Source: Thermus parvatiensis (GTDB lineage: Bacteria > Deinococcota > Deinococci > Deinococcales > Thermaceae). From it: DNA of 64,000 nucleotides. The notes under the pieces are model-generated. The model was not told the DNA's origin. It saw only the letters and a list, made by a program, of their open reading frames with translations, and ran no database searches. Position numbers and translations under genes: made by a program. The DNA is taken from NCBI RefSeq assembly GCF_001535545.1, contig NZ_CP014141.1, positions 186,001-250,000 of the forward strand, in the 5' to 3' direction. Shown in pieces: positions 1-64,000 of the stretch. Position 1 is the first letter of the stretch; the number at the start of each line of letters is the position of its first letter.

Positions 1-891
1 GAGGAGGCGGAAAGCCTCCTTGACGACCCCGAGCTCAAGGAGATGGCCAAGGCGGAGCGGGAGGCCCTCCTCGCCCGCAAGGAGGCCCTGGAGAAGGAGC
101 TGGAGCGCCACCTCCTGCCTAAGGACCCCATGGACGAAAGGGACGCCATCGTGGAGATCCGGGCGGGGACGGGAGGGGAGGAGGCCGCCCTCTTCGCCCG
201 CGACCTTTTCAACATGTACCTCCGCTTCGCCGAGGAGATGGGCTTTGAGACGGAGGTCCTGGACTCCCACCCCACGGACCTCGGGGGCTTCTCCAAGGTG
301 GTCTTTGAGGTCCGGGGCCCGGGGGCCTACGGCACCTTCAAGTACGAGAGCGGGGTCCACCGGGTGCAACGGGTGCCCGTCACCGAGACCCAGGGGCGGA
401 TTCACACCTCCACCGCCACGGTGGCCGTCCTCCCCAAGGCGGAGGAGGAGGACTTCGCCCTCAACATGGACGAGATCCGCATTGACGTGATGCGGGCCTC
501 GGGGCCCGGGGGGCAGGGGGTGAACACCACGGATTCGGCGGTGCGGGTGGTCCACCTGCCCACGGGGATCATGGTCACCTGCCAGGACTCCCGCAGCCAG
601 ATCAAGAACCGGGAGAAGGCCCTCATGATCCTAAGAAGCCGCCTTTTGGAGATGAAGCGGGCCGAGGAGGCGGAAAAGCTCCGAAAGACCCGCCTCGCCC
701 AGATCGGCACCGGGGAGCGCTCGGAGAAGATCCGCACCTACAACTTCCCCCAGTCCCGGGTCACGGACCACCGCATCGGGTTCACCACCCACGACCTCGA
801 GGGCGTCCTCTCCGGCCACCTGACCCCCATCCTGGAGGCGCTCAAGCGGGCCGACCAGGAGCGCCAGCTCGCGGCGCTGGCGGAAGGGTAA
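1..891 (+). CDS. prfA: Peptide chain release factor 1 (5' end missing)
   Basis: This class I release factor reads UAA and UAG stop codons in the ribosomal A site and triggers hydrolysis of peptidyl-tRNA. The frame is open from base 1, so about 60 N-terminal codons lie outside the window; 296 codons remain. The catalytic GGQ motif is visible at bases 508-516, within [16 protein letters not shown]. The following [13 protein letters not shown] segment is typical of RF1 and RF2. The early [10 protein letters not shown] region and the C-terminal part fit RF1 rather than RF2. The stop codon overlaps the start of the next gene by one base. Identification is firm. Confidence 0.96.
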
Positions 892-1357
892 TGCGCCGGG
901 AGATCCTGGTGGCGGCGGCCATTCTCCTGGACGCTCGGGGCCGGGTCCTCCTTGTGGGCAACGACTGGGGCCGCCGGGGCCGGGTCCGCTACACCCTTCC
1001 CGGGGGACGGTGGAGCCCGGGGAGACGGCCCTGGAGGCCCTGGTGCGGGAGGTGCGGGAGGAGACGGGGCTTCGGGTCCGGTCCGTGGAGCACCTGGCCT
1101 ACGTGATCCAGGTGGAGGACCGCCGCAAAAACGAGCGCACCCTGGCCATGGCCTTCCGGGCCACCTACGAGGGGCTCTTGAATCCAAGGGACCCCGACGG
1201 GCACATCGTGGAGGCCCGCTTCTTCACCCTGGAGGAGGTGGAGGAGCGGCTCAAGGGCCACCTCCCCCTCCTCGAGCCCCTGAAGGCCTACCTGCAGGGG
1301 GAGCGGGGCCGGTTTTACGCCTACGCGGGCTGGCACGCCCCGGGGGTTGTGGTTTAG
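891..1357 (+). CDS. Nudix hydrolase (apparent frameshift)
   Basis: This is a Nudix-family pyrophosphohydrolase; its substrate cannot be told from the sequence. The Nudix box is clear once the frame is repaired: GGTVEPGETALEALVREVRE followed by ETGLRV. The N-terminus [20 protein letters not shown] begins at an ATG overlapping the prfA stop. The frame breaks at the G5 run at 1002-1006, where one extra G restores LPGGTVEPGE. The product would be about 155 residues, normal for the family. The break is probably a consensus error. Coupling to prfA suggests co-transcription. Confidence 0.85.
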
Positions 1358-1486
1358 GTGCCCCGAGGCGGCGGGGGTCTTTAAGGCCATCTTAGGCCTA
1401 AACCAGCATGGAGCCTCGGCAGAGGGTCCCCGGAAGCTCCGCAGGCCGGGAGGGTGGGGGCCTTGAAGCCCTTAACATGACGCTTT

Positions 1487-1523
1487 TTTACAGGCGATCG
1501 CCTAGGAGTTATATAATGCCCCC
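1487..1523 (+). promoter_or_regulatory. Leaderless promoter of acyl-CoA dehydrogenase
   Basis: A perfect TATAAT lies at 1512-1517, six bases before the ATG at 1524, so transcription should start at or next to the start codon. TTTACA at 1487-1492 is a possible -35 with a 19-base spacer. GACGCTTTTTT just upstream recurs before the second acyl-CoA dehydrogenase at 22251. Confidence 0.75.
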
Positions 1524-2687
1524 ATGGGCCTCTGGTTTGAGGAAAGCGCGGAGGAGCGGCAGGTCCTGGGGCCTTTTCGCGAGTTCCTGAAGGCGGAGGT
1601 GGCCCCGGGGGCGGCGGAGCGGGACCGGACGGGAGCCTTCCCCTGGGAGCTGGTGCGGAAGCTGGCCCAGTTCGGGGTCTTCGGGGCCACGGTGCCCGAG
1701 GCCTACGGGGGGGCGGGGCTTTCCACCCGGCTCTTCGCCCGCATGGTGGAGGAGATCGCCTACCACGACGGGGCCCTGGCCCTCACCGTGGCCAGCCACA
1801 ACTCCTTGGCCACGGGGCACATCCTCCTTGCGGGGAGCGAGGCGCAGAAGGAGGCCTTCCTCCCCAAGCTTGCCTCGGGGGAGGCCCTAGGGGCCTGGGG
1901 CCTCACGGAGCCCGGCTCGGGTTCGGACGCCGCTGCCCTCAAGACCAAGGCGGAGAAGGTGGAGGGGGGGTGGCGGCTCAACGGCACCAAGCAGTTCATC
2001 ACCCAGGGGAGCGTGGCCGGGGTCTACGTGATCATGGCCCGTACCGACCCCGCCCCTTCCCCTGAGAAGAAGCACCAGGGCATCTCCGCCTTCGCCTTCT
2101 TCCGCCCCGAGCGGGGGCTAAAGGTGGGGCGGAAGGAGGAGAAGCTTGGCCTCAACGCCTCGGACACGGCGCAGCTCGTTCTGGAGGACCTTTTCGTGTC
2201 CGAGGAGGCCCTTCTTGGGGAAAGGGGGAAGGGCTTTTACGACGTGCTCCGGGTTTTGGACGGGGGCAGGATCGGCATCGCCGCCATGGCCGTGGGCCTG
2301 GGCCAGGCCGCTTTGGACTACGCCCTTTCCTACGCCAAGGGGCGGGAGGCCTTCGGCAGGCCCATCGCCGAGTTTGAGGGGGTCTCCTTCAAGCTTGCGG
2401 AGGCGGCCACCGCCTTGGAGGCGGCGAGGCTCCTCTACCTCAAGGCGGCGGAGCTCAAGGACGCGGGAAGGCCCTTTACCCTCGAGGCCGCCCAGGCCAA
2501 ACTCTTCGCCAGCGAGGTGGCGGTGAAGGCCTGCGACGAGGCCATCCAGATCCTGGGGGGCTACGGCTACGTCAAGGACTACCCCGTGGAGCGCTACTGG
2601 CGGGACGCCCGCCTGACCCGCATCGGGGAGGGGACGAGCGAGATCCTAAAGCTCGTCATCGCCCGGCGCCTTCTGGAAGCGGTCTGA
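1524..2687 (+). CDS. Acyl-CoA dehydrogenase
   Basis: This is an FAD-dependent acyl-CoA dehydrogenase of 387 residues, oxidising acyl-CoA to trans-2-enoyl-CoA and passing electrons to ETF. Family motifs are intact: the first signature-like [13 protein letters not shown], the FITQGSVAG flavin loop, and [26 protein letters not shown] near the C-terminus, followed by IGEGTSEI. The probable catalytic Glu is in that IGEGTSEI segment. Length is normal. The start is set by the leaderless promoter. Its last 32 bases overlap the 3' end of convergent rlmN. The chain-length preference cannot be told. Confidence 0.93.
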
Positions 2688-3723
2688 AGGTCAAGGGCTT
2701 GGGAACCTTCAGGGCGAGCTGGCCGCAGGCCGCCCCCACGTCCTGGCCCCGGCTCCACCTTATGGAGACGGGCACCCCCAGGCGCTTAAGCTCCTCGGCG
2801 AAGGCCAGGATCGCTGCCCTGGGCGTCCCCGCCACCGGGGCCCCTTCCCAGGGGTTGAAGGGGATGAGGTTCACGTGGGCGCTTAGGCCCTTAAGGAGCT
2901 TGGCGAGGAGCCTGGCCTGCCAAAGGTGGTCGTTCACCCCTTTGAGGAGGGTGTACTCAAAGGTGACCCGCCGCTTGGTCTTGGCGTAGTAGTGGCGCAC
3001 GGCCTCCATGATCTCGGCGATGGGGTAGCGGTGGGCAGTGGGGATGATGGCTTTCCGGGTCTCGTCGTCCGGGGCGTGGAGGGAGAGGGCGAGCCGCACC
3101 CCGAGGTCCTCCTCGGCCAGGCGGTAGATCCCCTTGGGGATGCCCACGGTGGAGAGGGTGACGCGCCTGGGGCTTAGGGCGAGGGCTTTTTTGTGAAGCA
3201 TGATCCGGACCGCCTTGAGGACGTTCCTCAGGTTGAGAAGGGGCTCCCCCATTCCCATCAGGACCACGTTCCGGATCTCCCTGGGGGAGAGGCCCTGGTG
3301 GTAGGCGATGGTGAGGAGCTGGTCCAGGATCTCCGCCGCGGTGAGGTTCCGCCCGAAGCCCAGGGCCCCGGTGGCGCAGAAGGTGCACCCCGCCGGGCAC
3401 CCCACCATGGTGGAGAGGCAGACGGTCTTCCGGTTCTCGTAGGGCATGTAGACGGCCTCGGTCTTCTTGCCGTCTAGGAGGGTGAAGAGGTACTTGACGC
3501 TTCCGTCTTGGCTCGGGAAGGCCTGGACCAGGCTGAATTCGGAGAGGCGCCACTCCCGCGCCAAGGCCTCCCGAAGGGCCTTGGGCAGGTCGGTCATCTC
3601 CGAGAAGTCCCGCGCGCCTTTGGCGTAGAGCCAGTGGGCGATCTGGGCCCTGCGGTAGCCCTCGCCGGGGAGCTCCTCGGGGAGAAGCTCCAGGATGGGC
3701 TTGAGGGCATGGGAAGAGGCCAT
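2656..3723 (-). CDS. rlmN: 23S rRNA (adenine-2503-C2)-methyltransferase RlmN
   Basis: This radical-SAM enzyme adds the C2 methyl group to A2503 of 23S rRNA, and in characterised homologues also to A37 of some tRNAs. It has 355 residues, the normal length. The 4Fe-4S/SAM motif is [12 protein letters not shown]; the SAM-binding MGMGEPLLN and the C-terminal catalytic cysteine in [11 protein letters not shown] are all present. The ATG at 3721-3723 is 8 bases below a TACAAT -10. It is divergent from the binding-protein gene at 3765 with only 41 bases between. Confidence 0.95.
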
Positions 3724-3731
3724 ACCCTCCC

Positions 3732-3737
3732 ATTGTA
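3732..3737 (-). promoter_or_regulatory. -10 element of rlmN
   Basis: TACAAT on the minus strand sits 8 bases from the rlmN ATG. It lies back to back with the TAGAAT of the divergent gene, so one short intergenic space serves both. Confidence 0.55.
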
Positions 3738-3751
3738 GCCGAGGAGGGTAG

Positions 3752-3757
3752 TAGAAT
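3752..3757 (+). promoter_or_regulatory. -10 element, leaderless, binding-protein gene
   Basis: TAGAAT is 7 bases before the ATG at 3765, the spacing seen repeatedly in this window for leaderless genes. No convincing -35 is seen. Confidence 0.6.
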
Positions 3758-3764
3758 CCGGGCC

Positions 3765-4961
3765 ATGCGGAAGCTTCTTCCCTTGGCGCTTCTGTGCCTT
3801 TCCGCCTTTGCTCAGGTGGACGTGCCCTTCTGGCATGCCATGGACGGCCCGGCGGGGAGGCTCATCGCCGCCTTCGCCCAGGAGTTCAACGCCCGGCAGG
3901 ACCGCTACCGGGTCCTTCCCCGGTACCAGGGGACCTACGAAGAGGCGGAGACCAAGCTGGTGGCCGCCCTCCGGACGGGGAGCGGTCCCGTCCTCTTCCA
4001 GGCGGAGCTTTCCTTCTTCCCCCGCCTCGTGGCCGAAGGGCAGGCCCTCGCCCTTGACCCCTACCTGAACTTGGAAAAGGCCTTCGTGGAGGACCTCTTT
4101 GCGCCCGCCTGGAACTACGGGGTGGTGGGGGAAAGACGGTACGGCCTGCCCTTCAACACCTCCACCCCGGTTCTCTTCTACAACCTGGACGCCTTCCGGG
4201 CCAAAGGGCTCAAGGCCCCCAGGAACTGGAAGGAGTTTGAGGAGGTGGCCAGGGCCCTGACCACCCGTCAGGCCAAGGGCTTCATCTTCGTCACCGACCC
4301 CCAGGCCTGGCTCTTTGAGGCCATGGTCACCAGCCGGGGGGGAAGCCTGGTGAGGGATGGGCGGCCCAACTTCACCTCGCGGGAGGTCGTGGCCGCCTTG
4401 GAGATGCTCCACCGCCTCAAGGAGGCCGGGGCGCTTTCCGTGCGCAGCATGGCCGAGGCCACCTTCGCCCAGCTGGACTTCGTGCGCACCAAGGGGATGA
4501 TGGTCATGGCCTCCATCGCCAACTGGCCCGCCGCCGAAAACTTCTCCTTCGCCTTCACCCTGGGGGTGGCCCCTGTGCCCCGGGAGCCTGGGGGAAGGGT
4601 GCCCATGGGAGGGGCGCAGCTGGTGGTCCTCAAGGGGGCTTCGGAGGCCCAGGTGCGGGGGGCCTTGGAGTTTTGGAAGTACCTGATGGAACCCCAAAAC
4701 GTGGCCCGCTGGGTCCAGGCCGGCTACTACGTGCCGGTGCGCAAGTCCGCTATCCCCCTCCTGGAGGGCTTCTACCGGGAGAACCCCTTCCGCAAGGTGG
4801 CCTTTGAACAGATCGCCGTGGCCCAGGAACGCCCCCGCCTCCCCCAGTTCTCCGCCTGGGCCAGCCTCCTGGCCGAGGCCTTGGAGAAGGCCCTCAAAGG
4901 GGGCGTGCCCCCCCAGCAGGTCCTGGAGGAAGCCCAGCGCAAGGCGGAGGCCCTGCGCTAA
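3765..4961 (+). CDS. ABC transporter substrate-binding protein (sugar/glycerol-phosphate type)
   Basis: This 398-residue periplasmic binding protein of the family-1 extracellular solute-binding group resembles UgpB/MalE-like proteins. A short signal peptide, MRKLLPLALLCLSAFA, precedes mature VDVPFWHAMDGPAG. Other landmarks are KLVAALRTG, LPFNTSTPVLFYNLDAFRAKGL and MGGAQLVVLKGA. No permease or ATPase gene adjoins it. A clear paralogue lies at 54789-55972 and a lone permease of the right family at 48835, so the transporter may be assembled from scattered genes. The ligand is unknown. Confidence 0.88.
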   Translation: MRKLLPLALLCLSAFAQVDVPFWHAMDGPAGRLIAAFAQEFNARQDRYRVLPRYQGTYEEAETKLVAALRTGSGPVLFQAELSFFPRLVAEGQALALDPYLNLEKAFVEDLFAPAWNYGVVGERRYGLPFNTSTPVLFYNLDAFRAKGLKAPRNWKEFEEVARALTTRQAKGFIFVTDPQAWLFEAMVTSRGGSLVRDGRPNFTSREVVAALEMLHRLKEAGALSVRSMAEATFAQLDFVRTKGMMVMASIANWPAAENFSFAFTLGVAPVPREPGGRVPMGGAQLVVLKGASEAQVRGALEFWKYLMEPQNVARWVQAGYYVPVRKSAIPLLEGFYRENPFRKVAFEQIAVAQERPRLPQFSAWASLLAEALEKALKGGVPPQQVLEEAQRKAEALR

Positions 4962-4964
4962 AAT
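4959..4964 (+). promoter_or_regulatory. -10 element overlapping the upstream stop codon
   Basis: TAAAAT begins with the TAA stop of the binding-protein gene and ends 7 bases before the ATG at 4972. This argues for the 4972 start over the ATG at 4963, which lies inside the -10. Confidence 0.5.
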
Positions 4965-4971
4965 GCCGGGG

Positions 4972-5739
4972 ATGCGCCTAGGTTTTGGCCCCTTCAACGC
5001 GGAGATGGGCTACGAGGAGGCCTTCCGCCTGGCGGCCGAGCTTTCCTTGGACCTCGAGGTGGCCTACGACCTGCACGAGGCCTTTCCCCTCCCGGGGGCG
5101 CGGGAGCTTAGGGCCACGGGGGAGGCCTTGGGCGTGGGCTTCACCCTCCACCTCCCCTTCGTGGAGCTGAACCCGGCAAGCCTCATCCCCAGCGTGCGCA
5201 AGCTCTCCCAGGAGCGGCTTCTCCGGGCTCTGGAGTTCGGGGAGGCCTTGGGGGCGAAGGTGGGGGTGCTGCACACGGGCCTCATCCCCGTGCGCCACCC
5301 CGTGGCGGAGCGGCTCGCCTGGGAGGCCCTGGAGGAGACCCTCGCCCTCCTCCACGACCCACCCATTCCCGTGGCCCTGGAGAACCTGGCCCTTTGGGAG
5401 CGGGACCTCGTCCGAGGTCCGGAGGAACTCCGCCGCCTTCTGGAACGCCACCCCCGCTTCGGGTTCTGCCTGGACGTGGGACACGCCCTGGTGGAGCTCG
5501 GCCCCAAGGGGCCTTTCCGCTACCTCGAGGCCCTGGGAGACCGGCTTCTCCACCTGCACCTCCACGACAACCACGGGCGGCGGGACGACCACCTCCCCGT
5601 GGGCTCGGGGCGCGTCCCTTGGGAGGGGCTTGCCCCCTTCCTCAAGAGGTTTTCCGGCACGGCCGCCTTGGAGGTAGGGGGCGGCGCTGAGGGGGTGCGG
5701 CGGAGCGTAGAGCGGCTTGCTGCCCTTCTCGCCCCCTGA
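4972..5739 (+). CDS. Xylose-isomerase-like TIM-barrel protein (sugar isomerase/AP endonuclease family)
   Basis: The 255-residue product starts MRLGFGPFNAEMGYEEAF and has the xylose isomerase-like/AP endonuclease 2 TIM-barrel pattern. Candidate metal ligands are spread as in the family: GVLHTGL, ALENL, GFCLDVGHAL, HLHLHDNHGRRDDHLPVG and ALEVGG. The sequence does not separate sugar-phosphate isomerase or epimerase from endonuclease activity; the HLHDN-xxxDxHLPVGxG pattern is common in sugar epimerases and isomerases. It directly follows the binding protein, which would suit a sugar role but does not prove it. Confidence 0.8.
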   Translation: MRLGFGPFNAEMGYEEAFRLAAELSLDLEVAYDLHEAFPLPGARELRATGEALGVGFTLHLPFVELNPASLIPSVRKLSQERLLRALEFGEALGAKVGVLHTGLIPVRHPVAERLAWEALEETLALLHDPPIPVALENLALWERDLVRGPEELRRLLERHPRFGFCLDVGHALVELGPKGPFRYLEALGDRLLHLHLHDNHGRRDDHLPVGSGRVPWEGLAPFLKRFSGTAALEVGGGAEGVRRSVERLAALLAP

Positions 5740-5768
5740 CGGGACATCTGTCCTTGGCCGAGGGGTCG

Positions 5769-5774
5769 TATAGT
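5769..5774 (+). promoter_or_regulatory. -10 element of the fbcCDFB operon
   Basis: TATAGT is followed by a 44-base leader with a good ribosome-binding site (AGGGAGG, 5807-5813) before the ATG at 5819. Just upstream is an inverted repeat, GGACA-TC-TGTCC, at about the -35 position, which could bind a regulator. Confidence 0.55.
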
Positions 5775-5818
5775 GGTGAAGTGGGGTCTTGCGCCCCTTT
5801 TCACGAGAGGGAGGCGAG

Positions 5819-6550
5819 ATGATCGTAGACCGTATTGAAGTCTACCTGGACCAGGGGACGGAGCCTGTGGCCGTCCTGAAAGAACCTCCTTACCGGCTCA
5901 AGCTGGACACCCGGAACCTCCCCGACGGGGAGCACACCCTAAGGGTGGTGACCCACTTCCGCGGCGGAGGCCAGGAGATCCGGGTCATCCCCTTCACCGT
6001 CAACAACTACCCCGACGTCCTGGTCCTCGGCGTGGACGAAGGGGGAGAGGTGGCGGGGGAGGTGGAGCTCCGCATGCACGTGGGCGAGCCGGAGCTTCCC
6101 GTGGAAACCCCCCGCTTCAACCCCCTCTGGTACGCCGTGGCCGCCGTGGTGGTCCTTGGGGGAATCTGGAGCTACTTCGCCCTCTCTCCGGCCGCGGAGC
6201 GCATCGTGGAGGAGGTGGCCCCGCCCGCCCAGGAGGCCCAGGCCCAGGGGGGCGGCCAGGAGACGGCGGCGCCCGCGGGGGTGGACCCCGCCCTCATGGA
6301 GAAGGGCAAGGCCATCTACGAAGCCTACTGCGCCGCTTGCCACCAGGCCAACGGCCAGGGCATGCCCCCCGCCTTCCCCGCCCTGGCGGGCAACCCCAAC
6401 CTCCAGGACGCCCAGATGATCCTCAACGTCGTCAAGAACGGCCGCGGGGCCATGCCCGCCGTGGGGGCCAACTTCAGCGAGGAGGAGCTCATCGCCGTGG
6501 CCACCTACATCCGCAACAGCTTCGGCAACAGCTTCGGCCCCGTGGAGTAA
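5819..6550 (+). CDS. fbcC: Cytochrome c1-type subunit of the bc complex
   Basis: This is the haem c subunit of the Thermus menaquinol:cytochrome c oxidoreductase, 243 residues. Residues 1-95 look like an Ig-like beta domain (DRIEVYLDQG, LPDGEHTLRVVTHF). A single membrane helix follows at about 104-125 (LWYAVAAVVVLGGIWSYFAL), then an Ala/Gln-rich linker. The C-terminal cytochrome c domain has the CAACH haem motif and a likely Met axial ligand in GRGAMPAVG. There is no cleavable signal peptide, so the Ig-like domain should be cytoplasmic and the haem periplasmic. It is first in the four-gene operon. Confidence 0.9.
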   Translation: MIVDRIEVYLDQGTEPVAVLKEPPYRLKLDTRNLPDGEHTLRVVTHFRGGGQEIRVIPFTVNNYPDVLVLGVDEGGEVAGEVELRMHVGEPELPVETPRFNPLWYAVAAVVVLGGIWSYFALSPAAERIVEEVAPPAQEAQAQGGGQETAAPAGVDPALMEKGKAIYEAYCAACHQANGQGMPPAFPALAGNPNLQDAQMILNVVKNGRGAMPAVGANFSEEELIAVATYIRNSFGNSFGPVE

Positions 6551-6560
6551 AGGAGGGAGG

Positions 6561-7043
6561 ATGTACCGCAACGACCCCATCCTGCCCACCTTTGCCCTGA
6601 TCCTGGCGGCCGGCCTCTTCTACGCCGCCTACCTGGACGGCCAGCACATCGCCCGCCTCCTGGGCCACGTCCCCGAGAAGCTTTCCGTGGGCCAGATCGG
6701 GCTCATGGCCTTCGGGGCGGTCCTGCTTCTCTACGGGCTCATGGGCTTGGTTTCCTACTGGCTTGAGGGTATGGAGCTCCGCCCGGGCCGCCACTTCCCC
6801 ACCCCCTCCACCGCCCCCGTGGCCGCGGGCGTCATCCTGGTCCTCCTCCTTACCGCCCTTTCCGGCTTTTTCGTGCGGCTTCTCGTCTACGCCGCCCAGA
6901 CCGGGCACAACCCCACCTGGCTCCAGGGCCTGATTTTCGGGTCCATAAGCCTCGTGGTGGCGGCCCTCTTCGGGATCTACCGCCGCTTCTTCGGCCGGGA
7001 AGAGGTGATCACCGAGGAGGAGAAGAGCGAGTTTCCCTGGTGA
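6561..7043 (+). CDS. fbcD: Integral membrane subunit of the bc complex
   Basis: This 160-residue membrane protein sits second in the bc operon and corresponds to the extra FbcD subunit described for T. thermophilus. Four hydrophobic segments are visible: around FALILAAGLFYAAYL, LMAFGAVLLLYGLMGLV, AAGVILVLLLTALSGFF and LIFGSISLVVAALFGIY. The C-terminus is charged (EEVITEEEKSEFPW). It has no haem or metal motif. The ATG follows an AAGGAGGG ribosome-binding site 10 bases after fbcC. Its catalytic contribution is not evident from sequence. Confidence 0.85.
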   Translation: MYRNDPILPTFALILAAGLFYAAYLDGQHIARLLGHVPEKLSVGQIGLMAFGAVLLLYGLMGLVSYWLEGMELRPGRHFPTPSTAPVAAGVILVLLLTALSGFFVRLLVYAAQTGHNPTWLQGLIFGSISLVVAALFGIYRRFFGREEVITEEEKSEFPW

Positions 7044-7051
7044 GGTGAAGC

Positions 7052-7684
7052 ATGGACGAGCGCGAAGTCCGCTTGCGCCAATCCCGTAGGCGGCTTTTCC
7101 TGAAGACGGTCATCGGCACCGGCATCGGCCTCTCCCTGGTCTCCGCCTTCTACGTGGGGGCAAGCCTCAGGCCCCGGGAGGAGGTGACCCCGGAGAAGGA
7201 GCCTTTGAAGCCCGGGGACATTCTGGTCTACGCCCAGGGGGGCGGGGAGCCCCAGCCCATCCGCCTCGAGGAGCTCAAGCCCAACGACCCCTTCGTCTTG
7301 GCCTACCCCATGGACCCAAGGACTAGGGTGGTCAAAAGCGGCGAGGCCAAGAACACCGTCCTTGTGGCCCGCTTTGACCCGGAAGAGCTCTCCCCGGAAA
7401 CCGCCCAGCACGCCGTGGAGGGGGTGGTGGCCTACTCCGCCGTCTGCACCCACCTGGGGTGCATCGTGAGCCAGTGGGTGGCGGACAAGAAGGCCGCCCT
7501 CTGCCCCTGCCACGGAGGGGAGTATGACCTGAAAGATGGGGCCAAGGTCCTCGCCGGCCCCCCGCCCCGCCCCGTGCCCCAGCTTCCCTTAAGGGTGGAG
7601 GACGGGGTCTTGGTGGCTGCCGGGGAGTTCTTGGGGCCCGTGGGTGTGCAGGCGAGCGCCTCGGCCTGCTGCCGCCACGTCTAG
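7052..7684 (+). CDS. fbcF: Rieske iron-sulfur subunit of the bc complex
   Basis: This 210-residue Rieske protein carries electrons from menaquinol to cytochrome c1. An N-terminal anchor, [22 protein letters not shown], follows the RRR stretch and looks like an uncleaved Tat-type signal (SRRRLFLK). The 2Fe-2S ligands are CTHLGC and CPCHGG, with normal spacing. There is an extra C-terminal tail ending SASACCRHV, with two adjacent cysteines of unknown role. It lies 8 bases after fbcD and 9 before fbcB. Confidence 0.95.
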
Positions 7685-7693
7685 GAGGGAAGC

Positions 7694-8956
<1,263 letters not shown>

Positions 8957-8971
8957 CCCCTGCCCGCCTTC

Positions 8972-9001
8972 GCCCCCACCGCAGCCGCGGTGGGGGCTTT
9001 G
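8972..9001 (+). terminator. Intrinsic terminator of the bc operon
   Basis: An 11-bp perfect stem (GCCCCCACCGC / GCGGTGGGGGC) with an AGCC loop is followed by TTTG. A near-identical stem recurs after uvrB at 43698. Confidence 0.8.
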
Positions 9002-9041
9002 TACACCGCCGTGCCGGCTTGCGCCCGGTCCCCGGTTGCCT

Positions 9042-9839
9042 TTAGTCCGTCTCGCGGGCCTCTTCCAGGACCCGCGCCGCCACGGCGCCCACGAGGAGGG
9101 CGAGGAGGATGAGGTAGAGGCCGAGCAGGGCCAGGACGAAGCCCGCCAAGGGGCCGTAGAGGAGCTCGTACTGGGAGCGGGGAAGGAGCCTGGGAAGCCC
9201 GAGGCGGATGCCTTCAAAGAGGAGGGTCGCCACCCCCGCCCCGGCGGCGAGGGGAGGGAGGGTCCTAAGGCCTCCGCTGCCCCGGAGGAGGGCGTAGGTG
9301 AGGAGAAAAAGGAGGAAGGCGGTGGATAAGGGAACGAGTTCCTCCAAGGGCCCCAAGAGGCCTTGAAGCCCTTGGGGGAGGAAGCGGGCGAGAAACCCCA
9401 GGGCGAGGCCGAGGAGGGCGAGGAGGATGAGGCCTAGGCCCAGAAGGAAGGGCGTGACCAGGGCGAGGAGGCGGCTTCGCACCCCGGGCGGGCGGCCGAA
9501 GATCAGGCCCAGGGCGTAGCTCAGGGCGGCGAAGAAGTTGCTTCCCGACCAGAGGAGGAGGAGGCCGCTTCCCAAGGTCAGGGGGAAGGCGCCCCGGGTG
9601 AGGAAGTCCAGGAGGCTTTGGGCCATCTCGGGGCGGGCGGGGAAGAGGGCCAGGGTGAGCTCGGTGAGGGCCTGGAACACCTCGTTCCTCAGGGCGGGGT
9701 TTCCCGAGAGGAGGAAGCCGAAGAGGCCCACCAGGAGGAAGAGGAGGGGCATGAGGGAGAGGAGGGCGTAGTAGGCGAGGGCCGCGGCGAAGAAGGGGAC
9801 GTGGGCCTCCTGGTAGAGGCGGTAAAAGCGCCTAAGCAA
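9042..9839 (-). CDS. YihY/UPF0761 family membrane protein
   Basis: This 265-residue polytopic membrane protein belongs to the YihY family, formerly annotated as BrkB or RNase BN; its function is not established. The family start motif is clear: RFYRLYQEAHVPFFAAALAYYALLSLMPLLF. Roughly six membrane helices follow, ending VGAVAARVLEEARETD. The start appears to be TTG at 9837-9839; no ATG or GTG lies close by in frame. It is transcribed convergently with the bc operon and stands about 60 bases from proA. Confidence 0.85.
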   Translation of the reverse strand: MLRRFYRLYQEAHVPFFAAALAYYALLSLMPLLFLLVGLFGFLLSGNPALRNEVFQALTELTLALFPARPEMAQSLLDFLTRGAFPLTLGSGLLLLWSGSNFFAALSYALGLIFGRPPGVRSRLLALVTPFLLGLGLILLALLGLALGFLARFLPQGLQGLLGPLEELVPLSTAFLLFLLTYALLRGSGGLRTLPPLAAGAGVATLLFEGIRLGLPRLLPRSQYELLYGPLAGFVLALLGLYLILLALLVGAVAARVLEEARETD

Positions 9840-9898
9840 GGCCCCCTACCCCTCCGCGCCCTCGGGGTCCCAGGCCCGGGCCACGGAGCCTTCCCGCC

Positions 9899-11140
9899 TC
9901 ACGTGCGCTCCTGGCCCTCCCCTAGGGCCACCCACTTGAGGGTGGTGAGCTCCATGGGCCCCATGGGGCCGTAGGCGTGGAGCTTGGAGGTGCTGATGCC
10001 GATCTCCGCCCCAAGCCCCAGCTCAAACCCGTCGTTGAAGCGGGTGGAGGCGTTCCAGAGGACGAGGCTTGCGTCCACCTCCTCCAAAAAGCGCCAGGCC
10101 ACCCGAGTATCCTCGGTACAGATGGCCTCGGTGTGGCGGGAGCCGTAGCGGGCGATGTGGGCCAGGGCCTCCTCCAGACCCGAGACCACCTTCACCCTAA
10201 GGATGAGGTCCAGGTACTCCCGGTCCCACTCCTCCTCCTGGGCGGGGACCGCCTCTTTAAGGAGGGGAAGGGCCCTAGGGCAGGCCCTGAGCTCCACCCC
10301 CTTTTCCCGCATGGCCTCCTCCAACATGGGTAGGAAGGCCTCCGCCACCTTCTCGTGGACCAGAACGGCCTCGAGGGCGTTGCACACCGCCGGGCGCTGG
10401 GTCTTGCCGTTTAGGGCAAGGTGAAGGGCCATGGAAAGGTCCGCCTTCTTGTCCACGTAAAGGTGGTTCACCCCCTTGGCGTGGGCCAAAACGGGAACCC
10501 GGGCCTCTCTTTGGACAAGCCTTATAAGCTCCTCCCCTCCCCTCGGGATAAGGAGGTCTAGGAGCTCCAATCGGCACATCTCCAAGACGGCCTCCCGGTC
10601 CGTGGTGGGGACGAGGGTGACCGCCTCCTCGGGAAGGCCCGCCTCTCCCAGGGCCTCGTGCCAGAGGGCCACCAGGGCCCGGTTGGAGCGGAAGGCCTCC
10701 TTGCCCCCCCTGAGGAGCATGGCGTTCCCTGCCTTCAGGGCCACGGAGACCGCCTCCACCGTGGCCCCGGGCCGCGCCTCGTAGATGAAGCCAATGAGGC
10801 CCAGGGGCACCCGCATCCTGCCCACCCTCAGGCCGTTCGGCCGCTTGGCCAGGCCCTCTATCCGCCCCAGGGGGTCGGGGAGGCGGGCGATCTGCCTCAG
10901 GCCCTCCGTGAGGGTCTTGAGGTCCTTCTCCTTGAGGGCCAGGCGGTCCAGCTTGGCCTTGGAAAGGCCCGCCCTTTCCGCCTCCTCCAGGTCTTCCCGG
11001 TTGGCCCTCAGGACCTCTTCCCAGCGGGCCTCGAGGAGGTCCGCCATGGCGAGAAGGGCCCGGTCCCGGTTCCCCTTGGCGATCTCGGAAAGCCTCTTGC
11101 GTGCGCGCTCTGCCAGTTCCCGAAGGCTAGTCGCCGTCAT
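9899..11140 (-). CDS. proA: Gamma-glutamyl phosphate reductase
   Basis: This 413-residue enzyme reduces gamma-glutamyl phosphate to glutamate semialdehyde with NADPH, the second step of proline synthesis. It is a standard ProA aldehyde-dehydrogenase-fold protein. Landmarks are PLGLIGFIYEARPGATVEA, LLRGGKEA, and the active-site cysteine region KTQRPAVCNALEAVLV. The C-terminal FNDGFELGLGAEIGISTSKLHAYGPMGPMELT is typical. Its ATG overlaps the stop of proB (ATGA), so the two are translationally coupled. Confidence 0.96.
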   Translation of the reverse strand: MTATSLRELAERARKRLSEIAKGNRDRALLAMADLLEARWEEVLRANREDLEEAERAGLSKAKLDRLALKEKDLKTLTEGLRQIARLPDPLGRIEGLAKRPNGLRVGRMRVPLGLIGFIYEARPGATVEAVSVALKAGNAMLLRGGKEAFRSNRALVALWHEALGEAGLPEEAVTLVPTTDREAVLEMCRLELLDLLIPRGGEELIRLVQREARVPVLAHAKGVNHLYVDKKADLSMALHLALNGKTQRPAVCNALEAVLVHEKVAEAFLPMLEEAMREKGVELRACPRALPLLKEAVPAQEEEWDREYLDLILRVKVVSGLEEALAHIARYGSRHTEAICTEDTRVAWRFLEEVDASLVLWNASTRFNDGFELGLGAEIGISTSKLHAYGPMGPMELTTLKWVALGEGQERT

Positions 11141-12249
11141 GCTTCCTCCTTCAAGGCGAGGTGGTCCCGGTGGACCACCTCCTCGGTGTAGCGGTAGCCC
11201 AAAACGGCCTCAATCTCTGCGCTCCGCCGCCCCTTGATGCGGGCGATCTCCTCCGAGGCGTAGTTGGCGAGCCCCACCCCCACCTCCTCGCCCTCCTCCG
11301 AGAGGAGGCGGACCGCCTCGCCCCGGGAGAACCTCCCCCGCACCTCCTTAACCCCGGCGGGAAGCAGGCTTGCTCCCCGCTCCTTTAAGGCCCGCACCGC
11401 CCCCCGGTCCAGGACGAGCTCCCCCTTGGGGCGGAGGAGGCCAAAAAGCCAGGCCTTTTCCCCCCGGTAGCGCCGCCGCGCGTGGAAGTAGGTGCCCAGG
11501 GGGGCCCCGGAGAGGGCTTGGAGGAGGACCCCTGGCCGCTTCCCGGGGAGAAGCAGGGTGGGGATCCCCACCCTACCGGCGATGCGGGCGGCGAGGAGCT
11601 TGCTCTTCATCCCCCCGCTTCCTAGCGGGTTTTCCTCCCCGGCGTGGGCCAAAACCGCCTCCACGGACTCCACCTCGGGGATGGGGCGGGCCTGGGGGTT
11701 TTTCTTGGGGTCCTCCTCGTAGAGGGCGTCCACATCAGAGAGGAGGGCGAGGAGGCCCGCCTCCACCAGGGCCGCCACCCGGGCGGAGAGCTGGTCGTTG
11801 TCCCCAAAGCGGATCTCCTCAAAGGCCACGGTGTCGTTTTCGTTGATCACGGGTATGGCCCCCAGGTCCAGAAGGGCCCGCAAGGTGGCCTTGGCGTTCA
11901 GGTAGCGGCTCCTGGAGGAGAGGTCCTCGGCGGTGAGGAGGACCTGGGCCACGGGAAGGCCGAAGGGGGCGAAGGCCTCTTGCCAGAAGGCCATGAGGAG
12001 GGGCTGGCCGAGGGCGGCGAGGGCCTGCTTCTTGGGCATGTCCTTGGGGCGCTCCTTTAGCCCGAGCCGTCGCATTCCCGCCGCCACCGCCCCCGAGGAG
12101 ACGAGGACCACCTCCCGGCCTTCCTCCCTCAGGGCGGCCACCTGGCGGGCGATCTCGGCCATGGCCTCGAGGTCCAGGCCCCTTTCCCCTGTGAGGACGG
12201 CGCTTCCCACCTTGACCACCAGGCGCTTGGCCGAAAGCCCCGGGCGCAT
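11137..12249 (-). CDS. proB: Glutamate 5-kinase
   Basis: This enzyme phosphorylates glutamate to start proline synthesis. With the start at 12249 (MRPGLSAKRLVVKVGSAVLTG) it has 370 residues, the normal size. Residues about 1-260 form the amino-acid-kinase domain (LVSSGAVAAGMRRLG, INENDTVAF, DNDQLSARVAALV, GTGGM-like GSGGMKSKLLAARIA). The C-terminal 90 residues form a PUA domain (LVLDRGAVRALKERGASLLPAG). A TATCCT -10 lies 8 bases upstream of the start. Proline feedback is usual in the family but not visible here. Confidence 0.95.
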   Translation of the reverse strand: MRPGLSAKRLVVKVGSAVLTGERGLDLEAMAEIARQVAALREEGREVVLVSSGAVAAGMRRLGLKERPKDMPKKQALAALGQPLLMAFWQEAFAPFGLPVAQVLLTAEDLSSRSRYLNAKATLRALLDLGAIPVINENDTVAFEEIRFGDNDQLSARVAALVEAGLLALLSDVDALYEEDPKKNPQARPIPEVESVEAVLAHAGEENPLGSGGMKSKLLAARIAGRVGIPTLLLPGKRPGVLLQALSGAPLGTYFHARRRYRGEKAWLFGLLRPKGELVLDRGAVRALKERGASLLPAGVKEVRGRFSRGEAVRLLSEEGEEVGVGLANYASEEIARIKGRRSAEIEAVLGYRYTEEVVHRDHLALKEEA

Positions 12250-12257
12250 TAAGGCCC

Positions 12258-12263
12258 AGGATA
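12258..12263 (-). promoter_or_regulatory. -10 element of proBA
   Basis: TATCCT on the minus strand lies 8 bases before the proB ATG at 12249, consistent with a leaderless or near-leaderless operon. It supports the 370-residue form of ProB. Confidence 0.5.
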
Positions 12264-12396
12264 GCACCTCCCTCACCACGTGGCCGAAGACGGCACCCGC
12301 ACCGCCCTCGGCCTCTGGCACCGGGGTGGGGAGAGCCGCTTCGCCCTGGAGGGGCTTCCCCAGGGCGGAGCCTTTGAGGTCCAGCTCTCGGACGGC

Positions 12397-12618
12397 CTAG
12401 GGGTCCGCACCCTGGTCTTTCCCCGCTAGCCTAAAGCGACCCCCTTGGAAGGCCACCTTCCCCTCCCGCTTCAGCCGCACCAGGAGGGCGAACAGGCGGG
12501 CCTTGGTGAGGCCCGGGTGCAGGGGTTTGAGGGCGGCGTGGAGTTCCTCCAGGGTGCGCTCTTGTCCCAGGGCCTGGAGGAGGAGGGCTTCCAGGCGCCT
12601 TTCCCGCACGCCTTCCAT
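12397..12618 (-). CDS. Small winged-helix-like protein, promoter displaced by an IS
   Basis: The 73-residue product (MEGVRERRLEALLLQALGQE start) has a predicted helix-turn-helix core, RTLEELHAALK..LTKARLFALLVRLKREGKVAFQGGRFRLAG, like a compact winged-helix DNA-binding domain. The ATG (complement of 12616-12618) lies inside the 5-bp target duplication of the adjoining insertion sequence. The coding region is therefore intact but its original upstream DNA now starts about 1.14 kb away. An in-frame extension into the IS exists but is not native. Regulatory target unknown. Confidence 0.65.
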   Translation of the reverse strand: MEGVRERRLEALLLQALGQERTLEELHAALKPLHPGLTKARLFALLVRLKREGKVAFQGGRFRLAGKDQGADP

Positions 12619-12620
12619 TA
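12616..12620. repeat. Left target-site duplication of the IS
   Basis: CATTA flanks the left terminal inverted repeat and is repeated at 13760-13764 on the other side of the element. Confidence 0.8.
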
Positions 12621-12661
12621 TGAACCCGGACAGACACATATGAGACTGGACGAGTAAAAAT

Positions 12662-12695
12662 GTGGGGACCACTCCAAGAGAGAGGAGGTCCCCAC
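12662..12695 (+). promoter_or_regulatory. Hairpin upstream of the transposase start
   Basis: GTGGGGACC (12662-12670) is exactly complementary to GGTCCCCAC (12687-12695). The second arm covers the end of the AGGAGG ribosome-binding site (12683-12688) of the transposase. When transcripts read in from outside, this hairpin should reduce translation, a known device of insertion sequences to limit transposition. Confidence 0.6.
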
Positions 12696-12697
12696 GG

Positions 12698-13750
12698 ATG
12701 CAGCTTACCACGGTTGGCAAAGAGGTTTTGCGGGGAGCGCGGAAGGCCCGGGAACTCCAAGAGGCCGGGGCCGGCGATCCCACGGTTCAGGACCGCTTAC
12801 GGAAGCTCAAACAGGTGGAGGCGCTCAGGAAATACCGGGTGGGCTGGCCCGAGATCCAGGAGCTTTTGGGGATCAGCCGGGCCACCTATTACCGCTGGCG
12901 GAAACGCCTCAAGGAAGAGGGCCTTGCCGGTCTTAAGCCTCGGTCAAGACGTCCTCAGCGCTTGCGGCGGAGGATTTACTGGTCTTCCGATCTGCTGATC
13001 CGGGTGGAAGCCCTAAGGAAGGAGAACCCCACCTGGGGCCGCTGGCCGATTTGGCTGACCCTAAGGAAGGAGGGCTTTGCGGTGAGCGAGCGCACCGTGG
13101 GGCGGATCCTGGCCTACCTGGAAGGGAGCGGACGCGTGGAGAGCGTGGCCAGTTTTTTGGCCAGGAGGGGAAGGGGAAAGGGAAGGGGAAGGCCAAGGAG
13201 GCCCTATGCGCAAAGGAAGCCCAAGGGATACGAGGTGGGTCACCCTGGCGACCTTATCCAGGTGGATACCCTCACCGTGACCCTGGGTCCTGGGGAGAGG
13301 ATCCAGCACTTCTCGGCCGTCGACCTCTTCACCCGTTTCTCCCTTGCGGAAGTCCACACCCGAGCCACGGCCAACCTGGCGGCCAGCTTTCTTGCCCGCC
13401 TGATGGTGCGAGCGCCTTTTCCTATTCGTGCGGTGCAGGTGGATGGGGGCAGCGAGTTTATGTCCGATTTTGAGGAGGCCTGTGAACGTTTGGGCGTTAA
13501 GCTCTTCGTTCTTCCTCCGAGGAGCCCCAAGCTCAATGGTCACGTGGAGCGGATGCAGCGGACCTTTAGGGATGAGTTCTACACACGGCCGTTGCCTTCA
13601 CAGATCCCCGAGCTCCAAAGGGAGCTTGACGCCTACCTGGACCACTACAACCGCCGGCGACCCCACCAGGCCTTGGGGGGCCTGGCCCCTTTAGAGTACC
13701 TGGCTAGAATACGGGGGGAGGCGGTCCCCACAGAGTCTCAAATGTGTTGA
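12698..13750 (+). CDS. IS481-family transposase
   Basis: The 350-residue DDE transposase starts at the ATG after AGGAGG (MQLTTVGKEVLRGARKAREL). Residues about 25-70 carry a helix-turn-helix (GWPEIQELLGISRATYYRWRKR), then a second DNA-binding region, then the rve integrase core. The catalytic triad is visible as D in LIQVDTLTV, D in AVQVDGGSEF, and E in GHVERMQRTFRDEF. The C-terminal YNRRRPHQALGGLAPLEYL is typical of the family. An upstream in-frame GTG at 12662 is rejected because it lies inside the hairpin. Confidence 0.93.
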   Translation: MQLTTVGKEVLRGARKARELQEAGAGDPTVQDRLRKLKQVEALRKYRVGWPEIQELLGISRATYYRWRKRLKEEGLAGLKPRSRRPQRLRRRIYWSSDLLIRVEALRKENPTWGRWPIWLTLRKEGFAVSERTVGRILAYLEGSGRVESVASFLARRGRGKGRGRPRRPYAQRKPKGYEVGHPGDLIQVDTLTVTLGPGERIQHFSAVDLFTRFSLAEVHTRATANLAASFLARLMVRAPFPIRAVQVDGGSEFMSDFEEACERLGVKLFVLPPRSPKLNGHVERMQRTFRDEFYTRPLPSQIPELQRELDAYLDHYNRRRPHQALGGLAPLEYLARIRGEAVPTESQMC

Positions 13751-13759
13751 CCGACTACA

Positions 13760-13764
13760 CATTA
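13760..13764. repeat. Right target-site duplication of the IS
   Basis: CATTA immediately after the right inverted repeat matches 12616-12620. The next base begins the TTGACA -35 of the tRNA-Arg promoter, which therefore survived the insertion intact. Confidence 0.8.
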
Positions 13765-13793
13765 TTGACAGGGGCTTTCCGGCATGCTATGGT
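13765..13793 (+). promoter_or_regulatory. Promoter of tRNA-Arg
   Basis: A perfect TTGACA (13765-13770), a 17-base spacer and TATGGT (13788-13793) precede the tRNA by 12 bases. This is a near-consensus housekeeping promoter. Confidence 0.85.
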
Positions 13794-13805
13794 TGAGGTT
13801 GGCTT

Positions 13806-13882
13806 GGGCCCGTAGCTCAGCTGGATAGAGCGGCTGACTACGGATCAGCAGGTCGGGGGTTCGAGTCCTCCCGGGCCCGCCA
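13806..13882 (+). tRNA. tRNA-Arg (anticodon ACG)
   Basis: A full cloverleaf of 77 bases is visible: acceptor GGGCCCG/CGGGCCC, D arm with GCTCAGCTGGATAGAGC, anticodon stem GCTGA/TCAGC with loop CTACGGA (anticodon ACG, read as ICG), T arm GGGGG-TTCGAGT-CCTCC, and an encoded CCA. It has its own promoter and terminator. Confidence 0.97.
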
Positions 13883-13887
13883 AAGGC

Positions 13888-13924
13888 CGAAGCCCCCTGG
13901 GAAAACCCCAGGGGGCTTCGCTTT
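13888..13924 (+). terminator. Terminator after tRNA-Arg
   Basis: A stem of about 14 bp (CGAAGCCCCCTGGG / CCCAGGGGGCTTCG region) with an A-rich loop is followed by CTTTA. Confidence 0.8.
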
Positions 13925-13929
13925 ACCCC

Positions 13930-13935
13930 TAGAAT
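13930..13935 (+). promoter_or_regulatory. -10 element, leaderless, cobalamin adenosyltransferase
   Basis: TAGAAT lies 6 bases before the ATG at 13942, directly after the tRNA-Arg terminator. Confidence 0.6.
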
Positions 13936-13941
13936 GGGGCC

Positions 13942-14505
13942 ATGAAGATCTACACCAGGACAGGAGACGCGGGGGAGACCGGCCTTTACGGGGCCGAGCG
14001 GGTGGTGAAGGCCCACCCCCGGGTGGAGGCCTACGGCACCGTGGACGAGGCCAACAGCGCCATCGGCCTCGCCCGAAGCCTCCTCCCCGGGGAGCACCGG
14101 GACCTCCACGACCTCCTGGAGCGCCTTCAAAACGCCCTCTTTGACCTGGGGGCGGACCTCGCGACCCGCATGGGAAGCCCCTACGAGAAGAACATCGCCC
14201 GCATGGACGCCGAGGACGTGAGGGCCCTCGAGGAGGCCATTGACCGCTACCAGGAGGAAAGCCCCCCCTTCCAAGGCTTTATCCTCCCGGGAGGGCACCC
14301 GGCGGCGGCCGCGCTTCACCTCGCCCGCACCGTGGTGCGCCGCGCCGAGCGCAAGGCGGTGGCCTTGAGCCGAGAAGAGCCGGTGAATCCGGAGGTGATC
14401 CGCTACCTGAACCGGCTTTCCGACCTCCTCTTCGTCCTGGCCCGGGTGGTGAACGCCCGGGAAGGGGTTAAGGAGGAGGGGTGGCTGGTGAAAAAACGCC
14501 GTTAG
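13942..14505 (+). CDS. ATP:cob(I)alamin adenosyltransferase (PduO type)
   Basis: This enzyme attaches the 5'-deoxyadenosyl group to cob(I)alamin to make coenzyme B12. The 187-residue product has the PduO-type N-terminal motif KIYTRTGDAGETGLYG, then VEAYGTVDEANSAIG, and the C-terminal RYLNRLSDLLFVLARVVN. The conserved Arg/Glu ATP-site segment TVVRRAERKAV is present. Length is normal. It has its own promoter and is convergent with the short gene at 14502, with a 4-base overlap of stops. Confidence 0.94.
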   Translation: MKIYTRTGDAGETGLYGAERVVKAHPRVEAYGTVDEANSAIGLARSLLPGEHRDLHDLLERLQNALFDLGADLATRMGSPYEKNIARMDAEDVRALEEAIDRYQEESPPFQGFILPGGHPAAAALHLARTVVRRAERKAVALSREEPVNPEVIRYLNRLSDLLFVLARVVNAREGVKEEGWLVKKRR

Positions 14506-14786
14506 GGCCAAGGCTTGCCGTAGACCCGCACCTCGGCCTGGGGGAAGGCGGCCTCGAGGAGCTCCTTAAGAAACCGGGTGGCCTCGGGAAAAAGCCCGCC
14601 GCAAGGGCCTTCCATGTAGAGGAAGAGGTAGCGGGGCCTTCTGGGCGACTGGGAAAAGCCCAAGCACCCCTCGTACTCCGGGAAGTACTCGTAGAAAAGC
14701 TCCAAGAGGTCCTGAACCAGGGCCTGGGCCTCGGGCAGGGCCTCTATGGAGCTTTTGGGCTTCACCCAGAAGGTCATGGCCTTCAC
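14502..14786 (-). CDS. Hypothetical 94-residue protein
   Basis: I do not recognise this family. The product (GTG-started, VKAMTFWVKPKSSIEALPEA at the start) is soluble and mixed alpha/beta, with a cysteine pair region at YEGCLGFSQSPRRPRYLFLYMEG and PCGG. The GTG at 14786 is chosen because AATAAT lies exactly 6 bases upstream; an ATG at 14777 is the alternative (91 residues). It is divergent from the ABC transporter at 14814 and shares a 27-base promoter region with it. Confidence 0.6.
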   Translation of the reverse strand: MKAMTFWVKPKSSIEALPEAQALVQDLLELFYEYFPEYEGCLGFSQSPRRPRYLFLYMEGPCGGLFPEATRFLKELLEAAFPQAEVRVYGKPWP

Positions 14787-14792
14787 GCCCCC

Positions 14793-14807
14793 ATTATTTG
14801 GTAAGTT
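14793..14807. promoter_or_regulatory. Divergent -10 elements between 14502 and 14814 genes
   Basis: Minus-strand AATAAT (14798 to 14793) is 6 bases from the GTG at 14786. Plus-strand TAAGTT (14802-14807) is 6 bases from the ATG at 14814. Both would give leaderless transcripts. Confidence 0.5.
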
Positions 14808-14813
14808 CTTGCC

Positions 14814-15530
14814 ATGGTCCAGGCGGAAAGCCTGACCAAGCGCTACCGCAAGGCCGTGGCCGTGGAGGGCCTGACCTTCCGGGTGGGGCCCGGGGAGGTC
14901 TACGCCCTCCTCGGCCCTAACGGGGCGGGGAAGACCACCACCTTGCGCCTCCTCTCCACCCTCGTCCGCCCGAGCGCCGGGAGGGCTCTGGTGGCAGGCT
15001 TTGACGTGATGCGGGAGCCCATCGAGGTGCGCCGCAACCTCGGCCTGGTGAACGGGGGCATGCGGGTCTACGAGCGCCTCACGGGGCGGGAGGTCCTGGA
15101 GTTCTTCGCGGGCTTCTACGGCCTCAAGGGGCGGGCCTTTCTCCAGGCCTTGGACTGGGTGGTGGACCTCTTGGAAATGGAGGAGACCCTGGACAAGAAG
15201 GTGGGGGAGATGTCCACCGGGATGCGGCAGAAGGTGGTCATCGCCCGGGCCATCCTCCACCGACCCAAGGTCCTCCTCCTGGACGAGGCCACGGCGGGTC
15301 TGGACGTTTTCGCCCGTAGGGCCCTTCTGGACTTCGTGAAGGCCTACCGGGACCTGGGCCACGCCGTGATTTACTCCACCCACGTCATGGGTGAGGCCGA
15401 GGAGGTGGCGGACCGGGTGGGCTTCCTCCACCGGGGACGGCTGGTCTACGAGGGAAGCCGGGACGAGGCCCTGGCCCTGGGGGAAGGGAGCCTGGAGCGG
15501 GCCTTCGTCCGCGAGGTGGGGAGGGCGTGA
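14814..15530 (+). CDS. ABC transporter ATP-binding protein (NatA-like)
   Basis: This 238-residue ATPase powers the permease encoded next to it. Walker A is GPNGAGKTTT, the signature is STGMRQKVVIARA, Walker B is VLLLDEATAGLD, and the switch His lies in IYSTHVMGEAEEVADR. The family resemblance is to the NatA sodium exporter and similar ABC-2 exporters. The stop codon TGA shares one base with the ATG of the permease gene. The exported substrate cannot be told from sequence. Confidence 0.92.
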   Translation: MVQAESLTKRYRKAVAVEGLTFRVGPGEVYALLGPNGAGKTTTLRLLSTLVRPSAGRALVAGFDVMREPIEVRRNLGLVNGGMRVYERLTGREVLEFFAGFYGLKGRAFLQALDWVVDLLEMEETLDKKVGEMSTGMRQKVVIARAILHRPKVLLLDEATAGLDVFARRALLDFVKAYRDLGHAVIYSTHVMGEAEEVADRVGFLHRGRLVYEGSRDEALALGEGSLERAFVREVGRA

Positions 15531-16708
15531 TGGAAGCCGTTTTAAGAATATTCCGAAAGGAGCTCGTCCAGGTCTTTCGCGACCGGAAGCTGGTCTTCTC
15601 CACCCTGGTCCTTCCCGTGCTGCTGATGCCGGTCTTCATGTTCGGCCCAAGCCTCTTCCTGAGCCGGCTCATGCAGGGCGCGGCGGAAAAGGTGCAGGAG
15701 GTGGCCGTGGCGGGGCTTCCCCAAGAGGCCCTAAAGGCCCTGGAGGAAGCGCGGCTTGAGCCCGTGCCCCACCCGGACCCCGAAAAAGCGGTGCGGGAAG
15801 GCCGCTACCCTGCGGGGGTGGCCTTCCGGGAAGGGGTGTACCGGGTCTACGGCCGCCTGGCCTCCGGCCTCACGGAAAGCCAGGTGGTCGTGGAGAAGGT
15901 CAAGGGGGCCCTGCAGGCCCTCAAGGAGGCCAAGGTGGCGGAGGCCCTCCGGCGGGCGGGGCTTCCCCAGGAGGTCCTTTCCCCTTTCGGGGTGGAAGTG
16001 GTGGACGCCTCCCCGCCTAGGGAAAGGGCCGGGGGGCTTTTGGGGTTCCTCCTCCCCTTCTTTCTGGTGGTCTTCGTCCTCTCCGGAGGCCAGGTGGTGG
16101 CGGTGGACGCCACCGCGGGGGAGAAAGAGAAGGGGACCCTCGAGGCCCTTCTGGCCGCCCCAGTCCCCCTGGTCCAGGTAGCCCTGGGCAAGACCCTGGC
16201 CACGGTGGCCATGGCCCTCCTCTCGGGGGTGGCGGGGCTTTTGGGGCTCGCCTTGGGCGGGGCCTGGAGCGCCCGCTTTGGCGGAGGCGTCCTCACGGAG
16301 AGGGGCGAGACCCTGGCCCTGGGAGGGCAGGTGAGCCTGGATGGAGGAAGCTTCCTCGCCCTCTTCCTCACCGCCTTCCTCCTCGCCCTCTTCATGGGGG
16401 CGGTGATGGTGGCCCTGGGGCTTTACGCCAGAAGCTTCAAGGAGGCCCAAAGCTACATGGCGCCCCTACAGCTTTTGTTCCTCCTTCCCTTGCTCTTTTT
16501 GCAGTTTAGGGGCTTTCTTGAGATTGAGGCCTGGCACTACCTCCTCCCTCTCTTCAACGTGGCCCTTCTCATGGACGCTCTCCTCAAGGGAAGCGCTACC
16601 CCTTTGGAGGTGGGGTTCACCTGGGCCTCCACCCTGGTCTATGCCCTCCTCGCCCTGGGTTTGGCCGTCTGGGTCTTCGGGCGCGAGGACGTGGTGTTCC
16701 GCAACTAG
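15530..16708 (+). CDS. ABC-2 type permease (NatB-like)
   Basis: The roughly 392-residue membrane partner of the preceding ATPase starts MEAVLRIFRKELVQVFRDRK. An N-terminal helix (VFSTLVLPVLLMPVFMFGPSLFL) is followed by a large extracytoplasmic domain (about residues 55-170) and then five or six helices, the NatB/ABC-2 layout. The EKEKGTLEALLAAPV segment is the usual ABC-2 coupling region. The ATG at 15530 is chosen; a GTG one codon earlier is also possible. Substrate unknown. Confidence 0.88.
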   Translation: MEAVLRIFRKELVQVFRDRKLVFSTLVLPVLLMPVFMFGPSLFLSRLMQGAAEKVQEVAVAGLPQEALKALEEARLEPVPHPDPEKAVREGRYPAGVAFREGVYRVYGRLASGLTESQVVVEKVKGALQALKEAKVAEALRRAGLPQEVLSPFGVEVVDASPPRERAGGLLGFLLPFFLVVFVLSGGQVVAVDATAGEKEKGTLEALLAAPVPLVQVALGKTLATVAMALLSGVAGLLGLALGGAWSARFGGGVLTERGETLALGGQVSLDGGSFLALFLTAFLLALFMGAVMVALGLYARSFKEAQSYMAPLQLLFLLPLLFLQFRGFLEIEAWHYLLPLFNVALLMDALLKGSATPLEVGFTWASTLVYALLALGLAVWVFGREDVVFRN

Positions 16709-16714
16709 GCCCCT

Positions 16715-18384
16715 TCAGAACTCCTCGTCCCACTCCACGATGGTCTCGCTGGTGAGGGTGGGGGTGGTCTCCCGCCTCGAGGCCTCGGGCTCCCGCTCCC
16801 GCAGGAGGCCGAACTGGGCGGCGATGCCCCGGAGGCCCGCCCCGGCGAGGGCCACCACGAGGAAGACGGAAAGCCCCCAGCCCCAATAGGCGAGGAGGGA
16901 CTGGGCCACGGAGAGGTTGGCCAGGGCGCCTAAGGCGGGGAGCCCCCCGTACTCGGCCAGGATGGAACCCATGTAGGAGAGGCCTTCGGCCAAGATAGGC
17001 AGGAAGAGGAAGAAAAAGCCCAGCCCGAGGAGGTTCCAGTAGACGTTCCGCCCGCCGAAGGTGATCCGGACGAGGTAGAGGGGGAAGAAGGAAAGGACCG
17101 CCGCCAGGATAAAGAAGACGGAACGGGGGATGCCCAGGAGGAGGAGTTCTGCCTGGACCTGGAGGGCGTGCCACGGGCCGAGGGTGTTGCCCAGGAGCCG
17201 TTCTTCCAACTCCTGGAGCTCGCCGAGGAGCACGGTGATGTCCAGCGTCCTGAGCCCCACCGCCTCCCGCAGGCGTTGGAAGAGCAGGTCTGTCCGCTTG
17301 GCCACGCCCGGGGCATAGGCCTCGGCCACGGGCAGGAGCTTGAGCCGGAAACGGCTGTGGGCGTAGTCCAGCTGGGCCCGGGCCTGGGCGAAGTGGCCGC
17401 TTTCCACGTAGAGCTGGGCCAGGGCGAGGGCCCCCCGCACCTCGTCCGCCACGGCGAGCCAGTCCAGAACGCTCCCATAGCCGAGGGCCTGGAGGGCCTC
17501 GCCTAGGCGCGTTTTCGTTTCGGGTTCTAGGGCCAGGAAGCTGAGTTCCTCCTCGAGTCCCTCCGGAAGCCCCCCTGTGAAGAGGGCGCCCACGCTTCCG
17601 GGACGGGGCGGGGAGGCCTGGGGTTGGGATGCGGGCGCGGGCGTCGGGGGTGGGGCGGCCTCGGTCGGGGAAGGGGCTTGGTCTGTTTGCAGGCGCAGGA
17701 GGTCCTGCCGCCAGGCCTGGACCTGGCCGAGGAGCCTCTGGACCTCGGGGCGGAAGGGCTGGCCGGAGGAGACGAGGGCCAGGGCCTGGACGAAGTCCTG
17801 GGCCTTGAGGCGGCTTTGGGGGCTGTCCTGGACGATGAGGTAGCGGGCGTAGGCCCGGGCCAGGGCCAGGTAGGCCTGGGGGCGGCTCTGGGCGGCGAGG
17901 GCTTGGCCCAGGTCCTCCGCCATGGCCTGGAGGTAGCGGGCTTCCAGGAGCCTCCGGGCCTCCTCGGGGGGGCGGAGCGGGCCTGGGCCACCACGGCGGG
18001 GGGAAGGCCCGTGGCCCGGGCCAGACGCTGGCCCAAGGCGGCCTTCTCCTCCCCCTGGGCCTGGAGGAAGGCGTCGTAGAGGGCCTTGCCCACGAGGTGG
18101 CGGACCAGAAGGAGGCGGGCCTCGAGGTCCACCGCGCTCTTCTGCGCCAGGAACTGGCGGGCCTCCTGCAGGTTGGTGAGGGCGGCGTCCCGCAGGACCG
18201 GGGGCAACCCTCCTTCCTCCCGGAGAAGGCTTTGGGCCCGGTTGAGGGCGTTCACCGCTTGGGCCGGGTTTTCCAGGCGCACCTGGCCCAAGGCGGCCTC
18301 CAGGCGGTCGTAAAAATCGGTGAGGCCCGCGGCCAGGGCCAGGGAAAGGACGAGGGCGAAGGGCAGGACCAGACCTCTTCTCAT
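16715..18384 (-). CDS. Large alpha-helical membrane protein of unknown function (apparent frameshift)
   Basis: I do not recognise this protein. The repaired product has about 556 residues. It starts with a signal peptide (RRGLVLPFALVLSLALAAG), then a long helical, Ala/Leu/Arg-rich region with TPR-like pairs (AYLALARAYARYLIV, ALAQLYVESGHFAQARAQL), a Pro/Ala-rich linker, and four C-terminal membrane helices (SVFFILAAVLSFFPLYLV, LLGLGFFFLFLPILAEGL and others). It ends TSETIVEWDEEF. The frame breaks in the G7 run at 17966-17972, where one base must be restored. FTR1-type REXXE motifs are absent. Its start overlaps the upstream gene by 4 bases (ATGA). Confidence 0.6.
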
Positions 18385-18977
18385 CCGCTTACCTCCTTGG
18401 GGGCCAGGCGTTTGAGCCTGTGCATGAGCTGCCCCATGTTGGCCTCCTCCCGGGCCGTCACGCCCACGAAGCCCCCGCCCACGGGACGGAGGAGGAGGAG
18501 CCTCGAGGCGGTGCGCAGGTAAAAGAGGGCGTACCCCTGGCGGCGGAGGAGGAGGTGGGCGGTGTCCAGGGGAATAGGGAAGCCCTCGGGGAGTTCCGCC
18601 TTCCCCGAGGGGTGGGCCACCACCACCCCCGTCACCCCCTCGAGGCGGGCGAGGCTCCGGGCGAGGCGGTCCCGCTCTTCGGGGTCGGCCAGGTCCACCG
18701 CCTCGAGGGCCGGCGCGGTCTCCGGCACTGCCTCGCCTTGGGGTTTGGGCGGAGGGGGGGTGGCCGCCTTGAGCCGCCGGACGAGGGCCTTAAGCCCGGG
18801 GGGCATCTCCCGGAAGGGGAGGATGGCCCGTAGCTCCTCCCAAAGCGGCCCCTCCAAAAGCCGCGCCCAGTCCTGGGGGGTGGTCGGGCTGAGCCGCGCT
18901 TGGGCCCGTGCGAGGAGGTTGGCGGCCGCTTGCGGGGAGAGGTACTCGCTGAGGATGTCTACGACCTCGCGTTCCAT
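18381..18977 (-). CDS. Hypothetical protein with roadblock-like C-terminal region
   Basis: The 198-residue product has a helical N-terminus (VDILSEYLSPQAAANLLARAQ), a Pro/Ala linker near residues 75-95, and a C-terminal alpha/beta region (LARLEGVTGVVVAHPSGKAEL ... RQGYALFYLRTASRLLLLRPVGGGFVGVTAR) that resembles roadblock/LC7 domains of small-GTPase regulators. The resemblance is by pattern only. No cognate GTPase gene adjoins. It is translationally coupled to the large membrane protein downstream, so the two probably act together. Confidence 0.55.
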   Translation of the reverse strand: MEREVVDILSEYLSPQAAANLLARAQARLSPTTPQDWARLLEGPLWEELRAILPFREMPPGLKALVRRLKAATPPPPKPQGEAVPETAPALEAVDLADPEERDRLARSLARLEGVTGVVVAHPSGKAELPEGFPIPLDTAHLLLRRQGYALFYLRTASRLLLLRPVGGGFVGVTAREEANMGQLMHRLKRLAPKEVSG

Positions 18978-18986
18978 AGGAGGGGC

Positions 18987-19015
18987 TTGCCAATCCGCCC
19001 TTTAGAGTGTACCAT
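18987..19015 (+). promoter_or_regulatory. Promoter of the tRNA-Gln/Glu/Glu cluster
   Basis: TTGCCA (18987-18992), a 17-base spacer and TACCAT (19010-19015) precede tRNA-Gln by 32 bases. No other promoter is seen before the three tRNAs. Confidence 0.6.
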
Positions 19016-19047
19016 AACGACTGCCCGAGGCTTCGGGCGCCCGTCGC

Positions 19048-19121
19048 TGGGGTGTCGTCTAAGGGTAGGACAGCGGACTCTGGATCCGCCGGTCGTGGTT
19101 CGAATCCACGCACCCCAGCCA
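19048..19121 (+). tRNA. tRNA-Gln (anticodon CTG)
   Basis: The cloverleaf is complete: acceptor TGGGGTG/CACCCCA, anticodon stem GCGGA/TCCGC with loop CTCTGGA (CTG), T arm CGTGG-TTCGAAT-CCACG and encoded CCA. It is the first of three clustered tRNAs. Confidence 0.96.
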
Positions 19122-19127
19122 AACTTT

Positions 19128-19202
19128 GGCCCCATCGACTAGCGGTTAGGTCACCGGCCTTTCAAGCCGGCGGCGGGGGTTCGAGTCCCCCTGGGGTCAC
19201 CA
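19128..19202 (+). tRNA. tRNA-Glu (anticodon TTC)
   Basis: Acceptor GGCCCCA/TGGGGTC, anticodon stem CCGGC/GCCGG with loop CTTTCAA (TTC), T arm GGGGG-TTCGAGT-CCCCC, and encoded CCA. It lies 6 bases after tRNA-Gln. Confidence 0.96.
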
Positions 19203-19222
19203 AAGCCAGCCGAGCCGCGCAT

Positions 19223-19298
19223 GGCCCCATCGTCTAGAGGCCTAGGACACGGCCCTCTCAAGGCCGAGACGGGGGTTCGAATCCCCCTGGGGTCACCA
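19223..19298 (+). tRNA. tRNA-Glu (anticodon CTC)
   Basis: Acceptor GGCCCCA/TGGGGTC, anticodon stem CGGCC/GGCCG with loop CTCTCAA (CTC), T arm GGGGG-TTCGAAT-CCCCC, and encoded CCA. It shares its acceptor and T arms with the preceding tRNA-Glu, so the two are probably duplicates that diverged in the anticodon arm. Confidence 0.96.
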
Positions 19299-19300
19299 GG

Positions 19301-19324
19301 AACACCCCTTCGGGGGTGTTTTTT
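19301..19324 (+). terminator. Terminator of the tRNA cluster
   Basis: The stem AACACCCC/GGGGTGTT with a TTCG tetraloop is followed by TTTT. This is a textbook intrinsic terminator. Confidence 0.92.
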
Positions 19325-19346
19325 CCGCGGCTCGGTTGGTTTTTTC

Positions 19347-19412
19347 TTGACACCCTTCCCCTTACCCCCAAAATGGGGCGAGGTATACCCCCTATAAGTA
19401 TGTGAGGGGGTA
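19347..19412 (+). promoter_or_regulatory. trxB promoter region with a perfect inverted repeat
   Basis: TTGACA (19347-19352) with CAAAAT (19369-19374, spacer 16) is a likely promoter. Downstream, TACCCCCT (19386-19393) and AGGGGGTA (19405-19412) form a perfect 8-bp inverted repeat separated by 11 bases. GGTATACC (19383-19390) is a further palindrome. The repeat sits over or just after the start of transcription, where a repressor would act. The TACCC...GGGTA pattern recalls CsoR-type copper operators, but this is only a resemblance. Confidence 0.5.
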
Positions 19413-19439
19413 AACTGGCGTCCAAGGAGGAGGGAAAGA

Positions 19440-20416
19440 ATGGAGTTCAACCTGAGCGCACTAGGGAGCACCCCCGCCTCGGAGGACACCTACGATGTGG
19501 TCATCATCGGCGGGGGCCCGCGGGGCTTACCGCCGGGATCTACGCCGGCCGGGCCCAGCTCAAGACGGTCATCGTGGAGAAGGGGCTTCCCGGGGGGCAG
19601 ATCGCCCAGACGGACGAGGTGGAGAACTACCCGGGCTTCCCCGAGGGCATCTCCGGGCCGGAGCTCGCGAGCCGCATGGTGCAGCAGGCGGAGAAGTTCG
19701 GGGCCCGGATCGTCATGGACGAGGTCCTGGGCCTGGAGAAGGCCGAGGGGGGCTACCTGGTCCGGGGCTACGAGCGGAACTACCGCGCCCGGGCGGTGAT
19801 CGTGGCCACGGGGGCGAACCCGAGGCGGCTTGGAGTCCCCGGGGAGGACAAGTTTTACGGCCGGGGGGTTTCCACCTGCGCCACCTGCGACGGCTTCTTC
19901 TACCGCGACAAGGAGGTGGTCGTGGTGGGTGGGGGGGACGCCGCCGTGGAGGAGGGGCTCTTCCTCACCAAGTTTGCCCGAAAAGTGACCCTGGTCCACC
20001 GCCGGGACGAGCTTAGGGCCAACAAGGTGGCCCAGAAGCGGGCCTTCCAGAACCCCAAGATGCACTTCCTCTTCTCCCACGTGGTCACCGAGATTCTGGG
20101 GGAGGACCAGGTGACGGGGGTGCGGCTTAAGAACCTAAAGACCGGGGAGGAGTACGTCTACCCCACGGACGGCGTCTTCGTCTTCATCGGCCACGAGCCC
20201 AACACCGCTTTCCTCAAGGGGGTGGTGGAGCTCAGGCCCGACGGGTACATCGCCGTGCGGGACGAGGTCTTCACCTCGGAGCCCGGCATCTTCGCCGCCG
20301 GGGACGTGGCCGACCCCATCTACCGCCAGCTCACCACGAGCGTGGGGGCAGGCACCCGCGCCGCCATGATGGCCGAGCGCTACCTGGCGGAGGAGGCGGA
20401 AAAGGTCAAGGGCTAG
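19440..20416 (+). CDS. trxB: Thioredoxin reductase (apparent frameshift)
   Basis: This FAD/NADPH enzyme keeps thioredoxin reduced in the cytoplasm. The redox pair is CATC ([17 protein letters not shown]); the NADPH-binding [17 protein letters not shown] and the C-terminal FAD segment [10 protein letters not shown] are intact. The N-terminal FAD motif reads GGGP then breaks: one C must be restored in the C3 run at 19517-19519 to give [20 protein letters not shown]. The repaired product is 325 residues, normal for TrxB. An AAGGAGGAGGG ribosome-binding site precedes the ATG, so this gene has a leader. Confidence 0.92.
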
Positions 20417-20423
20417 GGCGGAC

Positions 20424-21637
20424 GTGGCGCGCCTTTGGGCGCTTCTCGTGGCCTGGGGTCTGGGCCTCGCCCAGCTCCTCTACCTTCCCCTGGACGACCG
20501 CCCCCCAACCTCGCCCCCTGCGCCTGGGGGGTGGTCCTCTGTCCGCCCCGGGAGGCCTACCGGGGACCAGAGGGGGCCGACCTCGAGGCCTTGAGGGCCT
20601 GGCTCCTCGCCACCCCCGGGTGGGGGCTTGTGGCGAGCCTGGACGCCTTGGCCTACGGGGGGCTTGTGCAAAGCCGCCACCTCCCCCTCGCCCCGGAGGA
20701 CGCCTTGGCCCGCCTCGCCCCCCTCCTCGCCTGGAAGGCCCGCGGGGGCGGGGCGCTATACCTCTTCGGCGTCGTCCCGAGGTGGGACGCCTCGAGGCGG
20801 GAGCGGAACCTCCGGGTCCTCCAGGCCCTCGCCTCCTGGAGGGGCCTTCGGGGGGTCTACCTGGAGGCGGTCTGGGACGACGCCCTGAGGAACTCCCCGG
20901 GCCCCCGGGAGGCCCGGGCCCTGGGCTACCCCGCCCGCCCCGGGGCCGACGAGGCGGGCCAGGTCCTGCTTCTTAGGGCCTTTAGGCCCGGCCTCCGGGT
21001 GGCCGTGGTCTACGAGGACGAGGCCTTGCGCGCCCGGGTCACCCCCTACGAGGGGCTTCCCCTGGAAAAGACCGTGGCCGGGGTCTTGGCCAGCGCCCGC
21101 GCGGTGGCGGTGCCCTTGGCCGAGGGCCCCGACCTCGTCCTCTACGTCTACGGGGGTGGGGACCCGAGAAAGGCCGCCCTGGACCTCCTCCGCCTCATGG
21201 CCCGTCACCCCGTGGCCCTGGCCGACCTCGCCCGGGTGAACCGGGGGGACCCCCGCCTCATGGCCTACCTGGAGGGGATGGGCCTCTACGCCCGCCTCGC
21301 CGCCTACGCCGCCTGGGGTACCCCGGCGAACAACCTGGGGAGCGCCTTGGCCCAGGGGGGGCTTTTCCTCGAGGACCGGGAGGGGCGGCTTTCGCGCCTC
21401 GCCGAGGCCTACTTCCAGTACTGGTGGGGGGAGGTGGGCAGGCCCTGGGTGCGGGCCCGCTTCCCCGAGCCCCTCCCCGAGGAGGCCCAGGCCGTGGCCG
21501 AGGGCTTTCCCCGGGTGGAGCTGGACGGGTTCTGGCTGGACCTCCGGGGCCTCGCCTTCCCCTGGAGGCGGAGCTTTGAGGCCTGGCCCGAGCTCGCCCT
21601 GGTGCCCCGCCGGGCGGGCCCCGCCTTGGGCCGGTAG
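20424..21637 (+). CDS. DUF4127 family protein (apparent frameshift)
   Basis: The product belongs to the DUF4127 family, whose function is not established. It starts at GTG 20424 with a hydrophobic signal-like segment (RLWALLVAWGLGLAQ) and then LLYLPLDDRPPNLAPCAW, the family's conserved opening. The frame breaks in the C6 run at 20501-20506; one added C joins the two parts, giving about 404 residues. Later family-like segments are LVASLDALAYGGLVQSR, YGGGD and AAYAAWGTPANNLGSALAQG. It starts 8 bases after trxB and probably shares its transcript. Confidence 0.8.
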
Positions 21638-21640
21638 AAT
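21635..21640 (+). promoter_or_regulatory. -10 element, leaderless, ubiX
   Basis: TAGAAT begins with the TAG stop of the upstream gene and lies 6 bases before the GTG start of ubiX. Confidence 0.55.
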
Positions 21641-21646
21641 GGCGCC

Positions 21647-22213
21647 GTGGACGCGCCTTTCCGGGTGGTGGTGGGGGTTTCCGGGGCGAGCGGCATGCCC
21701 TACGCCCTGGACCTCCTCGAGGCGCTCAAGGACCTCGCCGAGGTGCACCTCGTCCTCTCCCAGGGGGCCAAGCGGGTGCTCTGGGAGGAGATGGGCTTAA
21801 GCCCCAAGGACCTCCACGCCCTGGCCCACCGGGTCTACAAGGACCAGGACCTGGGCGCCCCCATCGCCTCGGGCTCGTTTCCTACCCGCGGGATGGTGGT
21901 GGTTCCCTGTTCGGCCACCACCCTGGCCAAGGTGGCGATGGGCCTCGCCGACACCCTTCTCACCCGGGCGGCCTACGTCCACCTGAAGGAGCGCCGCCCC
22001 CTTGTCCTCGTCCTGAGGGAGACCCCTTTGCCCCTCCCCACCCTAAGGGCCATGGTCCAGGCGGCGGAGGCCGGGGCCACCATCCTCCCGGCGAGCCCCG
22101 GTTTCTACCACCGCCCCAAGGAGATTAGGGACCTCCTCGGCTTCGTCACCCAGCGCATCCTGGACCACCTGGGGCTTCCCGGGAAGCGCGCCCCCCGGTG
22201 GGGGGAAACGTGA
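21647..22213 (+). CDS. ubiX: Flavin prenyltransferase UbiX
   Basis: UbiX joins dimethylallyl phosphate to FMN to make prenylated FMN, the cofactor of UbiD-type decarboxylases. The 188-residue product shows the FMN-binding opening VVVGVSGASGMPYALDLLEAL, the SFPTRGMVVVPCSATTLAKVA segment and PLVLVLRETPLPLPTLRAM. Length is normal. The start is GTG at 21647. No ubiD partner is in the window. Thermus uses menaquinone, so the cofactor may serve futalosine-pathway or other UbiD-like enzymes; that link is inference. Confidence 0.92.
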   Translation: MDAPFRVVVGVSGASGMPYALDLLEALKDLAEVHLVLSQGAKRVLWEEMGLSPKDLHALAHRVYKDQDLGAPIASGSFPTRGMVVVPCSATTLAKVAMGLADTLLTRAAYVHLKERRPLVLVLRETPLPLPTLRAMVQAAEAGATILPASPGFYHRPKEIRDLLGFVTQRILDHLGLPGKRAPRWGET

Positions 22214-22237
22214 CGCTTTTTTGCCGACCTGCGATGT

Positions 22238-22243
22238 TACGAT
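22238..22243 (+). promoter_or_regulatory. -10 element, leaderless, second acyl-CoA dehydrogenase
   Basis: TACGAT lies 7 bases before the ATG at 22251. TGACGCTTTTTT at 22211-22222 matches the sequence preceding the first acyl-CoA dehydrogenase gene. Confidence 0.5.
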
Positions 22244-22250
22244 AGGGAGG

Positions 22251-23368
22251 ATGACCCTCACCCAGGAGCAACGGCTGGTTCTGGACGCGGTGCGCCGGGT
22301 GGCCCGGGAGGTCCTCTACCCCCTCGCCCCCGCGTACGACCGGAAGGCCGAGTACCCCTGGCCCCAGCTCAAGGCCCTGGCCGAGCTCGGCCTCCTCGGC
22401 ATGACCACCCCGGAGGAGTGGGGAGGGGTGGGCCTGGACTCCGTGACCTGGGCCTTGGCCCTGGAGGAGCTCGCCGCCGCCGACCCCAGCGTGGCCGTCA
22501 TCGTCTCCGTGACGGGCGGCCTTCCCCAGTACATGCTCCTCCGCTTCGGGAGCGAAGCGCAGAAGCGGCGCTACCTCGTGCCCCTGGCCCGGGGGAGTGG
22601 ATCGGGGCCTTCTGCCTCACCGAGCCCCAGGCGGGCTCCGACGCCAAAAGCCTTCGTGCCGAGGCGCGGCGGGTCAAGGGCGGGTTCGTGCTGAACGGGG
22701 TCAAGAGCTGGATCACCTCCGCCGGGCAGGCCCACCTCTACGTGGTCATGGCCCGCACGGAGAAGGGGATCAGCGCCTTCTTGGTGGAGAAGGGTACTCC
22801 AGGGCTTTCCTTCGGCCGCCCCGAGGAGAAGATGGGCCTCCACGCGGCCCACACCGCCGAGGTGCGCCTCGAGGAGGTCTTCGTCCCCGAGGAGAACCTT
22901 CTCGGGGAGGAGGGGCGGGGCCTGGCCTATGCCCTTGCGGGCCTGGACTCGGGGCGCGTGGGGGTGGCGGCCCAGGCGGTGGGCATCGCCCGCGGGGCCT
23001 TTGAGATCGCCAAGGCCTACGCCGAGGAGCGGGAGCAGTTCGGGAAGAAGCTCCGCGAGCACCAGGCCATCGCCTTCAAGATCGCCGACATGCACGTGAA
23101 GATCGCCGCCGCAAGGGCCCTCGTCCTCGAGGCCGCGAGGAAGAAGGACCTGGGGGAGAGGTTCACCCTCGAGGCCAGCGCCGCCAAGCTCTTCGCCAGC
23201 GCCGCCGCCGTGGAGGTGACCCGGGAGGCGGTCCAGGTCCTGGGGGGGTACGGCTACCACCGGGACTACCGGGTGGAGCGGTACTACCGGGACGCCAAGG
23301 TGACGGAGATCTACGAGGGCACCTCGGAGATCCAGCGCCTCGTCATCGCCCGGGAGCTCTACCGCTAG
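22251..23368 (+). CDS. Acyl-CoA dehydrogenase (apparent frameshift)
   Basis: This is a second FAD-dependent acyl-CoA dehydrogenase, about 372 residues after repair. The frame breaks in the G5 run at 22591-22595; restoring one G gives PLARGEWIGAFCLTEPQAGSDA, the usual flavin-site signature. The rest is intact, including NGVKSWITSAGQA, GLDSGRVGVAAQAVG and VQVLGGYGYHRDYRVERYYRD followed by IYEGTSEI, where the Glu is the expected catalytic base. It differs clearly from the 1524 gene, so the two are old paralogues. Confidence 0.9.
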
Positions 23369-23414
23369 GAAGACCCCTTCCCTTTCTCATCCCCCGGCTT
23401 AGGGTGGGTAGGGT

Positions 23415-24206
23415 ATGCTCCGCCGCCTCCTCGCCCTCTCCCGTCCCCTTTACTGGCTCTACGAAAGGCGCCTCCTGAGGGAGGTCAAGGGAGGCCCCAT
23501 GCCCAAGCACCTGGGCCTCATCCTGGACGGAAACCGCCGCTACGCCCGCGCTTTGGGCCTTTCCCCCACCAAGGGGCACGAGTTCGGGGTGCAGAAGGCC
23601 TACGAGGTCCTGGAGTGGTGCCTGGAGATGGGCATCAAGACCGTGACCGTCTGGGTCTTCTCCACGGACAACTTCAAGCGCCCCCCGGAGGAGGTGGAGA
23701 CCCTCATGAACCTCTTCCTGCGGGAGGCCGAGCGGATGGCGGAGGACCACCGGATCCTGGAAAACCAGGTGCGGGTCCGCTTCATCGGCAGGCGGGAGGG
23801 GTTTTCCCCGGAGGTGGTCCGGGCCATAGAGCGCCTGGAGCGGAGGACGGAGGGGCACCGGGGCATGTTCCTCAACATCGCCTTAGGCTACGGGGGGCGG
23901 GAGGAGATCGTGGACGCCGTGAAGCGGCTCCTTTTGGAGGCGGAGGCCCGGGGCCTCTCCCCCAAGGAGGTGGCCGAGGGCCTCACCCCGGAGGACATCG
24001 CCCGCCACCTCTACACCGCCGGGCTTCCCGACCCCGACTTCATCATCCGCACCTCGGGGGAGATCCGCCTCTCCGGCTTCCTCCTCTGGCAGTCCGCCTA
24101 CTCCGAGTTCTACTTCGCCGACGTCCTCTGGCCCGAGTTCCGCAAGATTGACTTCCTGCGCGCCCTAAGGAGCTACCAGGCCCGGGAGAGGCGGTTTGGG
24201 CGTTGA
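23415..24206 (+). CDS. uppS: Undecaprenyl diphosphate synthase
   Basis: This cis-prenyltransferase elongates farnesyl diphosphate to the C55 lipid carrier used for wall synthesis. The 263-residue product has the catalytic Asp motif LILDGNRRYARALG, GHEFGVQKAYEVLEWC, VWVFSTDNFKRP, and the C-terminal DPDFIIRTSGEIRLSGFLLWQSAYSE. The N-terminus is about 25 residues longer than in E. coli UppS (MLRRLLALSRPLYWLYERRL). The ATG at 23415 is used; TAGGGT 9 bases upstream may be its -10. Confidence 0.94.
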   Translation: MLRRLLALSRPLYWLYERRLLREVKGGPMPKHLGLILDGNRRYARALGLSPTKGHEFGVQKAYEVLEWCLEMGIKTVTVWVFSTDNFKRPPEEVETLMNLFLREAERMAEDHRILENQVRVRFIGRREGFSPEVVRAIERLERRTEGHRGMFLNIALGYGGREEIVDAVKRLLLEAEARGLSPKEVAEGLTPEDIARHLYTAGLPDPDFIIRTSGEIRLSGFLLWQSAYSEFYFADVLWPEFRKIDFLRALRSYQARERRFGR

Positions 24207-24231
24207 CAACTCGCGGCGTTTCGTATACCCT
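24203..24231 (+). promoter_or_regulatory. Promoter of the lysine biosynthesis cluster
   Basis: TTGACA (24203-24208) lies within the last codons of uppS. TACCCT (24226-24231) with a 17-base spacer, or TATACC (24224-24229) with 15, can serve as the -10. The leader-peptide ATG follows about 10 bases later. Confidence 0.65.
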
Positions 24232-24241
24232 TACTGGCAAG

Positions 24242-24270
24242 ATGCTGGCCCGTGTGAAAAAACTCGGCCG

Positions 24271-24286
<16 letters not shown>
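24242..24286 (+). CDS. Lysine leader peptide
   Basis: The 14-residue peptide MLARVKKLGRRGVG contains two adjacent Lys codons (AAA AAA at 24257-24262). When lysyl-tRNA is scarce, a ribosome stalled there would leave the downstream RNA free to form an antiterminator. Leader-peptide attenuation of the main lysine cluster has been described in T. thermophilus, so this matches known biology. There is almost no leader before its ATG. Confidence 0.85.
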
Positions 24287-25677
<1,391 letters not shown>

Positions 25678-25688
<11 letters not shown>

Positions 25689-25902
25689 CCACGCCTACCT
25701 CTACCGCTTGTACGTCCCGGGGAAGGGGGCGCCCCTCGGTTTTCAGATAGGCCAGGACGAGCTCCAGGGCTTCTTTGGCCCGCGCCAAGGCTTCCTCGGG
25801 GCTTTGGCCGAAGGAGTGGGCTTGGGGCACCGCGGGAAACTCGGCGATCCAGATCCCTGGGGTCTCCGGGTCCGGGTAGAGGAGGGCGGTGTACTTGGGC
25901 AT
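25678..25902 (-). CDS. hicB: HicB-type antitoxin
   Basis: The 74-residue product has the HicB partial RNase-H-like fold: [61 protein letters not shown]. It lacks the C-terminal DNA-binding domain that some HicB proteins carry, so autoregulation is not assured. The start is chosen by the TATACT -10 exactly 6 bases upstream. Antitoxin-first order is one of the two known arrangements. Confidence 0.88.
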
Positions 25903-25908
25903 ACCCTC

Positions 25909-25914
25909 AGTATA
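25909..25914 (-). promoter_or_regulatory. -10 element, leaderless, hicBA
   Basis: TATACT on the minus strand is 6 bases from the hicB ATG. The same bases overlap the start of the AGGAGG ribosome-binding site of hacA (25914-25919) on the other strand. Confidence 0.6.
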
Positions 25915-25924
25915 GGAGGTGCGT

Positions 25925-27175
25925 GTGGGACAGACGCTAGCGGAAAAGATCCTCTCCCACAAGGTGGGAAGGCCCGTGCGGGCGGGGGAGCTCGTGGTGG
26001 TGGAGGTGGACCAGGTGATGGTGGTGGACTCCATCGCCGGGAGCTTCTTCAAGCGCCTGGAGTACCTCAACGCCACCCCCCGCTACCCGGAAAGGGTTTC
26101 TATCGTCATAGACCACGTGGCCCCGGCGGCGAACCTGGAGGTGGCCAAGGCCCAGAAGGAGATCCGGGAGTGGGGGAAGCGCCTGGGCATCCGGGTCTTT
26201 GACGTGGGAAGGGGGGTCTGCCACCAGGTCCTTATAGAGGAGGGTCTGGCCCAGCCCGGGTGGATCGTGGTGGGCTCGGACTCCCATTCCACCACCTACG
26301 GGGCGGTGGGGGCCTTCGGCACGGGGATGGGGGCCACGGACATCGCCTTGGCCGCCGCCAGTGGGCGCACCTGGCTTAGGGTGCCCGAGAGCGTCAAGGT
26401 GGTCTTCCGGGGAAGGCTTCCCAAGGGGGTCACGGCCAAGGACGCCGCCCTGGAGATGGTCCGCCTCCTCACCGCCGAAGGGGCCACCTACATGGCGGTG
26501 GAGATCCACCTCCTGGACGGGGCGGAAGGCCTTTCCCGCGGGGAGCGCATGACCCTCGCCAACCTCACCGTGGAGGCCGGGGCCAAGGCGGGGCTCGTGG
26601 TGCCGAGCGGGGAGATCCTGGAGATGTACCGGGTGCCGGACTGGTTCTACCCCGACCCCGACGCCCATTACGTGAGGGAGGTGGAGATTGACCTTTCCGC
26701 CCTCACCCCCAGGGTTTCCGTGCCCTTCTACGTGGACAACGTGCACGAGGTGGCCCAGGTGAAGGGCAAGCGGGTGGACCAGGTCTTCATCGGCACCTGC
26801 ACCAACGGCCGGATTGAGGACCTCAGGGCGGCGGCGGAGGTCCTTAAGGGGCGGAAGGTGGCCCCTTGGGTGCGGCTTTTGGTGATTCCGGCGAGCTCCC
26901 AGGTCCTGGAGGAGGCCGCCCGGGACGGCACCCTGCTCACCCTCTTGGAGGCGGGGGCCACCATCGGCACCCCGGGGTGCGGCCCCTGCATGGGGCGGCA
27001 CATGGGGGTTCTGGCCCCGGGGGAGGTGTGCGTCTCCACCTCTAACCGCAACTTCCGGGGGCGCATGGGGGCCCCGGACGCCGAGATCTACCTGGCAAGC
27101 CCCCGGGTGGCGGCGGCCAGCGCGGTGGCGGGCTACCTTACCACCCCGGAGGAACTGGAGGAAACCCATGCCTAG
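25925..27175 (+). CDS. hacA: Homoaconitase large subunit
   Basis: HacA with HacB converts homocitrate to homoisocitrate in lysine synthesis. The 416-residue product has the 4Fe-4S cysteine motifs GTCTNG and GCGPCMG, the SDSHSTTYG active-site segment and STSNRNFRGRMG. The GTG at 25925 (MGQTLAEKILSHKVG) is chosen over the GTG at 25919 because AGGAGG at 25914-25919 is then correctly spaced. It overlaps hacB by 8 bases. Confidence 0.94.
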   Translation: MGQTLAEKILSHKVGRPVRAGELVVVEVDQVMVVDSIAGSFFKRLEYLNATPRYPERVSIVIDHVAPAANLEVAKAQKEIREWGKRLGIRVFDVGRGVCHQVLIEEGLAQPGWIVVGSDSHSTTYGAVGAFGTGMGATDIALAAASGRTWLRVPESVKVVFRGRLPKGVTAKDAALEMVRLLTAEGATYMAVEIHLLDGAEGLSRGERMTLANLTVEAGAKAGLVVPSGEILEMYRVPDWFYPDPDAHYVREVEIDLSALTPRVSVPFYVDNVHEVAQVKGKRVDQVFIGTCTNGRIEDLRAAAEVLKGRKVAPWVRLLVIPASSQVLEEAARDGTLLTLLEAGATIGTPGCGPCMGRHMGVLAPGEVCVSTSNRNFRGRMGAPDAEIYLASPRVAAASAVAGYLTTPEELEETHA

Positions 27176-27659
27176 GGTCTGGAAGTTCGGCGACCAGATC
27201 AACACCGACGACATCCTTCCCGGCAAGTACGCCCCCTTCATGGTGGGGGAGGACCGGTTCCACCTCTACGCCTTCGCCCACCTGAGGCCCGAGTTCGCCA
27301 AGGAGGTGCGCCCCGGGGACATCCTCGTCTTCGGGCGGAACGCCGGGCTTGGCTCCAGCCGGGAGTACGCCCCCGAGGCCCTGAAGCGCCTCGGCATCCG
27401 GGCCATCATCGCCAAAAGCTACGCTCGCATTTTCTTCCGCAACCTGGTGAACCTGGGGATCGTCCCCTTTGAGTCGGAGGAGGTGGTGGATGCGCTAGAG
27501 GACGGCGACCAAGTGGAGTTGGACCTGGAGACGGGGGTCTTGACGCGGGGGGAGGAGCGCTTCCTCCTCCGTCCCCCGCCCCCCTTCCTCCTGGAGGCGC
27601 TCAAGGAGGGTTCGCTTCTGGACTATTACAAGAAGCACGGGCGCTTTCCCGGGGAGTAA
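27168..27659 (+). CDS. hacB: Homoaconitase small subunit
   Basis: This 163-residue swivelling domain completes the HacAB enzyme. Conserved segments are [35 protein letters not shown] and [17 protein letters not shown]. In the HacAB family the YLVP/LI-type loop near residue 25 discriminates homocitrate-type from isopropylmalate-type substrates; here it reads [10 protein letters not shown]. The context of lysine genes fixes the assignment as homoaconitase rather than isopropylmalate isomerase. Confidence 0.93.
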
Positions 27660-27668
27660 ACTGGGCCC

Positions 27669-27986
27669 ATGGAGGACCTAGAGATCGTCTGTCCGGTGTG
27701 CGGCGAGGCCAGCGTGGTTCTGGCCGAGGACCTCGAGGACCTCGAAGTCGGGGACGTCCTGGAGTGCGAGGCCTGCGGGGCCTTTTTGGAGGTGGTTTCC
27801 CTGGACCCCTTGGAGGTGGAGGTCACGGAGGAGGGCCTGGAGGGGTTCTTCGTGGACTGCCCCCGCTGCGGCTACACCTTTGAGCTCTCCGAGGAGGACC
27901 AAGGCCAGGAGGTGCAGTGCCCCGAGTGCGGCTTCCGCTTCATCCCCGACTGGAGCGAGGTGGAAGAGGAGGACGAGGAATGGTAG
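27669..27986 (+). CDS. Tandem LysW-like zinc-ribbon protein
   Basis: The 105-residue acidic protein contains two LysW-like zinc ribbons. Ligands are C8, C11, C33, C36 in the first and C64, C67, C84, C87 in the second. The first half aligns with LysW down to the shared [11 protein letters not shown] versus [11 protein letters not shown]. It ends EVEEEDEEW and so lacks the terminal EDWGE glutamate that carries lysine intermediates. It overlaps lysW by 7 bases. It may be a partner, decoy or regulator of LysW; no function is proven. Confidence 0.75.
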
Positions 27987-28144
27987 CCATTTGCCCTGAG
28001 TGTGGTGCGGAACTTACCCTGGAGAACCCGGAGCTTGGCGAGCTTGTGGTCTGCGAGGACTGCGGCGCGGAGCTGGAGGTGGTGGGGCTTGACCCCTTGA
28101 GGCTCGAGCCCGCCCCGGAGGAGGCGGAAGACTGGGGCGAGTGA
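27980..28144 (+). CDS. lysW: Amino-group carrier protein LysW
   Basis: LysW is a 54-residue acidic carrier whose C-terminal glutamate is joined to the alpha-amino group of alpha-aminoadipate, protecting it during lysine synthesis. Zinc ligands are C5, C8, C25 and C28 ([19 protein letters not shown]). The C-terminus is the diagnostic EDWGE. The ATG lies inside the end of the preceding gene (gaATGGtag), giving tight translational coupling. Confidence 0.96.
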
Positions 28145-28151
28145 TCCCACA

Positions 28152-28175
28152 CCACGCCGGTCTAGGCCGGCGTGG
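28152..28175 (+). promoter_or_regulatory. GC-rich hairpin between lysW and lysX
   Basis: CCACGCCGG (28152-28160) pairs with CCGGCGTGG (28167-28175) over a TCTAGG loop; further GC-rich self-complementary sequence follows (CCCCGGCGGCGCCGCC). There is no T run, so it is not a normal terminator. It may protect the abundant lysW message or lower lysX expression. Confidence 0.4.
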
Positions 28176-28248
28176 GGGCCCCGGCGGCGCCGCCCCATGC
28201 CGGCCTGCGCCCCTGGCAGGGCCTGGCGCCCTCTTTCCCGGAGGCTAG

Positions 28249-30120
<1,872 letters not shown>

Positions 30121-30151
30121 GGCCAACCGCTTGGCAGGGGGAGGTGAGCTT

Positions 30152-30961
30152 GTGATCGTGGTCAAGGTGGGAGGCGCCGAGGGGATCAACTACGAGGCCG
30201 TGGCCAAGGACGCCGCCTCCTTGTGGAAGGAGGGGGTAAAGCTCCTTCTCGTCCACGGGGGGAGCGCCGAGACCAACAAGGTGGCGGAGGCCCTGGGCCA
30301 CCCGCCCCGCTTCCTCACCCACCCCGGGGGGCAGGTGAGCCGCCTCACCGACCGGAAGACCCTGGAGATCTTTGAGATGGTCTACTGCGGCCTGGTCAAC
30401 AAGCGTCTGGTGGAGCTTTTGCAGAAGGAGGGGGCGAACGCCATCGGCCTTTCCGGCTTGGACGGAAGGCTTTTTGTGGGCCGCAGGAAGACGGCGGTCA
30501 AGTACGTGGAAAACGGCAAGGTGAAGGTCCACCGCGGGGACTACACCGGGACGGTGGAGGAGGTGAACAAGGCCCTTTTGGACCTCCTCCTTCAGGCGGG
30601 CTACCTCCCCGTCCTCACCCCCCCCGCCCTAAGCTACGAGAACGAGGCCATCAACACCGATGGGGACCAGATCGCCGCCCTCCTCGCCACCCTCTACGGG
30701 GCCGAGGCCCTGGTCTACCTCTCCAACGTCCCCGGCCTCCTCGCCCGCTACCCCGACGAGGCCTCCTTGGTGCGGGAGATCCCCGTGGAGAGGATAGAGG
30801 ACCCGGAGTACCTGGCCTTAGCCCAGGGCAGGATGAAGCGCAAGGTCATGGGGGCGGTGGAGGCGGTGAAGGGCGGGGTGAAGCGGGTGGTCTTCGCCGA
30901 CGCCCGGGTGGAAAACCCCATACGGCGGGCCCTTTCCGGGGAAGGCACCGTGGTACGCTAG
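30152..30961 (+). CDS. lysZ: LysW-aminoadipate kinase LysZ
   Basis: LysZ, an ArgB homologue, phosphorylates the side-chain carboxylate of LysW-bound aminoadipate. The 269-residue product has the amino-acid-kinase motifs [42 protein letters not shown] and [12 protein letters not shown]. The GTG at 30152 is chosen because GGAGGTGAG lies just upstream. It is the last lysine gene of the operon. Confidence 0.94.
30954..30959 (+). promoter_or_regulatory. Possible -10 element before the branching enzyme
   Basis: TACGCT, at the lysZ stop, lies 6 bases before the ATG at 30966. This spacing suggests a leaderless start independent of the lysine operon. Confidence 0.35.
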
Positions 30962-30965
30962 GCCT

Positions 30966-32522
30966 ATGGCGCGCTTCGCCCTGGTCCTCCACGCCCACCT
31001 CCCCTACGTGCGGGCCCACGGGATGTGGCCTTTTGGGGAGGAGACCCTCTACGAGGCCATGGCCGAGACCTACCTCCCCCTCCTCCGGGTCTTGGAGCGC
31101 CTTTGGCAGGAAGGGGTGGAGGCCCGCTTCACCCTGGGGATCACCCCCATCCTGGCGGAGCAGCTGGGGGATGCGCGGATCAAGGAGGGGTTTTTGGCCT
31201 ACGCCAAGGACCGCCTGGCCCGGGCCCAGGGCGACTACCTGCGCTATGGGGGCACGGAGCTGGAGAAGAGCGCCCGGCACCAGGTGGCCTTCTGGGAGCT
31301 CACCCTGGACCACTTCCACCACCTGGGGGGGACCTCCTCGCCGCCTTCCGCCGGGCCCAGGACCGGGGGCAGGTGGAGCTCATCACCTCCAACGCCACCC
31401 ACGGTTACTCCCCCTTTTGGGCTACGACGAGGCCCTCTGGGCCCAGATCAAGACCGGGGTTAGCACCTACCGCCGCCACTTCGCCAAGGACCCCACGGGC
31501 TTCTGGCTCCCGGAGATGGCCTACCGGCCCAAGGGGCTATGGAAGCCCCCCGTGGAAGGCCCCCCGGAGGGGGTGAGGCCCGGGGTGGACGAGCTTTTGA
31601 TGCGGGCCGGGATCCGCTACACCTTCGTGGACGCCCACCTGGTCCAGGGGGGTGAGCCCCTCTCCCCTTACGGGGAGGCCGCCTTGGGTCCCGTGGAGAG
31701 CCAGGAGGCCACCTACTACGTCCACGAGCTGGAGTCGGGCCTTAGGGTCCTCGCCCGCAACCCGGAGACCACCCTCCAGGTGTGGAGCGCCGACTATGGC
31801 TACCCGGGGGAGGGGCTTTACCGGGAGTTCCACCGCAAGGACCCCCTCTCCGGCCTCCACCACTGGCGGGTGACCCACCGCAAGGCCGACCTCGCGGAGA
31901 AGGCCCCCTACGATCCGGAGGCGGCCTTCGCCAAGACGGAAGAGCACGCCCGCCACTTCGTGGGCCTCCTGGAGCGCCTCGCCGGGCAGCACCCCGAGGG
32001 GGTCATCCTCTCCCCTTACGACGCCGAGCTTTTCGGCCACTGGTGGTACGAGGGGGTGGCCTGGCTCGAGGCCGTCCTGAGGCTTCTCGCCCAAAGCCCC
32101 AAGGTCCGGCCCGTGACCGCGCGGGAGGCGGTGCAGGGCCCCGCGGTGCGGACCGCCCTCCCCGAGGGCTCCTGGGGCCGGGGTGGGGACCACCGGGTCT
32201 GGCTCAACGAGAAGACCCTGGACTACTGGCGCACGGTCTACCGGGCGGAAGGGGCCATGCGGGAGGCGGTGCGCCGGGGGGGCTTCCCTCCCGGGTCCTG
32301 CAGCAGGCCATGCGGGAGCTTTTGCTCCTCGAGGCCTCCGACTGGCCCTTCCTCATAGACACCGGCCAGGCGGAAGCCTACGCCAAGGAGCGCTACCAGG
32401 GGCACGCCGCGGCCTTCTTCCACCTCCTTAAGGGGGTTTCCCCGGAGGAGCTGAGCGCCCTGGAGGCCCAGGACAACCCCTTTCCTGAGGCCGACCCCCG
32501 GCTCTACCTGGGGGTGGGCTAG
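30966..32522 (+). CDS. GH57 1,4-alpha-glucan branching enzyme (three apparent frameshifts)
   Basis: This GH57 enzyme makes alpha-1,6 branches in glycogen-like glucan. Repaired, it has 519-520 residues, matching the characterised T. thermophilus enzyme. It opens [18 protein letters not shown]. The nucleophile Glu is in [15 protein letters not shown] and the acid/base Asp in [19 protein letters not shown]. Frames break at the G7 run 31325-31331 (LGGDLLAAF), the C5 run 31410-31414 ([13 protein letters not shown]) and the G7 run 32276-32282 ([12 protein letters not shown]). All three are one-base losses. Confidence 0.92.
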
Positions 32523-32550
32523 CCCACGGGGAGGGGGCCTGGGCTGGGGG

Positions 32551-32556
32551 TAGGAT
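32551..32556 (+). promoter_or_regulatory. -10 element, leaderless, nitrilase gene
   Basis: TAGGAT lies 6 bases before the GTG at 32563. Confidence 0.55.
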
Positions 32557-32562
32557 AAGGGC

Positions 32563-33435
32563 GTGGCGCGGCACGCGATCCTGCAGTTCCGGCCGGAAAA
32601 GTCCCGGCTCAGGGAAAGCCTGGCCCGGCTTCGGGCCCACCTGGAGGCCCTCCGCCCCCAGGCCCCCGAGGTGGTGGTCCTTCCCGAGACCGCCCTCACC
32701 GGCTACTTCCTGCAAGGGGGGGTAAGGGAGCTCGCCCTCACCCGCTTTGAGCTTTTAGAGCTCCTCTCCCAGGTGCACAAGGAGCTAGCCTGGGAGGGGC
32801 TTTTGGACGTGGTGGTGGGCTTTTACGAGCGGGACGAGGGGGCCTACTACAACAGCGCTGCCTACCTGGAACTCCCCCACCGCATCGTCCACGTCCACCG
32901 CAAGGTCTTCCTCCCCACCTACGGGGTCTTTGACGAGGAGCGCTACCTGGCCCGGGGGCGGCGGGTGGAGGCCTTCAACACCCGCTTCGGCCGGGCGGCC
33001 CTCCTCATCTGCGAGGACTTCTGGCACTCCATCACCGCCACCATCGCCGCCCTGGACGGGGCCGAGGTGATCTATGTCCCTTCGGCGAGCCCGGCCCGGG
33101 GCTTCCAGGGAGAAAGGCCGGAGAACGTGGAGCGCTGGCGCACCCTGGCCCGGGCGGTGGCGGCGGAGCACGGGCTTTACGTGGTGGTGGCGAGCCTGGT
33201 GGGGTTTGAGGGGGGGAAGGGGATGAGCGGGGGGAGCCTGGTGGTGGGCCCGGACGGCCGCGTCCTGGCCGAGGCCCCCCTCTTTGAGGAGGCAGCCCTC
33301 CTCTTCCACCTGGACCGGGAGAGAATCCCTCCGGTGCGCTACGACAGCCCCCTCCTCTCCGACCTCGAGGCGGGCCTGCCCCTGCTTCTTTCCGACCTGC
33401 AAAGGGTCTTAGGGAGGCGGGATGCGGATACTTGA
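32563..33435 (+). CDS. Nitrilase-superfamily amidohydrolase, probable glutaminase subunit
   Basis: The 290-residue product is a carbon-nitrogen hydrolase. The catalytic triad is visible: E in VVVLPETALTGYF, K in HRKVFLPTYGVFDEERYLARG, and C in ALLICEDFWHS. It overlaps the NAD synthetase gene by 14 bases. Glutamine-dependent NAD synthetases carry just such a domain at their N-terminus, so this may be a separate glutaminase supplying ammonia to NadE. It could instead act on another amide. The GTG start follows a leaderless promoter. Confidence 0.82.
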   Translation: MARHAILQFRPEKSRLRESLARLRAHLEALRPQAPEVVVLPETALTGYFLQGGVRELALTRFELLELLSQVHKELAWEGLLDVVVGFYERDEGAYYNSAAYLELPHRIVHVHRKVFLPTYGVFDEERYLARGRRVEAFNTRFGRAALLICEDFWHSITATIAALDGAEVIYVPSASPARGFQGERPENVERWRTLARAVAAEHGLYVVVASLVGFEGGKGMSGGSLVVGPDGRVLAEAPLFEEAALLFHLDRERIPPVRYDSPLLSDLEAGLPLLLSDLQRVLGRRDADT

Positions 33436-34266
33436 GGCGCCCAAAGCCCAGGAGGTCCTGGAGCTCAACTGGCCCCTGGTGGCGGACTTCCTCACCCGGT
33501 TTATCCGGGAGGAGCTTTCCTGGCGGGGCTACGAGAAGGCCATCGTGGCCGTCTCCGGCGGGGTGGACTCGGCCACCACCCTGGCCTTGGCGGTGCGGGC
33601 CTTGGGGGCGGAAAGGGTCCACGCCCTCTTCCTGCCCCACCGGGAGAGTAGCCCCACCTCCCGGGAACACGCCTACCTGGTGGCCGAAACCTTCGGCGTC
33701 GCCCTGGAGGAGGTGGACATCACCCCCATGGTGGAGGGCTACGCCGCCCTCACCCCGGACCTCACTCCCCACCGCAAGGGAAACGTCATGGCCCGGGCGC
33801 GGATGATCGTCCTCTTTGACAAGTCCGAGGCCTACAGGGCCCTCCCCTTGGGCACGGGCAACAAGACGGAAAGGCTTTTCGGCTACTTCACCTGGCACGG
33901 GGACGACACGCCCCCCGTGAACCCCCTGGGAGACCTCTACAAGACCCAGGTCTGGCGGCTCGCCGAGTACCTCGGGGTGCCGGAGGAGGTGGTGAGGAAG
34001 CCCCCACCGCCGACCTCATCCCCGGCCAGACGGACGAGGCCGATTTGGGGTTGCGCTACCTCCGGGCCGACGTGATCCTGGAGCACTACCTGAAGGGCTA
34101 CTCCGACCAGTACATCCTGGGCCTCGGCTTCACCGAGGAGGAGCTTAGGCGGGTCAAGGCGCGGGTGAACCGCACCCACTGGAAAAGAGCCCTTCCCACG
34201 GTGGCCCTCCTTTCCTCCACCGCCATCGGGGAGTTTTACCTCAGGCCTTTGGACTACCGAGTTTGA
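33422..34266 (+). CDS. nadE: NAD synthetase (apparent frameshift)
   Basis: NadE adenylates deamido-NAD and aminates it to NAD. The repaired product is about 281 residues, the size of ammonia-type enzymes lacking a fused glutaminase. The ATP loop is IVAVSGGVDSATTLAL; other landmarks are HRKGNVMARARM, LGTGNKTERLFGYFTWHGD and NPLGDLYKTQVWRLAEYLGVP. The frame breaks in the C5 run at 34001-34005; one C restores RKPPTADLIPGQTDEADLG. Its start lies within the end of the nitrilase gene. Confidence 0.93.
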
Positions 34267-34277
34267 GGGGGTTGCCG

Positions 34278-34700
34278 ATGGAAGACCAGGAGCTTAAGCG
34301 CCTTCTTTCGGAGGCCGAGACCATCGCCGTCCTCGGGGCTCACAAGGACCCAGGCCGCCCCGCCCACTACGTGCCCAAGTACCTTTGGGAACAGGGCTAC
34401 CGCATCCTTCCTGTGAACCCCCGCTTCGCCGGGGAGGAGCTCTTCGGGGCAAAGGTGGTGGCGGGCCTAAAGGACCTTACGAAGCCTGTAGACATCCTGG
34501 ACGTTTTCCGCCCCGCTTCCGCCCTCATGGACCACCTTCCGGAGATCCTCGCCTTAAGGCCGGGCCTCGTCTGGCTCCAGTCAGGGATCACCCACTCCGC
34601 CTTTGAAAGGGCCCTGGAGGAGGCGGGCATCCCCGTAGTGGCCAACCGCTGCCTCATGGTGGAGCACAAGCGCCTCTTCCGGGGGGCCCTTCCCCTCTAG
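34278..34700 (+). CDS. CoA-binding (YccU-like) protein
   Basis: The 140-residue Rossmann-fold protein matches the CoA-binding domain family; a T. thermophilus member of this size has a solved structure, as I recall. Landmarks are TIAVLGAHKDPGRPAHYVPKYL, GYRILPVNPRF, DILDVFRPASALMDHL and GIPVVANRCLMVEHKRL. The ATG at 34278 follows GAGGGGG. It is like the N-terminal domain of succinyl-CoA ligases, without the catalytic parts. Biological role unknown. Confidence 0.88.
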   Translation: MEDQELKRLLSEAETIAVLGAHKDPGRPAHYVPKYLWEQGYRILPVNPRFAGEELFGAKVVAGLKDLTKPVDILDVFRPASALMDHLPEILALRPGLVWLQSGITHSAFERALEEAGIPVVANRCLMVEHKRLFRGALPL

Positions 34701-34702
34701 CC

Positions 34703-35679
34703 GTGGAGGCCTGGCAGAAAGCCCTCCTCGCCTGGTACCGGGAAAACGCCCGCCCCCTCCCCTGGCGGGGGGAGAAGGACCCCTACTGGATCCTGGTCTC
34801 CGAAGTCCTCTTGCAGCAGACCCGGGTGGAGCAGGCCATCCCCTACTACCGGCGTTTTCTGGAGCGGTTTCCTGCCCTAGAGGCCCTGCGGGCGGCTTCC
34901 TTAGAGGAGGTCCTCCGGGTTTGGCAGGGGGCGGGCTACTACCGCCGGGCGGAGCACCTCCACCGCCTGAGCCAGCAGGTGGTAGCCCTCCCCTCGAGCT
35001 ACCGCGAGCTTTTGCGCCTCCCTGGCCTTGGGCCCTACACCGCGGCGGCGGTGGCCTCCATCGCCTTCGGGGAACGGGTGGCGGCGGTGGACGGGAACGT
35101 CCGGAGGGTCCTCTCCCGCCTCTTCGCCCGGGAAAGCCCCAAGGAGAAGGAGCTTTTCGCCCTCGCCCAGGGCCTCCTCCCCGAGGGCGTGGACCCGGGG
35201 GTGTGGAACCAGGCCCTCATGGAGCTCGGGGCGGTGGTCTGCCTGCCGAAAAACCCCCGCTGCCCCGAATGCCCCTAGCGGCCTTCTGCCGGGGCAAGGG
35301 GGATTGGGGGCGCTACCCCCTTCCCCGGAAGAGGAGGGCGCCCGAGGAGCGCCTTGTGGCCCTGGTTCTCTTGGGGCGGAAGGGCGTCCATTTGGAGCGC
35401 CTTCAGGGGCGCTTCCAGGGGCTTTACGGCGTGCCCCTTTTTCCCCCGGAGGAGCTTCCGCGGCGGGAAGCGGTCTTCGGGGTGCGCTCTTCCTCCTTGG
35501 GCGAGGTGCGCCACGCCCTTACCCACCGGAGGCTTCTTGTGGAGGTGCGGGGGGCCCTTTGGCTGGGAGAGGGGGAGGACCCTTGGAAGAGGCCCCTACC
35601 CAAGCTCATGGAGAAGGTGCTCCGCAAGGCGCTTCCCCTCCTTGCTCATGCGGGCGTAGTCCCCCTCCCGGACGCATAG
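34703..35679 (+). CDS. mutY: A/G-specific adenine DNA glycosylase MutY (apparent frameshift)
   Basis: MutY removes adenine mispaired with 8-oxoguanine. The repaired product is about 325 residues. The helix-hairpin-helix LLRLPGLGPYTAAAVASIAFG and catalytic Asp in AAVDGNVRRVLSRLF are clear. The 4Fe-4S loop CLPKNPRCPECPLAAFC is completed only after adding one C in the C4 run at 35272-35275, which otherwise gives a TAG stop. A C-terminal Nudix-like domain follows. The GTG start is 3 bases after the upstream stop. The 3' end overlaps the convergent gidA-like gene by 84 bases. Confidence 0.93.
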
Positions 35680-36294
35680 GCCCACGGCGTAAAGCCCTTC
35701 CAGGCGCTTGAGACGGAAGGTCGCCTCCTCCCACTCCTCGGGGTGGAAGGCGTGGTAGCGCACCCGGTAGCCGGGGGTGGAGGGGGTTTCCGGCACCCCC
35801 CCTTCCCGTTCCACGAAGTGGAAGCCCAGGGCCTTAAGGGCTTCCCACAGGTCAGGGTAGCTCGCCTCGGAAAGCCTTCCTGCCTCCTCCACCACCCTGC
35901 CCAGGAAAAGCCTCGCCCCGAGGAAGCTTCCCACCGCGAGCACCACCTTTTCCGCCCGGGCCGGGGGGCCTTCCCAGGTCCTGACCCCCACCACCCGTTT
36001 CCCCTCCAACAGAAGCCCCGTGGCCGTGGCCTGGAAGAGGTGGAGGGGCCTAAGCCCTTCCAAAAGGTACTTGGCCCGGGCGTGGAAGGCCCAGACCCGT
36101 TCGTCCTGGGGGTCGTAGGCCTTTTCCAAGAGGCTTCCCGGCGGAAAGGGAGGCTGAGGGGGCAGGAAGGGCATCATCACCGCGTCCAGGCTCTGGGTGA
36201 GGAGGCCCACCCGCACCCCCTGTTGCGCGAGCCAAAAGGCGGCCTCGGCCCCGGAAAACCCTGCGCCCACGATGAGGACTTGGTACGCCGCCAT
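35596..36294 (-). CDS. GidA-related FAD-binding protein (short form)
   Basis: The 232-residue product resembles only the FAD-binding N-terminal part of MnmG/GidA: YQVLIVGAGFSGAEAAFWLAQQ, VVLAVGSFLGARLFLG and EGLYAVGLCVREGDYARMS. The tRNA-binding C-terminal domain of MnmG is absent. A short GidA-related protein of this kind from T. thermophilus HB8 has, as I recall, been solved as a structure. It is not a truncation, because the C-terminus is orderly. Its substrate is not known. Confidence 0.85.
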   Translation of the reverse strand: MAAYQVLIVGAGFSGAEAAFWLAQQGVRVGLLTQSLDAVMMPFLPPQPPFPPGSLLEKAYDPQDERVWAFHARAKYLLEGLRPLHLFQATATGLLLEGKRVVGVRTWEGPPARAEKVVLAVGSFLGARLFLGRVVEEAGRLSEASYPDLWEALKALGFHFVEREGGVPETPSTPGYRVRYHAFHPEEWEEATFRLKRLEGLYAVGLCVREGDYARMSKEGKRLAEHLLHELG

Positions 36295-36300
36295 ACGCTA

Positions 36301-36334
36301 AAAGCCTAACCCCTGGGCCTCAAGGGCCCAGGGG
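36301..36334 (-). terminator. Probable terminator after tRNA-Trp
   Basis: CCCCTGGGCC (36310-36319) pairs with GGCCCAGGGG (36325-36334) over a 5-base loop. On the minus strand only a weak T-rich stretch follows, so termination may be partial. Confidence 0.5.
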
Positions 36335-36340
36335 AAAGCC

Positions 36341-36416
36341 TGGCGGGCCGTGAAGGACTCGAACCTCCAACCCCCGGTTTTGGAGACCGGTGCTCTGCCA
36401 GTTGAGCTAACGGCCC
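36341..36416 (-). tRNA. tRNA-Trp (anticodon CCA)
   Basis: On the minus strand the cloverleaf has acceptor GGGCCGT/ACGGCCC, D arm TAGCTCAACTGGCAGAGCA, anticodon stem CCGGT/ACCGG with loop CTCCAAA (CCA), a T arm with GGTTCGAGTCC, and encoded CCA. Length is 76 bases. Confidence 0.96.
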
Positions 36417-36461
36417 CCGCCAAGGAGGATCATAGCACACCCCTGGCGGGAAGGCCAAGCC

Positions 36462-38276
<1,815 letters not shown>

Positions 38277-38299
38277 ATGGCCTCAAAAGGCCACCGGGA

Positions 38300-38533
38300 A
38301 GGGGCCGAAGCCCCCAAGGGCTGCGCCTTCTTCCCGGCGGTTTTCCTCTGGATACGCCCTGCCCCTCGGTTGTCCGCCCCTCGCGGGGCCGGCTTTCCCT
38401 CGGGGCTTTTCGCAGGCGGGCGGGGCGGGCACACCCCGGGCGGCATCCGCGGATCCCTCGATCTTTCCCGGCCGAAGCCGGTTATCCCCTTCGCGGGGTC
38501 CGCCACCTCGTGAGGCCAATGGCCCCCTGCGCT
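38300..38533 (-). ncRNA. Candidate glmS-type ribozyme in the glmS leader
   Basis: Read on the minus strand, the leader shows in order AGCGC (cleavage expected between 38533 and 38532), a short hairpin GGGGCC-ATT-GGCCTC, then CACGAGG, an arm GTGGCGG, ATCGAGGGATCCGCGG, and ATGCCGCC closing on the arm. Classical glmS ribozymes show AGCGCC, a hairpin, GACGAGG, an arm, ATCGAG..ATCGGCGG and the closing arm in the same order. Two GC hairpins are inserted between the arm and ATCGAG. Such ribozymes self-cleave when glucosamine-6-phosphate binds. The 3' boundary is uncertain. Confidence 0.5.
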
Positions 38534-38584
38534 TCCCGCCTTCCACCGATGTGTCTTTCCGCCTCCCACCTCCCTCCCGGGGGG

Positions 38585-38590
38585 AGTATA
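38585..38590 (-). promoter_or_regulatory. -10 element of glmS
   Basis: TATACT on the minus strand would start a leader of about 300 bases before the glmS ATG. No good -35 is seen. Confidence 0.45.
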
Positions 38591-38614
38591 GCAGAAACCT
38601 TAAGGCCCAACCGC

Positions 38615-38643
38615 TTGACAAGGGCGCGTGAGGTTTTTATGAT
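38615..38643 (+). promoter_or_regulatory. Strong promoter of slpA
   Basis: A perfect TTGACA (38615-38620), 17-base spacer and TATGAT (38638-38643) precede slpA. The start point should be near 38650, giving a leader of about 127 bases. This fits the long slpA leader I recall being reported for T. thermophilus. Confidence 0.88.
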
Positions 38644-38776
38644 AGCCCCGGATGCGGGGAAAAAGGGCTCCTTTTTGGGGGTTTTCCCCGCACCGGGCGG
38701 ACCTGGGCGGAGAGGAAACGCGGCAACTCGCCCGTCTCGGGTTCCCGCCCACGACCCTTAAGGGGGTGTGAGGCAT
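38644..38776 (+). promoter_or_regulatory. Structured slpA leader with 39-codon upstream frame
   Basis: The leader starts AGCCCCGGATGC and contains a strong hairpin (GCGGGGAAAA at 38654-38663 pairing with TTTTCCCCGC at 38682-38691). An ATG at 38652 opens a frame of 39 codons ending at TGA 38769-38771, five bases before the slpA ATG. Third positions in it are not strongly G/C, so translation is uncertain. The same arrangement occurs before the lipoprotein gene at 59085. Confidence 0.55.
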
Positions 38777-41629
38777 ATGAAGAAAAGGCTGGTCACACTA
38801 CTGGCAGGGCTCTTGACCGTCCTCTCCATGGGGTTCGGTCTGGCCCAGTTCTCCGACGTGCCCGCCGGGCACTGGGCCAAGGAGGCCGTGGAGGCTCTGG
38901 CGGCCAAGGGCATCATCCTGGGCTTCCCGGACGGCACCTTCCGGGGCAACGAGAACCTCACCCGCTACCAGGCGGCCCTCCTCATCTACCGGCTTTTGCA
39001 GCAGATTGAGGAGGAGCTGAAGGCCCAGGGCAAGTCCCCCACCATGGAGGCCCTGTCCGCCGAGGACCTCGAGGCCCTGAAGAACGCCGTCCAGGAGCTC
39101 GCCGCCGAGCTCGCCTCCCTGGGCGTGCGGGTCTCCGCCCTGGAGGACAGCGCCGCCACCAAGGAGGACATCGCCCGCCTCGAGGCGATGATCGCCGAGC
39201 TCAAGGCCCAGCCCATGCCTGAGCCCGGCATGGACCAGGCCGCCCTGAAGGACCTGGCCGACCGGGTGGAGGCTGCCTCCATCGCCGCCGACACCGCTTT
39301 GGCCCAGGCCCAGCAGCTCGCCGAGCGGCTGGACGCCCTGGCCCAGGACGTGGAGGGCGTGAAGGGCGACCTGGCCGGGCTTAGGAGCCAGGTGGAGGCC
39401 AACGCCGACGCCATCCAGGCCCTGAACGAGCTCGCCGTCCTCCTCAACCAGGATGTCTTGGCCCTGCAGGACCGGGCCACTGCCTTGGAGAAGGGGCTGG
39501 CGGACCTTCAGGGTGTGGACTTCAAGCAGTTTGCCACCAAGGAGGACGTGGCCGCGGTCCAGGAGTTCGCCGCCGCCCTCCGCTCCGACTTGGTGGGGCT
39601 CTCCGAGAAGGTGGCCAAGCTCGAGGGCCAGGTGGCGGAGCTCTCCAAGGTGCAGTACTCCATCAAGGGCTCCCTCTCCGCCACCTACGGCACGGCCACC
39701 AACACCGGCATCAACTTTGACATTGACCGCTTCTTCCCCGGGAACCAGGTCTCCTCGGGCTCCGGCCAGCAGGACTACGGTGCTGGTCCGCCTTACCGCA
39801 ACCGGGTGGCCCAGCGCCGGGGCGACTTTGACCAGACCTTCACCGGGGGCTCCGCCACCCTCACCTTCGGGGTCAAGGTGGCCCAGCCCGGCACGAGCGG
39901 GGTGAACGTCTCCGAGGCCAGCGCCTCCCTCTCCGTGGACGCCTTCGGCTCCGGTAGCATTAACACCACCAACGCCTACCTCACCGACGCCAGCGTCAAG
40001 GGGAACGTGGACGGCCAGGCCTTCAGCGTGGTCTACAGCTCCAGCACCAGCTCCTTCAGCTTCAACGATTACCTCTTCGCCAACGACAAGGACAGCTACC
40101 CCGCCACCACCCGCCAGGGCATGGTGGCCACCTTCTCCGGCACCAAGTTCCCCCTCTCCCCCGAGGTCACCGTGGTGGCGGGCGTGGCCAATAATGAGGG
40201 GGCTGCTGCTACCCCCCCCGCCCCCGCTGTGCTCCAGGGCGGCTACTTCGGCATCCGCACCGCCTTCAAGCCGGTGGAGGGCTTCAGCCTGGCCCTGAAC
40301 TACGCTGAGAACTACGGCAACCGCTCCGCCCTGGGCGTGGACGCGAGCCTGGCCCTGGGGCCGGTCAAGCTCAGCGGGCTCTTTGACACCTCCAAGACCT
40401 GGCCCACGGGCGGCCTGCAGAACTTCTTTGACAGCACCCTCGCCGACTGGGCCTACTACGTCAAGGGCGACCTCAGCCTGGGGCCCCTCTCCCTCTCCGC
40501 CAACTACCGGGCCATTGACCCGGCCTACGAGAACGGCGTGGCCGGGATGTCCTCCAACTACCACTACTTCTACTTCGGCGTGGGCGGGAACGGCAGCGCG
40601 CCCTTCGCCGCCGACAACAGGGGCTTCGGCGTGGACGCCAAGCTGAGCCTTGGCCTCCTGGGCGGCCTGGAGGTCCGGGGCTACTACGATGACTCCACGA
40701 ACTACGCCGGTGCTCCCGCTACCGAGCAGGTCGCCTGGGGGGTGGGGGCCACCCTCAAGCTCTTCCGCGGCTTCGCCCTGAACCCCTTCTACAACCAGCT
40801 GACCGTGGGCGGGGTTGTGCAGCCGGGTAGCGGCGGCCTTGGGGCCTACGGGAACTACAACTACTACTTCTACAACATCCAGGATTCCCGCTACTCCACG
40901 AGCTTCGGCGTCAAGCTCACCCACGACGCCAAGGCCGAGGACGCTCTCGTCCCGGGCTTGAGCCTGGCTCTGGGCTACCAGAAGTTTGACGACGGCAGCG
41001 GCAACTACCCCTACGAGGACCTCCTGGCCTACGCCTCCTACCAGGGCAAGCTGGCCTTCCTCAGCCTCCAGCCCTACGTGCGCTACCACAGCTTCACCGA
41101 TGCTAGCGCCAGCGCGGGCACCTACGACTACACCACCCTCAAGTACGGGGTGAAGGTGGCCACGGATCCCCTGGCCATCCCCTTGAAGCCCGGCCTGGAG
41201 GGGGTCTACGCCGCCCGCTCCACGGATATCACCCGTGGCTCCACCAACGATGCCCAGGAGACCTACTGGCGCGTGGGCCTCACCCTGAACGAGTTCCTGG
41301 CTCCCGGCGCCAGCGTGAAGGTGGGCTACGCCTCCTACCGCGGCACCAACGTGGTGGACCCCGCAGGGAGCTTCCTCACCCGGGGCTACGGCGACTACTC
41401 CCTGAGCGCCACCACCGACCGCCTCTTCACCTACCCCGGTGAGGTCCAGTTCCCCTGGAACCTCACCACTGGAGCAGGGAGCCAGTCTGGCGGCGTGGAC
41501 GGCATCTACGTGGAGGCCAAGTACTACAGCTTCACCCTGGCCTACCTGGACGCCGTCCTCCTAGACGGTGCCAACACTGTCCAGTCCTACGGCCGGGCCT
41601 TCAAGGTGAGCTACGACCTGAAGTTCTAA
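38777..41629 (+). CDS. slpA: S-layer protein SlpA
   Basis: SlpA is the main surface-layer protein of Thermus and links the outer envelope to the wall. The 950-residue product has a signal peptide (KKRLVTLLAGLLTVLSMGFGLAQ), one SLH domain at about 25-75 (FSDVPAGHWAKEAVEALAAK, GFPDGTFRGNENLTRYQAA), a coiled coil at about 90-295 rich in Ala, Leu and Glu, and then a long beta-rich region full of aromatic alternation, ending SYDLKF like an outer-membrane barrel. The ATG at 38777 has AAGGGGGTG upstream. A GTG three codons earlier is less likely. Confidence 0.94.
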   Translation: MKKRLVTLLAGLLTVLSMGFGLAQFSDVPAGHWAKEAVEALAAKGIILGFPDGTFRGNENLTRYQAALLIYRLLQQIEEELKAQGKSPTMEALSAEDLEALKNAVQELAAELASLGVRVSALEDSAATKEDIARLEAMIAELKAQPMPEPGMDQAALKDLADRVEAASIAADTALAQAQQLAERLDALAQDVEGVKGDLAGLRSQVEANADAIQALNELAVLLNQDVLALQDRATALEKGLADLQGVDFKQFATKEDVAAVQEFAAALRSDLVGLSEKVAKLEGQVAELSKVQYSIKGSLSATYGTATNTGINFDIDRFFPGNQVSSGSGQQDYGAGPPYRNRVAQRRGDFDQTFTGGSATLTFGVKVAQPGTSGVNVSEASASLSVDAFGSGSINTTNAYLTDASVKGNVDGQAFSVVYSSSTSSFSFNDYLFANDKDSYPATTRQGMVATFSGTKFPLSPEVTVVAGVANNEGAAATPPAPAVLQGGYFGIRTAFKPVEGFSLALNYAENYGNRSALGVDASLALGPVKLSGLFDTSKTWPTGGLQNFFDSTLADWAYYVKGDLSLGPLSLSANYRAIDPAYENGVAGMSSNYHYFYFGVGGNGSAPFAADNRGFGVDAKLSLGLLGGLEVRGYYDDSTNYAGAPATEQVAWGVGATLKLFRGFALNPFYNQLTVGGVVQPGSGGLGAYGNYNYYFYNIQDSRYSTSFGVKLTHDAKAEDALVPGLSLALGYQKFDDGSGNYPYEDLLAYASYQGKLAFLSLQPYVRYHSFTDASASAGTYDYTTLKYGVKVATDPLAIPLKPGLEGVYAARSTDITRGSTNDAQETYWRVGLTLNEFLAPGASVKVGYASYRGTNVVDPAGSFLTRGYGDYSLSATTDRLFTYPGEVQFPWNLTTGAGSQSGGVDGIYVEAKYYSFTLAYLDAVLLDGANTVQSYGRAFKVSYDLKF

Positions 41630-41646
41630 GGCTCCTTAGGGCCTTC

Positions 41647-41672
41647 CCCCCCGCCCTTGGGCGGGGGGTTTT
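41647..41672 (+). terminator. Terminator of slpA
   Basis: CCCCCCGCCC (41647-41656) and GGGCGGGGGG (41659-41668) form a very strong GC stem followed by TTTTCCTTT. Confidence 0.88.
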
Positions 41673-41681
41673 CCTTTGGGC

Positions 41682-41687
41682 TACACT
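41682..41687 (+). promoter_or_regulatory. -10 element, leaderless, uvrB
   Basis: TACACT lies 6 bases before the ATG at 41694. It fixes the start as [10 protein letters not shown]. No LexA-type operator is seen. Confidence 0.55.
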
Positions 41688-41693
41688 AAAGGG

Positions 41694-43694
41694 ATGACCT
41701 TCCGCTACCAAGGCCCAGAGCCCAAGGGGGACCAGCCCAAGGCCATACGGGAGCTCGTGGAGGCCCTTGGGGATGGGGAAAGGTTCGTCACCCTCCTGGG
41801 GGCCACGGGCACGGGGAAGACGGTGACCATGGCCAAGGTGATAGAGGCCCTGGGGCGGCCTGCTTTGGTCCTGGCCCCCAACAAGATCCTGGCCGCCCAG
41901 CTGGCGGCGGAGTTCCGGGAGCTCTTCCCGGAAAACGCCGTGGAGTACTTCATCAGCTACTACGACTACTACCAGCCTGAGGCCTATGTGCCGGGGAAGG
42001 ACCTCTACATTGAGAAGGACGCCAGCATCAACCCCGAGATTGAGCGCCTGCGCCACTCCACCACCCGGAGCCTCCTCACCCGCAAGGACGTGGTGGTGGT
42101 GGCCTCGGTCTCGGCCATCTACGGCCTGGGGGACCCCAGGGAGTATAGGGCCAGGAACCTGGTGGTGGAAAGGGGGGCGGTCTACCCCCGGGAGGCCCTG
42201 TTGGAGAGGCTTCTGGAGCTGGGCTATACCCGGAATGACCTTGACCTCTCCCCGGGCCGGTTCCGGGCCAAGGGGGAGGTTTTGGAGGTTTTCCCCGCCT
42301 ATGAGACCGAGCCCATCCGGGTGGAGCTCTTTGGCGACGAGGTAGAGCGCATCACCCAGGTCCACCCCGTCACCGGGGAAAGGCTCAGGGAGCTTCCCGG
42401 ATTCGTCCTCTTCCCCGCTACCCACTACCTAAGCCCGGAAGGGCTTGAGGAGATCCTGAAGGAAATAGAAAAGGAACTCTGGGAAAGGGTCCGCTACTTT
42501 GAGGAAAGGGGGGAGGTCCTCTACGCCCAGCGCCTCAAGGAGCGCACCCTTTACGACCTGGAGATGCTTAGGGTCATGGGCACCTGCCCGGGGGTGGAGA
42601 ACTACGCCCGCTACTTCACCGGCAAAGCCCCGGGGGAACCTCCCTACACCCTCTTGGACTATTTCCCCGAGGACTTTCTGGTCCTCATCGACGAGTCCCA
42701 CGTGACCGTGCCCCAGCTTCAGGGGATGTACCGGGGGGACTACGTGCGCAAGAAGACCCTGGTGGACTACGGCTTCCGCCTCCCCTCGGCTTTGGACAAC
42801 CGGCCCCTTCGCTTTGAGGAGTTCCTGGAGCGGGTCCATCAGGTGGTTTTCGTCTCCGCAACCCCGGGGCCCTTTGAGCTAGAACATTCGGGCCGCGTGG
42901 TGGAGCAGATCATCCGCCCCACGGGGCTTTTGGACCCCCTGGTGGTGGTGAAGCCCACGGAGAACCAGATCCTGGACCTCATGGAGGGGATACGGGAAAG
43001 GGCGGCAAGGGGGGAGCGCACCCTGGTCACGGTCCTCACCGTGCGCATGGCCGAGGAGCTCACGAGCTTCCTGGTAGAGCACGGCATCCGCGCCCGCTAC
43101 CTCCACCACGAGCTGGACGCCTTTGAGCGCCAGGCCCTGATCCGGGACCTAAGGCTTGGCCACTACGATTGCTTGGTGGGGATCAACCTCCTCCGCGAGG
43201 GGCTGGACATCCCTGAGGTCTCCTTGGTGGCCATTTTGGACGCGGACAAGGAGGGTTTCCTAAGGAGCGAAAGGAGCCTCATCCAGACCATCGGCCGGGC
43301 GGCTAGGAACGCCCGGGGTGAGGTCTGGCTCTACGCCGACCGGGTCTCCGAGGCCATGGAGCGGGCCATCCAGGAGACCAACCGCAGGAGGGCCATTCAG
43401 GAGGCCTACAACCGGGAGCACGGCATCGTCCCGGAGACCGTGCGCAAGGAGGTAAGGGCCATCATCCGCCCCGAGGGGTACGAGGAGGCCCCCTTAGGCG
43501 AGGAGCTGGAGACGGAGGACCTGCGGGAGCGGATTGCCGAGCTGGAGCTACAGATGTGGCAGGCGGCGGAGGCTTTGGACTTTGAGCGGGCGGCGAGGCT
43601 TAGGGACGAGCTTAGGGCCCTCGAGGCCCGCCTCCAGGGCGTGAGGACCCCCGAGCCCGTCCCCGGGGGGCGGCGGAAGCGGAAGAGGAGGTGA
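41694..43694 (+). CDS. uvrB: Excinuclease ABC subunit B
   Basis: UvrB verifies DNA damage after UvrA loading and recruits UvrC. The 666-residue product has Walker [16 protein letters not shown], the beta-hairpin [20 protein letters not shown], the helicase motifs [24 protein letters not shown] and [19 protein letters not shown]. It ends with the UVR domain [31 protein letters not shown] and a basic tail. Length is as in the structurally known T. thermophilus UvrB. Confidence 0.97.
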
Positions 43695-43697
43695 GGA

Positions 43698-43726
43698 CCC
43701 CACCGCGGCTTTCGCTGCGGTGGGGG
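43698..43726. terminator. Stem between convergent uvrB and E3-binding-domain genes
   Basis: CCCCACCGC (43698-43706) pairs with GCGGTGGGG (43717-43725) over a 10-base loop. There is no clear T run on either side. The stem matches that of the bc-operon terminator. Confidence 0.5.
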
Positions 43727-43741
43727 CCCTAAGGTGCGCCC

Positions 43742-44749
43742 TCAGGCGAGGAGGAGGAGGGGGTTTTCCAGGTAGAGGGCCACCCGCTCCAGGAGCCTTT
43801 GCCCCAGGGGGGGTTCCAGCCCCGAGGCGGCGAGGAGGCCTTCGGGGGAGAGGAAGAGGCTGGGCCTGCCGGTGTGGACCTCCTCCTCCCCGTAGAAGCA
43901 GAGAAGGCCCTCCCCTTCCTCCCCGCCCGCCTCCCGGAAGAGGGCGAGGAAGGCGGAGGAAGGCTTAAGCCCCCATACCTTTTCGCCCTCCACTTGGCCC
44001 ACGAGGGGCTGCAAGGGGATTTCCAGCTCTACGAGGGCCCGCTCCGCGGCCCGGAGGAGGAAGGGGAGAAGGGTCTTCTCCACCCCGTGGACCCGCTGGA
44101 AGAGGGCCATGGCCTCCTCCAGGGCCTCGAGGGCCACCCGCCTGCGGTGGACGCGGAGGAGCGGGGAAGGGGCCACAGGGGCTGGGGCCGCCGCGATCCC
44201 CGCCTCCTCCTGCGCCTGGGGCAAAGGGGGAAGGGGTTCCGCGGCCGGGGGCGCCTCCTCCGGGGCTAGGGAAGGTTCCTCGGCGGGGAGGAGGTCTTCC
44301 TCCCAGGCCTCCTCCAGGAGGGCTTCCTCGGGCGGTCCCCCCTCCTCCCAGGCCTCGAGGAAAGCGGCCTCTGGCTCCTCTGCCAGGAGGACCTCTTCCT
44401 CCTCTAAGGAGAGGTCCAGCTCCACCTCGGGGAAGTCCAGCTCCTCTTCCTCCAGGGTGAGGGGCGAGGGGGTGGGCTCGGGCTCCTGGGGGATGACCTC
44501 GGCGAGGTCCACCCCTTCCCGGCCCAGGACCTCCTGGGCCCGCTTCAGCTCGTCCTCCCTGGGGGGCGGGGGCGGGGCCTCGGGCTGGGGGGGAAGGTCC
44601 ACCTCCCCGGCCATGACCTTGGCCAGGTAGGCCAGGATGTCCCGCTCCAGGATGGTCCCGTCGGGGCCCGTGCCTTGGATCTGGCGCCAGTCAATCCCGT
44701 TCTCCTCGGCGAGGCGCCGGGCCAGGGGCGTGATTTTGGGTTCTTCCAT
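43742..44749 (-). CDS. Orphan E3-binding-domain protein with degenerate acyltransferase-like C-terminus
   Basis: The 335-residue product starts with a peripheral-subunit-binding domain (KITPLARRLAEENGIDWRQI, TGPDGTILERDILAYLAK), the element that docks E3/E1 in 2-oxoacid dehydrogenase complexes. A long acidic, Pro-rich linker follows (residues about 50-190). The last 130 residues (RVHRRRVALEALEEAMALFQ, LLPFLLRAAERALVELE) resemble a 2-oxoacid dehydrogenase acyltransferase core, but the catalytic HxxxDG is absent, as is any lipoyl domain. No E1, E2 or E3 gene is near. Role unknown. Confidence 0.7.
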   Translation of the reverse strand: MEEPKITPLARRLAEENGIDWRQIQGTGPDGTILERDILAYLAKVMAGEVDLPPQPEAPPPPPREDELKRAQEVLGREGVDLAEVIPQEPEPTPSPLTLEEEELDFPEVELDLSLEEEEVLLAEEPEAAFLEAWEEGGPPEEALLEEAWEEDLLPAEEPSLAPEEAPPAAEPLPPLPQAQEEAGIAAAPAPVAPSPLLRVHRRRVALEALEEAMALFQRVHGVEKTLLPFLLRAAERALVELEIPLQPLVGQVEGEKVWGLKPSSAFLALFREAGGEEGEGLLCFYGEEEVHTGRPSLFLSPEGLLAASGLEPPLGQRLLERVALYLENPLLLLA

Positions 44750-44757
44750 CTTGGCCC

Positions 44758-44764
44758 TATGATA
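44758..44764. promoter_or_regulatory. Overlapping divergent -10 elements
   Basis: Plus-strand TATGAT (44758-44763) is 6 bases from the GTG at 44770. Minus-strand TATCAT (44764 to 44759) is 9 bases from the ATG at 44749. The two share five base pairs, so only one polymerase can bind at a time. Confidence 0.55.
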
Positions 44765-44769
44765 GCAGG

Positions 44770-45864
44770 GTGGAAGCGCGCTTCGCTGAGCTTTTGGCGG
44801 CGTACTGCCTCGAGGCCCAGCCCGGGGAGGTGGTCTTGGTGGAGGCGGAAACCCCGGCCCTCCCCCTTCTTCCCCACCTAAAGCGGGCCCTCCTGCGCCG
44901 GGGCGCTTACCCTCTCATCCGCCTGAGCTACCCCGGGGAGGAGCGGGATTTCCTCCTCTTCGGCGGGCGTTGGCTAGAGGAGGTCCCGGAGGCGGAGCTT
45001 GTCCTCTACCAGCGGGCGGATAAGTTTCTGCGCGTCCTCTCCGCAGAGAACCCCCTGGAGGCGGTTGCGGTGGACCCCGCCTTGGCCCTGCGCAGGCAGC
45101 GGGCTTGGCGCCCCCTCGCCGAGCTCCGCTTGGGGAAGCGCTGGGCCCTCACCCTCTACCCCACGGTGGGCTACGCCGTGGGGGCGGGGATGGGGACGGA
45201 GGAGTTCCGGGCCTATCTGCAGCGGGCCTTTTTCCTGGACCGGGAGGACCCCGTGGCCGCCTGGCAGGAGCTCTCCCGCTTCCAGGAGGGGCTTATCCGG
45301 AGGCTTTCCCAGGGCAAGGAGCTTCGCATCCGGGCTCCAGGTACCGACCTCCGCCTTTCCGTGGCGGGAAGGACCTGGGTGAACTCTGACGGGCGGCGCA
45401 ACATGCCCTCGGGGGAGGTCTTCACCGGCCCCGTGGAGGACTCCGCCGAGGGGGAGGTGCGCTTCAACCTCCCCGCCTTCGTTGGGGGAAGGCGGGTGGA
45501 GGGGGTCTACCTGCGCTTCCAGGAAGGACAGGTGGTGGAGGCCAGGGCTGAGGTGGGGGAGGACTACTTGCGGGCGGCCTTGGCCACCGACGAGGGGGCC
45601 CGGCGGCTTGGGGAGGTGGGCATCGGCACCAACTTCGCCCTGGACCGGCCCACCGGCCTCGTCCTCCTGGACGAGAAGATGGGGGGCACGGTCCACCTGG
45701 CCCTGGGCCGGAGCTATCCCGAGACCGGGGGGAGGAACGAAAGCGCCCTGCACCTGGACCTGGTGCTTTCCCTCAAGGAGGGGGAGCTTCTCCTGGACGG
45801 GGAGCCCCTCCTGGTGGACGGGCGCTTCGTGGGCCTTCCCGTGCCCCATCCCTGGGAGGCCTAG
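44770..45864 (+). CDS. M29-family aminopeptidase (aminopeptidase T type)
   Basis: This 364-residue metallopeptidase belongs to family M29, known from thermophilic aminopeptidases of Thermus and Bacillus. Likely metal ligands are the Glu residues in NMPSGEVFTGPVEDSAEGEV and the GRNESALHLDLVLS segment, with further conserved IGTNFAL and YPETGG. It is cytoplasmic (no signal peptide). The start GTG is leaderless. It is probably a peptide-recycling enzyme. Confidence 0.88.
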   Translation: MEARFAELLAAYCLEAQPGEVVLVEAETPALPLLPHLKRALLRRGAYPLIRLSYPGEERDFLLFGGRWLEEVPEAELVLYQRADKFLRVLSAENPLEAVAVDPALALRRQRAWRPLAELRLGKRWALTLYPTVGYAVGAGMGTEEFRAYLQRAFFLDREDPVAAWQELSRFQEGLIRRLSQGKELRIRAPGTDLRLSVAGRTWVNSDGRRNMPSGEVFTGPVEDSAEGEVRFNLPAFVGGRRVEGVYLRFQEGQVVEARAEVGEDYLRAALATDEGARRLGEVGIGTNFALDRPTGLVLLDEKMGGTVHLALGRSYPETGGRNESALHLDLVLSLKEGELLLDGEPLLVDGRFVGLPVPHPWEA

Positions 45865-46631
45865 AGGTCCTTGCGCTCAAAGACCAAGGCCGCCAAAAAG
45901 GCGAAGCCCAGGGTGTAGATGAAAAGGAGGGGAAGTCCCAGGCCGGCCGCCTCCGGCCGCAGGTGGAGGTCCAAATAGGTGGTGAGGAGGAAGGGGGTGA
46001 GGGCGGGGAAGGCCACCAGGAGGCGCATGAGGAGCAGGGTGGCCACGGCGGCCAGGGCGCTCGCCGTGGTGGAGAGGAAGACGGTCCCGTAGAGGAGGGC
46101 CAAGGAGGCGAGGGGAAGGAGCACGGCCCCGGCGAGGAGGTGGGCCCTCAGGAGCTCGGCGAGGGCCGCCTGGGGGCTCAGAAGCCCCGCCCCGGCGAAC
46201 CCCCCTGCCCCCACCCCCGTGCCCCCGTAGAAGGGGCCCAGGCCGTGGGGCAGGCCGGCCAGGAGCCCTCCCAGGAAGCTCACCGCCAGGAGGACGAAGG
46301 GGTAGAGGAGGAGGGCTAAGAGCTTGGCCAGGAGGAGGAGGCTCCGGGGGAGGGGGCGGAGGAGGAGGCTTTTGAGGGTGCCCTGGGCCACCTCGCTTCC
46401 CAGGGCCTCGCTGGCGGCCATGACCACTAGGAACGGGAAGAGAAACTCCATGCCCGCCAAAAGGCTCAGGGCCACCACCTGCCAGCCCGAGGCCAGGACC
46501 AAGCCGTAGACCTCCTTGAGCCCGGGGGCCAACGCCCAGAGGAAGGGCAGGAGGAAGGCGGCCAGCAGGCCAAGCTGCACCGAGCGGAGCCGGAAGAGTT
46601 TATAGACCTCAAAGGAGAAGAGCCTAAGCAT
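45861..46631 (-). CDS. ABC-2 type permease
   Basis: The 256-residue membrane protein starts LRLFSFEVYKLFRLRSVQLGLLAAF, a usual ABC-2 opening, and has about six hydrophobic segments. EALGSEVAQGTLKSLLLRPL is the coupling segment. It overlaps the ATPase gene by 8 bases, so the two form one exporter. Its 3' end overlaps the convergent aminopeptidase gene by 4 bases. Substrate unknown. Confidence 0.88.
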   Translation of the reverse strand: MLRLFSFEVYKLFRLRSVQLGLLAAFLLPFLWALAPGLKEVYGLVLASGWQVVALSLLAGMEFLFPFLVVMAASEALGSEVAQGTLKSLLLRPLPRSLLLLAKLLALLLYPFVLLAVSFLGGLLAGLPHGLGPFYGGTGVGAGGFAGAGLLSPQAALAELLRAHLLAGAVLLPLASLALLYGTVFLSTTASALAAVATLLLMRLLVAFPALTPFLLTTYLDLHLRPEAAGLGLPLLFIYTLGFAFLAALVFERKDL

Positions 46632-47502
46632 GCTTCACCCGCTCCTGGTAGTAGGCCATCAGGTCAAAGCGCTGGGGGTGTAGGGCCCGCACCCGGTAGC
46701 CCTCCTGCAAAAGGGCCTTTAGGGCTGCCTCGGGGTCTCCCTCAAAGACCAACGCCCTCCCCTGGAGCCGCGCGGAGCGCACCTGGGGCAGGGTTTTGAG
46801 GAGGGCTAAGGCGCCCTCCGGGGGGTCGGCCTCGAGGCGGTAGGCCTCCTTGCCCGAAAGGGCCACCTCGTCCAGAAGCCGCCCGCCCCCCAGGATCCCC
46901 ACCTTGTGGGCGTACTGGGCCACCTCCTGCAGGTGGTGGGTGGAGAGGAGGACCGCCACCCCCTCCTGGGCCAGTTCCCGCAGGAGGCCGTGGACCAGGG
47001 CCACCCCCTCGGGGTCCAGGCCGCTGGTGGGTTCATCCAGCACCAGCACCTTGGGCCTGGGCAGGATGGCCGCCGCCAGGCCCAGGCGTTGCCGCTGGCC
47101 CAGGGAGTAGCTTGCCACCTTCTGGTCGGCCACCGCCAGAAGCCGCAACCGGGCCAGGACCTCCCCCAGCCGGCCCTCCTCCCGCACCCCCGCCAGGTGG
47201 GCGTGCATCCTGAGGTTCTCCCGGCCGGTGAGGTAGGGGTAGAAGGCCGCGGGGGCCTCCACCACCGCCCCCAGGTGGCGCCGGGCCCCAGGGTTTTTGT
47301 GCACGTCCTCCCCCAGGACCAGGGCCCGGCCTGCCGTGGGGAAGGCCAGGCCGGTCACCAGGCGGATCAGGGTGGTCTTGCCCGAGCCGTTGGGGCCCGC
47401 CAGGGCGTAGACCTCCCCCGGGCGCACGGCGAGGCTTACCCCCTCGAGGATGGGCTTGCGGCCGTAGCGCTTGCCGATGCCCTCTAGCCTAAGGGCTTCC
47501 AT
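46624..47502 (-). CDS. ABC transporter ATP-binding protein
   Basis: The 292-residue ATPase has Walker A GPNGSGKTTLIRL, signature YSLGQRQRLGLAAAI, Walker B VLVLDEPTSGLD and the switch STHHLQEVAQ. The C-terminal 80 residues (PEGALALLKTLPQVRSARLQGRALVF...) form the extra domain usual in ABC-2 exporters of the CcmA/BcrA type. The gene is divergent from the SRP RNA, and its -10 (TAGTAT, 7 bases upstream) overlaps that of the RNA. Confidence 0.9.
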   Translation of the reverse strand: MEALRLEGIGKRYGRKPILEGVSLAVRPGEVYALAGPNGSGKTTLIRLVTGLAFPTAGRALVLGEDVHKNPGARRHLGAVVEAPAAFYPYLTGRENLRMHAHLAGVREEGRLGEVLARLRLLAVADQKVASYSLGQRQRLGLAAAILPRPKVLVLDEPTSGLDPEGVALVHGLLRELAQEGVAVLLSTHHLQEVAQYAHKVGILGGGRLLDEVALSGKEAYRLEADPPEGALALLKTLPQVRSARLQGRALVFEGDPEAALKALLQEGYRVRALHPQRFDLMAYYQERVKHA

Positions 47503-47508
47503 GGGTGC

Positions 47509-47515
47509 TATACTA
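47509..47515. promoter_or_regulatory. Overlapping divergent -10s of SRP RNA and ABC ATPase
   Basis: Plus-strand TATACT (47509-47514) should start the SRP RNA at about 47521. Minus-strand TAGTAT (47515 to 47510) is 7 bases from the ATPase ATG. They are mutually exclusive. Confidence 0.5.
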
Positions 47516-47520
47516 CTTAA

Positions 47521-47620
47521 GCCCCCGGTCCAGCGCGGCGGGCCAGGCGTGAACCGGGTCAGGTCCGGAAGGAAGCAGCCCTAAGCGCCTTGGTCCGGGC
47601 GCCGCTGGGAAGCCGGGGGC
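47521..47620 (+). ncRNA. ffs: SRP RNA (small bacterial 4.5S type)
   Basis: The conserved helix-8 core is unmistakable: CAGGTCCGGAAGGAAGCAGCC, with the GGAA tetraloop and the asymmetric loop bases that bind Ffh. The end pair GCCCCCGG (47521-47528) and CCGGGGGC (47613-47620) closes a 100-base hairpin. The 5' end lies exactly where the -10 predicts. It works with Ffh to target membrane proteins. The 3' part is antisense to the last codons of the CoA transferase gene. Confidence 0.95.
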
Positions 47621-48804
47621 GCTTCCTTGGCGATTCCCCTTTGGATCAGGTCTGCCACTGCCTCCGAGGTGTAGCCCGCCTCGAGGAGGACCTCCCGCGT
47701 GTGCTCCCCAAGAAGGGGCGGGGGAAGGCCCGGCCCCGCGGGGGTCCGGGAGAGGAAGCGCAAGGGGTTGGCCAGGGTGGGAAGGGTGCCCAGGAGAGGG
47801 TGGGGGAGGGTCCAGACCGCTCCCCGGGCCTCGGCCTGGGGGTCCTGGAAGGCCTCCTTCAGGTCGTTCACGGGGGCGGCGGGGACGCCCACCTCCTTGA
47901 GTTTTTCCAGCCAGTAGGCCCGGGGGCGGGCTTGGAGCGTTTGGGAAAGGGCTTCCACCACCGCCTCCCGGTGGGCCACGCGCTCGGCGTTTGTGGGGAA
48001 GCGCTCTGCAAGCCAGGGAAGGCCCACGGCCTGGCAGAGCCTTACAAACTGCTCGTCGTTGCCCACCGCCAAGACGAGCCAGCCGTCCTCTGCGGGGAAG
48101 GCCCCGTAGGGGACGATCTGGGCGTGGGCGTTCCCCAGCCGCCTTGGGGGCCTCCCGGTGAGGAGGTAGCTTTCCCCCAGGTTGGCCAGGGCGAAGAGGC
48201 CCACGTCAAAAAGGGAGAGGTCGATGTGCTGGCCCAGGCCGCTTTGCTCCCGCTCGTAAAGGGCGGAGAGCACCGCCACCGCCCCCATCATCCCCGTCAT
48301 CACGTCGATCCAGGCCACCCCCACCTTCATGGGGGGGCCTTCGGGCTCCCCGGTCACGGACATGATGCCGGTGTAGCCCTGTAAGGCGGCGTCGTAGCCG
48401 GGTTCCTTGGCCCTAGGCCCGGTGTGGCCGAAGCCGGTGATGGAGAGGTAAATGAGGCGGGGGTTTAGGGGCTTTAGGCTCTCGTAGTCCAGGCCGAAGC
48501 GCCTGAGGTCCCCGGTCTTGAAGTTCTCCACCAGGACGTCCGCCTTCTGGGCGAGGCGGCGCACCACCTCCTGGCCCTCCTTGGCCTTCAGGTCCAAGGC
48601 CAGGCTTCGCTTGCCCCGGTTCACCGCCAGGAAGTAGGCGCTTTCCCCCTGGACGAAGGGCGGGCCCCAGCCCCGGGTTTCGTCCCCCCAAGGGGGCTCC
48701 ACCTTGGTGACCTCGGCCCCCAGGTCGGCCAGGATCATGGTGCAAAGGGGCCCAGCCAGGACCCGGGAGAGGTCCAGGACCTTGAGGCCGGAAAGGGGCT
48801 TCAT
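47581..48804 (-). CDS. CoA transferase, family III (CaiB/BaiF)
   Basis: The 407-residue protein is a family III CoA transferase, moving CoA between carboxylic acids. It opens PLSGLKVLDLSRVLAGPLCTMILADLGAEVTKVE, the family signature. The expected catalytic Asp is in EPGYDAALQGYTGIMSVTG. GHLKP-type segment GLGQHIDLSLFDVGLFALA is also present. Length is normal. The C-terminal Ala/Pro/Arg tail overlaps the SRP RNA on the other strand. The acids used are not known. A leaderless promoter sets the start. Confidence 0.9.
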   Translation of the reverse strand: MKPLSGLKVLDLSRVLAGPLCTMILADLGAEVTKVEPPWGDETRGWGPPFVQGESAYFLAVNRGKRSLALDLKAKEGQEVVRRLAQKADVLVENFKTGDLRRFGLDYESLKPLNPRLIYLSITGFGHTGPRAKEPGYDAALQGYTGIMSVTGEPEGPPMKVGVAWIDVMTGMMGAVAVLSALYEREQSGLGQHIDLSLFDVGLFALANLGESYLLTGRPPRRLGNAHAQIVPYGAFPAEDGWLVLAVGNDEQFVRLCQAVGLPWLAERFPTNAERVAHREAVVEALSQTLQARPRAYWLEKLKEVGVPAAPVNDLKEAFQDPQAEARGAVWTLPHPLLGTLPTLANPLRFLSRTPAGPGLPPPLLGEHTREVLLEAGYTSEAVADLIQRGIAKEAPPASQRRPDQGA

Positions 48805-48810
48805 AGGGGC

Positions 48811-48828
48811 ATCTTACGCCGGTATAGT
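48811..48828. promoter_or_regulatory. Divergent leaderless -10 elements (CoA transferase / permease)
   Basis: Minus-strand TAAGAT (48816 to 48811) is 6 bases from the CoA-transferase ATG. Plus-strand TATAGT (48823-48828) is 6 bases from the permease GTG at 48835. Confidence 0.6.
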
Positions 48829-48834
48829 GGGGGG

Positions 48835-49620
48835 GTGGGCCGCTTCCTCCGGCACGCCTTGGCGCTTGCGGTGCTCCTTGCCGTCCTCCTCCCCTTCCTC
48901 TGGATGGCCTACGCCGCTTTCATGCCCAAGGAGGCGGTCTACTCTGGGGAGATCTTTTCCAAGGTCGGCTTCAGCCTGGAGAATGTGCGGGGTTTGGCCA
49001 AGGAGGGCTTCTGGGAGCGGCTCCTCTTCTCCTTGGGCCTTTCCTCCACCGTGGTCTTCCTGCAGCTCCTTACCGGCCTTTTGGCGGCCTACGCCCTGAG
49101 GGCGGGCCTGGGGCTTCTCCCCTTTTACCTGGTGCTCATGGCGGTGCCCACCGAGCTTCTGCTGGTGCCCCTTTACGGGGTCCTGAAGAACCTTGCCCTG
49201 CTGGAGACCTTCTGGGCCCTGCTTCTGCCCTTCGCCGCGAGCCCCTTCGTCATCTACCTCGTTTACCAGGGCATGCGGGCCGTACCCGAGGAGCTTCTGG
49301 AGGCGGCCAAGCTGGACGGGGCCGGGCACCGGGTCCTCCTTTTCCGCATCCTCCTCCCCTTGGTGCGCCCCACCCTGGTGGCGGCCGGGGTTTTGGCCTT
49401 CGCCGCCCACTGGAACCTGGTCCTTTACCCCCGGGTGGTGGTCTCCGACCCGGGGCTTTGGACGCTCCAGACCTGGCTCACAGACCTGCAGCGCAAGTAC
49501 CCCACGGACTGGGGCCTCCTCTCGGCGGCGGCCCTTTTCAGCGTTCTCCCCATCGCCCTCCTCTACCTCCTCTTTGAACGGCGGGTGGTGGCCACCTTTG
49601 AGGAGGGGCTGAAAGGGTAG
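48835..49620 (+). CDS. ABC sugar-type permease (MalG/UgpE-like), orphan
   Basis: The 261-residue inner-membrane protein is a binding-protein-dependent permease of the carbohydrate type. Six helices are visible, and the EAA loop that docks the ATPase is EELLEAAKLDGAGHRVLLFRILLPL. It matches UgpE/MalG-like permeases. Neither a partner permease, an ATPase nor a binding protein adjoins it. The binding proteins at 3765 and 54789 are possible partners by family, but this is inference. Confidence 0.88.
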   Translation: MGRFLRHALALAVLLAVLLPFLWMAYAAFMPKEAVYSGEIFSKVGFSLENVRGLAKEGFWERLLFSLGLSSTVVFLQLLTGLLAAYALRAGLGLLPFYLVLMAVPTELLLVPLYGVLKNLALLETFWALLLPFAASPFVIYLVYQGMRAVPEELLEAAKLDGAGHRVLLFRILLPLVRPTLVAAGVLAFAAHWNLVLYPRVVVSDPGLWTLQTWLTDLQRKYPTDWGLLSAAALFSVLPIALLYLLFERRVVATFEEGLKG

Positions 49621-49654
49621 CTGCACGGATACCCTGAGGGCTTAGGGAAAGGGG

Positions 49655-49947
49655 GTGAAGGCTGTGCGCGCCCTAGGCCTGGCGTTCGTCCTTTCCGGGT
49701 GCCTCCCCGTGGCTATGCTGCGGCCCCCGGAGCCCGCCCGCGGGGCGGGGTTCTCCCTGGGGGCAACCCTGATGACGAACCCCTTTGGCGGCCGGTCGCC
49801 CGCCCTCCTTCTGCCCTACCTGGCTTACCAGCTCTCTGGGAGGTCTACGGTGGGGAGGGGATCGGGGAGGTGGGGCTTCTCGGAGGGTTTGATTCGGGGG
49901 TGCTCCTCAGCCTCTCCGCTGCCTGGCGGTTTGGAACCGCCCCCTAA
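49655..49947 (+). pseudogene. Small lipoprotein, outer-membrane-like, frame disrupted
   Basis: GTG 49655 opens with a lipoprotein-type signal (KAVRALGLAFVLSGCLP; LSGC lipobox). The following GFSLGATLMTNPFGGRSPAL, LLPYLAYQ and, in the next frame, WEVYGGEGIGEVGLLGGFD and [17 protein letters not shown] look like alternating beta strands. A shift of one base near 49830 is needed to join them; unlike the other shifts here it is not at a long base run. The product of about 98 residues would be short for a barrel, so decay of a longer gene is possible. Confidence 0.45.
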
Positions 49948-51172
49948 GCGCCTTTAGCCTTTCCCGCACCCGCTCCTCCCACCCTTCCCCCGTGGCCTCG
50001 AAGAGGGTGAGGCCCTCCAGGCCTTCGGGAAGGTACGTTTGGGCGAAGCTACCCTCCTTATCCTCGTGGTAATAGGCGTACCCCTCCCCGTGCCCCAGGG
50101 CGCGGGCGAGGCCGGTGGGGGCGTTTCTCAGGTTCAGGGGGACCTCGGCCTCGGGGTGGGCCTTGGCCGCCTCCTGGGCCCTTTTCCAGGCGGCGTAGAG
50201 GCTGTTGCTCTTGGGGGCTAAGGCCAGGTAGACCGTCGCCTCCACCAGGGCGAGCTCCCCTTCTGGGCTTCCCAGGGCCTCGTAGGCCTCCTTGGCGGCC
50301 ACGGCGAGGCGGAGGGCCAGGGGATCGGCGAGGCCCACGTCCTCCACCGCCACCCGGATGAGCCTGCGGGCCAGGTAGCGGGGGTCGGCCCCGCCCTGAA
50401 GGAGCCTCGCCAGGTAATAGAGGGCGGCGTCCACGTGGCTTCCCCGGATGGACTTGTGGAGGGCGGAGACCAGGTCGTAAAACCGGTCCCCCTCCCGGTC
50501 CATGCCGAAGCGCTCTGCCCCCAGGGCCTCCCGCACGCTCCCTAGGTCCACCCGGCCGAAGCTTGCGGCGAGCTCCAAGGTGTTCAGGGCAAAGCGGGCG
50601 TCGCCCCCGGCCGCCTGGGCGAGAACCCTGAGGGCCTCCTCCTCGTAGGGCGTGCCGGGAAGGCCCCTTGGGTCCTCGAGGGCCCGCTTGAGGAGGGCGA
50701 GGAGGTCGGCCTCCCCCAGGGGCCTTAAGGGGAAGAGGCGGAGGCGGGAGCGGAGGGCGGGGACGAGGGCGAAGGCGGGGTTTTCCGCCGTGGCCCCGAT
50801 GAGGGTGAGGAGGCCCGACTCCAGGTGGGGCAGAAGGGCGTCCTGCTGGGCCTTGTTGAAGCGGTGGATCTCGTCCAGGAAGAGGACAAGACCCCCCTTC
50901 GCCTTGGCCTCCTCCACGGCCTGGCGTACCTCTTTAAGCCCCGCCTCCACCGCGGAGAGCCTTAGGAAGGGCCTTCCCACCCCCTCGGCGAGGAGCCTCG
51001 CCAGGGTGGTCTTACCCGTGCCCGGGGGGCCGAAGAGGACCATGGAGGAAAGCCGCCTTGCCTCCAGCATCCGCCTTAGAAGCCCCTTGGGGCCGGTGAG
51101 GTGGGGCTGGCCCAGGACCTCGTCTAAGCTTCGGGGCCTGAGGCGCTCGGCCAGGGGTTCCACTTCCCCCAT
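49907..51172 (-). CDS. rarA: Replication-associated recombination protein A (RarA/MgsA)
   Basis: RarA is a clamp-loader-like AAA+ ATPase acting at stalled replication forks. The 421-residue product has [20 protein letters not shown], Walker [19 protein letters not shown], Walker [22 protein letters not shown], the sensor [11 protein letters not shown], and the C-terminal tetramerisation domain with [20 protein letters not shown] and [19 protein letters not shown]. All landmarks are intact. Its 3' end overlaps the disrupted lipoprotein gene. Confidence 0.96.
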
Positions 51173-51202
51173 GGTAAAGGGCCTGTGGTAGGCTTGGGGA
51201 GA

Positions 51203-51879
51203 ATGTGGGCCCTATTTCTCTTGCCGTGGGGGTCTTTCCTCCTTGGCCTCCTCCCCCTGGCCGTGGCGGACCCCGTGGGGACGGCGGGGTGGGGCGCTCT
51301 TCTCGCCGCCTTACTCCTTGCCGCCGTGGCGAGCCTCTACTCCCGCTTCCCCGTGGCCTTCCCCGTCCAGCTCGCCCTGGTGCTGGGGCTCAGCCTTCTG
51401 GCCTTTGAGCGCGCCCTGGAAGGCGCCCTGCGCCTGGTGGGGTCTGACCCCCCCGGCTACGCCGCCCTTGGGGGGGTGCTCGGGGCTTTGGCCCTGGGGG
51501 TGGCCTTCTTCCTGGGGACGGGGCGGGAGGCCCCCCTCCTTCCCCCCCTGCCGGGGGTGGGGGAGCGGGAGGACCTCCTGCGCCTCGCCGGGGCCCTGGA
51601 GGGGCTCGCCTTAAGGCGGCCCTTGGTCCTCGTCTACCTGGCCACGGAGGCCCCGCCCGAGAGGCTGGAGGCGGAGCTCAGGCGGGGGGATCTGGCCTTT
51701 AGGCTTCGGGGGGGGTACCTCCTCGTCCTCCAGGGGGGCCGCCCCGAGGACGCCCTGGGCCTCCTCAAGCGGCTCCAGGCCCGGTTTCCCCTCTCGGCCT
51801 ACGCGGTGGAGCGCTGGCGGGGGGGAGCTTTGAGAAGGTGCTCGCCCGCCTCGAGGCCGAGGCCCTCCTCCAGTCCTGA
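51203..51879 (+). CDS. Membrane protein with degenerate GGDEF domain (apparent frameshift)
   Basis: After repair the product has about 225 residues. The N-terminal half has four or five helices ([71 protein letters not shown]). The C-terminal half follows the pattern of a GGDEF domain, but the signature GGDEF is replaced: [16 protein letters not shown]. Diguanylate cyclase activity is therefore not expected; binding of a nucleotide or a partner is possible. The frame breaks in the G7 run at 51819-51825; one G gives [22 protein letters not shown]. Confidence 0.6.
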
Positions 51880-51882
51880 AGC

Positions 51883-51920
51883 GGTGTAGCCTCCTCGTCC
51901 CTACACCCACAAGGGGTGTA
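51883..51920 (+). promoter_or_regulatory. Two mutually exclusive hairpins upstream of the 24-residue peptide gene
   Basis: GGTGTAG (51883-51889) is complementary to CTACACC (51901-51907). TACACCC (51902-51908) is also complementary to GGGTGTA (51914-51920). The two 7-bp stems share the same middle strand, so only one can form. The layout is like a switch, but no known riboswitch core is recognised. Confidence 0.4.
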
Positions 51921-51989
51921 CGGGTCTGCCCCCTAGAGCCCCCGGCTTCCCTCGGGCTTCCCCTACCCTGGGGCTTAAGGAGGTGGACC

Positions 51990-52064
51990 ATGGAGCAGGG
52001 GAAAGCCATCAGCGAGGCCTGGAAAGAGGCCCTGGAAACCTACGGAGAGCGCGAAGAGGAGTAG
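51990..52064 (+). CDS. 24-residue peptide gene
   Basis: An ATG with an excellent ribosome-binding site (AAGGAGGTG, 51978-51986) opens a 24-codon frame starting MEQGKAISEAWKEALETYG and ending in a run of acidic residues. It could form one amphipathic helix. A strong intrinsic terminator follows 13 bases after its stop and a switch-like pair of hairpins lies 70-107 bases before it, so it looks like a self-contained transcription unit. I recognise no family. It could be a regulatory or structural micropeptide. Confidence 0.5.
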   Translation: MEQGKAISEAWKEALETYGEREEE

Positions 52065-52077
52065 TCCTAAAGGTGCC

Positions 52078-52110
52078 CGGGGGCGGGGAAGCCGCCCCCG
52101 ATTTTCCTTT
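52078..52110 (+). terminator. Terminator after the 24-residue peptide gene
   Basis: CGGGGGCGG (52078-52086) and CCGCCCCCG (52092-52100) form a 9-bp GC stem with a GGAAG loop, followed by ATTTTCCTTT. Confidence 0.85.
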
Positions 52111-52202
52111 ACCGCCCCACCGGGCGCTTCCTCCGGGGGGGTCCAGGACCGCCCAATCTCCATGGGTGCACCAATCCCCCCACTCTACCACGGGAAGGCC
52201 CT

Positions 52203-52208
52203 TAGGAT
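52203..52208 (+). promoter_or_regulatory. -10 element, leaderless, DUF1028 gene
   Basis: TAGGAT lies 6 bases before the ATG at 52215. Confidence 0.55.
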
Positions 52209-52214
52209 AAGGGC

Positions 52215-54117
<1,903 letters not shown>

Positions 54118-54155
54118 GCCCGGGGCCACAGAGCGGGGGGCAAGAAAGGGGCAGC

Positions 54156-54776
54156 ATGGAGCGCAAGATGGTGGAGCTTGAAGACACGGGCTTGACCTTC
54201 GCGACCGAGGTGGATCTGGAGCGCCTTCAGGCCCTGGCTGCCGAGTGGCTCCAGGTCATCGGGGAAGACCCCGGCCGCGAGGGGCTTTTGAAGACGCCGG
54301 AGCGGGTGGCCAAGGCCTGGGCCTTCCTCACCCGGGGCTACCGGCAGCGCCTGGAGGAGGTGGTGGGCGGCGCCGTTTTCCCCGCGGAGGGGAGCGAGAT
54401 GGTGGTGGTGAAGGGCGTGGAGTTCTACTCCATGTGCGAGCACCACCTCCTTCCCTTCTTCGGCAAGGTCCACATCGGCTACATCCCCGACGGGAAGATC
54501 CTGGGCCTCTCCAAGTTCGCCCGCATCGTGGACATGTTCGCCCGCAGGCTCCAGGTGCAGGAGCGCCTCGCGGTCCAGATCGCCGAGGCCATCCAGGAGG
54601 TTCTGGAGCCCCAGGGGGTGGGGGTGGTGGTGGAAGGGGTCCACCTCTGCATGATGATGCGGGGGGTGGAGAAGCAGCACTCCCGCACCGTGACGAGCGC
54701 CATGCTGGGGGTCTTCCGGGAGAACCAGAAGACCCGGGAGGAGTTTTTGAGCCACCTCAGGGACGGGACGGCCTAA
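54156..54776 (+). CDS. folE: GTP cyclohydrolase I
   Basis: FolE converts GTP to dihydroneopterin triphosphate, the first step of folate synthesis. The 206-residue product has the zinc site [22 protein letters not shown] with the second Cys in [25 protein letters not shown], and [19 protein letters not shown] near the start. The ATG at 54156 is preceded by a moderate AAAGGGG site. Length and motifs are normal. Confidence 0.96.
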
Positions 54777-54788
54777 GGCCCCGCCCGG

Positions 54789-55972
54789 TCAACGCTCCGC
54801 CGCCAGGGCCTTCTTCTGGGCCTCCTCGAGGGCCACCCTGGGCTTTACCCCCTGCTTGAGGCTTCTCTCCAGGGCCTCCTCCAGGTAGCCGTACCAGACC
54901 ACCATCTCCGGGTCTTGGCTCCAGGGACGGGCCACCTCCACCTGGGCGAAAACCGCGCGCCGCTCGGGGTCCTGGAGGAAGTCCTTAAGCTCCGCCTCCG
55001 CCGCCCGCCTCAAGGGCAGGTACCAGGTGGTGCGCACCCAGTCCGCCTGGCGCTTGGGTTCCAGGAAGTGGCGCCAGAAGGCCACCGCCCCCCGGGCCTC
55101 CTCGGGGCCCGCCCCCTTGAGGACCACGAGGACCGCCCCCGAAAGCGGAACGGCCCCGTCCGCAACGCGGGGCAAGGGGGCGTACCCCACCTGGAAGGGC
55201 AGGGCGGTCTGGGCCAGGACCACAGGGAGGGCCGTGGTGGGGCCGATCCCCATGAAGGCCTTGGTCCTGAGGAAGTCGGCCACGGCGAACTGGGCCTCTG
55301 CCAGGTTCCTGGCCTGGGCGTGCCCCTTCTGCACCATGCGGTAAAGCATCTCCAAGGCCTCCACCGCCTCCTTGGAGGTGAAGGCGGGAAGCCCGTCCTT
55401 CACCAGGCTTCCCCCCAGGCTCATGACGATGGCGTTGAAGCTCCACACGTCGGTGGCGATCACCATCCCCTTGGCGGTGCGGCTGGTGAGCGCCTCCGCC
55501 GCCCGCTCCACCTCGGCCCAGGTCCTGGGGGCTTGAGCCCCTTGGCGCGGAAGGCGTCTTTGTTGTAGTAGAGGGCGGGGACCGAGACCCCGAGGGGAAG
55601 GCCGTAGGTCCTTCCCTGCACCTGGCCCGCCTTGAGGGGCGCGGGGTAGAGGTCCTGGGGCAGGTCCTGGAGGTAGGCGTCCAGGGGAAGGGCGAGCCCC
55701 TCCTTGGCGAGGCGGGGCAGGAAGGAGAGCTCGGCGTGGAAGAGGGCAGGCGGCCTTCCGGAGCGCAAGGCCGCGAGGAGCTTCACCCCGGCCTCGCGGT
55801 AGTCCCCCACGTACCGGGCCTCGAGCCGGTAGGCGTTCTGGCCCGCGTTGAAGGAGCGGATCGCCTCCTCCAGGACCCGGTCGCCGGGGGGGCCTGCGGT
55901 GTGCCAGAAGGGGATGACCGTCTGGGCCAAGGCCAGGGAAAGAACGGGCAGAAGGGCGGGAAGTCCCCTCAT
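54789..55972 (-). CDS. ABC transporter substrate-binding protein, paralogue of the 3765 gene (apparent frameshift)
   Basis: The repaired product is about 394 residues. A short signal peptide (RGLPALLPVLSLALAQ) precedes TVIPFWHTAGPPGDRVLEEA. It is clearly related to the 3765 protein (VPFWHAMDGPAG versus IPFWHTAGPPGD; LFQAELSFFPRL versus LFHAELSFLPRL). The frame breaks in the G5 run at 55527-55531; one base restores AFRAKGLKPPRTWAEVERAAEALT. A -10 TAGGCT lies 7 bases upstream. No permease or ATPase adjoins. Ligand unknown. Confidence 0.86.
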
Positions 55973-55979
55973 GCCCCTA

Positions 55980-55985
55980 AGCCTA
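55980..55985 (-). promoter_or_regulatory. Possible -10 element of the 54789 gene
   Basis: TAGGCT on the minus strand is 7 bases from the ATG at 55972. It lies within the end of the upstream regulator gene. Confidence 0.35.
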
Positions 55986-56764
55986 CCGGGAAACGGGTGA
56001 GAGGTCTGAAAGGGGGAGGGAAAGGCCCTTGAGGAAGGGGGCCGCCCGGGCCCTCAGCTCCTCCCGGGCCGAAAGGAAGAGGCGGCGCACCTTTGGCCCC
56101 GGAAAGCCGGGGCCGAGGAGCTCCTGGGGGAGGCCGGGGTCCAGGAAGAGGAGCTTCCTCGCCTCGTGGACGAGCCGGGTGAGGTGGCGGAAGGCCTCCA
56201 CGGGGTCCTCGGGGCTTTGACCCAGGAGGGCGGAAAGCCGCCCGTAGCCCGCCTTGGCCTCCTCCAGGGGGAAGGCCCTGAGGACCTCCTCCTTTCCCCC
56301 GAGAAGCTCCCCTTGGAAGCAGGTGGCGGCGAGGCCGTAGAAGCCGAGGAGCTCCCGGGTGGCCTCGAGGTCCACCCCGACCCCCAGATAGACCCCGCTC
56401 TGTAGCCCCCCGTAGCCCAAAAGGGCCATCTCCCGCCGGAACCTTTCCCTCTCCCCCCGCTCCTTGGGCCCCTCGGGAAGGACGAGGAGGAAGCGCCCGT
56501 CCCACGGGGGAGGGCGCCGTAGAGGCGGCGGCGCACCTGCTGTACCTGCCAGTAGACCCGGTCGGAGAGGGCGTAGTAGGCGGCCCGCCCCTCCCGCTTG
56601 GGCACCACCCAGCCCCGCTTGGCGCTCCGGGAAAGCGCCGCCCGCACCGCCATCTCCGAGAAGCCCAGGGCGGCCATCATGGCCACGAGGTCCCGCACCC
56701 GGGCCGCCCGTTCCGGGTAGACGTACTCCACGAACAGGGTGAAGATGGTGGACCTGGCCCGCAT
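55983..56764 (-). CDS. PaaX-family transcriptional regulator (apparent frameshift)
   Basis: The N-terminal winged helix is typical of PaaX: RARSTIFTLFVEYVYPERAARVRDLVAMMAALGFSEMAVRAALSRSAKRGWVV. PaaX proteins repress phenylacetate or related catabolic genes and respond to aryl-CoA. The frame breaks in the G5 run at 56506-56510; one base restores RRLYGALPPWDGRFLLVLPEG and the C-terminal domain to PLSDLSPVSR. The repaired length is about 261. It lies 10 bases upstream of the binding-protein gene, which may be its target; its effector is not known. Confidence 0.82.
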
Positions 56765-56767
56765 GCC

Positions 56768-58747
56768 CTAGAAGACAGGCTCAAGCCGCCTTTCCCGGTA
56801 CTCCCTGAGGGCCCCCTCCAGGAAGGCGGCGAGGGGCATCGTCCCCAGGTTGCCCTTCTTCCGGCGGCGCACGCTCACCGCTCCTTCGGCCTTCTCCCGC
56901 TCCCCCACCACGAGGACGTAGGGCACCTTCTGCACCTCGGCGTCCCGGATCCGGGCCTGCATCCTCTCGGGCCGGGTGTCGGCCTCGGCCCGTAGGCCCG
57001 CCTCCTTGAGCCTACCCGCCACCTCCCGGGCGTAGTCCTCCTGCTTCTCGGACACGGGGACCACCACCGCCTGCACCGGGGCGAGCCACAGGGGGAAGTC
57101 CCCGGCGAAGTGCTCAATGAGGATGCCGATGAAGCGCTCCAAGGACCCGAAGGGAGCGCGGTGGATCATGACGGGGCGGTGCTCCTCCCCGTCTTTGCCC
57201 ACGTAGGTCAGCCCGAAGCGCTCGGGCAGGTTGTAGTCCACCTGGATGGTGCCGAGCTGCCACTCCCGCCCCAGGGCGTCCTTCACCACGAAGTCCAGCT
57301 TGGGGCCGTAGAAGGCGGCGTCCCCCTCCTCCACCGTGTACCGGAGCCCGGCCTCGGCCGCGGCCTCCTCAATCTGCCTTTCCGCCAGGGCCCACTTGGC
57401 CTCGTCCCCCACGTACTTGTCGCTTCTCGGGTCCCGCACCCCGATCCGGGCCCGGTAGTCCTTAAGCCCCAAGGTGGCGAAGACCTTAAGGACCAGGTCC
57501 AAGACCCCCAGGAACTCCCCCTTCACCTCCTCGGGGGTGCAGAAGATGTGGGCGTCGTCCTGGGTGAAGCCCCGGACCCGGGTGAGGCCCAAAAGCTCCC
57601 CCGCCTTCTCGTAGCGGTAGACGGTGCCGAACTCGGCAAGCCTTAGGGGAAGCTCCCGGTAGGAGCGCTTCCGGTAGGCGTAGATCCTGATGTGGTGGGG
57701 GCAGTTCATGGGCTTGAGGAGGTACGCCTCCTCCTCGCCCCGCTCCTTGAAGCTGATGGGGGGGAACTGGCTTTCCGCGTAGTAGGGGTAGTGGCCGCTG
57801 GTCTTGTAGAGCTCTAGGCTCCCGATGTGGGGCGTGGTCACGAGCTGGTAGCCCCGCCTCACCTGCTCCTCCCGCATGAAGGCCATGAGCTCCTCCCGGA
57901 CCACGTTTCCCTTGGGAAGCCAAAGCACAAGCCCCTTCCCCACCATAGGGTCGATGAGGAAAAGCTCCAGCTCCCGCCCAAGCCGCCGGTGGTCCCGCTT
58001 CTTGGCCTCCTCCAGCTGCCAGAGGTACTCCTTAAGCTCCTCGGCGGTGCGGAAGGCCACCCCGTAGACCCGCTGCAGCATGGGCCTTTTCTCATCCCCC
58101 CGCCAGTAGGCCCCCGCCACGTGGGTGAGCTTGAAGTGGGGGGGGATGCGGCCCGTGGAGGGGACGTGGGGGCCGCGGCAGAGGTCGGTGAAGCCATAGG
58201 CCTCGTCCCCCTGCTGGTAGAAGCTGATCTCCTCCCCCTCGGGGATCTCCAGGATGAGCTCCGTCTTGTAGGGGTCCTTTCCCCGGTAGCGGGCGAGGGC
58301 CTCCTCCCGGGAGAGGACGAAGCGCTTTAGGGGGAGGTCCCGCTTGAGGATCTCCCGCATCTTCGCCTCTATGGCGGGCAGGTCCTCGTCGGAGAGGGGC
58401 TCGGGGGCTTCTATGTCATAGTAGAAGCCCTTTTCTATCACCGGTCCCACCCCGAGCTTCACGCTTTCCGGATCGTAGCCCTTCTCCCGGAAGAACTCCT
58501 TCACCGCCTGGGCCAGGACGTGGGCCAGGGTGTGGCGGAAGAGGGTCTGGAACTCGGGGTCCTTCTCCGTGAGGAGGCGCACCTTCGCCCCCTGGGGAAG
58601 GGGCTTTAGGAGGTCGTAGAGCTCCCCGTCCACGATGGCCCCCACCGCCCGCCTCTCCCAGCCCTCCCCGAGGGCCCGGGCCACGTCCTTCGCCGTGGCC
58701 CCCTCGGGGAGCTCCAGGGGCTTGCCGTCCGGCAGGTAGACCGTCAT
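56768..58747 (-). CDS. thrS: Threonyl-tRNA synthetase
   Basis: ThrS charges tRNA-Thr and edits mischarged serine. The 659-residue product has the TGS domain (TVYLPDGKPLELPEGATAKD), the editing domain with HTLAHVLAQAVKEFF, and the class II core: zinc ligands in LKPMNCPHHIRIY, motif 2 around LAEFGTVYRYEKAGELLGLTRVRGFTQDDAHIFC, and motif 3 HRAPFGSLERFIGILIEH. The C-terminal anticodon-binding domain is complete. It is leaderless from a TATAGT 7 bases upstream. Confidence 0.97.
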   Translation of the reverse strand: MTVYLPDGKPLELPEGATAKDVARALGEGWERRAVGAIVDGELYDLLKPLPQGAKVRLLTEKDPEFQTLFRHTLAHVLAQAVKEFFREKGYDPESVKLGVGPVIEKGFYYDIEAPEPLSDEDLPAIEAKMREILKRDLPLKRFVLSREEALARYRGKDPYKTELILEIPEGEEISFYQQGDEAYGFTDLCRGPHVPSTGRIPPHFKLTHVAGAYWRGDEKRPMLQRVYGVAFRTAEELKEYLWQLEEAKKRDHRRLGRELELFLIDPMVGKGLVLWLPKGNVVREELMAFMREEQVRRGYQLVTTPHIGSLELYKTSGHYPYYAESQFPPISFKERGEEEAYLLKPMNCPHHIRIYAYRKRSYRELPLRLAEFGTVYRYEKAGELLGLTRVRGFTQDDAHIFCTPEEVKGEFLGVLDLVLKVFATLGLKDYRARIGVRDPRSDKYVGDEAKWALAERQIEEAAAEAGLRYTVEEGDAAFYGPKLDFVVKDALGREWQLGTIQVDYNLPERFGLTYVGKDGEEHRPVMIHRAPFGSLERFIGILIEHFAGDFPLWLAPVQAVVVPVSEKQEDYAREVAGRLKEAGLRAEADTRPERMQARIRDAEVQKVPYVLVVGEREKAEGAVSVRRRKKGNLGTMPLAAFLEGALREYRERRLEPVF

Positions 58748-58754
58748 GCCCTCT

Positions 58755-58760
58755 ACTATA
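58755..58760 (-). promoter_or_regulatory. -10 element, leaderless, thrS
   Basis: TATAGT on the minus strand is 7 bases from the thrS ATG. No T-box or operator-like tRNA mimic is seen, as there is no leader. Confidence 0.6.
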
Positions 58761-58787
58761 CGGGCATTTACCCGGCTTCGCCCTTGC

Positions 58788-58809
58788 TTCAGGCCTCGTT
58801 CAGGCCTCC
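58788..58809. repeat. Tandem TTCAGGCCTC repeat
   Basis: TTCAGGCCTCG (58788-58798) is followed immediately by TTCAGGCCTCC (58799-58809). Each copy holds the palindrome AGGCCT. It lies in the 337-base region between thrS and the lipoprotein gene and could be a regulator-binding site. Confidence 0.5.
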
Positions 58810-58862
58810 CGTGCTCCCCCTGACCCTGGCCTGACGGGGCCGGGGCAACTTGGAGAAAGGGG

Positions 58863-58913
58863 GTGAAACGCGTGGCCCAAGTGCGGAAAGAGAAGGCTAA
58901 AGGGAAGCCTTAA
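58863..58913 (+). CDS. Possible 16-residue basic peptide
   Basis: GTG at 58863, preceded by AGAAAGGGGG, opens a 16-codon frame reading (M)KRVAQVRKEKAKGKP. It is highly basic. No promoter is evident before it, and the main lipoprotein promoter lies after it. It is reported as a possibility only. Confidence 0.2.
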   Translation: MKRVAQVRKEKAKGKP

Positions 58914-58930
58914 GACACGGGCCGACCGGC

Positions 58931-58959
58931 TTGACATGAGGGAGGGGTGTGCGTAAGAT
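58931..58959 (+). promoter_or_regulatory. Strong promoter of the lipoprotein gene
   Basis: TTGACA (58931-58936), 17-base spacer and TAAGAT (58954-58959) form a near-consensus promoter, giving a leader of about 119 bases before the ATG at 59085. Confidence 0.85.
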
Positions 58960-59084
58960 TAGCCTCGGATGCCGCGCGAGAAGGGCTTCAAGGCAAGCGG
59001 GTCCGGCCCGCGCGGCGCCGGAGCCGGGAAGGGCAACGGCGGAAACCTTCCCGGAGCACGCAGAGAAAGGGAGGTAAGGAGGCT
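58960..59084 (+). promoter_or_regulatory. Leader of the lipoprotein gene with 39-codon upstream frame
   Basis: The transcript should begin within TAGCCTCGGATGC, nearly the same as the TAGCCCCGGATGC at the start of the slpA transcript. The ATG at 58969 opens a frame of exactly 39 codons whose TGA (59086-59088) overlaps the lipoprotein ATG (59085-59087). A GGGAAGG/CCTTCCC stem lies within it. AGGAGG precedes the main ATG. Confidence 0.5.
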
Positions 59085-60818
59085 ATGAAGGGAAACAGGC
59101 TAAAGACGTTGGGTTTCGCCCTTGCGGGCGGCCTGGCCCTGCTCTTCGCGGGGTGCGGGCAGCAGGCCGGCACCGGCGGCGGTGGTGGGGGCGGCGGCAC
59201 GGGCAATGTGACCAGCGTGGGCATCACCCTGCCTAGAGCGGGCGCCCTGCAGGGCACGGTGAACATCGGGGTCAACGTCAACGAGGGGGCCCAGGTCAAG
59301 ACCATCGTGGCCAAGGTGGACGGCCAGCAGGTGAACCAGATCACCGTGCAGGGGCTCCGTCCCCAGGCGCTTCAGTACACCATCTCCATCAACACCGCCC
59401 AGCTTGACCCCACCACCAACCAGCCCAAGTTCCTGAACGGTACCCACACCCTCACGGTGGAGGTCACCGACGTCAACAACAACACCAAGAGCGCCAGCAC
59501 CCAGGTGACCTTCCTGAACAAGGACTACGTCCGTGGCCTCATCGTGAGCCAGACGGACAACCCCAAGGCCCCGGTGACCGTGGGGAGCACCAAGTGGTAC
59601 GGGAACGGGGACGTCTACGTGACCGTGGACATCGTCAACTACTCCGGGGCGACCTACACCATTTCCGGTACTTCTTCCCCCTTCACCCTGAGCGCTTCCG
59701 GCGGCGCTGGGGGTAGCCTTACGTCCACCAACATTAACATTACCGTAACTGGTACTCGTGCGAGCGCCGTGCCCGTTTCGGGCCAGCCCCAGCTGAAGTT
59801 CGCCAAGTCCAGCAATTCTTCGGTAAGCGGTTCGGTCACGGTTCAAGTTGCCTCGGGACCTTCCGTTACCTTTGGTCTGGACAACGTGCACCCCAACGGT
59901 GGCGACATTGAGGCCCGCAGGCCTCTAGTGGACTTTGACTTTGATACCCCCTCCAACCTCTCCCTGAGCTACTTCAACTCCCAGACCCTCTTCCGGGGCA
60001 CCGGTGCTACCGATGGCGGTGTCGGAGGCATAGTCTACACCGTCAAGTTCGTGCCTTCTTCGGGCGTGGGGGCTTAGGTCACCGCGACCCTGCCTGGCGA
60101 TCCTTCCGCCGGGGTGACGGTGAGCGGGCTGACCAACGGCATGCAGTACAACCTCCAGCTCGTCGCGGTGGAAGACGCCCTGGGCAACAAGAACGCGCCC
60201 GCATCCCCCATCGTCACCTACAACAACCTCACCCTCGCGGACGCCACCATCACGCTGAGCGGCGTGAGCGTGAGCAACACCAACCCCTCGGCTGGTAACA
60301 ACTTCACTGTTTCGGCCACCGCTTCCGGCGGGGTGGGGAGCACCACCACGCGGGTGGCCCTGAAGCTCGGGACGAACCTGGTGGACTACGGCCTGGTCGG
60401 GTCCGTGAAGGCGCTGGCCGGGGCCCAGTACGTGGTCTACGCTGTGGACAGCGCGGGCAACTACGCTGTGAAGGACCTCGGGGTCACCGTGAGCCAGCCC
60501 GCTTCCGACAAGACCGCTCCGAGCGTCACCTTGAACCTGCCTAGCACGGCCACGCCTACCGGGAGCATCACGATCGCCGGCTCCGTTTCCGACGACGTGA
60601 CGGCTGCGGGCTCCATCAGCGTGAGTGGTTACTGGAGCCAGGCCACGGTGGGCGGGTACACCTGGTTCCGTTACACGGTGGCGGTTGCCAACAGCAGTGG
60701 TACGCTGTCCGGTTCTGCCACGGCGCCCAACTACGTCGGCTCCCACACCATCCTGGTGACGGCCCAGGACGGCGTCAGCAACCTGGGCTTCGCCACCGGC
60801 ACGGTGAACGTGCAGTAG
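59085..60818 (+). pseudogene. Secreted lipoprotein with Ig-like repeats, interrupted by an in-frame amber codon
   Basis: ATG 59085 opens a lipoprotein signal (RLKTLGFALAGGLALLFAGC; lipobox FAGC), then a Gly-rich linker. Several beta-sandwich, Ig-like segments follow (VKTIVAKVDGQQVNQITVQG; NGTHTLTVEVTDVNNNTKSA; later DKTAPSVTLNLPSTATPTGS and GSHTILVTAQDGVSNLGF). A TAG at 60075-60077 stops the frame after 330 codons; the same frame then runs on for 246 codons to 60818. Unlike the frameshifts elsewhere, this needs a substitution. Codon use is richer in T and A than in neighbours. It may be a surface or adhesin-like protein. Confidence 0.75.
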
Positions 60819-60832
60819 CCGTCAAGTTGCCT

Positions 60833-60868
60833 CCCGGAGGGGGTTCGGCCCCCTCCGGGGGTCTTTTG
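60833..60868 (+). terminator. Terminator of the lipoprotein gene
   Basis: CCCGGAGGGGG (60833-60843) pairs with CCCCCTCCGGG (60849-60859) over TTCGG, followed by GGTCTTTTG. Confidence 0.85.
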
Positions 60869-60994
60869 CCACGGCCTACCCCTCCTCGGGAAGCCTCCTC
60901 CCGGCGTAGAGGGGCAGGGCGTAGAGGCCCGCCGCCAGGAGGAAGAGGGCGGGAAACCCCAGGCGGTCCGCCAGGTAGTCGGGGGTCTTTTGCC
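60857..60994. repeat. 14-base direct repeat flanking a gene remnant
   Basis: GGGGGTCTTTTGCC occurs at 60857-60870 and again at 60981-60994. The first copy is the tail of the lipoprotein terminator. The remnant of a transporter gene lies between them, which suggests rearrangement at the repeat. Confidence 0.6.
60876..60992 (-). pseudogene. C-terminal remnant of an MFS-type transporter
   Basis: The minus strand encodes KTPDYLADRLGFPALFLLAA then GLYALPLYAGRRLPEEG and a TAG stop. This is the usual last helix and tail of a major-facilitator protein. Nothing upstream in any frame continues it, so only about 38 residues survive. It is bounded by the 14-base direct repeats. Confidence 0.55.
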
Positions 60995-61011
60995 GTGGGC
61001 GAAGGGGCGTA

Positions 61012-61373
61012 CTCGGGGTATGGAGGTGGGAGGTCCGGCGCGCCCGCCACGCCCGCTACCTGCGCCTGGCCGCGGCCCACGCGGGGCCCTTGGGCCAGGG
61101 GAGCTTGCCCCCCTCTACGAGAGGGCCTACGCCTTCTGCTCGGGGGCGGAGGAGCCTCCCTGCGCCGGGGTGGGGGGAGCCCAGGGTCTGCCTGGCGCGG
61201 CGGCTTGAGCACCTGGCGCGAAGCGCCCTCCGGGGGGGCAGGAAGGGGCGGGAGCTGGTGGAGGGGCTTTGGGTCTGCGTGGCCCACCTGGAAGGGGTGT
61301 TCCCCCAGAGTTCCTGCCAGTCCTCAAGGCTACCCGGCAGGCCCTGGAGCACCTCCAGGGCCAGGGCGCCTAG
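61012..61373 (+). pseudogene. Fragmented hypothetical gene with at least three frame breaks
   Basis: Read across three frames the plus strand gives ARHARYLRLAAAHAGPLGQG, ELAPLYERAYAFCSGAEEPP, RVCLARRLEHLARSALRGGR, ELVEGLWVCVAHLEGVF and LPVLKATRQALEHLQGQGA then TAG. Each junction needs one added base (near 61100, 61165-61180 and 61310). The composition is strongly Thermus-like and helical. The start is unclear. The shifts resemble the consensus errors seen elsewhere, so an intact gene is possible. I do not recognise the family. Confidence 0.45.
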
Positions 61374-61378
61374 GCGCC

Positions 61379-61579
61379 TCAGAGCAGGTGGTAGGCCTTT
61401 CCGATGAGGAGCATCAGGGCCACGGTGCCCGCGGCCAGGAGGATGAGGAGGAGCATAAAGAGGACGAACCTGAGGTCAAAGGTCTCCCCTTCCGTGGTGA
61501 GGACCCGCGGGTTGAGGATGAGGTAGAAGAAGAGGGTCACCAGGGCCGCACCCAGGGCGAACAGCGCGATGTACACCAT
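61379..61579 (-). CDS. Small two-helix membrane protein
   Basis: The 66-residue product has two membrane helices, VYIALFALGAALVTLFFYLI and VLFMLLLILLAAGTVALMLL, joined by a polar segment LNPRVLTTEGETFDLRF. A good ribosome-binding site (AGGGAGGGAAG) precedes the ATG. It lies 10 bases downstream of the 61590 gene and is probably co-transcribed. No family recognised. Confidence 0.7.
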   Translation of the reverse strand: MVYIALFALGAALVTLFFYLILNPRVLTTEGETFDLRFVLFMLLLILLAAGTVALMLLIGKAYHLL

Positions 61580-61589
61580 ACTTCCCTCC

Positions 61590-62213
61590 CTAGAAGAGGC
61601 GGAAAAGCGCCTCCAAGCTTGCCTTCAAGTCTACCAGCCCCACCCCGTAGGTGGGAACCCCCAGGGCCCGCCCTACCCCCCCGAGGTAGGGGCCCTCGGC
61701 CTCGGGCAGGTCCACGGGGAGGGGCGGGCTCTCCCAGGCGGGGTAGGCCCGGCGCTCGGGGTAGACGAGGCCCGTGGGGCTTCGCACCCGGAGGTGGAGG
61801 GGCTCGCCCTCGGCCTCGAGGGGCCGCCAGCCCGCCTCCGTTTCCTTCCCCCCGGGGAAGCCCCGCCCCAGGCCTTGCCCGTAAAAGGCCAGGAGGAGGC
61901 GGTCCGGGCGGTGGCGGCGGAGGAGGTGCTCCAGGGGGGCGCGGGTGGGCCCGGTGAGGGGGAGGCCCTCCAGGGTGGGGGAGAGGGGGGAGGGGTCCAG
62001 GGCGAGGAGGACCCGGCCCCGGAAGGCGAGGCCGTTTAGGGCCTGGAGCACGGGGAGGGCCTCGGCGTAGGGGGCGTGGAGGAGGGTGGTGCCCCCACCC
62101 CTTCCCCCCTCGAGGTAGCAAAGAAGGGTGCCGAACTCGTCCAGGTAGGCGCGGGTGTGGAGGGAGAGGACCTCGAGGTCCTCGCTCAGGCGTTCCAAAA
62201 GGTCCGAGGCCAT
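61590..62213 (-). CDS. Hypothetical protein, 207 residues
   Basis: I do not recognise this family. The start MASDLLERLSEDLEVLSLHT (62213) is preferred over the ATG two codons earlier, because the latter is only 3 bases from the TAGAAT -10. The product is soluble alpha/beta with LLALDPSPLSPTLEG, LLAFYGQGLGRGFPGG and a C-terminal YGVGLVDLKASLEALFRLF. It is first of a two-gene unit with the small membrane protein and divergent from the phosphoesterase. Confidence 0.65.
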   Translation of the reverse strand: MASDLLERLSEDLEVLSLHTRAYLDEFGTLLCYLEGGRGGGTTLLHAPYAEALPVLQALNGLAFRGRVLLALDPSPLSPTLEGLPLTGPTRAPLEHLLRRHRPDRLLLAFYGQGLGRGFPGGKETEAGWRPLEAEGEPLHLRVRSPTGLVYPERRAYPAWESPPLPVDLPEAEGPYLGGVGRALGVPTYGVGLVDLKASLEALFRLF

Positions 62214-62221
62214 GCCCATGC

Positions 62222-62228
62222 TATTCTA
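62222..62228. promoter_or_regulatory. Overlapping divergent -10 elements
   Basis: Plus-strand TATTCT (62222-62227) is 6 bases from the GTG at 62234. Minus-strand TAGAAT (62228 to 62223) is 9 bases from the ATG at 62213. They overlap by five base pairs. Confidence 0.5.
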
Positions 62229-62233
62229 ACCCC

Positions 62234-62954
62234 GTGCGCCACCTGGTCCTCTCCGACATCCACGGGAACTGGCCCGCCCTGGAGGCGGTGCTCCAGGCCG
62301 CCCCCCCTTTGACCGGGTGCTCTTTCTGGGGGACGCGGTGGGCTACTACCCGGACGGGGACCGGGTGCTCGGCTGGCTCCGGGAGGTGGGGGCGGAGTGC
62401 GTCCTGGGGAACCACGACGCCTGGCTCCTCGCCCTGGACCGGCTCCCCGTGGAGGGCGTGGTGCTGGAGATCCTGGAGTGGCAAAGGCGCCGCCTCTCCC
62501 CCGAAAACCTCGCCTTCCTCGCCTCCTGGCCCTGGCAGCGGGAGGTGGAGGGGGCGCTCCTCGTCCACGGAAGCCCCTGCGACCCCTGGGAGTACCTGGA
62601 CGACCTGGCCCCCGCCCGGCAGGCCTTCCGCTGCAGCGAGGCCCGGCTCGCCTTCCACGGGCACACCCACCTGGCGGGGGCCTTTCTGGAGCTCCAGGGC
62701 CCCCGCCCCTGGGTGCGCTACCAGGCCTTCCCCGAAGGGGGGGAGCTCGTCCTGCCCCCTCGGTGCGGGCCCTGGTGAACCCGGGCTCCGTGGGCCAGCC
62801 CAGGGACGGGGTCCCGGGGGCGGCCTTCGCCCTTTGGGAGGGGGACCGGATCGCCTTCTACCGGGTGGCCTACGACCTGGGGCGCGTGGCCGCCCGCCTT
62901 GCGGAGGAGGGCTTTCCCCCATGGCTCTACACCCGGCTCACCCTGGGGCAATAA
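62234..62954 (+). CDS. Calcineurin-like metallophosphoesterase (two apparent frameshifts)
   Basis: The repaired product is about 240 residues and has all metallophosphoesterase motifs: HLVLSDIHGN, LFLGDAVGYYPDG, LGNHDAWLL, LLVHGSP, and FHGHTHLAG. Two metal ions are expected. Frames break at the C7 run 62301-62307 (AAPPFDRVLFLG) and at the G3 run 62767-62769 (GALVNPGSVGQPRDG); one base at each restores the protein. The substrate is unknown. The GTG start is leaderless. It overlaps holB by 34 bases. Confidence 0.88.
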
Positions 62955-63727
62955 TCGGGCACGAGGCCGTTCTCGCCCTCCTTCCCCGCCTCACCGCCCA
63001 GACCCTGCTCTTCTCCGGCCCCGAGGGGGTGGGGCGGCGCACCGTGGCCCGCTGGTACGCCTGGGGGCTCAACCGCGGCTTCCCCCCGCCCTCCCTGGGG
63101 GAGCACCCGGACGTCCTCGAGGTGGGGCCCAAGGCCCGGGACCTCCGGGGCCGGGCCGAGGTGCGGCTGGAGGAGGTGGCGCCCCTCTTGGAGTGGTTCT
63201 CCAGCCACCCCCGGGAGCGGGTGAAGGTGGCCATCCTGGACTCGGCCCACCTCCTCACCGAGGCCGCGGCCAACGCCCTCCTTAAGCTTCTGGAGGAACC
63301 CCCTTCCTACGCCCGCATCGTTCTCATCGCCCCAAGCCGCGCCACCCTCCTGCCCACCCTGGCCTCCCGGGCCACGGAGGTGGCCTTCGCCCCGGTGCCC
63401 GAGGAGGCCATGCGCCCCCTCACCCAGGACCCGGAGCTCCTCCGCTACGCCGCCGGAGCCCCGGGCCGCCTCCTTAGGGCCCTCCAGGACCCGGAGGGGT
63501 ACCGGGCCCGCATGGCCAGGGCGCAAAAGGTCCTAAAGGCACCGCCCCTGGAGCGCCTCGCTTTGCTTCGGGAGCTTTTGGCCGAGGAGGAGGGGGTCCA
63601 CGCCCTCCACGCCGTCCTGGAACGCCCGGAGCACCTCCTCGCCCTGGAGCGGGCGCGGGAAGCTTTGGAGGGGTACGTGAGCCCCGAGCTGGTCCTCGCC
63701 CGGCTGGCCTTAGACTTAGAGACATGA
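62921..63727 (+). CDS. holB: DNA polymerase III delta-prime subunit
   Basis: Delta-prime is the stator of the clamp loader. The 268-residue product opens ALHPAHPGAIIGHEAVLALL and matches the T. thermophilus protein. The P-loop is altered (SGPEGVGRRTVARW), as expected for a subunit that does not hydrolyse ATP. The arginine-finger segment is present (ALLKLLEEPPSYARIVLIAP). No cysteine occurs, so the zinc module of E. coli delta-prime is lacking. It overlaps the next gene (ATGA). Confidence 0.95.
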   Translation: MALHPAHPGAIIGHEAVLALLPRLTAQTLLFSGPEGVGRRTVARWYAWGLNRGFPPPSLGEHPDVLEVGPKARDLRGRAEVRLEEVAPLLEWFSSHPRERVKVAILDSAHLLTEAAANALLKLLEEPPSYARIVLIAPSRATLLPTLASRATEVAFAPVPEEAMRPLTQDPELLRYAAGAPGRLLRALQDPEGYRARMARAQKVLKAPPLERLALLRELLAEEEGVHALHAVLERPEHLLALERAREALEGYVSPELVLARLALDLET

Positions 63728-64000
63728 CCGTGGGCGTACGCTTCCGCACCCCCGTCCTCCGCTACGTCCGCTTCCGGGGGGAGGCCCCACCCGTGGACGC
63801 CTTCGTGGTGGTCCGCACCGGGCGGGGGCTGGAGGTGGGCCGGGTCCGCACCCCCCCGTGGACCGGCCGGCCTCGGGGGAGGTGGTGCGGCTCGCCTCCA
63901 AGGAGGACCTGGACCGGGCCGCGAGGCTCCGCGCCCGGGCGGAGGAGGCCCTCCACTTCGTCCGGGCCCGGTTCCGGGAGGAGGGGGTGCGGGCCAAGGT
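63724..64000 (+). CDS. PSP1/RicT-family protein (apparent frameshift; 3' end missing)
   Basis: The product opens TVGVRFRTPVLRYVRFRGEA and DAFVVVRTGRGLEVGRV, the PSP1 C-terminal-domain pattern of RicT/YaaT proteins, which often follow holB. The frame breaks in the C7 run at 63851-63857; one C restores TPPVDRPASGEVVRLASKED and LDRAARLRARAEEALHFVRA. About 93 codons lie in the window and the rest is beyond it. RicT proteins act in RNA maturation and sporulation control in Bacillus; the Thermus role is unknown. Confidence 0.85.
   Translation, partial: MTVGVRFRTPVLRYVRFRGEAPPVDAFVVVRTGRGLEVGRVRTPPWTGRPRGRWCGSPPRRTWTGPRGSAPGRRRPSTSSGPGSGRRGCGPR

Follow-up and report, generated by a model that had tools for sequence, protein, structure and literature searches.

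The segment 51880–52110 of the window (the whole 64,000-nucleotide stretch of Thermus parvatiensis DNA analysed here) appears to contain a transcription unit for a 24-residue microprotein of the Thermaceae, controlled by a regulator common to the genes of isocitrate lyase (aceA) and pyruvate, phosphate dikinase (ppdK); from sequence comparison, we assign this reading a probability of about 0.75. The unit is best interpreted as encoding a new microprotein family of the Thermaceae, and the three genes as members of a previously undescribed regulon of the glyoxylate shunt and gluconeogenesis. A literature search of incomplete coverage yielded nothing on the microprotein or on control of the glyoxylate shunt in Thermus, a model thermophile. 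The initial annotation had proposed a self-contained unit with a 24-codon gene, a ribosome-binding site, and a terminator, encoding a charged helix of no recognised family. All three elements are present, and the comparison supports a charged micropeptide that is conserved, probably helical, and without a known family. The features of the region are as follows.

51883–51888, + strand: half-site H1, GGTGTA, 81 bp 5' of the −10 box, the same distance as at aceA and in other genera
51902–51907, + strand: half-site H2, TACACC (inverted); in this genome its ACAC begins 61 bp 5' of the −10 box
51915–51920, + strand: half-site H3, GGTGTA, exactly 49 bp 5' of the −10 box in 23/23 Thermus copies
51932–51937, + strand: degenerate position of a fourth half-site, H4, in which only TA (51934–51935) is kept across Thermus
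51964–51969, + strand: predicted −10 box TACCCT, with TAnnnT invariant in 23 copies and a probable RNA start at about 51976–51977
51977–51984, + strand: ribosome-binding site AAGGAGGT
51990–52064, + strand: 24-aa microprotein gene, MEQGKAISEAWKEALETYGEREEE, with ATG at 51990
52078–52108, + strand: intrinsic terminator, a 9-bp G+C stem (52078–52100) followed by the T tail ATTTTCCTTT
52107–52163 (bounds approximate), − strand: apparent remnant of the typA 3' end (C-terminal codons), read directly from the sequence and named by its C-terminus

The DNA of the unit and its peptide both recur in 23 of 27 Thermus genomes, the peptide with E-values from 5e-11 to 9e-8, far above chance, and in a 24th (G023) the gene is split over two contig ends, giving 24/27 in total; the named carriers include T. 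composti, T. scotoductus, T. igniterrae, T. brockianus, and T. arciformis. Conservation in close relatives, on which the initial annotation had made its proposal depend, is thus seen for the peptide, and the upstream element recurs across Thermus genomes as well. Among the 20 distinct coding sequences, variable columns are distributed over the three codon positions as 5/3/18, and there are about 21 synonymous and 11 non-synonymous changes, while random change would give 18.5% synonymous; the excess of synonymous changes argues that the 24-codon frame is coding. With the codons under purifying selection and the peptide conserved between species, 51990–52064 is almost certainly a genuine coding gene.

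Profile search extends the family to three further genera of the Thermaceae (G049; G027 and G028; and most genomes of the large sister genus g4). The homologues number 24 residues in G049, 36 in G027 and G028, and mostly 61–65 in g4, where G032 has 53, so that both length and N-terminus differ between genera; near the C-terminus, all carry [IML]SxAWxEALExY or a close variant, and the helix residues A-W-x-E and E-x-Y of the peptide are invariant. Beyond these genera, the class (111 genomes) yielded no convincing relative; Pfam and NCBIfam scans gave no family match, and a profile search of the PDB yielded no meaningful relative. A phage origin of the unit was also considered and rejected, as tblastn against phages gave no match. 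The microprotein was undetected, with aceA kept, in three Thermus genomes (G014, G018, G025) and four sister genomes (G029, G030, G038, G046), hence it is dispensable in evolution.

The half-sites upstream of the gene have a strict geometry. The three-half-site pattern is found in 22 genomes, a single time in each, and a palindrome search finds the element in 23 genomes, with 0 control matches in either case. The distance between H1 and H3 is 32 bp in the Thermus copies (31 in G020), and the distance from H3 to the TAnnnT hexamer is invariably that of the window, with the intervening sequence free to vary; beyond the hexamer, the spacing loosens by one. Fixed spacing with variable sequence in between is a promoter signature, and places the RNA start approximately at the ribosome-binding site. 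The −35 region of this copy (about 51940–51945) is poor, which, like the degenerate H4, counts against the overall reading. Outside Thermus, most microprotein promoters carry GTGT at 81 and 49 bp before TACCCT or TATCCT, the latter being the −10 hexamer of many g4 copies. In G049, 6 nt separate the hexamer from the ATG; the message there would be leaderless and could not include the arms. Additional DNA hits outside the locus (L025–L030) resemble chance matches to coding DNA and were set aside.

A pattern search reveals, in many genomes, a second site of the same layout before aceA, whose identity as the isocitrate lyase gene is given by E = 1.5e-230, and a sequence model of the site gives two strong hits in most genomes, the microprotein gene and aceA. 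With distances counted from the −10-like CAGACT directly 5' of the aceA ribosome-binding site, nearly all 27 Thermus genomes have half-sites at 81 and 49, with ACAC at 61 and 29; in g4, where the hexamer is CATACT, the half-sites are at 81 and 48–49 in most genomes with the hexamer located. Weaker model hits upstream of ppdK are kept in several genomes (weak hits within coding genes were discarded); in Thermus, ppdK shows the promoter-proximal half of the geometry, GGTGTA 49 bp before CAGACT or a variant. Hence, the same DNA motif is found at the same promoter position before several genes and in several species, as expected of a shared regulon. Membership of the microprotein gene in one regulon with aceA can scarcely be doubted on this comparison, and joint membership with ppdK is very likely. 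Separately, CTCC..GGAG complementarity flanks the −10 region CAGACT upstream of aceA (L133–L159) and could pair with the ribosome-binding site.

We propose that one DNA-binding regulator controls sigma-A-type promoters of the microprotein gene, aceA, and ppdK by binding palindromic GGTGTA-N13-TACACC units. The common geometry at aceA and ppdK marks the arms as a probable activator site 5' of the predicted RNA start: the proximal unit would abut the −35 region, and its distance to a weak −10 box is constant, as at an activator position. The regulator would thus switch on the three genes together; the sites are shared, and the sign of regulation, likely to be activation, is deduced from their position. 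The two enzymes, isocitrate lyase and pyruvate, phosphate dikinase, are used when cells grow on acetate, fatty acids, or other gluconeogenic carbon. The microprotein would be a helix that binds an enzyme of the isocitrate or pyruvate/PEP branch and acts post-translationally, shifting flux to the glyoxylate shunt and gluconeogenesis on acetate-like carbon. It is probably part of the switch for growth of Thermus on such carbon sources, while the chance that it acts on an enzyme of the glyoxylate shunt or of gluconeogenesis is somewhat less than even. If it does act on an enzyme there, it would rank among the smallest known regulators of metabolism.

Small regulatory proteins of central metabolism include PirA and PirC of cyanobacteria and SgrT of enterics. 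The likeness would consist in a very small protein, a nutrient-responsive promoter, and an expected enzyme or transporter target; however, the microprotein was found in one thermophile family only and lacks a Pfam or NCBIfam match. In enteric bacteria, the isocitrate branch point is controlled by AceK, a large kinase/phosphatase whose gene is part of the aceBAK operon. The microprotein would resemble it in being expressed together with isocitrate lyase and could determine the flux at isocitrate, although it is a chain of 24–65 aa without a catalytic domain. A more specific proposal, that it is the dedicated regulator of this branch point and does the job of AceK in Thermaceae with 24 residues (e.g., as an inhibitor of isocitrate dehydrogenase, or as an activator or stabiliser of isocitrate lyase), is speculative, and we consider it improbable.

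Less probable than action within these branches, yet the strongest of the alternatives, is that the microprotein has no tie to the glyoxylate shunt: it would merely be under the same broad regulator of carbon-source use and have its target elsewhere, e.g., in transketolase, which contains a comparable helix segment. The control of ppdK by the same regulator would fit this, as would the second-best Thermus match of the peptide, in a long ORF read as transketolase (E-values 0.013–0.6); however, the latter is a weak match of a common helix pattern, and isocitrate lyase is favoured both by the adjacency to aceA in G032 and by the operator most strongly shared. Mimicry of transketolase by the peptide was accordingly rejected as an explanation and is retained as a lead only.

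It is also rather unlikely that the operator is bound by a repressor and the genes are turned off. The position of the half-sites would be compatible with repression, the proximal one abutting the −35 region; however, all sites lie 5' of the −10 box, the core promoters are weak, and the phasing is constant, which is the usual layout of activation.

The initial annotation had read the arms as two alternative 7-bp hairpins competing for one strand, and peptide synthesis as set by this RNA switch. The inverted arms do exist (hairpin 1, GGTGTAG at 51883–51889 with CTACACC at 51901–51907; hairpin 2, TACACCC at 51902–51908 with GGGTGTA at 51914–51920), they are complementary in both pairings in the window, and hairpin 2 is part of the predicted minimum-energy fold; the seventh pair of each, however, is not conserved. 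In the 23 Thermus copies, the only change within the six core pairs of either hairpin is one break (A–C in G016), which is uncompensated, and the seventh pair and the pairs inside form no more often than in shuffled sequences. The fold of the leader RNA is only modestly better than that of shuffles (z = −1.54, with 13/200 shuffles equally good), Rfam gave chance-level hits only, none of them credible, in agreement with the earlier remark that no known riboswitch is matched, and covarying conserved structure was not found in the leader. Given these results, the constant distances of 32 and 49 bp around sequence that varies, and the service of identical arms at aceA and ppdK, a transcribed leader with two mutually exclusive hairpins is very improbable, and the switch proposal is abandoned. 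With high confidence, the paired arms are instead taken as a DNA operator and promoter; RNA synthesis would begin near 51977 at the ribosome-binding site, leaving the hairpin arms untranscribed.

Equally improbable is an RNA product (an sRNA or an attenuator), as a short, terminator-ended unit might suggest, since substitutions follow a codon pattern, conservation between genera is at the protein level while length and N-terminus change, and past the terminator the unit has no gene for a leader peptide to control.

For the regulator acting through the DNA operator, a weak candidate is a P-loop/TPR protein encoded directly 3' of aceA in most Thermus genomes. In G032, the microprotein homologue itself lies between aceA and the P-loop/TPR gene, its start 17 bp from the stop codon of aceA, which links it physically to aceA. 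The protein has roughly 925 aa (L247, 1664–4441), with Pfam matches limited to TPR. Its presence in 50/50 Thermaceae genomes searched, and a gene start that often reads TATAGTGTATACACC-ATG, a leaderless promoter, make it a candidate; damage to the gene (frameshifted or broken in G000, G026, and G008) while the sites there are intact counts against it. In the genome of the window and its near relative G026, the broken or frameshifted gene is located at L246, 4263–5150, and L252, 1737–2906, while it is intact in most others.

The CRP-type activator TTHB099 of T. thermophilus recognises the palindrome TGT(A/g)...(T/c)ACA in a 16-mer site (PMC7662524). CRP-type promoters, including those of TTHB099, are similar to the ones analysed here in having palindromic TGT/ACA half-sites near promoters; however, in place of the 16-mer, the half-sites here are GGTGTA/TACACC with 12–13 bp between them, in pairs 32 bp apart. 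The analysis thus defines a class of fixed-geometry promoters in Thermus and its relatives, those of isocitrate lyase, pyruvate phosphate dikinase, and the microprotein gene, and a 24-aa gene without a Pfam or NCBIfam family gains a testable place in metabolism.

The conserved link of the microprotein is to isocitrate lyase rather than to rarA or DUF1028, next to which the initial annotation had suggested looking for it in other Thermus genomes; that linkage is not kept, and many copies adjoin typA or another convergent gene. In the window, DUF1028 and rarA are neighbours as described, but the upstream ORF, described as a degenerate GGDEF gene, matches no Pfam family as currently framed. Near 51819, a run of seven G seems to have shifted the frame of this GGDEF-like gene (51815–51889); the C-terminus in other Thermus copies is ...EAEALLQS*, and the equivalent stop in the window would be at 51879, before the operator. 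On the other side, the DUF1028 gene (52215–53075) has an apparent wrong-frame stretch at approximately 52525–52720, between intact DUF1028 and peptidoglycan-binding parts, perhaps due to two compensating frameshifts or to assembly errors. In many other Thermus genomes, typA is convergent with the microprotein gene at the matching position, and the typA-like remnant in the window marks a rearrangement that placed DUF1028 where many Thermus have the convergent gene.
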